This document shows, in pieces, positions 1 to 32,770 of a stretch of DNA of 32,770 nt; within the stretch, counting starts at the first letter, position 1; every line of letters starts with the position of its first letter. The stretch comes from Actinomycetota bacterium (lineage in GTDB: Bacteria > Actinomycetota > Acidimicrobiia > Acidimicrobiales > AC-9). A model generated the notes under the pieces. The model made no database searches and was not told the origin of the DNA. It saw only the letters and a list, made by a program, of their open reading frames with translations. Position numbers and translations under genes: made by a program. The stretch lies in contig VAWP01000059.1 in assembly GCA_005888295.1 (NCBI GenBank), forward strand, positions 3,246 to 36,015, given 5' to 3'.

Positions 1-195
1 GGCGTCGTGCTCCACTACGCCGTCTCCTGGCTGCGACCCGTCGAGAACCACGTCCTCGCCGTTCCCCCGAGCATGGCGTCGGCCCTGCCCGTCCGCCTCC
101 AGGAGCTCCTCGGCTACAACATCCATCCACCATTCATCGGCTACGTGGACGGCCGCCACCCACGCAAGCTGCTCGAGGAAGCCGTCAGCGCCTGA
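1..195 (+). CDS. C-terminal fragment of a protein of unknown family (truncated by window start)
   Basis: Open frame from base 1 (GVVLHYAVSWLRPVENHVLAV...) to TGA at 193-195. Confidence 0.5.
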   Translation, partial: GVVLHYAVSWLRPVENHVLAVPPSMASALPVRLQELLGYNIHPPFIGYVDGRHPRKLLEEAVSA

Positions 196-346
196 GGCCG
201 GCCCGGGAGGCCGGCCCAAAGAACAGACTCGAGGGCACTAGCGCCTGAGGCCGGCCCGGGAGGCCGGCCCAAAGGACAGACTCGAGGGCGCTAGCGCCTG
301 AGGCCGGCCCGGGAGGCCGGCCCAAAGGACAGACTCGAGGGCGCTA
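188..346. repeat. Three tandem copies of a 53-bp unit, each with a GGCCGGCC-CGGGA-GGCCGGCC inverted repeat
   Basis: Units 188-240, 241-293 and 294-346: gcgcctgaggccggcccgggaggccggcccaaagRacagactcgagggcRcta; copy 1 differs from copies 2/3 at two positions. Confidence 0.95.
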
Positions 347-1585
347 GCGCCCGAGACCGAACAGCTGCTGGCCGACCTTGCGCATCTGGATCTCCTCGGA
401 GCCCTCGGTGATGCGGTAGCGCCGGTGGTGGCGGTAGATGTGCTCGAAGGGCATGTGCCTGCTGTAGCCCAGACCTCCGCACGTCTGCATCGCCCGGTCG
501 GCGGCGTCACAGGCGAGCCGGTTGGCCCGGTAGTTGCACATGGCGACCTCGTGGGTGACCTCCATGTGGTGCTGGCGGTCGAGCGCCCAGGCCGTGGCTC
601 GCACGAGCTGGCGCAGCATGGCTGCCTCCGTGTGCAGCTCGACCAACGGGAACTGGATGGCCTGGTTCCTCGACAACGGCCGGCCCCAGGTCTGACGCTG
701 GTTCGCGTACGCGACCGCCTCGTTGATGCAGAACTGCGCGGCGCCGAGCGACGAGGCCGCCTGGCGGATGCGGTTCTCGTGGACGAAGTGCTGCGCCAGC
801 TCGAGTCCGCGGTCGACGGGCCCGAACACCGCCGACCTCGGCACCCGGACGTCGGTGAGCGTCACCTCGGCGTGATCGGTCGGCATGTTGAAGGTCCACC
901 AGAAGAAATCCACGGAGAACCCGGGAGCATCCGTCGGCACGAGCAGGGCGGTGATGCCGAACGGTGACCCCTGGTCGCCAGACGTGCGGGCGAAGACGAT
1001 GTCGTGGGTGGCGTGGTGGAGGCCCGAGTTGAAGCGCTTGCGCCCGTTGATCACCCACTCGTCGCCGTCGAGCACGGCGGTGGTGTCGAGATAGGTCGCA
1101 TCTGAGCCGTGGTCCGGCTCGGTGAGGCCGAAGGCGAGACGGCGGGATCCGTCGAAGAACCCCGGCATCCACTCAGCTCGCTGCTCGTCGGTGCCGAAGT
1201 CGCGCATCATGAGCACGGTCGGGAAGTTGCCCACGATCGAGCTCTCGTTCTGCAGGTCGTTGTGCAGACCGAGCCCGCGGGTCGCCAGGTGCTCCCGGAT
1301 GATCGCCATCTCCAGGTTGCTGGCCTCGTGCCCGCCGTACTCCTTTGGGAGCGCCCAGCGCAGCCAACCAGCGCCGTCGGCCCGCCGTCGCATCTCGGCC
1401 AGCAGCTGCTCCCACTCCTGGCGGGGGACACCCCCGGCCTCGAAGTCGGTGCGGGCGTACTCACGTCGATGATCGAAGAAACGGATGTTGTCGTCCTGGC
1501 GCTCGAGCGGCTCGATCTCCCGCTCGATGAAGTCATCGAGGGCGTCGAGCGTCGCCTTGATCTCCTCGGGGATGTCGAAGTCCAC
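344..1585 (-). CDS. Acyl-CoA dehydrogenase family protein
   Basis: ORF with ACAD motifs (AFGLTEPDHGSDATYLDTTAV, MQTCGGLGYSRHMPFEHIYRHHRRYRITEGSEEIQMRKVGQQLF); likely GTG start at 1585 (VDFDIPEEIKATLDALDDFIEREIEPLE). Confidence 0.9.
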   Translation of the reverse strand: MDFDIPEEIKATLDALDDFIEREIEPLERQDDNIRFFDHRREYARTDFEAGGVPRQEWEQLLAEMRRRADGAGWLRWALPKEYGGHEASNLEMAIIREHLATRGLGLHNDLQNESSIVGNFPTVLMMRDFGTDEQRAEWMPGFFDGSRRLAFGLTEPDHGSDATYLDTTAVLDGDEWVINGRKRFNSGLHHATHDIVFARTSGDQGSPFGITALLVPTDAPGFSVDFFWWTFNMPTDHAEVTLTDVRVPRSAVFGPVDRGLELAQHFVHENRIRQAASSLGAAQFCINEAVAYANQRQTWGRPLSRNQAIQFPLVELHTEAAMLRQLVRATAWALDRQHHMEVTHEVAMCNYRANRLACDAADRAMQTCGGLGYSRHMPFEHIYRHHRRYRITEGSEEIQMRKVGQQLFGLGR

Positions 1586-1658
1586 GCCTCGACACCGTAG
1601 GGCCCGAGCCGGCCGGAAGGCGACCCGCCGGCGGTGGGCGCGGCTGCGAGGCTCCTGT

Positions 1659-1730
1659 CGTTCCACATTGGGTCGAAAGTGGGCGGTGCGCTGGTGGGCG
1701 GCGCGCTCAGTTTCGACCAGATGCGGAACG
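1659..1730. repeat. Imperfect inverted repeat (20-bp arms, 17/20 matching) enclosing a 15-bp imperfect tandem repeat
   Basis: Left CGTTCCACATTGGGTCGAAA (1659-1678); right arm reverse complement CGTTCCGCATCTGGTCGAAA (1711-1730); inside, gtgggcggtgcgctg/gtgggcggcgcgctc (1679-1708). Confidence 0.8.
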
Positions 1731-1807
1731 CGAGGTGTGCAAGGGCGCAGCCCGGAGGGCGGCCCGCCAGGCTGAGCGCCTCCGGGGTCGAGACGTAGGC
1801 TTCGGCC

Positions 1808-2119
1808 ATGGCGCTTTCACTGGCGGAGATACAGGACCGGCTCCTTCGGGCCAGCCGGGGCCCGTGGCGGTACTCGGGACAGCAGGTGATGATCGGTCAG
1901 GGCCTGGGCTCGTACGCAGTGACCGTCAGGAAGGCCGATGACGGCGAGTTCATCGCCGCGGCGAGGAGCGACGTCGAGAGCCTGCTGCGGGAGGTTGCCC
2001 GGCTGCGGGAGGGCCTGACGGGGGCCCATCAGGGTCTGGCGACGCTGCAGCGGCACGCCTCGGGCCAGGCCCAGGACATGATCGACGGTCTGCTGGCCGA
2101 CCTGGGCAAGTTCATGTGA
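1808..2119 (+). CDS. Small uncharacterised protein, 103 aa, resembling ead/Ea22-like actinobacterial proteins
   Basis: Complete ORF MALSLAEIQDRLLRASRGPWRYSGQQV...DDGEFIAAARSDVESLLREVARLREG; family resemblance from memory only. Confidence 0.6.
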   Translation: MALSLAEIQDRLLRASRGPWRYSGQQVMIGQGLGSYAVTVRKADDGEFIAAARSDVESLLREVARLREGLTGAHQGLATLQRHASGQAQDMIDGLLADLGKFM

Positions 2120-2155
2120 GGACGTGGGTGCGGAGCTCGAGGCCGGAGTCGGCGG

Positions 2156-2713
2156 TCACGGCCCGGGCGGCTGCGTTCCGGTCGCCACGGCAGCGGCGAG
2201 GACCTCGTCGGCGGCGGCCTCGGCCAGAGCCCGGATCTCGTCGTCGGTCCGGTCCTGGATCGGATGGGGGACGAACACCCGGGCGGGATCGACGCCCAGG
2301 GCGCGGGCCTGCGTCTCGGCAGCGGCGACGAACTCCGTCGAGGCGACGAACACCCCCGGGAGCCCCCGGGTCTCCAGCTCCGCGATGTCGTGCACACTGC
2401 ACGACGTGCAGCTGCCTCAGTCGGCGAGCGCCTCGATCACCAGATCGCACTTGGTGCTTATCTCGTGGCGCAGGTCGACGGGCGCCACCTTGGCGAAGGT
2501 GGGCTTGCGGTAGCGGAGGACCCGAAGGTCGGGGACCCGCGCCCTCAGCGTCGACTCCAACGCGTCGAGGAAGACGTCGCCCCGGGGCTTGGAGATGTCC
2601 AGCAGCCCGACCGTGAGGCCGTCCAGCGAGGACGGCCGGGCCACCCGGGCTCGCGTCGTCGGGGTGCGCTCGCTGGTCGGGTCGAGCAGGACAGTAGCGG
2701 AGTCGGGCGTCAT
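2156..2713 (-). CDS. UGSC-family selenoprotein (185 aa incl. Sec encoded by TGA at 2417-2419)
   Basis: ATG at 2713 (ATGA overlap with upstream gene); frame MTPDSATVLL...KPRGDVFLDALE...CDLVIEALAD-TGA-GSCTSCSVHDIAELETRGLPGVFVASTEFVAAAETQARALGVDPARVFVPHPIQDRTDDEIRALAEAAADEVLAAAVATGTQPPGP-TGA. ORF-track pieces 2417..2965 and 2156..2395 are in the same frame either side of one TGA. Confidence 0.88.
2387..2405 (-). promoter_or_regulatory. Candidate bacterial SECIS stem-loop
   Basis: mRNA GUCGUGCA-GUG-UGCACGAC: perfect 8-bp stem, 3-nt loop starting with G, loop begins at nucleotide +20 after the UGA. Confidence 0.7.
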
Positions 2714-4194
2714 GTCCCCACCTCCCGGGTCACTGGTTGGCTGCCGCCGGGTCCGTTGATCCAGCTTCCGATGATGGACGAGAACAGCCCCGCCCGGCCG
2801 CCGGCGTGGACGAACCACAGCCCGTCGGGGCGGAACTTCGGGATGGCGGCCTCCTCCAGACCCTGGGGCAGGCCCTCGTCGCACCCGCCGGCGCCGCGAA
2901 CGAGCTCGGCGCCGGGGACGGTGAGGAGCTCCAGCAGCTCGTCCCGGAGCCTGGCCTTTGTCCACGCCGCCTCGCCGAAGACCCGGGCATGCTCGGGGCT
3001 CACGACCAGCATGGCGTCGAGGCCGAGAGCCAGCTTGTGATGGCCGACCGTCCGCAGGCTCCCGGCGAACGACCGGGCGAGGGACTCGGGCGTCCGCGAC
3101 AGCTGATCGACGACGCCGCGTGGCCCCTCACCGGCGTACAGCGTCACCGTTGAGCTCTCCGGCGCCATGCCGCGCTCGACCGCCAACGACTCCCAGGGGG
3201 ATCCCTCCTCGTCCTCGGCGAAGCAGAACGTGTACTTGCCCGGGTTGCCGAGGGTCGCCCGGTCGACACCGCCGGGCACCCCGCCGCCGACGTTGCGCAC
3301 GATCAGCTGCAGCGCCCGGCCGATCGTGGCGTTGGCTCGGTTCCCCTGCCCCAGGACGTTGCCTGCGGAGTTCATGCCGATGGCCTGACGGACGGGACCG
3401 TTCACGATCACGACGGGGCCGGAGAAGTACGTCGTGGCAACGAGCCCGTGGCCGTTGAACTCGTCGGTGCACATGGCCTCGACCGCCGCCAGCACGAGCG
3501 GCAGGTACTCGGGCCGGCAGCCGGCCAGGACGGCGTTGATGGCGGCCTTCTCGACGGTGCACTCCACCAGATCGGGAGGGACGGTCGCCACCACCTCCTC
3601 CGGTGCCCGTGTCGTTCCCTCGAGCATGCGCAGCACCCTGGCCTCGGTGGGCGGGACCACGGGCAGCCCGTCGGTCCATCCGCGCTCGAAGGCGGCCTCG
3701 GCCTCGTCTTCGGACGAGCCGAGCGACACGCGGCGGGCCCGCAGCCGGCCGGACCCGAACCGGGTGGCGAGCTCGTCGGCCATGGCTGGGTCAGCTGTCC
3801 GCGACCCGCAACCGGGACGGAGCTCGGGGAGATCAGGACCGAGGCCCGCGACGCCGGTGAGCTCCTCCCACCGCGGCCGGTGCCAGCCCTCCGTCCGGGC
3901 GATCTCCACGCCGCCGTCGAACCGCAGGATGGTCGGCACCGTGAGGAGGTCGAGGGCCCACGACACCCGGAGCTCGGTGTCGTCGACGACATCGGGGAGC
4001 TCCCGAGGGAACCCGGGATCGTCCTGGGTGTAGACGGTCAGTGGGACGCCGGCGCGGCGCAGCTGCGCCAGCACCGGCGTGACGGACACACACGTCTCGC
4101 ACTCGTGCTTGACCACGGCGACGATGCCGTCGGGCACAGCCGGCACGCGAGGCCGGCCCGAGCGCACAGCGGGCGACGTCTGGGACCCCGTCAC
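2710..4194 (-). CDS. Thioredoxin-like N-terminal domain fused to a large uncharacterised domain; partner of the UGSC selenoprotein
   Basis: 494 aa; N-term VAVVKHECETCVSVTPVLAQLRRAGVPLTVYTQDD...VPTILRFDGGVEIARTEGW (Trx-like, CxxC); C-term GWTDGLPVVPPTEARVLRML...INAVLAGCRPEYLPLVLAAVEAM...NGPVRQAIGMNSAGNVLGQGNRANATIGRALQLIVRNVGG. Confidence 0.85.
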   Translation of the reverse strand: MTGSQTSPAVRSGRPRVPAVPDGIVAVVKHECETCVSVTPVLAQLRRAGVPLTVYTQDDPGFPRELPDVVDDTELRVSWALDLLTVPTILRFDGGVEIARTEGWHRPRWEELTGVAGLGPDLPELRPGCGSRTADPAMADELATRFGSGRLRARRVSLGSSEDEAEAAFERGWTDGLPVVPPTEARVLRMLEGTTRAPEEVVATVPPDLVECTVEKAAINAVLAGCRPEYLPLVLAAVEAMCTDEFNGHGLVATTYFSGPVVIVNGPVRQAIGMNSAGNVLGQGNRANATIGRALQLIVRNVGGGVPGGVDRATLGNPGKYTFCFAEDEEGSPWESLAVERGMAPESSTVTLYAGEGPRGVVDQLSRTPESLARSFAGSLRTVGHHKLALGLDAMLVVSPEHARVFGEAAWTKARLRDELLELLTVPGAELVRGAGGCDEGLPQGLEEAAIPKFRPDGLWFVHAGGRAGLFSSIIGSWINGPGGSQPVTREVGT

Positions 4195-5075
4195 GAGAAC
4201 AGGTTAGAGCCGGCGATGGCGCGCCACTCCTCGAGCGGGAGCCGCGCCCGGTCCTCGGTGAGGACCTGCATCGCCACGTGGTCGGCGCCGGCCTCGAGGT
4301 GCTGACGCAACCGGTCGGTCGCCTGCTCGAGCGGGCCCCAGGCGACGACCGCATCGACCAGGCGGTCGCTGCCGGCGTCGGCGAGGTCGTCCTCGCCGTA
4401 GCCGATGCGGGCGAGGCTGCGCCGGTAGTTCGGCAGCCGGAGGTAGGTGCCCAGATGAGCCCTGGCGATGCGGCGGGCCCGATCCGGGTCTGCCACGAGC
4501 ACCACGGCGACCTCCGGGCACAGCAGCGACCCGGGCCCGAGGATCTGGCGGGCCTGATGGGTGTGCTCGGGCGGCACCAGGTAGGGATGGGCGCCGTCAG
4601 CGCGCTCGGCGGCGAGAGCCAGCATCCGCGGTCCCAGCGCCGCCAGCACGCGCACCGTCGGCACCGCCTCGAGGGCCGGAGCGTCGTAGTGGGCCTGGTC
4701 CATGGCATCCAGGTAGGCGCGCATGGCCTGGAGCGGCCGCTCGTAGTGATGCCCCCTCGGCGAGACCAGCGGGTCGTGGCTGACCCCAACCCCGAGGAGG
4801 AACCGCCCGCCCCAACCCTCGCTGAGCGTCCGCTGGCCGGCCGCCATCGCCATCGGGTCGCGAACCCAGATGTTGGCGATACCGGTCGCGACGACCAGCC
4901 TGGTGCTCGCCGACAGGAGCAGGGCGGCGTTGGCGAACGCCTCGCGCCTGGCGGCCTCGCCCACCCAGAGCGTCCCGTACCCGAGCGCCTCGATCTCTGT
5001 GACCGCGTCGCGCACGGCGGCCGCCGGTTGCCTGTCCAGGGCCGAGGTCCATATCCCGATTCGTCCCAGCTCCAC
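4191..5075 (-). CDS. LLM-class F420-dependent oxidoreductase (MSMEG_4141-like)
   Basis: MELGRIGIWTSALDRQPAAAVRDAVTEIEALGYGTLWVGEA...VVATGIANIWVRDPMAMAAGQRTLSEGWGGRFLLGVGVSH; ATGA overlap with next gene. Confidence 0.88.
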   Translation of the reverse strand: MELGRIGIWTSALDRQPAAAVRDAVTEIEALGYGTLWVGEAARREAFANAALLLSASTRLVVATGIANIWVRDPMAMAAGQRTLSEGWGGRFLLGVGVSHDPLVSPRGHHYERPLQAMRAYLDAMDQAHYDAPALEAVPTVRVLAALGPRMLALAAERADGAHPYLVPPEHTHQARQILGPGSLLCPEVAVVLVADPDRARRIARAHLGTYLRLPNYRRSLARIGYGEDDLADAGSDRLVDAVVAWGPLEQATDRLRQHLEAGADHVAMQVLTEDRARLPLEEWRAIAGSNLFS

Positions 5076-5098
5076 GCTGGAACTCTAGGCGCAGGGCA

Positions 5099-5971
5099 TT
5101 ACAACCGGTCCATGAGCTGCTCGGCGTTGCGGACGGCGTTGTCGCCGTGCATGTTCCGGAACACGACGTGCACCTCGCCCGCTTCCTCGGCCAGACGCCG
5201 GAGGTCGGGTACCCACGCTTCGAGCTCCTTTGGGCGGTACCGGTAGTCGGTGAGCCCCTGAAACGACGACTCCTCCCACCCTTGCCGGTTGCGCCCGTGG
5301 AACTTGACCATCGCCAGCTCGGTCGAGGTCGCCGCCGCCAGCCGCGGCAACGCCTTGTCCACCCGTTGGGGCATGTCCGCACACACCAGCGCGATCGAGT
5401 GGTCGGCGAGCAATGCCAGCGTCCGCTCCCGTTCCTCGGGCTTGAACCAGCTCGGGTGACGAAACTCGACAGCGATCCGGTCAGCGGCGGCCCGGTCGGC
5501 GCAGTCGACGACGTACTCCCGATTGGCGCTCCTCGACGAGAACCAGGGCGGGAACTGAAAGACAAGACAACCGAGCTTGTTGGTCCGCCGCAGCGGATCG
5601 ACGCCGTCGAGGAACCGGTCCCAGAGCTGGCCGACCCCCTGCTCGTCCACGTGCTTGAGGTAGACGGTCGCTTTGTCCGACTCCACGTCGATGCCCCTCG
5701 GGATGGACGAGGCTCGCGTGGGATGCTGCGTGAGCAGGGAGAACGCCTTCACGTCGAAGGTGAAGTCGGCGGGCGTTCGACTGGCCCAGTCTCGGGCCAT
5801 GACCTGGCGGGGCAGCGCGTAGTACGTGCTGTCCACCTCGACCAGCGGGAAACGCGATGCGTAGTGGCGCAGCCGGTCCTCGGCCGAGCTGACGCCTTCG
5901 GGGTACCAGCCCGACGCGACCAACGAGCGGTCCGTCCAGGAGGCCGTCCCGACTAGGATTCGTCCCCCCAC
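5099..5971 (-). CDS. DUF72 domain-containing protein
   Basis: GTG start VGGRILVGTASWTDRSLVASGWYPEG...VEVDSTYYALPRQVMARDWASRTPADFTFDVKAF...VVFRNMHGDNAVRNAEQL. Confidence 0.9.
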   Translation of the reverse strand: MGGRILVGTASWTDRSLVASGWYPEGVSSAEDRLRHYASRFPLVEVDSTYYALPRQVMARDWASRTPADFTFDVKAFSLLTQHPTRASSIPRGIDVESDKATVYLKHVDEQGVGQLWDRFLDGVDPLRRTNKLGCLVFQFPPWFSSRSANREYVVDCADRAAADRIAVEFRHPSWFKPEERERTLALLADHSIALVCADMPQRVDKALPRLAAATSTELAMVKFHGRNRQGWEESSFQGLTDYRYRPKELEAWVPDLRRLAEEAGEVHVVFRNMHGDNAVRNAEQLMDRL

Positions 5972-6001
5972 GGCGCCTACGAGGGGGACGCGGCGAGAGA
6001 C

Positions 6002-7327
6002 ATGAGTGCCGACCGTACCAGGACACCCGTCCTGAGCCTCATCACGACGGCGCCCTATGGGACAATGCCAGGGGAGGTAATGGTGGCTGGACACATGACG
6101 GGCTCGGCGGATCTCTCCTCCAGCACCGAGCTCGATGCGATCGTGCTCGAGCACGCCTACGACGGGGTTCGCCTCCAGCTCGTTCTTCGCGGCCTATTGG
6201 TCGTGTTCGTCGTCCTGACGGTCGCCATCATCCCCCCCGAGCACCACTCGTTCGCGTCCTACATCGTTGTCTCCCTCTATGGCGTGTGGGCCGTCGGCGT
6301 CGCCGCGTGGAGCCGGCAGGGGGGCCCCAATCCGGTTCGGTTCGTCTGGTTGGCGCTGTTCGTGGACCTTCTGGTCCTGGGTGGCCTCACCGTGCTCGTC
6401 GGGGTGGCCGCGCCCCAGAGCTGGACGGACAACGTCCTCATCAACGGCTTCTTCGTCATCCCCCTCCTGGCGGCCACCCAGCTACGGCCGCGTATCTGCG
6501 CAGCCGTCGTCGTGCCGACCGTCGCCATCTACCTCGCGGTCAGCGTGGTCACCCAGTCGTCGAACGAAGAGCCCTGGTCGTCGATCCTCCTGCGCACGCT
6601 CGCCATTGCGGGCCTGGGAGCCGGCTGCATCGCGCTCACCCGCATCCAGCAATCTCGCGTGGCGACGATCGGTCGACTGGTGGGAGATCGGACCGGCCTG
6701 CTCACCGAGGTGATGACGACGGAGGATCGGGAACGTCGGCAGCTGGCCGAGAACCTCCACGACGGCGCGCTGCAGTACGTCCTGGCCGCTCGCCAGGACA
6801 TCGAAGACGTCCAGTCCGACCCACGTGCGATCGCCCGTCTCGACGAGGCCCTCACCGAGTCGTCCCGCTTGCTTCGGTCGACCGTCTCCGAGCTCCATCC
6901 GGCCGTGCTCGAGCGACTGGGTCTGGCCCACGCGCTCCGCGACCTGGCCCGGACCGCGGAGGCGCGCGGTGGGTTCGCCATCACCTTGGAGCTCGACGGC
7001 TGGGAGGAGGGGGCGCGCACCCCGGCAGACGGCCTCCTCTTCGCGACCGCACGGGAGCTGCTCAGCAACGTCGTCAAGCACGCCGGGGCCCACCGCGTCC
7101 AGATCAATCTCGCCCGCTCGGGCGAGCTCGCCCGTCTCGTGATCGCGGACGACGGACGTGGGATCCCGGACGGGGCTGTGGAGCAGAGCCTCGGCGACGG
7201 GCACATCGGTCTGGCCTCGCACAGGGTGCGGCTCGAAGCTGCTGGCGGTGGCCTCAGCATGTCCAGCGCACGTCCCACCGGGACGATCGTCCAGGTCGAC
7301 GTGCCCTGCCCACCGTCGTCCAACTGA
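6002..7327 (+). CDS. Membrane sensor histidine kinase, NarL/DesK-type (HisKA_3 + HATPase_c)
   Basis: Several hydrophobic segments; H-box RRQLAENLHDGALQYVLAARQDIE; ATPase ELLSNVVKHAGAHRVQINL, IADDGRGI. Start may be internal (e.g. MTGSADLSSS). Confidence 0.9.
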   Translation: MSADRTRTPVLSLITTAPYGTMPGEVMVAGHMTGSADLSSSTELDAIVLEHAYDGVRLQLVLRGLLVVFVVLTVAIIPPEHHSFASYIVVSLYGVWAVGVAAWSRQGGPNPVRFVWLALFVDLLVLGGLTVLVGVAAPQSWTDNVLINGFFVIPLLAATQLRPRICAAVVVPTVAIYLAVSVVTQSSNEEPWSSILLRTLAIAGLGAGCIALTRIQQSRVATIGRLVGDRTGLLTEVMTTEDRERRQLAENLHDGALQYVLAARQDIEDVQSDPRAIARLDEALTESSRLLRSTVSELHPAVLERLGLAHALRDLARTAEARGGFAITLELDGWEEGARTPADGLLFATARELLSNVVKHAGAHRVQINLARSGELARLVIADDGRGIPDGAVEQSLGDGHIGLASHRVRLEAAGGGLSMSSARPTGTIVQVDVPCPPSSN

Positions 7328-7357
7328 TCGGTCCCGGGCGTCCGGGATCGGGGGTCG

Positions 7358-8914
7358 CTACTGCAGATAGCCGCGCCGCATGGCCTCGACGACCGCCGCG
7401 GTCCGGTCGGAGACGCCGAGCTTGTCGTACAGACGTTGGGCATGGTTTCTGACCAGGCTCACCGCCAGACCGAGCTCGGCGGCAACCTGGGGAACAGAGC
7501 GGCCCCGGGCGAACGCCCGCAGCACCTCCAGCTCCTCATCAGTCGGTGCTGACGGCTGGCCCTGGGCCCGGTGCCGGATCTCGCCGGCCAGCCCGCCCGC
7601 AAGCTCGGGAGGAAGCACGGTCTGGCCGTCCGCCGCCCTGAGCACGGCGTCGACGATCTCCTTGCGCCGGGAGTCCTTGGAGAGGTAGCCGGCGGCCCCC
7701 TCCTCCAGCGCTCGGAACACGACGGCGCTGTCGCCCACCGCCGAGAGGAGCAGCACCCTGGTGGGGAGGTCTTCGTCGACGACCGCGTGGACGAGGTCGA
7801 GCCCGTCCATCTCGGGCATCTGGTAATCGACCACGGCGACGGTGGGACGCTCTCGCCTGATCACCTCCAGCGCGTCGGCGCCGTTCTCCGCCTCACCGAC
7901 GACCTCCACCCGCTCACTCTCGGTCAGGCCTCGGATCACGCCGTCGCGGAAGAACGGGTGGTCGTCGACCACGACGGCCCTGACGAGGTCTTCCGCCGGT
8001 GGCGGGGCGGGCTGACCGGCCCGTTCGGCCTCGTCGCCGCCTGCGGGGGTCGGTCTCGGGAGGACGACCGTCGACAGCGAGGCGTCCGGCATGGCGCCCG
8101 CGGCGCTCGGAGTGGTGAGGACACGCAGCATCTCGTCAGCGGAGCCGAACCGCTGCCCGGGGTCCTTCTCCAGCGCCTTGAGCACGAGCGCGTCCAACGG
8201 CTCCGGCACATCGGGTCTCTCGGCGCGCAACGAGCGAGGCGTGGCCTGGAGATGCTGCGCGATCACACCGACCGGGACCTCGGCCTCGAACGGCGGGTGG
8301 CCGGCGAGGCACTCGTAGAGCACGCAACCGAGCGAGTACAGGTCAGTTTCCGCCGTGGACGATCGGGCGTCGAGCTGCTCGGGCGACGCGTAGGCGGGGG
8401 TCCCCATGAACTGTCCCATCGTCGTCAGGCTCCTGAGGTCGCTGGCTGCCCGGGCGATGCCGAAGTCGACCAGCTTCGCCGTGTCGTCCCCGGCGATGAG
8501 GATGTTGGCCGGCTTGATGTCCCGGTGCACGATGCCCTTGCCGTGAGCATGGCTGAGGCCGGCGAGCAGCTGCGCGGCGAGCTCCTGGGTCCTCTCCAGT
8601 CCCATGTAGGGCGCCGTTGCCTCGAGCCTCGCCTGGAGCGACTCACCTTCGACCAGCTCCATGACGATGTAGTACGTGTCGCCGTCGCTTCCCGCGTCGT
8701 AGACGGTGACGATGTTCGGGTGCTTGAGCGACGCCACGTGGATCGCTTCGCGCTGGAACCTCTCGCGGAAGGACGTGTCGGTGGCCAGCTGCTCGCTCAG
8801 CACCTTGATGGCGACGTGTCGGTCCAGCCGACGATCGTTGGCCCGCCACACGCTGGCCATGGCCCCGGAGCCGAGGTGGTCGAGAAGCTCGTATCGCTGG
8901 TCCAACACCCTCAT
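7358..8914 (-). CDS. Ser/Thr protein kinase fused to REC-LuxR (NarL-type) response regulator
   Basis: Kinase motifs GSGAMASVWRA, VAIKVL, IVHRDIKPANIL, DFGIA, GTPAYASPEQ; REC VVDDHPFFRDGV, VVDYQMPEMDG, GYLSKDSRR; C-term HTH TDEELEVLRAFARGRSVPQVAAELGLAVSLVRNHAQRLYDKLGVSDR. Confidence 0.93.
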   Translation of the reverse strand: MRVLDQRYELLDHLGSGAMASVWRANDRRLDRHVAIKVLSEQLATDTSFRERFQREAIHVASLKHPNIVTVYDAGSDGDTYYIVMELVEGESLQARLEATAPYMGLERTQELAAQLLAGLSHAHGKGIVHRDIKPANILIAGDDTAKLVDFGIARAASDLRSLTTMGQFMGTPAYASPEQLDARSSTAETDLYSLGCVLYECLAGHPPFEAEVPVGVIAQHLQATPRSLRAERPDVPEPLDALVLKALEKDPGQRFGSADEMLRVLTTPSAAGAMPDASLSTVVLPRPTPAGGDEAERAGQPAPPPAEDLVRAVVVDDHPFFRDGVIRGLTESERVEVVGEAENGADALEVIRRERPTVAVVDYQMPEMDGLDLVHAVVDEDLPTRVLLLSAVGDSAVVFRALEEGAAGYLSKDSRRKEIVDAVLRAADGQTVLPPELAGGLAGEIRHRAQGQPSAPTDEELEVLRAFARGRSVPQVAAELGLAVSLVRNHAQRLYDKLGVSDRTAAVVEAMRRGYLQ

Positions 8915-9030
8915 CGTCGTGTGCGCCCCCCGTCGCCGACTCGTCGCCGCGCCAGTATGCCCGGCCCGAGGCGCCTGAGCAGGGTGGGGCGACCCTGTCG
9001 TATTTGCCCGCCTTCGCGGTGCGGCCGATG

Positions 9031-9933
9031 TCAGGTGCCCGGCATGGGCAGGGCGCCCCGGCTTCTCGCCCTCTCGAGGAACTCGATGATCGCCGTGTTG
9101 AACAGGTCGTTCCTGTCCCCCGCGACCATGTGGCCGGCGCCGGCGACGTCGGCGAACTCGGCGTGCGGGATGAGCTCGAGGAGCTCCTTGGCGCCTTCCT
9201 GGCTGAGGAGGTCGCTCTGGCGGCCCCGGACGAGGAGCGTGGGTACGACGATCGCCTCGGCGGCGCTGACCAATCGTCCAGGATCGACGACGGAGGTCCG
9301 TGTCTCGTCAGCGCCGCCGCGGGGACCGCGGAGGAACTGGGGATCCCAATGCCACACCCACCTGCCGTCGGGCCGCTGTCGCAGGTTCTTTCTCAACCCG
9401 GCCAGATCCCGCGGCCTCGGCCGGTGCGGGTTGTAGCGCTGTATGGCGTCGGCGACCTCGTCGACTGAAGCGAACCCGTCCGCCATGTGCTCCGACATGA
9501 ACGACGTGATCCGGTCGCGGCCGTCCGGCTCGATCCTGTGGGCGATGTCGACGAGGATCAGGGCGCTGGCGACCGGCGGGTCGCCCGCCTCGGCGGCAGC
9601 CACGAGCGACGCCGCCCCTCCGAGTGAAGCTCCGACCAGAACCGGGGGGCGGCCGACGGATCGAGCCACCCTCTTGGCGTCGCCGGCGAAGGCGTCCAGG
9701 CTGTAGTCACCATCCGCTGCCCAGTCGCTCTCGCCGTGCCCGCGCAGGTCGAGGGCATAGGCGCGCCACTCGCGCTCGCCCAACGCCCGCAACGTCGTAT
9801 GCCAGGAGTGCCTCGTCTGCCCGCCGCCGTGGAGCAGGACGACCGGAGATGCCGCCGACGGACCGGCAACGTCGGCGACGAGCCGGTTCTCGTCGCGACC
9901 GCGCAGCTCGATGGTCTCGATCACCGCGCACAC
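9031..9933 (-). CDS. Alpha/beta hydrolase
   Basis: VVLLHGGGQTRHSW, DLRGHGESDW, VLVGASLGGAASL nucleophile elbow, PTLLVRGRQSD, GAGHMVAGDR. Confidence 0.92.
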   Translation of the reverse strand: MCAVIETIELRGRDENRLVADVAGPSAASPVVLLHGGGQTRHSWHTTLRALGEREWRAYALDLRGHGESDWAADGDYSLDAFAGDAKRVARSVGRPPVLVGASLGGAASLVAAAEAGDPPVASALILVDIAHRIEPDGRDRITSFMSEHMADGFASVDEVADAIQRYNPHRPRPRDLAGLRKNLRQRPDGRWVWHWDPQFLRGPRGGADETRTSVVDPGRLVSAAEAIVVPTLLVRGRQSDLLSQEGAKELLELIPHAEFADVAGAGHMVAGDRNDLFNTAIIEFLERARSRGALPMPGT

Positions 9934-10006
9934 CTTAGCTATCGCCCCATCCGACGACAGGATCGCCGACAGCCATCGGTCCCGACGACGATAGGCTCGA
10001 CGCTCC

Positions 10007-10915
10007 GTGAAGATCGCTTACGGCCTGCCGTTCCTGTCGTGCCCACCACCTCCGGAGCTTCTCGCCGGCGAGGCGCTGAGCGAGTTGGCGCGCTCTGCCG
10101 AGGAGACCGGCTTCGGCGCCGTCTTCCTCACCGAGCATCCCGCTCCGAGCCAGAGATGGCGCCAGACGGGAGGACACGACGCCCTCGACCCCTTCGTGGG
10201 CCTGGCCTTCGCGGCAGCGGCGACGACTCGGCTCCGGCTCCTCACCTACCTCGTCGTGCTGCCGTATCGCAACCCGTTCCTCCTCGCCAAGTCCGTCTCC
10301 TCGCTCGATCGGCTCTCTGGTGGCAGGGTCGAGCTCGGCCTCGGTGCGGGCTACCAGAAGGCGGAGTTCCACGCCCTCGGCGTCGACTTCGACGAGCGCA
10401 ATGAGCTTTTCGACGAGGCGCTCGACGTGCTCCTGCTGGCATGGTCGGGCCAGCCTGTCACCTTCGAAGGGCGCCATTTCTCGGCTCGCGACACGGCGCT
10501 CGAGCCGACACCCGCGCAACAGCCGCACCCACCGCTGTGGTTCGGCGGCAACAGCAAGCTGACCCGTCGCCGGGTCGCCGAGCGCGGTGCGGGCTGGATG
10601 CCGATGCCGAACCCCCGGGCGACGGCCCAGCACCTGCGTTCGCCTCCGCGCGAGTCGACCGACGACCTCGCAGCGATGCTGGCCTCGATGCGGCCGCCAC
10701 CGACGGCCGTGATGTACCCCCTGCCCGCCGTGCGCCTGGACGACCAGGCCAGTGTGCGTGCGCACTATGACGAGGCGGCGCGCGCTGCAGAGCTCGGCGT
10801 CACGTGGTGCACGATCAGCGGCCAGGGCCGGACGATGACCGAGGCCCGTGAGTTCCAACTGCGCTACCGCGACGCCGTGCTCGACCGGCTCTCCGCGCTC
10901 GAGGCGCCGGCGTAG
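10007..10915 (+). CDS. LLM-class (F420-dependent) oxidoreductase
   Basis: GTG start; KIAYGLPFLSCPPPPELLAGEALSELARSAEETGFGAVFLTEHPAPS...LDRLSGGRVELGLGAGYQKAEFHALGVDFDER. Confidence 0.9.
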   Translation: MKIAYGLPFLSCPPPPELLAGEALSELARSAEETGFGAVFLTEHPAPSQRWRQTGGHDALDPFVGLAFAAAATTRLRLLTYLVVLPYRNPFLLAKSVSSLDRLSGGRVELGLGAGYQKAEFHALGVDFDERNELFDEALDVLLLAWSGQPVTFEGRHFSARDTALEPTPAQQPHPPLWFGGNSKLTRRRVAERGAGWMPMPNPRATAQHLRSPPRESTDDLAAMLASMRPPPTAVMYPLPAVRLDDQASVRAHYDEAARAAELGVTWCTISGQGRTMTEAREFQLRYRDAVLDRLSALEAPA

Positions 10916-10940
10916 ACAGACAATCGGATCCGTCCCCTCG

Positions 10941-12440
10941 TCACTGCCGTTCGAGCGCCGCCTTGACCTCCCGACGCAGGACCTTCCCGGTGGCCGTGGA
11001 CGGCAGCTCGGCCGAGACCACGAGCAGCCGCGGCGCCTTGAGTGACCCCAGCCGTTCGGCGGCCCACGTCCGGACCGCCTCGGGATCGGCGTCGGCACCG
11101 GGCCGGAGGCTCACCATTGCACCCACCCGCTCACCCCACTCGGTGTCCGCGATGCCAACGGCGGCCGCCGCGGCAACCGCCGGGTGACCGAGCAGCACGT
11201 CCTCCACCTCGGCCGGGGAGATGTTCTCGCCACCACTGATGATGAGGTCGTCGCCCCGACCGGTGAGGAAGAGGTATCCCTCGGCGTCGACCGATCCCAT
11301 GTCGCCGGTGCGCAGCCACCCGCCCTCGGCGTGCCTGGCACCGCCGTCGAGGTAGCGGCCACCAACCTGCGGCCCCCGCACGCAGATCTCGCCCACGACG
11401 TCGATCCCCGCCGCCTGCCCGGCCTCGTCGAGGACCGCCACCTCCACACCCGGGACGGGTCGCCCGACCGATCCGAGCCGGCGGCGCACGGCGGGATCGT
11501 CGCTGGCAGCAGAGGTCCGGTGATCGTCGGGGTCGAGCACCGAGATGGTGGAGCTCGTCTCGGTGAGCCCGTAGGCGTTGACGAAGCCGGTGTCCGGGAA
11601 CAGCCGCAGGGCCCGTTCCAGCACGGGCGCCGGCATGCGGGCGCCGCCGTAGGCGAGCGAGCGCAGCTTGGGTGCCGGCGAGCCGGGCGACGCCTCCAGG
11701 GCGTCGACGATCCGGGCCAGCATGGTCGGGACGACCAGGGCGTGGGTCACGTCTTCCTCGTGGGCGGCCTCGAGCCAGCCCTCGGCCGAGAACGACCGCA
11801 GGGGAACGAGCCGCCGCCCCGAGTAGCAGGAGGTGAGCACGCTCGTCACCCCGGCCACGTGGAACGGTGGGACAGCCAGCAGGGTCGCCTCGTCGGGGTC
11901 CGCCGAGCCGAACTCCACCGTGTTGAGCACGTAGGACACCAGGTTGTCGTGCTCGAGGACGGCCGCCTTGGGCTCCGCCGACGTCCCACTGGTGAACAGC
12001 AGCACCGCCGGCCGGTCACTCTCCTCCGAAATGGGAACCGTGCTGCCGTCGCCCCCGTGCCCACTCCCGGCCAGCCAGTCGTCCCCCTCCACGACCAGCG
12101 CGGGCTGCAGTCGTTCGAGCAGGCGGCGAAGCACGGCGTCGGGCAGGCGGTAGTTGAGCGGCGCGTAGCTGACGCCCGCCCAAGCGGCGGCGAAGAGGGT
12201 GACGGGGACGACGGGCCCGTTCTCCGCGAGCAGGGCGAGCGTGGCGGCGTCCCCACCCGCCAGACGCGAGGCCGCGTCACCGGCCAGGCGGTGCACGTCG
12301 GCGAAGGTCATCCCGCCCGTCCGGCTCCCGACGGCCACACGCTCGCCGTGGCCGTCGGCCGCCATCTCGAGGAGCATGGCCAGGTTCACGTCGCTCGACA
12401 CTAGGCGAGTGCCCCGCGACCGATCGAGCTGGTCGGCCAA
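10941..12440 (-). CDS. Class I adenylate-forming enzyme (acyl-CoA synthetase/ligase)
   Basis: AVLLFTSGTSAEPKAAVLEH, NAYGLTETSSTISVL, GWLRTGDMGSVDAEGYLFLTGRGDDLIISGGENISPAEVEDVL, PSTATGKVLRREV; GTG at 12401 is an alternative start. Confidence 0.92.
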   Translation of the reverse strand: MADQLDRSRGTRLVSSDVNLAMLLEMAADGHGERVAVGSRTGGMTFADVHRLAGDAASRLAGGDAATLALLAENGPVVPVTLFAAAWAGVSYAPLNYRLPDAVLRRLLERLQPALVVEGDDWLAGSGHGGDGSTVPISEESDRPAVLLFTSGTSAEPKAAVLEHDNLVSYVLNTVEFGSADPDEATLLAVPPFHVAGVTSVLTSCYSGRRLVPLRSFSAEGWLEAAHEEDVTHALVVPTMLARIVDALEASPGSPAPKLRSLAYGGARMPAPVLERALRLFPDTGFVNAYGLTETSSTISVLDPDDHRTSAASDDPAVRRRLGSVGRPVPGVEVAVLDEAGQAAGIDVVGEICVRGPQVGGRYLDGGARHAEGGWLRTGDMGSVDAEGYLFLTGRGDDLIISGGENISPAEVEDVLLGHPAVAAAAAVGIADTEWGERVGAMVSLRPGADADPEAVRTWAAERLGSLKAPRLLVVSAELPSTATGKVLRREVKAALERQ

Positions 12441-12452
12441 CGAGGTCCCGTT

Positions 12453-13943
12453 TCAGCGCTCGTCTGTGGTGGTCGTGGTCGCACCGGCGCCTCGCCGGCC
12501 CCCGGACGGCGTCCCGGTCAGGGTCGTCGTGGGGTGGACCGGCAGCACCTGGGTGGGCCGCGGCTGCTGGCCGAAGTCGAAGTCGGCCGTCAGGTCACCG
12601 AGCACCTTGACGTCCTCCCGCACATCGGGCCGGGGATCGGGCCGGCCGTCGGTGCGGGGGTCGAGGCGCTGGCCGTGGAGGAAGTCGTCCTCGATGAACT
12701 GGTCGTAGGCGTCGAAGGACAGCGTCTGATGATCGACGTAGCCCTTGCGGGCGTAGGGGCTGATGACGATCCCCGGCACGCGGAGCCCGTAGCCGTTCTG
12801 GTCGACGTTCGGGGGGGCGACCTGGTCGTAGAACCCGCCCCAGTCGTCCCAGGCCAGGAAGATCGCCGTCGAGCTCCAATCGGGACCGTGCATGACGGCG
12901 TTGACGAGGCTGGTCACGAAGCTCTGGCCCGCCGAGACCCGGTTGGGTGGGTGCTCGCTCACCGTTCCAGACGGCGCCACCCACGACACGGCGGGGAGGT
13001 TTCCCTTGCTGGCGGCCGAGTAGAAGTTGTCCACCGACTGGATGTTGCCGAGCTGGCCGTCGGCCTTGACCGTGTCGAAGTACGGAAGAGGGTTCCAGAT
13101 GCCCGGTGTGACGGCGTTCTGCCTGACCGGGCCGCAGCTGACGGCGGCGTCGTTCTCGCAGTCGGGTTCCGTCCCGGCCACGACGTAGTAGCCCCAGCTC
13201 ACGTTGTCCTTGTGCATCAGGTAGGTGAGGTCCGTCCAGGCGTAGATGGGGGCGGGGGCGTTGGAGGGTCGCAGGTTGCCGGCGGCGGGCGGGGTCCCCG
13301 GGTTGTCGAGGGCGTTGACACAGCTCGACGGGTTGTCGTGCTGGGTGCAGGCGGCCGACCACTCCGACACCTGGAACAGGTGCTCGGGCAGGCTCCAGGA
13401 GGCGTTGGGCTCGAACATGTGGTCCTGGAGCACGAAGTTGTTGGCGTAGGCCCAGTAGTTGGGGATGTCCGCGGCGGTGTGGTAGCCCATGACGTCGGGC
13501 TGCGAGCTGTTGGTACAGGCAGGGTTGGTGAAATCGAGACAGCCTTTTCGCCCCGCCTGGGCCTGGCGGACGAAGCCGTCCATCTTGCCGCCGTCGATGT
13601 CCGCGGTGGCGTTGGTCTTGCTGTGGGGACCTCCGCCGTTCACGTCGGCGTGATCGGGAAACGGCCTGACGCACTGGTTGGTTTGAGGATCGGGCACGCA
13701 GACCGTGGGAACCCCGTTCGTCATGGGGATGCCCTCGGCCCCGGGATAGGTGCCGAAGTAGGTGTCGAAGGAGCGGTTCTCCTGCATGATCACCACGACG
13801 TGGCGGATCTTGTGGATCCCGCTCGCGCCCGCTCCCGACGGGGTCGAGCTGCCAGAGCTGCAGCCCGCCAGGGCGGCGGCCGGAAGGAGGACGGCCACGG
13901 CCACAGCCGACGACCGGGACCGGACGACCCTGTGACGCGACAT
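12453..13943 (-). CDS. Alkaline phosphatase/phospholipase C-type phosphoesterase, predicted lipoprotein
   Basis: Signal peptide with lipobox (AALAGCSSG); [68 protein letters not shown]. Confidence 0.9.
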
Positions 13944-14031
13944 CCCCACGCGCTTCTCCTCTCGGACGCGGTCAGACCACAGTCTTGCTCGCTGGTGCGG
14001 GGCCGTCGTGTCGGATCTGTTTCGGGTTGTG

Positions 14032-14829
14032 TTAGGGACGCTCGTCCGGCGTCGCGGCGCCAGGGGTCGCCACCCAGCTCGGCGGGCGCTTCTCCATGAA
14101 CGCACGCATACCTTCTCGGGGCTCGGGCGAATGGTCGAGGGCCCAGAACATCGTCTGGTAGTCGATGTTGCCGTAGCGCTCGTTGAGCATCCGCTTGACC
14201 TGGGCGCGCGCCGCAGGTGCGGTCTGCATCACCTGATGCGCCGCCTCGGTGGCGGCCCTGCGAAGGTCGTCGTGAGGAACGACACGGGACAGCAGACCGA
14301 TCCGCTGCGCCTCGGTGGCGTCGAAACGCCTTCCCGACAACAACAGATCTCGGGCGACGGCTACACCCACGTGTGCAGGCAGCGCCGCCGCGTAGGTCGC
14401 GTCAGGTATGCCTCGCAGGAGCTCGGGCACCCGGAACGTCGCCTGGTCACTGGCGACGGCGATGTCCGCCATCATCGCGATCAGCAGTCCCCCGGCCTGG
14501 CAGATGCCGTTGACCGCGGCGACGACTGGCGCGTTGCTGTCGCGAATGGCGAGGAACGGAAGGACTTCGTGGCCGATGTCGTCGGGCGGTGCCTCGCCCG
14601 CTTCCGTCCGTCCGCCGAGATCACCGCCAGGTGCAAAGACGTCCCCCACTCCGGTGATGACCAGGCCCCCGAGATCGGGATCGGTGTTGACGAGACGCAC
14701 GGCACGCTTGATCCCGTAGTACATGGCGGCCGTCAGCGCGTTTCTCGCCGCCGGACGGTCGATCACGCACCACGCGACGACACCTTCCCGCTCCAGTCGC
14801 AGGTACGGCGTACCCAGCTCGTGGTCCAT
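14032..14829 (-). CDS. Enoyl-CoA hydratase/isomerase family protein
   Basis: [72 protein letters not shown]. Confidence 0.92.
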
Positions 14830-14944
14830 AGATCGGTCCTCTCCTCCTGCGCTCCAGCGCCCCTCGTGCCAGGTGCCCGCTCGGATGACGATCCCAGCCT
14901 AAGTCGGCTGGTCGGGGCGCAGCGCCGCTGAGTAGCGTCTCGGC

Positions 14945-16135
14945 GTGAGCGACGCCATCGAGCGCTTCGAGGTTCGCGTGCCCGACTCCGTCCTCACGGA
15001 CCTGCGTCACCGCCTGGCGCAGACCCGCGTGCCGGACCAGATCGAGGGCACGGGATGGGAGAACGGCTTCCCGGTCGACTATCTGGGCGAGCTGGTGGCG
15101 TACTGGCGAGACCGCTACGACTGGCGAGCGCAGGAAGCGCGACTGAACGACTTCGAGCACTTCCGCACCAACATCGATGGCCAGTCGATCCACTTCATCC
15201 ACGCCCGCTCCGCTCACCCGGGCGCGTTCCCACTGCTCATGACGCACGGCTGGCCCGGCTCGGTCGTCGAGTTCCTGGACGTCATCCCACGGCTGACGGG
15301 GCCAGAGGCTCACGGCGGCGGTACCGCCGACGCCTTCCACGTGATCGTCCCTTCGCTACCGGGGTACGGGTTCTCCGAGCCGACCCGTACGTCCGGGTGG
15401 GACGTGCGGCGAATCGCGTCGGCCTTCATCGAGCTGATGCGTCGCCTGGGCTACACCCGCTACGGAGCCCAGGGGGGAGACTGGGGCGCCCAGGTCGCCA
15501 CCAGCATCGGGGCCCTCGATCCCGGGCGCTGCGCGGCCATCCACCTCAACATGCCGATCGGTGAGCGTCCGGACGAGCCGGTCCCTCTCAGCGACGAGGA
15601 CAGAGCGGATCTCGCCGCCATACAGCACTTCCAGCGCGAGGAGTCCGGGTACGCCGTCGAGCAGGCGACCAAGCCGCAGACGCTCGGCGTTGCCCTGAAC
15701 GACTCGCCGGCCGGGCTCCTGGCCTGGATCGTGGAGAAGTTCCGCACCTGGAGCGACTGCGACGGCCACCCGGAGAACGTCTACAGCCGGGATCAGCTGA
15801 TCACCAACGTGATGATGTACTGGGTCACGCAGACGATCACCTCCTCGGTCCGGCTGTACTGGGAGAACAAGCAGGCCAGCTCGGCCGCAGAGGCGCCCGA
15901 GCGCGTCGGAGTTCCGACCGGCGTGGCGCGCTACCCCAAGGAGGTGCTGCGCTTCCCGCGCTCCTGGGTCGAACGGCGCTACAACGTGACGTACTGGGCC
16001 GACATGCCTCGTGGCGGCCACTTTGCTGCGATGGAGCAGCCCGCCCTCTTCGTGGACGATCTCCGGAGCTTCTTCCGGACCGTGCGAGCCCGACCCCCCG
16101 ATGAGCCGACGAGAGAACGGTCTTCTCAATTGTAG
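14945..16135 (+). CDS. Epoxide hydrolase (EHN N-terminal + alpha/beta hydrolase)
   Basis: FEVRVPDSVLTDLRHRLAQTRVPD N-term; LLMTHGWPGSVVEFLDVIPRL; VPSLPGYGFSEPT; GAQGGDWGAQVATSIG; GGHFAAMEQP. Confidence 0.94.
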   Translation: MSDAIERFEVRVPDSVLTDLRHRLAQTRVPDQIEGTGWENGFPVDYLGELVAYWRDRYDWRAQEARLNDFEHFRTNIDGQSIHFIHARSAHPGAFPLLMTHGWPGSVVEFLDVIPRLTGPEAHGGGTADAFHVIVPSLPGYGFSEPTRTSGWDVRRIASAFIELMRRLGYTRYGAQGGDWGAQVATSIGALDPGRCAAIHLNMPIGERPDEPVPLSDEDRADLAAIQHFQREESGYAVEQATKPQTLGVALNDSPAGLLAWIVEKFRTWSDCDGHPENVYSRDQLITNVMMYWVTQTITSSVRLYWENKQASSAAEAPERVGVPTGVARYPKEVLRFPRSWVERRYNVTYWADMPRGGHFAAMEQPALFVDDLRSFFRTVRARPPDEPTRERSSQL

Positions 16136-16203
16136 TAACGTTCGTTCCGTCTGATGTGAACGGAGGTCTGGCGCGGTGAGGAGCCGCAATCGAAGGGACT
16201 GAG

Positions 16204-17346
16204 ATGACCTCGACGGAATCCGACATCTACTACGACCCGTACGACTTCGAGATCGACTCCGATCCGTATCCTGTCTGGAAGCGGCTTCGCGACGAACGGC
16301 CCCTCTACCACAACGACCGCTACGACTTCTACGCGCTCAGCCGCTTCGAGGACGTCGAGCCGAGCCTGGTCGACTGGAGGACGTACTGCTCAGCTCGCGG
16401 GACGGTCCTGGAGCTCATCAAGAGCGGGATGGAGATCCCGCGGGGCTCGATCATCTTCGAGGATCCTCCGGATCACGACCGCCATCGTGGCCTGCTCTCA
16501 CGCGTCTTCACCCCACGGAAGATGAACGCGATCGAACCGAAGGTGCGCGAATTCTGTGCCCGATGCCTCGATCCCCTCGTCGGTGCGGGGGGGTTCGACT
16601 TCATCCGTGACCTCGGCGCTCCGATGCCCATGCGGACGATCGGCATGCTTCTCGGCATCCCCGACCAGGACCAGGAGTCGATACGCGAGCGCATCGACGA
16701 GGGACTGCGCCTCACGGAAGGCAAGTACATCGACTGGCGGGCGAAGCATCCCTCCGACGATCTCATGACCGAGCTGCTCCAGGCCGAGTTCGAGGACGAG
16801 TCAGGGCTCCGCCGGCTCACTCGGGCCGAGGTCCTGAACTTCGTGAACCTCCTGGCCGCGGCCGGCAACGAGACCACGACCCGCCTCATCGGTTGGACCG
16901 GAAAGGTGCTGGCAGAGCATCCCGACCAGCGCCGGGAGCTGGTCGAGCAGCGAGGTCTGGTACCGAAGGCGATCGAAGAGGTGCTGCGCTACGAGTCACC
17001 GTCGCCCGTTCAGGCACGGTTCGTCACCAAGGACGTGGTGCACCACGGGCAGGAGGTCCCGCAGGGCAGCGCCATCCTTCTCCTCAACGGCTCGGCGAAC
17101 CGCGACGACCGCAAGTTCGCCGACGGCGACCGGTTCGACATCCATCGAAAGATCGATCACCACCTCGCCTTCGGGTACGGCATCCATTTCTGCCTCGGTG
17201 CTGCCCTGGCGCGTCTGGAAGGCCGCGTCGCGCTCGACGAGGTCCTCGAGCGGTTCCCATCGTGGGAGATCGACTGGGACAACGTCGTACAGGCGCGGAC
17301 GTCGACCGTCCGTGGCTGGGAGCGCTTCCCTGTCCGAACCGCCTAG
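16204..17346 (+). CDS. Cytochrome P450
   Basis: NLLAAAGNETTTRLIGW (I-helix), EEVLRYESP (ExxR), FGYGIHFCLGAALARLEGRVAL (heme Cys). Confidence 0.96.
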   Translation: MTSTESDIYYDPYDFEIDSDPYPVWKRLRDERPLYHNDRYDFYALSRFEDVEPSLVDWRTYCSARGTVLELIKSGMEIPRGSIIFEDPPDHDRHRGLLSRVFTPRKMNAIEPKVREFCARCLDPLVGAGGFDFIRDLGAPMPMRTIGMLLGIPDQDQESIRERIDEGLRLTEGKYIDWRAKHPSDDLMTELLQAEFEDESGLRRLTRAEVLNFVNLLAAAGNETTTRLIGWTGKVLAEHPDQRRELVEQRGLVPKAIEEVLRYESPSPVQARFVTKDVVHHGQEVPQGSAILLLNGSANRDDRKFADGDRFDIHRKIDHHLAFGYGIHFCLGAALARLEGRVALDEVLERFPSWEIDWDNVVQARTSTVRGWERFPVRTA

Positions 17347-18545
17347 GGGGCTCGGACGTCCCACTCCAGAGGCAGGCTGTCGGCCTGGCGGATACCTGGG
17401 GAGACGTTCAGCTCAACTCCCTCGGGCACGCGGTAGTCGGGGATGCGGGCATGCAGCTCCTCCAGGGCGACCCGCAGCTCCAGCCGGGCCAGGTGGGCGC
17501 CCAGGCACAGGTGGTTGCCGCTCCCGAAGGCGACGTGCCGGTTGGGGTCGCGGCCGAAGTCGACGCCCGTCTCGGCGAACTCCTCCTCGTCCAGGTTGGC
17601 GGCCCCCAGGACGAGCGTGACGGGATCGCCGGCGTGCAGCTGCACGCCGTTGACCTCGACGTCCTGCTTCACCTCCCGGGGGACGACGGCGACGGGTGTC
17701 TCCCAGCGCAGGAGCTCCTCGATGGCCGCCGGGATCCGGGCCGGGTCGTCGATCAGCTGGCGGCGGCGCTCGGGGTGGTTGGCCAGGTAGGTGACCATGC
17801 AGTCGAGGGTGGCGGTGACGGTGTCCAGGCCGCCGAGCATGAGGAGGTGGGCCATGCCCAGCAGCTCGGTCTCGGTGAGCTCGTCGCCGTCGATGGTGAA
17901 CTGCACGATCTGGGACAGCAGGCTGTCGTCGGGCGGACGGGACCGGCGCTCGGCGATGGCCTGGCGGAAGTAGTCGCTGATCTCGTGGCCCGTCTGGCGC
18001 CTGATCGCCGCCGCCCCCTCGAAGTCGCCGGGGTCGACGTCGGGGCGGATGGTGTTGTCCCGCCAGCGAAGGAACATCGGGAGATCGCTCATCGGGAGGC
18101 CCATGAGGGCCAGGAAGATCCCCGACGGCAGCGGGGTGGCGAACTCCTCGTGGAAGTCGCAGTGGCCCCGGTCGGCGAAGGCGCCGATGAGCTGGGTGAC
18201 GAGAGCACGCACGTCGGGCTCGAGACGCCCGATCTCCCGGGGCAGGAAGCGGGGGTTGAGCAGGCGCCGGTACCTGGTGTGCCGGGGCGGATCGACCTGC
18301 AGCGGGAGGAGCGGCTGCTCGCCCAGCTCCATGGCATCGCTCTCGGAGGTGAAGTACTCGGGATGTCGCAGCGCCCAGTTCACGTCCTTGTACCGGCTGA
18401 GGTAGACGGACGTCATCCCGGCGAAGTCCGAGCGGGCGACGGGACACTGTCGCCGCAGGGTGTCGTAGGTCTCGTGCGGGCTGGCGGCCACGTGCGGGGC
18501 GAACAGCAACGCACCCGGGTCCATCGACTCCACGGTGTCGGTCAT
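17343..18545 (-). CDS. Cytochrome P450
   Basis: LMLGGLDTVTATLDC (I-helix), EELLRWETPVAVVPR, FGSGNHLCLGAHLARLELRVAL (heme Cys). Confidence 0.96.
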   Translation of the reverse strand: MTDTVESMDPGALLFAPHVAASPHETYDTLRRQCPVARSDFAGMTSVYLSRYKDVNWALRHPEYFTSESDAMELGEQPLLPLQVDPPRHTRYRRLLNPRFLPREIGRLEPDVRALVTQLIGAFADRGHCDFHEEFATPLPSGIFLALMGLPMSDLPMFLRWRDNTIRPDVDPGDFEGAAAIRRQTGHEISDYFRQAIAERRSRPPDDSLLSQIVQFTIDGDELTETELLGMAHLLMLGGLDTVTATLDCMVTYLANHPERRRQLIDDPARIPAAIEELLRWETPVAVVPREVKQDVEVNGVQLHAGDPVTLVLGAANLDEEEFAETGVDFGRDPNRHVAFGSGNHLCLGAHLARLELRVALEELHARIPDYRVPEGVELNVSPGIRQADSLPLEWDVRAP

Positions 18546-19161
18546 CTTGCTCCTCTCTCATCGATCCCGAGCCCCCCTGCCACGAAGTGCCACACCGACG
18601 GTCGAGCAGCAGGCCGAAGACGATCTCGGCGGCCCGGGCTGGGTCGCCCGGGCGAGCTGCGCCGACGCTGGCTGCGGCCTCGATCTCGGCCTCGAGCAGG
18701 TCCACCAGCGGCGCCAGCGCGGCGGCCAGCTCGCGGGGGCGGTCACTGCCGAGGCGCCGGTACTGGCGGACGAGGACCCTGGCGTACCCGGGGGCCATGC
18801 GGGCCAGCTTGAACAGCGAGACGACGTAGCGCTCGAGGCGGGCGACGGGAGCCGACACGTGCTCCAGGGCGCTCGTGAGCATGGCCGTGCCCGTCCGACT
18901 GTCCTCCTCCAGGAGAGCCAGGAGCAGGTCGTCCTTGCCGGCGAAGGAACGGTAGAAGGTCTTGAGCGAGACCCCCGCCCGGGCCGTCACCTCGGCCACG
19001 GTGAACGAGGCGTCGTCGGCCTCCTCGGTGAGCTCTCGGACGGCGTCGAGCAGGCGCTCGAGCCGCGCCATCGAGCGGACGGCGGCCGGGTCGAGGGAGC
19101 GCCGCAGGGCCCGGTCCCGCCACGCTGGGACAGCTTCCGTCACCTCCAGGGAAAATGCCAT
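18542..19161 (-). pseudogene. TetR-family regulator with apparent frameshift/indel near 18595-18606
   Basis: N-term TetR HTH (ASFTVAEVTARAGVSLKTFYRSFAGKDDLLLALLEE) to EIVFGLLL in one frame; typical TetR C-term PSVWHFVAGGLGIDERGAR-TGA in another frame, ending in ATGA overlap with the P450 start at 18545. Confidence 0.65.
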
Positions 19162-19167
19162 TCTCCC
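19149..19167. promoter_or_regulatory. Near-perfect palindrome over the tetR start codon; candidate operator
   Basis: GGGAAAATG-C-CATTCTCCC: 9-bp arms, one mismatch; start codon complement CAT at 19159-19161. Confidence 0.5.
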
Positions 19168-19318
19168 GAGAGGCTAGCATGATGGTGCGCCGAGGAGCAC
19201 GGGGGGCGGCTGCACCGTCGCCGGACCGCCGGGGGCGGTAGCGCCGGGAGAGGCGGGTATCGGTGTCAGCCCGCGCCGACCAGCGCTTTTGCGCCGCTCC
19301 GGGGGCCCGGTCCCGGCC

Positions 19319-20071
19319 TCAGGTGTTGCGGCCGCCGTTGACGCCGATGACCTGGCCGGTGATGTAGCCGGCCTCGTCTCGGACCAGGAAAGCGCAGGTG
19401 GCGGCGATGTCCTCCGGTCGTCCGACCCGGCGAACCGGGACCCTCGACGCGTGGTGGTCGACTCCCTCGCCGAGGAAACCCTGGCGCTCGGACGCCCGCA
19501 GCATGGGCGTGTCGATGAACCCGGGAGGGATCGTGTTCACCGTGATCCCCTGCGGACCGAGCTCCAGGGCAAGTGCCTTGGTGAACCCGATGACGCCGGC
19601 CTTCGACGCCACGTAGTGCGTCATGCGCGCCTGGCCCCCCTGGGCGCTCGACGAGGAGATGTTGACGATCCGCCCCCAACCAGCCTCGATCATGTCGGGC
19701 ACGACCGCCTGGCAGCAGTCGAACGTGCCGGTGAGGTTGACGGCGAGGATCCGGTTCCACTGGTCGGCGCTGATCGACAGGAAGGGATCGAAGCCCTGGA
19801 GCCCGGCGTTGTTCACCAGGATGGTCGGCCGGCCCAGACGACGGCGCACGTCGGCCACCCCGGCGTCGATCTGGGAACGGTCGGTGACGTCGACCGTCAC
19901 GCCGACCGCGGTGCCCCCAGACGCCACGATCTTGGCCGCCGTGGCGTCCGCCGAGCTGGTGTCCCGGTCGAAGACGGCCACGGCGGCGCCGTCGGCGGCC
20001 AGCCGCTCGCTGATGGCCAGCCCGATGCCGGAGCCGCCGCCGGTCACGATCGCCGTTCGTTCGTCGCTCAT
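19319..20071 (-). CDS. SDR-family oxidoreductase
   Basis: AIVTGGGSGIGLAISERLAADG (TGxxxGIG), LVNNAGLQG, NISSSSAQGGQARMTHYVASKAGVIGFTKALALEL (YxxxK-type). Confidence 0.95.
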   Translation of the reverse strand: MSDERTAIVTGGGSGIGLAISERLAADGAAVAVFDRDTSSADATAAKIVASGGTAVGVTVDVTDRSQIDAGVADVRRRLGRPTILVNNAGLQGFDPFLSISADQWNRILAVNLTGTFDCCQAVVPDMIEAGWGRIVNISSSSAQGGQARMTHYVASKAGVIGFTKALALELGPQGITVNTIPPGFIDTPMLRASERQGFLGEGVDHHASRVPVRRVGRPEDIAATCAFLVRDEAGYITGQVIGVNGGRNT

Positions 20072-20090
20072 CGGCCAGCGCCCGAGGCTG

Positions 20091-20774
20091 CTACGCGGCG
20101 CGTCCGATGCCGTGCAGGATCAGGTCCCACAGCTCCTCGGCCGGGTCGCCGCCGTCGGACTCGGCGGCGGCACCACCGATCGTCATGGAGAAGGCGTTGA
20201 ACATGACCGCCTCGAGGACAACGCCGGCCAGCCGGCGCCGGCCGAGGTCACCGCGGACGACCCCGGCGGCCACCGCCTCCTCGAGAACCCCCTCGAAGAG
20301 GGAGACGAGCGGCGCATAGGCGCGAGTCGCTTCCTCGGGATGGACGGTCATCAGCTGTTGGGCGAACTCCGCCAGCGCACGGGGTGACTGTTTCCTGCCC
20401 GTGCCCTTCGGTGTCGGCCGGCACAGCCAGTAGTACTCGACAACGAAACGGTGCAGACGCTCGACCGGATCCGCCTCGTGTCCGATCCGATCCTGGAGGT
20501 CCTCGGCGGTCGACCGGACCGACTCCTCGAACAGCGCGAGGAGCAGCTCCTGCTTGCCGCCGAAGTACTGGTAGAAGCTCCGCAACGACTGGCCGGACTT
20601 CTCGACCACGTCCTGGACCGTGAAGTCCATGCCGGGGGCGCTGTCGCTCATGAGGTCGAGAGCAGCCTCGATGAACCGCTGCACGCGCTTCTCCGCCCGC
20701 ACGCGTGCCGGGTCGAGCGACCGGGCCACCGCCTGCTCGCGCCAGCTGGCAGCTGCCGATTCCTTCGTCGTCAC
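20091..20774 (-). CDS. TetR-family transcriptional regulator
   Basis: Likely GTG start; VTTKESAAASWREQAVARSLDPARVRAEKRVQRFIEAALDLM...FTVQDVVEKSGQSLRSFYQYFGGKQELLLALFEE. Confidence 0.9.
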   Translation of the reverse strand: MTTKESAAASWREQAVARSLDPARVRAEKRVQRFIEAALDLMSDSAPGMDFTVQDVVEKSGQSLRSFYQYFGGKQELLLALFEESVRSTAEDLQDRIGHEADPVERLHRFVVEYYWLCRPTPKGTGRKQSPRALAEFAQQLMTVHPEEATRAYAPLVSLFEGVLEEAVAAGVVRGDLGRRRLAGVVLEAVMFNAFSMTIGGAAAESDGGDPAEELWDLILHGIGRAA

Positions 20775-20905
20775 CGTGAAAAGCTTACTGCACAGCTGGG
20801 GAGAACGTGGCTGCGGCCATACGGCCAAGCTCTGTCTCGTGTGCCGCCAGTCACATTTTCGCTCCCGAACCGGTACAGGGTCATCCCCACGAGGGCGACG
20901 ACCGG

Positions 20906-21232
20906 TCACACCACGGGTTCGGCCACAGCGTCCAGCCTGGTCGAGCCGCTGTCGGGCACCCTCGGCTGGCGCCACACCTCGACCGGGAACGAGACCGTCA
21001 CCAACGAGCAGTAGAGCCACAGCAGGCGCTTGGCCTCGTCGGGCATGGCGCCCATGTCGAACTGGTCGAGGTACGACGACGCCGCCTCGAGCCGCGGAAA
21101 GGCGGAGTCGTAGAACGCCTGGAGCTCGTCCATGGTGCTCGACAGGCGCTTGGCGTAGCGCTCCCGCTCGGTGGCGATCGCCCAGTCCGCGAAGGGCTCG
21201 AGGTCGGCGAACTCCGCAGGCAGGGTTGGCAT
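20906..21232 (-). CDS. Small uncharacterised protein (108 aa), co-directional with the Rieske oxygenase
   Basis: Complete ORF MPTLPAEFADLEPFADWAIATERERYAKRLSSTMDELQAFYDSAFPRLEAASSYLDQF; 14 nt downstream of the Rieske stop. Confidence 0.65.
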   Translation of the reverse strand: MPTLPAEFADLEPFADWAIATERERYAKRLSSTMDELQAFYDSAFPRLEAASSYLDQFDMGAMPDEAKRLLWLYCSLVTVSFPVEVWRQPRVPDSGSTRLDAVAEPVV

Positions 21233-21246
21233 TTCGGGCTCCTCGC

Positions 21247-22536
21247 TCAGGACGCGGCCGAGACCCGGACGGGTGTCGCCGTCTGTTGCCGGTACTCGTT
21301 CACGTACTGATGGGCCGTCCTGTGCAGGAGGCGCAGCAGGATCTCCTGGTCGTTCAGGGGGAACTCAGTGACGGCTCGCGACTCGAGCATCGTCTGCGTC
21401 GCCTCCAGCGTGTTGCTGTCCTGAAGGCCGTACTCCTTGAACGTCACGACCGCGAGCTCCTGGGCCAGGCGTTCGAGGGCGGTCCTCGGCGGGACGAAGT
21501 AGCACGTGCCCTCGAAGATGTGGGTGTTGTACGACGTCGGCCAGTAGTGGTACGTGAGGACCCAGTTCGTCTTCCAGATGAGCACCATGAAGTTGGGGAA
21601 GAACAGGAACGAGTCCATCCCCCAGGACGGATGCCGGGCCGGGTTGAGCCCCGGCGGCAGCTCGTCGATGCCGATGTCGGGAGCGTCCCACGGACCGAAC
21701 AGCCCGCTGTGCAGCACCCGCTCGATGGGCTTGACCATGCTCAGATCCTTGGGCGGCGACATCCCGCCCCAGGACGACACCATCCCGTGGGGGCCGTCGA
21801 CGCCGTACGCCAGCGCCTCGTAGCCGATGCCCTGCAGCTTGCGGGACTCCTCGGCCACGGCCTGCTTCGCGTGGAGCACCGGCGCGTGGTAGAACTCGGT
21901 GAAGGCGTCGATGAACAGCTTCCAGTTGCTGCGGACCTCGGCGCGGTACCGGTGCACCTGCGTCATCTTGTGGAAGGGATAACCGACGAGTCCTTCGCCG
22001 ATCTCGCCGAGGTACTCGCGCAGCGGGGTGGTGTCGGCCCCGTCGAGGTTGACGAAGATGAACCCCTCCCACACGTCGGCCCGGACAGGGACCAGGCCAT
22101 GGTCGGCCTTCTCCAGGCCGAAGAACTCGGACTCCTGCTGGACGAACGTGCACTCGCCGTGGAGGTTGTAGCGCCACCCGTGGTACTTGCAGGTGAACTG
22201 GCGGCAGGTCCCGTTCGTCTCCTCACCCGGGTAGTCGTTCCACACGAGCTTGTTGCCACGGTGCCGGCAGATGTTGTGAAAGGCGCGGACCTCGCCGTCC
22301 GAGTCCCGCAGCACGACCACCGACGTGCGAGCCGCGTCGAGCTCCCTGGTGAAGTAGCTCCCGACCCTCGGGAGCTGCTCGACTCGACCGACGTTCAGCC
22401 ACGTCCGCCGGAAGATGGCGTCACGCTCCAGCTCGTAGTGAGCCGACGAGATGGAGTCCTCGTAGGAGACCGGCTCCGTACCGAGCCCGAAGTGCTCCGT
22501 CCAGCTGCCCTCGGCGGGCTTGGTGAAGTGTGGCAT
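21247..22536 (-). CDS. Aromatic ring-hydroxylating (Rieske) oxygenase alpha subunit
   Basis: Rieske CRHRG...CKYHGW motif (FHNICRHRGNKLVW...FTCKYHGWRYNLHGEC); EFYHAPVLH iron-site region. Confidence 0.94.
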   Translation of the reverse strand: MPHFTKPAEGSWTEHFGLGTEPVSYEDSISSAHYELERDAIFRRTWLNVGRVEQLPRVGSYFTRELDAARTSVVVLRDSDGEVRAFHNICRHRGNKLVWNDYPGEETNGTCRQFTCKYHGWRYNLHGECTFVQQESEFFGLEKADHGLVPVRADVWEGFIFVNLDGADTTPLREYLGEIGEGLVGYPFHKMTQVHRYRAEVRSNWKLFIDAFTEFYHAPVLHAKQAVAEESRKLQGIGYEALAYGVDGPHGMVSSWGGMSPPKDLSMVKPIERVLHSGLFGPWDAPDIGIDELPPGLNPARHPSWGMDSFLFFPNFMVLIWKTNWVLTYHYWPTSYNTHIFEGTCYFVPPRTALERLAQELAVVTFKEYGLQDSNTLEATQTMLESRAVTEFPLNDQEILLRLLHRTAHQYVNEYRQQTATPVRVSAAS

Positions 22537-22585
22537 TGGAGTTCCTCCAGTGAGGTACCGCCGAGCACGATATCACCGATCTCCG

Positions 22586-23179
22586 TCAATGAGAAGGTCG
22601 TTTTCGGAGGTCGTCGTCCAGCTCGATGCCGAAGGACCGGCAGGCCATGGCCACGACCTCGTAGGCGCCGACGGTGAAGACCAGGTCCATCAGCTGCTGG
22701 TCGTCGAGCTCGCCGGCCAGCACTCCCCAGGTGGCGTCAGCCACGGTGGCGTCCGTGACCAGCTCGTCGACGGCGGCGAGCATGGCCCGTTCGAGGGTCG
22801 ACCACCCAGGGGCGTCGGGACCATGGGCGATCCGAGCCACCTCGTCGCCGGCGAGCCCGGCGTCCTCGGCCATGACGACATGCTGCGCCCACTCGTAGGT
22901 GGCCCCTCGGAGCGCTGCGACTCGCAGCACGAGCAGCTCACGGTGACGCGCCGACAGGGTCGAGGCGGACAGCACGTGGCCGTTGAAGGTGAAGAACGCG
23001 CGGGTCAGCTCGGGGTGCCGGGCGAGCGTCCCGAGGATGTTGAGCCCCTTCGGTCGATCCTCGCGGCGAGGGGTCGCCTGGTCGGCGTTCGGCGGCCGCA
23101 GCGCTCCCATCGCCTGGCGCATCTCCTTCGGCCACCGCTCGGGCGGCAGGGGTGGAAGGCGCGGTCTGTTCTGAGTCAT
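22586..23179 (-). CDS. Carboxymuconolactone decarboxylase (CMD/AhpD-like) family protein
   Basis: STLSARHRELLVLRVAALRGATYEWAQHVVMAEDAGL; ATGA overlap with upstream ligase gene. Confidence 0.88.
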   Translation of the reverse strand: MTQNRPRLPPLPPERWPKEMRQAMGALRPPNADQATPRREDRPKGLNILGTLARHPELTRAFFTFNGHVLSASTLSARHRELLVLRVAALRGATYEWAQHVVMAEDAGLAGDEVARIAHGPDAPGWSTLERAMLAAVDELVTDATVADATWGVLAGELDDQQLMDLVFTVGAYEVVAMACRSFGIELDDDLRKRPSH

Positions 23180-24870
23180 GGCGGACCGGCCTGGAGCGTT
23201 CCGTCGCGCAGCTGCTGCCTGAGGATGAACTTCTGGACCTTGCCGGACGGCGTTCGAGGAAAGTCCGCCACCACGGAGAGCGACTCGGGCCATTTCTGAC
23301 GGGCCAGGCCGCTGGCCGCCAGGTGGGCGCGCACCTGCTCGAGCGTCGGAGCAGCCATGCGGTCGCCGACGCGCACCACGGCGGCGGCGTGCTCCCCGAG
23401 CCGCTCGTCGGGTGCGGCCACGACGGCGACCTCGGCCACCTCGTCCTGCTCCATCATGAGCTCTTCGATCTCCTGCGCGCTCACGTTCTCGCCGCCGCGG
23501 ATGATGACGTCGGAGATGCGATCCGTGATCGTGAGGTAGCCGTCATCGTCGAGGACACCTACATCTCCGGTCCGGTACCAGCCATCCCCCTCGAAGGCGG
23601 TGGCCGTGAGACGGGGGTCGGTGTAGCCGACGAAGCAGTCGGGGCCGCGGCTTCGGATCTCGCCGTTGCCGGCGAGCCGCACCTCGACCCCCGGCAGTGG
23701 ACGACCGTCGGTCCTGAGGCGCTTCGCCTCGGGTTCGTCGAGGAGGCAACCCGTGATCGAGGGATGCTCGGTGCTGCCGTAGGACCGGAACACGCTGATG
23801 CCGAGCTTCGTCGCCCGCTCGGTGACGGCCACGGGCACGGGAGATCCGCCGAGCCCCGCGAAGGGCATCAGGCTCAGGTGCTCGTCGCTCATGTCCGGGT
23901 GATCGAGGAGGCTCGTCAGGAAGTAGGTGGCGCCACCGGCCACGCCGAGCCCCTCCTCCCGCATCATGCGCAGGACCTCGCCCGGTTCCCAGACGTCGAT
24001 CAGGTTGACGGGTCGGTCCCGGAGCAGGGGCACGAGGAAGGCGTTGAGCATGCCGATGAAGTGGCCCACGGGTGCTCCCGTGATCTGCGGAGGGCCGCCT
24101 CTGGGAAACATGTAGTCGAGCTGCCGGGTCTCGCAGCCGATGGTCCGGTGCGAATGCACGACACCCTTGGCGTCGCGGGTCGTACCCGACGTGAAGCCGA
24201 CCACCGCCGGGTCGTCGGGGTCGACCGCGGCCGGCTGTGTCACAGGATCGACGTCGAGCATGCTCTCGAACGGTGTCGCACGCGTGGGCAGGTCCCGCGG
24301 CGGCGTCTCCCCGGCCACGAGCCACAGCGGACCCGGCCGATCCGAGAGCAGCGCCTCGTACACCTCGAGGTGGTCCGTGCGCCCGAAACGATCGGCGGTG
24401 ACGATCACGTCGGGCGACGTCTCCCGGAGGATGTGGTCGACCTCCTTGGCGCCGTAGAAGTGCACGACGGGGACGACGGCGGCGCCGAGGTATGCCGCCG
24501 CCCAGAACGTGATGCCCGCCTCCACCCAGTTCGGCAGCTGGAAGGCGACGACATCGCCCGGACCGACGCCCCTGGCCTGCAGCGACCACGCCAGCGAGCG
24601 GGCCGCCCGGTCCACGTCGCCGAAGGTGCCCGCCCAGGGGTGGACAGCGGAGCGCACGCGGAACGTCACGCCGCTCATCTCCTCGAGGCCAGCTGCCACC
24701 ATCGCTCCGAGCGTGGCGTCGTTCCACCACCCTCGGGCGAGGTACGACCGGGCGAGGTCGCCGGGCACCGCGCGCAGCTGCCAGCGCGGCCCGACCGTGG
24801 CGGTGTGGTCCCCCACCAGCCCTCCTCGCATGGCCACCGCCTGGCCAACGGCCCAGGTCAAGCCCCCCAT
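23176..24870 (-). CDS. AMP-dependent acyl-CoA ligase (cyclohexanecarboxylate/long-chain type)
   Basis: VVGFTSGTTRDAKGVVHSH, RSYGSTEHPSITG, GWYRTGDVGVLDDDGYLTITDRISDVIIRGGENVSAQEIEELM, RTPSGKVQKFIL; ATG at 24870 is one plausible start. Confidence 0.92.
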   Translation of the reverse strand: MGGLTWAVGQAVAMRGGLVGDHTATVGPRWQLRAVPGDLARSYLARGWWNDATLGAMVAAGLEEMSGVTFRVRSAVHPWAGTFGDVDRAARSLAWSLQARGVGPGDVVAFQLPNWVEAGITFWAAAYLGAAVVPVVHFYGAKEVDHILRETSPDVIVTADRFGRTDHLEVYEALLSDRPGPLWLVAGETPPRDLPTRATPFESMLDVDPVTQPAAVDPDDPAVVGFTSGTTRDAKGVVHSHRTIGCETRQLDYMFPRGGPPQITGAPVGHFIGMLNAFLVPLLRDRPVNLIDVWEPGEVLRMMREEGLGVAGGATYFLTSLLDHPDMSDEHLSLMPFAGLGGSPVPVAVTERATKLGISVFRSYGSTEHPSITGCLLDEPEAKRLRTDGRPLPGVEVRLAGNGEIRSRGPDCFVGYTDPRLTATAFEGDGWYRTGDVGVLDDDGYLTITDRISDVIIRGGENVSAQEIEELMMEQDEVAEVAVVAAPDERLGEHAAAVVRVGDRMAAPTLEQVRAHLAASGLARQKWPESLSVVADFPRTPSGKVQKFILRQQLRDGTLQAGPP

Positions 24871-25894
24871 GCGAGACCACGGCTTCCACCAGCTCCGCAT
24901 CGCGCGTGTCGTCAGCGAGACAGCCGACACCCGCTCCTTCGTGCTCGAGGTCCCCCCCGAGCTGGCGGCGGCGTTCGCCTACGAGGCCGGCCAGTTCTGC
25001 ACGTTCAGGGTCCCGATCGACGACCAGCAGCATTTCCGGTCGTACTCCATGTCCTCGACGCCAGCCGTTGACACCGAGCTGCAGGTGACGGTGAAGCGTG
25101 TGCCCGGCGGCGTGGTGTCGAACTGGATGATCGACACCCTGGCACCGGGCGACGTGATCGAGACGAGCTGTCCAGCCGGGGTGTTCTGCCTGGGGCCCGA
25201 CGACGGCGATGTCGTGGCGTTCGCCGCCGGCAGTGGGATCACACCTGTGTTCTCGATCGTGAAGGCGGCCCTCGCCTCGACCTCACGCCGGGTGCGTGTT
25301 CTCTATGCCAACCGGGACCGGGACTCGATCATCTTCGCTGCAGCGCTCGAGCGCCTCGGCGAGCGCCACCCCGGTCGCCTCGCCGTCGCCCACCATCTCG
25401 ACGTCGAAGAGGGCTTCGTCGACGCCGACGTGGTGGGTCCCTTCATCAGCACGGGGGCTGACGCCGAGTACTTCATCTGTGGCCCAGCGCCGTTCATGGA
25501 CCTCGTCGAGGGCGCGCTCGTCGATCGCCATGTGGACGAGCGCCGAGTCCACGTCGAGCGGTTCACGCCGCCTGAACCGATCCCGCAGCCCGAGCCGGAG
25601 AACGTCGAGGCGAGCGGATCGCGGGTCACGATCGAGCTCGGCGGCCGCACCGACGGCGTCGACCACCACCCCGGCACGACGATCCTGCAGACGGCGCGCC
25701 AGATGGGGATGACACCACCATCGTCGTGCGAGTCGGGCAGCTGCGCCACGTGCATGGCCAGGCTCGTCGAGGGCGCCGTCACGATGCACGTCAACGATGC
25801 CCTGACCGACGACGAGGTCGAGGAGGGATGGGTACTCACCTGTCAGGCCGTCCCGACCACCTCCTCGGTGCGCGTCCGCTACGAGGGGGTGTGA
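24869..25894 (+). CDS. Ferredoxin reductase (FNR-type FAD/NAD domain + plant-type 2Fe-2S), KshB/PaaE-like
   Basis: FRSYSMSSTP (FAD), VVAFAAGSGITPVFSIVK (NAD), YFICGPAPFMD, CESGSCATCMARLVEG...LTCQAVP (2Fe-2S). Confidence 0.93.
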   Translation: MRDHGFHQLRIARVVSETADTRSFVLEVPPELAAAFAYEAGQFCTFRVPIDDQQHFRSYSMSSTPAVDTELQVTVKRVPGGVVSNWMIDTLAPGDVIETSCPAGVFCLGPDDGDVVAFAAGSGITPVFSIVKAALASTSRRVRVLYANRDRDSIIFAAALERLGERHPGRLAVAHHLDVEEGFVDADVVGPFISTGADAEYFICGPAPFMDLVEGALVDRHVDERRVHVERFTPPEPIPQPEPENVEASGSRVTIELGGRTDGVDHHPGTTILQTARQMGMTPPSSCESGSCATCMARLVEGAVTMHVNDALTDDEVEEGWVLTCQAVPTTSSVRVRYEGV

Positions 25895-25900
25895 CTCGAG

Positions 25901-26338
25901 ATGCCCGACGATGCCCGACGGATCGCTGATCTCGTAGAGCTCCAGGCGCTCTGTGCCCGCTACATGATGTACGCGAGCCAGTTCACCGAGAACCGGTGGC
26001 TCGACGTGTTCACACCCGATGCCGAGTACAACGCGTTCGGAACGGCCTACACCCTCGAGCGCTTCCCGGCCCTGCTGGATGCCGCGCCTCGTGGCCAGTT
26101 CATCGGCAACATGCCCGTCGTCGATCTGCACGGCGACCGCGCCACCGGCACCCAGCACTTCGTCTTCATCGACCAGGAGACACACGCCATGCGTCTGGGC
26201 TGGTATCGGGACGAGTACCGGCGCACGCCGGACGGCTGGCGCATTCACCGGAGGGCGACCACGTTCATGCGCAAGCATGGTGGCTTCGACTCCGGCCGAC
26301 CCCACGATCCGCTCGCTGACGTCGGTGAAGGAAGGTGA
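25901..26338 (+). CDS. SnoaL/NTF2-like family protein
   Basis: RRIADLVELQALCARYMMYASQFTENRWLDVFTPDAEYNAFG...WYRDEYRRTPDGWRIHRRATTF. Confidence 0.85.
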   Translation: MPDDARRIADLVELQALCARYMMYASQFTENRWLDVFTPDAEYNAFGTAYTLERFPALLDAAPRGQFIGNMPVVDLHGDRATGTQHFVFIDQETHAMRLGWYRDEYRRTPDGWRIHRRATTFMRKHGGFDSGRPHDPLADVGEGR

Positions 26339-27567
26339 CAGTGACCGACTTGCCCAAGGCCATCAGCGTCGACGACCACGTCGTCGAGCCCCCGAACCTG
26401 TGGCAGGAACGGCTCCCCGCCAGCATGCGCGACAAGGGGCCCCGCATCGAGCGAGCCAGGTGGGGTGAGTTCTCACTCGACGTCGGCGCAAAGTACAAGC
26501 AGGAGATGACCGAGGATGGCGAGTGGGGCGACTATTGGGTCTACGAGGATCGCCTCGTGTACGTGCACAAGCGGCACGTCGCCATTCCTCTCGACGCCAC
26601 GCCCGACGGCGACGTCAGCCGCTTCGATCGCAGCAGGATGTTCATCGGTGCTCTCACCTACGACGAGATGCGGCCGGGCTGCTACGACCCAGCGGCGCGC
26701 GTCGCCGATCTCGCTCTCGCCGGCGTCGACGGATCGATCGCCTTTCCGACGTTCCCCCGCTTCTGCGGTCAGACCTTCATGGAGGGCAAGGACCTCGAGC
26801 TCGGGTTGCAGTGCGTGCGCGCGTACAACGACTGGATGATCGAGGAATGGTGCGCCGACTCCGGCGGCGTCCTCATGCCGCTGTGCCTGATCCCCCTGTG
26901 GGACGTCGGCCTGGCGGTCGACGAGGTCACCCGGAACGCAGCACGCGGCGCACGGGCCATTTGCTTCAGCGAGATACCGACACACCTCTCGCTTCCCAGC
27001 ATCCACTCCGGCTACTGGGACCCGCTCTTCGCCGTCTGCCAGGAGACGCGCACGACGGTCTGCATGCACATCGGATCCTCGTCGAAGATGCCGTCGGCAT
27101 CGCCGGACGCCCCGCCGTCGACCGAGATCATGCTGTCGTGCAACAACTCAATGGCGTCGCTGGCAGACTTCCTGTTCTCAGGGGTGCTCGTCCGGTTTCC
27201 AGAGCTCAAGTTGTCGTACTCGGAAGGCCAGATCGGCTGGATCCCGTACGCGCTCGAGCGAGCCGACAACACCTGGAAGTACCACTCGAGTTGGACGAAG
27301 GCCGACGAAGCCATCCCAGAGCCGCCGTCGACCTATTACCGGGGCCGCATCTTCGGGTGCTTCACCAACGATGTCCACGGGATGGCATCGATCGACGCCG
27401 TCGGCGAGGACAACGTCTGCTTCGAGACCGACTACCCGCATACGGACACGACGTGGCCGTTCGTGCAGGAGGAGGTCGAGCGCATGACCGCAGCCCTGAC
27501 CGGCGAGCAGCGCTACAAGGTCCTCCGCGGCAATGCCATCCGGATGCTGGATCTCGAACGAGCCTGA
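26335..27567 (+). CDS. Amidohydrolase family protein (amidohydrolase_2-type)
   Basis: ISVDDHVVEPPNLWQERLP, TVCMHIGSSS, ELKLSYSEGQIGWIPYALERADN, NVCFETDYPHTDTTWP. Confidence 0.93.
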   Translation: MTVTDLPKAISVDDHVVEPPNLWQERLPASMRDKGPRIERARWGEFSLDVGAKYKQEMTEDGEWGDYWVYEDRLVYVHKRHVAIPLDATPDGDVSRFDRSRMFIGALTYDEMRPGCYDPAARVADLALAGVDGSIAFPTFPRFCGQTFMEGKDLELGLQCVRAYNDWMIEEWCADSGGVLMPLCLIPLWDVGLAVDEVTRNAARGARAICFSEIPTHLSLPSIHSGYWDPLFAVCQETRTTVCMHIGSSSKMPSASPDAPPSTEIMLSCNNSMASLADFLFSGVLVRFPELKLSYSEGQIGWIPYALERADNTWKYHSSWTKADEAIPEPPSTYYRGRIFGCFTNDVHGMASIDAVGEDNVCFETDYPHTDTTWPFVQEEVERMTAALTGEQRYKVLRGNAIRMLDLERA

Positions 27568-27571
27568 TTCG

Positions 27572-28291
27572 TCACGACCGACGCGGCTGGCCCTGGAGGC
27601 CGTGCAGGCAGAACTGCCAGGTCTCCTCGGCCGTGACCCGTGTCCGGGGGTTGTGGGCAAGGCGATTTCCCAGCCAGCTCGACAGCACTGTCTGCTGGAC
27701 GAGCGCCGCAGCCCGCCGGGTATCAGCGGTCTCGATGACGCCAGCGGCAACCGCCTCGTCGAGCAGCGCCAGGAGCATGTTCGAGACCGGTGCTATCGCT
27801 GCCTTCACGCGCTCGGGATGGTTGGCGACGAGCTGCAGGGTGAACTCCATGATCGGCCGACGGTTGTGAGAGCCCCGCCGGCGGGGTCTTACCTCGGGTT
27901 CGCACCAGTAGTGGAGACGGATCGTGAAGGCGTGTAGGCGCTCCAGGGGCTTGGTCTCGGACTCGACCACCTGACGGATGTCTTCGGCCGACTCACTGAC
28001 GGTCTCCTCGAAGAGGGCCAGAAGGAGCTCGTCCTTGCCGTCGAAGTGCTGATAGAAGGCCCGCAGCGACTGCCTGGAGCGGTCGATGACCTCCTGGATC
28101 GTGAAGTCGGTCGTTCCTCTCTCGTCGATCAGCGAGAAGGCCGCATCGACGAAGCGCTGGACCCGGTCCTCGGCTCGCGACCGCGCAGCTGTGAGGCTGC
28201 GTGAGACGGCACGCCGGCGCCACGAGGGCTCGCCGACGTCGGAGACACCGCCGCTCTCTGCCCGTCCGGGGTTGCCGCTCACCAAGCTCAC
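27572..28291 (-). CDS. TetR-family transcriptional regulator
   Basis: RAEDRVQRFVDAAFSLIDERGTTDFTIQEVIDRSRQSLRAFYQHFDGKDELLLALFEE; C-term ETWQFCLHGLQGQPRRS. Confidence 0.92.
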   Translation of the reverse strand: MSLVSGNPGRAESGGVSDVGEPSWRRRAVSRSLTAARSRAEDRVQRFVDAAFSLIDERGTTDFTIQEVIDRSRQSLRAFYQHFDGKDELLLALFEETVSESAEDIRQVVESETKPLERLHAFTIRLHYWCEPEVRPRRRGSHNRRPIMEFTLQLVANHPERVKAAIAPVSNMLLALLDEAVAAGVIETADTRRAAALVQQTVLSSWLGNRLAHNPRTRVTAEETWQFCLHGLQGQPRRS

Positions 28292-28336
28292 GCTACCAGC
28301 GCCGTGGTCCGAGCGAGCGGGATGTGGACCCGCTGG

Positions 28337-29128
28337 TCAGCCCGGTCTCCGTCTCTCTTCCATGGCCTCGACCGCGGCCCAGTGCGCGTCAGCTGTCCAC
28401 AGCCGGGCGAAGGCGTCAGTCGCACCAGCCTCGAGCTCCGGGTGGACCGAAGGAGCCGCCGCGTCGATCACGGACTTGACGGCGCGAGTCGTGCCCGGCG
28501 CGAGAGCGGCCATCCGCCGCGTGAGGCTGCGCCAGTGGTCGTCGAACGCGGCTCGCGGGATGACGACGTCGATCAGCCCGATGCGCTGGGCGGCGGGGGC
28601 CTCGTAGACCTCACCAGTGGCGACCGCGAGCAGGGCTCGGCTCCGGCCTATGGTCAGTGCCAGCCGCTCTACGCCGCCCCATGCGGGCATGATGCCCAGG
28701 CTCACCTGGTTGAACCCGATCTTGACGTCCTCGGCCGCGACACGGACATCGGCGGCGATGGCCACCTCGGCGCCGCCTCCGAGGGCGTGGCCGTTCAGCG
28801 CGGCAACGACGGGCACGGGCAAGGCGGCGACCCGGTCGAGGACCCGCCGCACGCGACAGGCCATGTCAACCGCGTCCTCGTACGTCCGGACCGCGCTGAG
28901 CTCCCGCAGGTCCCCTCCGGAGACGAAGGCCCGGTCTCCCCCACCTCGGACCACGAGGACGGCGGCGCCCGACTCCACGACATCGTCGAGCGCCGCGTCG
29001 AGCTCGTCGACGGTCGACATCCCGATGGCGTTGCGGACGTCGGGCCGGTCGATCGTCACGACTGCGACCCCGCCCTCGATCTCGACGTCAACGCCACCCG
29101 GGGTGGAGCTGCGGTTGTGCTCGGGCAT
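28337..29128 (-). CDS. Enoyl-CoA hydratase/isomerase family protein
   Basis: VAVVTIDRPDVRNAIGMSTVDELDAAL, VVRGGGDRAFVSGGDLREL, PVVAALNGHALGGGAEVAIAADVRVAAED. Confidence 0.94.
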   Translation of the reverse strand: MPEHNRSSTPGGVDVEIEGGVAVVTIDRPDVRNAIGMSTVDELDAALDDVVESGAAVLVVRGGGDRAFVSGGDLRELSAVRTYEDAVDMACRVRRVLDRVAALPVPVVAALNGHALGGGAEVAIAADVRVAAEDVKIGFNQVSLGIMPAWGGVERLALTIGRSRALLAVATGEVYEAPAAQRIGLIDVVIPRAAFDDHWRSLTRRMAALAPGTTRAVKSVIDAAAPSVHPELEAGATDAFARLWTADAHWAAVEAMEERRRPG

Positions 29129-29230
29129 CGATCGTCTCCTCGGGACGCGCGGGCGTGATAATAGCGCTCTCCTGTTGCGGGCAACGATGGCCTCTTTTCC
29201 TGGAAGGGCCGTTTCCTCTACGATTGCGCC

Positions 29231-30817
29231 ATGGACCCGACGGTCTCCAGCGAGTCAGGGATCCCCTTGGCGCCGAGCTACGGGCCAGCTGATCTTCCAC
29301 CGGCCGAGTCGATCCCCCCGCCGGGCGTGTTCCCGTTCACGCGGGGCAATTTCCCGGACGGTTACCGGGGGCGACCCTGGACCATCCGCCAGTACTCCGG
29401 CTTCGGCACCGCCGAGGAGTCGAACGAGCGTTATCGCTACCTCCTCGGCCAGGGTGCCACGGGGCTCTCGGTCGCCTTCGATCTTCCGACACAGTGTGGG
29501 TACGACTCCGACCACCCTGACGTCGAGGAGGAGGTCGGCAGGGTGGGAGTGGCCATCGACACGCTGGCCGACGCCGAGATCCTCTTCGGTCAGATCCCGC
29601 TCGACGCCATCAGCACGAGCTTCACCATCAACGGGACGGCAGCGATCATCCTCGCCTTCTACGTCGCCGTCGGCGAGAAGCAGGGTGTCGACCGAGCGAA
29701 GCTGCGGGGCACGATCCAGAACGACATCCTGAAGGAGTACGTGAGCCGCGGCACCTGGATCTGGCCACCGCGCCCGTCGCTCCGGCTCATCGCCGACACG
29801 ATCGAGTTCTGCGCCGACGAGATTCCCCGGTTCAACGCCATATCGGTGGCAGGAGCGCACTTTCGCGACGCCGGCGCCAACGCGGCACAGGAGATGGCCT
29901 TCACGCTCATGGACGGCATGACCTACTGCGAGGAGGTCGTCAGGCGGGGGCGCATGACGATCGACCAGTTCGCCCCGCAGGTCTCGTTCTTCTTCTATAC
30001 GCACGGGGACTTCTTCGAGGAGATCGCCAAGTACCGCGCCGGTCGCCGACGGTGGGCCCGGATCGTTCGGGAGCGGTTCGGCGCCAAGGACGACCGCTCG
30101 TGCATGTTTCGGGTCGGCTGCGTCGCCGGAGGTGCGTCGCTCCACGCCCCGCAAGCCCGCAACAACATCGTGCGAGTCGCCTACGAGGCCCTGGCCTCCG
30201 TGCTCGGAGGCGTCCAATCGATGTTCACGGCCGCGTGGGACGAGCCGTTCGCCATCCCGAGCGAGGACTCGGCCACCCTCGCCCTGCGCACGCAGCAGGT
30301 GCTCGCCCACGAGACGGGTGTGACACGGGTCGCCGACCCACTCGGGGGTTCCTACTTCGTCGAGGCGTTGACCGACGCCGTCGAAGGGCGCGTGGTGGAG
30401 ATCATGGACGACCTCGAGCGCGTGGGCGGGATGGTCAAGGCCATCGAGGACGGCTACCTGCAACGCCTCATCTCCGAGGAGGCGTTCCGCGTCGAGCAGG
30501 CGATGCGCTCCGCTGAGCGGTCGATCGTCGGGGTGAACAAGTTCCGTGTCGACGAGGACCAGCCCGAGATCGACGGCTACGAGCTGGACGAGAAGGGCCG
30601 GACCCGCCAGCTCGAGCGGCTCGCCGAGGTCAAGCGCTCACGTTCGGCTGTCGACGTGCGGACAACGCTCTCCGCCCTTGCCACCGCGGCCGACAGGGAC
30701 GACGACAACCTCATGCCATATCTCGTCGACTGCGCCAAGGCGTACTGCACCGTGGGCGAGATGGTGGACGTGCTCAAGGAGCGGTGGGGCGAGTTCCAGC
30801 AGCCGGTGGTCTTCTGA
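29231..30817 (+). CDS. Acyl-CoA mutase large subunit (methylmalonyl-CoA mutase family)
   Basis: GRPWTIRQYSGFGTAEESNERY, GLSVAFDLPTQCGYDSDHP, GTIQNDILKEYVSRGTWIWPPRPSLRLIAD, FNAISVAGAHFRDAGANAAQEMAFTL. Confidence 0.95.
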   Translation: MDPTVSSESGIPLAPSYGPADLPPAESIPPPGVFPFTRGNFPDGYRGRPWTIRQYSGFGTAEESNERYRYLLGQGATGLSVAFDLPTQCGYDSDHPDVEEEVGRVGVAIDTLADAEILFGQIPLDAISTSFTINGTAAIILAFYVAVGEKQGVDRAKLRGTIQNDILKEYVSRGTWIWPPRPSLRLIADTIEFCADEIPRFNAISVAGAHFRDAGANAAQEMAFTLMDGMTYCEEVVRRGRMTIDQFAPQVSFFFYTHGDFFEEIAKYRAGRRRWARIVRERFGAKDDRSCMFRVGCVAGGASLHAPQARNNIVRVAYEALASVLGGVQSMFTAAWDEPFAIPSEDSATLALRTQQVLAHETGVTRVADPLGGSYFVEALTDAVEGRVVEIMDDLERVGGMVKAIEDGYLQRLISEEAFRVEQAMRSAERSIVGVNKFRVDEDQPEIDGYELDEKGRTRQLERLAEVKRSRSAVDVRTTLSALATAADRDDDNLMPYLVDCAKAYCTVGEMVDVLKERWGEFQQPVVF

Positions 30818-31221
30818 TGCCGGTTCGGGTGCTCGTCGCCAAGCCGGGCCTGGACGGCCACGACCGCGGCGCCAAGCTCGTGGCCCGCACCCTGCGCGAC
30901 GCCGGGTTCGAGGTGATCTACCTCGGCATCCGGCAACGACCCGAGTCGATCGCTGCCGTCGCCCTGCAGGAAGACGTCGAGATCGTGGGGCTCAGCCTCC
31001 TCAGCGGCGCCCACGTCGCTCTGACACAGAAGACGGCGGAGGCGCTCCGTGCCGCAGGTGCAGACGACGTGCTCCTCGTCGTCGGAGGGACGATTCCCCG
31101 CCGCGACGTCCCTCGCCTGGAGGCTGCCGGAGCGGCCGCCGTGTACCCGACCGGCACGCCGCTCGAGACCCTGGTGGACAGCCTGCGAGCGCTGTCGGGG
31201 ACGCTACAGACGTCGTCGTGA
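30817..31221 (+). CDS. Cobalamin-binding (B12) small subunit of the acyl-CoA mutase
   Basis: MPVRVLVAKPGLDGHDRGAKLVARTLRDAGFEVIYLGIRQ (DxHxxG), GLSLLSGAH, VVGGTIP; TGATG overlap with large subunit. Confidence 0.95.
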   Translation: MPVRVLVAKPGLDGHDRGAKLVARTLRDAGFEVIYLGIRQRPESIAAVALQEDVEIVGLSLLSGAHVALTQKTAEALRAAGADDVLLVVGGTIPRRDVPRLEAAGAAAVYPTGTPLETLVDSLRALSGTLQTSS

Positions 31222-32387
31222 CGACTGGAGACGGCGCCCACCGCTCTGGGCCGCTCGCCGGCATCCGGGTGCTCGAGGTCGGCCACATCCTCGCCGGACC
31301 GTTCGGCGGGATGATGCTGGCGGATCTCGGCGCCGACGTCATCAAGATCGAGCCCCTCGAGGGTGACCTGTCACGCCAGGTCGGGTCGCAGTTCGTCGGG
31401 GATCACAACGTCTACTTCGCCAGCCTGAACCGCAACAAGCGAAGCGTGCACATCGACCTGGCCAGCGACGAGGGACAGTCAGAGCTCGGCGCCCTGGTCG
31501 AGACCGCCCACGCCCTGCTGGTGAACCTCCGCCCTTCGGCGATCAAGGGGCTCGGGCTCCACTACGACTCCTTGCGCCGTTACAACCCCAAGATCGTATG
31601 CGTGGCCCTGACGGGGTACGGGCTCGACGGCCCGGCCGCCGAGTGGCCCGCCTTCGACTACGTGACCCAGGCCCGGGTGGGGGTGGCGGCACTGACGGGT
31701 GAGCCGGACGGTCCACCCACGTTGGCCGGCTACTCCGCTGTCGACAACTCCGCGGGGATCACGGCCGCCCTCGGGCTGGTCGCCAAGGTCCTCGAGGGCA
31801 AGGGAGGCCAGGTCGATGTCTCGCTCTTCGACGTGATGCTCTCGCAGCTCAACTACAAGGCCGCCGGCTACCTCAACGGTGGCGATCCTCCCGCTCGCCA
31901 GCCGCTCGGGGCCCACGCCTTCTACGTCCCTGCCCAGCTGTTCGAGACGAGGTCGGGCTACCTCGCGCTGTTCGTGACCAGGGACGAGCTCTGGCGTCGG
32001 CTGTGCCGGGAGATCGATCGTGACTCCTGGGCGGACGACGTCCGGTTCGCCACGATGCACGCCCGCTTCGACAATCGTAAAGAGCTGCTCGACGCCCTCG
32101 GCGCCCGCCTCCGCGACGCGTCGGCAGCGGAGTGGGAGGAGCGTCTGGGCCCGCTGGGGATCCCGGTCGCCGCGGTCAAGGAGCTCGCCGATGCGCTCGA
32201 CGGTGATCTCGTGCGCGCTCGCGACATGGTCGTGTCCGTCGACACCACCGACGGGCCATTGCACCTGATCGCCAGCCCCATCCGGTTCGACGACGCAGAG
32301 ACGGAGTACCGGACACCACCGCGGCTGGACGAGCACGCCGACGAGCTCCTGTCCCGGTCAGCAGGCCCTCACGAACGGAGGACGTGA
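31218..32387 (+). CDS. CaiB/BaiF family CoA transferase
   Basis: GTG start in GTGA overlap; PLAGIRVLEVGHILAGPFGGMMLADLGADVIKIEPLEGDLSR, NRNKRSVHIDL, LTGYGLDGPAAEWPAFDYVTQA. Confidence 0.95.
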   Translation: MTTGDGAHRSGPLAGIRVLEVGHILAGPFGGMMLADLGADVIKIEPLEGDLSRQVGSQFVGDHNVYFASLNRNKRSVHIDLASDEGQSELGALVETAHALLVNLRPSAIKGLGLHYDSLRRYNPKIVCVALTGYGLDGPAAEWPAFDYVTQARVGVAALTGEPDGPPTLAGYSAVDNSAGITAALGLVAKVLEGKGGQVDVSLFDVMLSQLNYKAAGYLNGGDPPARQPLGAHAFYVPAQLFETRSGYLALFVTRDELWRRLCREIDRDSWADDVRFATMHARFDNRKELLDALGARLRDASAAEWEERLGPLGIPVAAVKELADALDGDLVRARDMVVSVDTTDGPLHLIASPIRFDDAETEYRTPPRLDEHADELLSRSAGPHERRT

Positions 32388-32770
32388 TGGCGCAGGTACC
32401 AGTGGCGGACGGCGTCTTCACGTGGCCGTCCGACGACCCACAGCTGATCGGGAGCCGTTGCACGGAGTGCGGAATCGTCACGTTCCCGACCCAGGACTCG
32501 TGCCCGCGCTGCGCGTCCACGGCGATGGTGGAGCATCTCCTCTCCCGGCGGGGGCGCCTCTGGGCCTGGACGACCCAGCAGTTCCCACCGCCGTCGCCAC
32601 CATACGGGGGGCCGGAGGGCGCCGATTTCGTGCCGTTCGGAGTGGGCTACGTCGAGCTCGCGGGTGAGGTGAAAGTCGAGACCCGGCTCACCACGGCCGA
32701 TCCCCACGCCCTGACCACGGGCATGGAGATGGAGCTGGAGCTCGTGCCGTTTCGCACCGACGACGAGGGC
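32387..32770 (+). CDS. Zn-ribbon/OB-fold (DUF35-type) protein, truncated at window end
   Basis: TGATG overlap; MAQVPVADGVFTWPSDDPQLIGSRCTECGIVTFPTQDSCPRCAS...LWAWTTQQFPPPSPPYGGP, open to window end. Confidence 0.88.
   Translation, partial: MAQVPVADGVFTWPSDDPQLIGSRCTECGIVTFPTQDSCPRCASTAMVEHLLSRRGRLWAWTTQQFPPPSPPYGGPEGADFVPFGVGYVELAGEVKVETRLTTADPHALTTGMEMELELVPFRTDDEG

Follow-up and report, generated by a model that had tools for sequence, protein, structure and literature searches.

On the minus strand of the window, by which we mean the whole analysed stretch of 32,770 nucleotides, a UGSC-family selenoprotein gene lies directly behind a partner gene with a thioredoxin-like domain, and a gene for an F420-dependent oxidoreductase precedes both (Table 1). 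The ATG at 2713-2711 opens a frame that contains a single internal TGA (codon 99, 2417-2419) and is closed by the TGA at 2158-2156. Translation of 2159-2713 with TGA read as selenocysteine (Sec) yields 185 residues, ...CDLVIEALAD-U-GSCTSCSVHDIAELE..., with the motif UGSCTSC, i.e. UxxCxxC. This frame and a 185-residue product carrying a U..C..C cluster had been proposed in an initial annotation, whose coordinates and sequence were found to be exact, and its expectation that an automatic caller would report a truncated protein of 98 residues agrees with the 98-residue product given by the standard code. The start codon of the UGSC gene sits inside the stop of the upstream partner gene (ATGA overlap, 2713-2710).

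Table 1. Positions of the UGSC gene, its regulatory elements and the adjoining genes in the window
Feature	Position	Strand	Description and basis
UGSC-family selenoprotein gene	2159..2713	minus	185 aa, one Sec; stop TGA 2156-2158; TGA=U translation, family models
Bacterial SECIS hairpin	2387..2405	minus	8-bp stem GUCGUGCA/UGCACGAC, loop GUG; pairing, covariation, Cys control
In-frame TGA, Sec99 of UxxCxxC	2417..2419	minus	TGA conservation in homologues; TGC/TGT in three divergent Cys homologues
Probable Shine-Dalgarno of UGSC gene, GGAGGTG	2719..2725	minus	sequence
Partner gene, 494 aa	2710..4194	minus	N-terminal thioredoxin domain (CETC) and ~345-aa unnamed domain; stop overlaps UGSC start codon
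Partner's unnamed UGSC-associated domain, residues 150-494	2713..3747	minus	genome co-occurrence with UGSC
Partner's thioredoxin-like domain, residues approx. 20-115	3850..4137	minus	matches to PDB thioredoxins by profile; TIGR01068
F420-dependent LLM oxidoreductase	4191..5075	minus	TIGR03620, 360 bits; overlaps partner gene by 4 nt

The protein had initially been assigned to the UGSC family from its U-G-S-C motif. Using curated models, the read-through product scored above the cut-offs of both PF24696 (155.9 bits, cut-off 25; 1.5e-45; residues 9-174) and NF041046, 'UGSC family (seleno)protein' (161.3 bits, cut-off 125; 1.5e-47), with both matches spanning the two sides of the TGA. A family match of this strength would hardly arise by chance. 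The product and its homologues carry the U-G-S-C motif with either Sec or Cys as its first residue, and U99, G100, C102 and D109 are invariant in an alignment of 41 family sequences. Comparison with several relatives gave a dN/dS of about 0.1-0.35 for the part of the gene behind the TGA, which indicates purifying selection. As judged from these family models and conservation patterns, the locus at 2159-2713 is a true UGSC-family selenoprotein. It shares its whole length, the UGSC motif and the encoding of Sec by UGA with the family described in 2008 from GOS data (NF041046, PF24696; PMC2398784); nothing essential is different, and it adds a further member from Actinomycetota. UGSC proteins had already been reported in Geodermatophilaceae (Actinobacteria), in genomes with a CUA-anticodon tRNA-Sec (PMC5330540).

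Decoding of UGA99 as selenocysteine

The initial annotation had made its reading depend on Sec machinery in the same genome, and all four components are encoded in the assembly (3.72 Mb, 198 contigs). tRNA-Sec was detected with 67.9 bits (cut-off 47) and an ARAGORN anticodon of tca, SelA (395.6 bits) and SelB (253.6 bits) are adjacent on the same contig, and SelD scored 331.7 bits. Across 118 genomes of the order, SelA was found in 47 of the 49 genomes with a TGA-bearing UGSC gene versus 21 of the 69 without one (Fisher p 5.6e-14), and the two carriers without a SelA match have incomplete genomes (84% and 78%).

Homologues were expected to carry U or C at the TGA site, which is what we observed. 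TGA is present in 98 of 98 homologues aligned over the site, from several phyla of the named genome collection. This count is not a search artefact, since the named UGSC loci had been retrieved with peptide patterns that did not extend across the Sec codon. Cultured isolates, namely several Halopseudomonas, Pseudonocardia acaciae and others, are among the carriers and the TGA is therefore not an artefact of metagenome assembly. The same codon is also present in two further genomes of this genus and in a second paralogue of the genome itself, which together with the isolates rules out the sequencing error that had been named as a possible refutation. Three divergent homologues are natural Cys forms with TGT or TGC at the Sec site; one of their genomes (G053) gave no SelA match while the other two (G019 and G012) contain SelA. 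The second paralogue (L050:5098-5586; contig C111:8094-8609) reads UGSCTSW and has kept both the TGA and the hairpin described below.

A predicted SECIS hairpin starts 11 nt past the TGA, with a distance of 19 nt from TGA to loop. The published bacterial SECIS (bSECIS) model consists of a 3-9 nt loop with G in its first two positions and a 4-16 bp stem, at a spacing of 16-37 nt and a minimum free energy of at most -7.5 kcal/mol (PMC13188914). With its 3-nt loop GUG, 8 bp, 19 nt spacing and -15.4 kcal/mol for a 40-nt stretch, the UGSC hairpin falls within all of these ranges. An Rfam scan of the window matched no catalogued RNA and the hairpin was therefore tested by covariation and against the Cys homologues. 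Among 41 distinct sequences, 93% of the stem cells pair, versus 10-53% (maximum 52.7%) when the partner strand is slid, and 21 cells have changed on both sides versus 5.7 in shuffles. The clearest compensatory change, from C-G to G-C, occurs in the UGSCTSW paralogues including the genome's own second copy. Of the 8 pairs, at least 7 are kept in 95 of 99 TGA forms but just 3-5 in the three Cys homologues. Folding energy is not exceptional when compared with shuffles (z -0.66), and it is covariation and the Cys control that carry the case for a SECIS; because related sequences inflate the covariation counts, most weight falls on the Cys control and the slid-strand control.

If the TGA were a true stop, the locus would represent a pseudogene, a frame-split gene or a sequencing error, and the truncated product of the standard code is what this explanation has in its favor. 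It is opposed by the presence of the codon in all 98 homologues over several phyla, isolates included, by purifying selection on the sequence behind it, and by the SECIS hairpin together with a full set of Sec genes, and we consider it vanishingly improbable. On the sequence evidence, UGA99 is read as Sec by way of the downstream bSECIS hairpin and the genome's own SelA, SelB, SelD and tRNA-Sec. Standard gene calling turns such a gene into a truncated hypothetical protein, making this a clear case of Sec misannotation.

Partner protein and genomic neighbourhood

In nearly all loci on a long enough contig, UGSC is adjoined by a homologue of the partner gene. Profiles of the partner family match PDB thioredoxins (best E 5.2e-5), and TIGR01068 was matched in 25 of 38 members. 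The likeness to thioredoxin is that of the partner's N-terminal domain, with its CxxC and thioredoxin profile matches; the partner differs from thioredoxin by the additional unnamed domain. For this domain of about 345 residues no relative was found in Pfam, NCBIfam or the PDB, and a Foldseek search with the partner recovered the thioredoxin domain and otherwise only meaningless low-scoring matches. The unnamed domain nevertheless tracks UGSC closely: 50 genomes contain both, three only one and 65 neither (n=118, p 1e-29), with equal copy numbers in 41 of the 50. A natural fusion (L138) combines a Cys-form UGSC and the unnamed domain in a single chain, and more distant UGSC paralogues are accompanied by the unnamed domain without a matching thioredoxin domain alongside. 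PMC2398784 describes a domain termed 'Unknown_1' fused to UGSC, and the unnamed domain of the partner may be the same one. Taken at the level of sequence, these data show UGSC to belong to a unit of two genes, the second of which encodes a thioredoxin domain and the unnamed domain. We estimate a probability of about 93% that the locus encodes a UGSC protein whose UGA is decoded as Sec and which has a near-obligate partner.

Downstream of the second paralogue of the genome studied here lies its own copy of the unnamed domain (L050:5621-6634), again without a thioredoxin-domain match alongside. Another genome of the same order (G012) contains ten UGSC matches, one of which is the Cys-form fusion described above; this number may reflect a diversification of substrates.

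The F420 oxidoreductase gene is probably co-transcribed with the partner gene. Of the two other genomes from this genus, only L139 has it beside the cassette, whereas it was not found in L140, and for want of such conservation it was dropped as a clue to the pathway. Across 80 loci the genes neighbouring UGSC were variable and revealed no common pathway or conserved metabolic neighbourhood, the only recurrent neighbours being selA/selB in Halopseudomonas and a thiolase in other Gammaproteobacteria. In Halopseudomonas/Pseudomonas (L078, L077, L096, L120) the partner-UGSC pair is directly followed by selA and selB, an arrangement that looks like a self-contained and possibly transferable selenium module. 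Elsewhere on the minus strand of the window, a 518-residue frame at 7358-8914 combines a Ser/Thr protein kinase, a response-regulator receiver and a LuxR-type helix-turn-helix, and is adjoined by a histidine-kinase-like gene at 6002-7327.

Relationship to GrdB and PrdB and possible chemistry

GrdB is selenoprotein B of glycine/sarcosine/betaine reductase, and PrdB belongs to D-proline reductase. We compared the UGSC family with a profile of 38 GrdB and PrdB-like proteins, each read through its own TGA. Using hhalign, the two were aligned with 95% probability (E 3.6e-8) and Sec on Sec. The probability was 93% after masking of Sec and 86% after masking of all Cys, whereas reversed and 100 column-permuted decoys gave about 1%, 18 other protein families at most 6.8% and a Rossmann-type SDR control 0.55%. 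Of 41 UGSC proteins, 37 matched TIGR01917, the NCBIfam model of GrdB, at a score below its cut-off (best E 8.5e-7), and in the protein studied here the match falls at the Sec region; in the reverse direction, a GrdB fragment matched the UGSC model weakly (E 0.0085). The likeness to GrdB (TIGR01917/TIGR01918, PF07355) and PrdB (TIGR04483) covers the Sec region of UGSC at residues of about 82-176, and in both cases UxxCxxC, the published GrdB motif (PMC13188914), is followed by a helix ending in LExxGIP. These comparisons show the Sec half of UGSC, by its sequence profile, to be remotely homologous to the Sec-containing part of GrdB/PrdB.

By the same models UGSC is not a member of GrdB. It is less than half as long, does not reach the model cut-offs (13.8 bits with TIGR01918, cut-off 65.45) and has no counterpart of the GrdB N-terminal region, PF07355, which was matched neither in 41 UGSC members nor anywhere in the genome. 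A GrdE/PrdA-type pyruvoyl partner (PF09338) was likewise not found in the genome, and the partner protein of UGSC is a different one: the possibility that its unnamed domain corresponds to GrdE/PrdA was rejected with a profile comparison of 0.5% against GrdE. UGSC is not filed as GrdB because the cut-offs are missed and both the N-terminal region and GrdE are absent, with no GrdE detectable in the partner either. The Pfam GrdB model PF07355 matches proteins only as far as the Sec, and this explains why the link to UGSC is not seen in Pfam and why searches with this model miss the active-site half of GrdB/PrdB-like proteins. A sequence search of the PDB found no GrdB/PrdB relative, and we found no statement of the kinship in the accessible literature. 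Sec-containing GrdB and short PrdB-like proteins are themselves present in many Actinomycetota genomes (L143-L146, L148-L167, L171-L184).

An AlphaFold2 (AF2) model of UGSC (pLDDT 90.9) shows an alternation of helices with five strands, in which Sec99 lies where a strand leads into the beginning of a helix. For GrdB and related proteins, selenolate attack on a polarised carbon-heteroatom bond has been proposed (PMC10838667). In an analogous mechanism for UGSC, the Sec99 selenolate would sit at the helix start, guarded by Cys102 and Cys105 of UxxCxxC, and would attack such a bond as the Sec of GrdB does, with the substrate held by the unnamed domain of the partner. The resulting Se-S or Se-substrate adduct would then be reduced by the CxxC thioredoxin domain of the partner. 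By analogy, UGSC may thus supply the selenol in a reductase made of two proteins, the partner being responsible for substrate binding and, by means of its thioredoxin domain, for the re-reduction of Sec, a proposal to which we give an even chance. That UGSC is a pared-down relative of GrdB/PrdB which has acquired a new kind of partner, composed of a thioredoxin and an unnamed domain, is a tentative reading that we place slightly short of even.

Two other functions have to be weighed against the two-protein reductase. UGSC could be a generic thioredoxin-like thiol oxidoreductase which reduces disulfides or peroxides through UxxC, as in Trx and Grx, with the partner as electron donor and the likeness to GrdB a matter of shared alpha/beta architecture alone. 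The UxxC motif, the Trx domain of the partner and the term 'likely Trx-like' used for UGSC in the 2008 paper (PMC2398784) are all consistent with this. However, none of the 50 best PDB matches that Foldseek gave for the UGSC model, with its alternating strands and helices, has a Trx fold, though all of these were weak alpha/beta matches (TM about 0.35-0.5), and the GrdB link survives masking of all Cys and far exceeds the Rossmann-type control, so that we regard a generic thiol oxidoreductase as rather unlikely. The strict pairing of UGSC with the unnamed domain and their natural fusion would fit a role of UGSC without catalysis, as an electron carrier or redox sensor by which the unnamed domain is controlled and no substrate is attacked, and the variable genomic neighbourhood is what might be seen for such a housekeeping or regulatory unit. 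As the position and context of Sec match those of the catalytic GrdB/PrdB, we judge this role to be quite improbable.

In conclusion, the SECIS hairpin, the near-obligate upstream partner and the active-site kinship to GrdB/PrdB go beyond what the initial annotation had described. The UGSC family has long been known, Actinobacteria included, and is among the commonest selenoprotein families in the GOS aquatic data while having remained functionally uncharacterised, and the kinship to GrdB is the most useful new point. Together with a near-obligate partner that contributes a candidate domain for the substrate in addition to a thioredoxin, it provides a testable mechanism for the family. If UGSC is indeed a pared-down GrdB/PrdB relative, a Sec-dependent reductive bond-cleaving enzyme would be present in many bacteria beyond the classical amino-acid-fermenting anaerobes.
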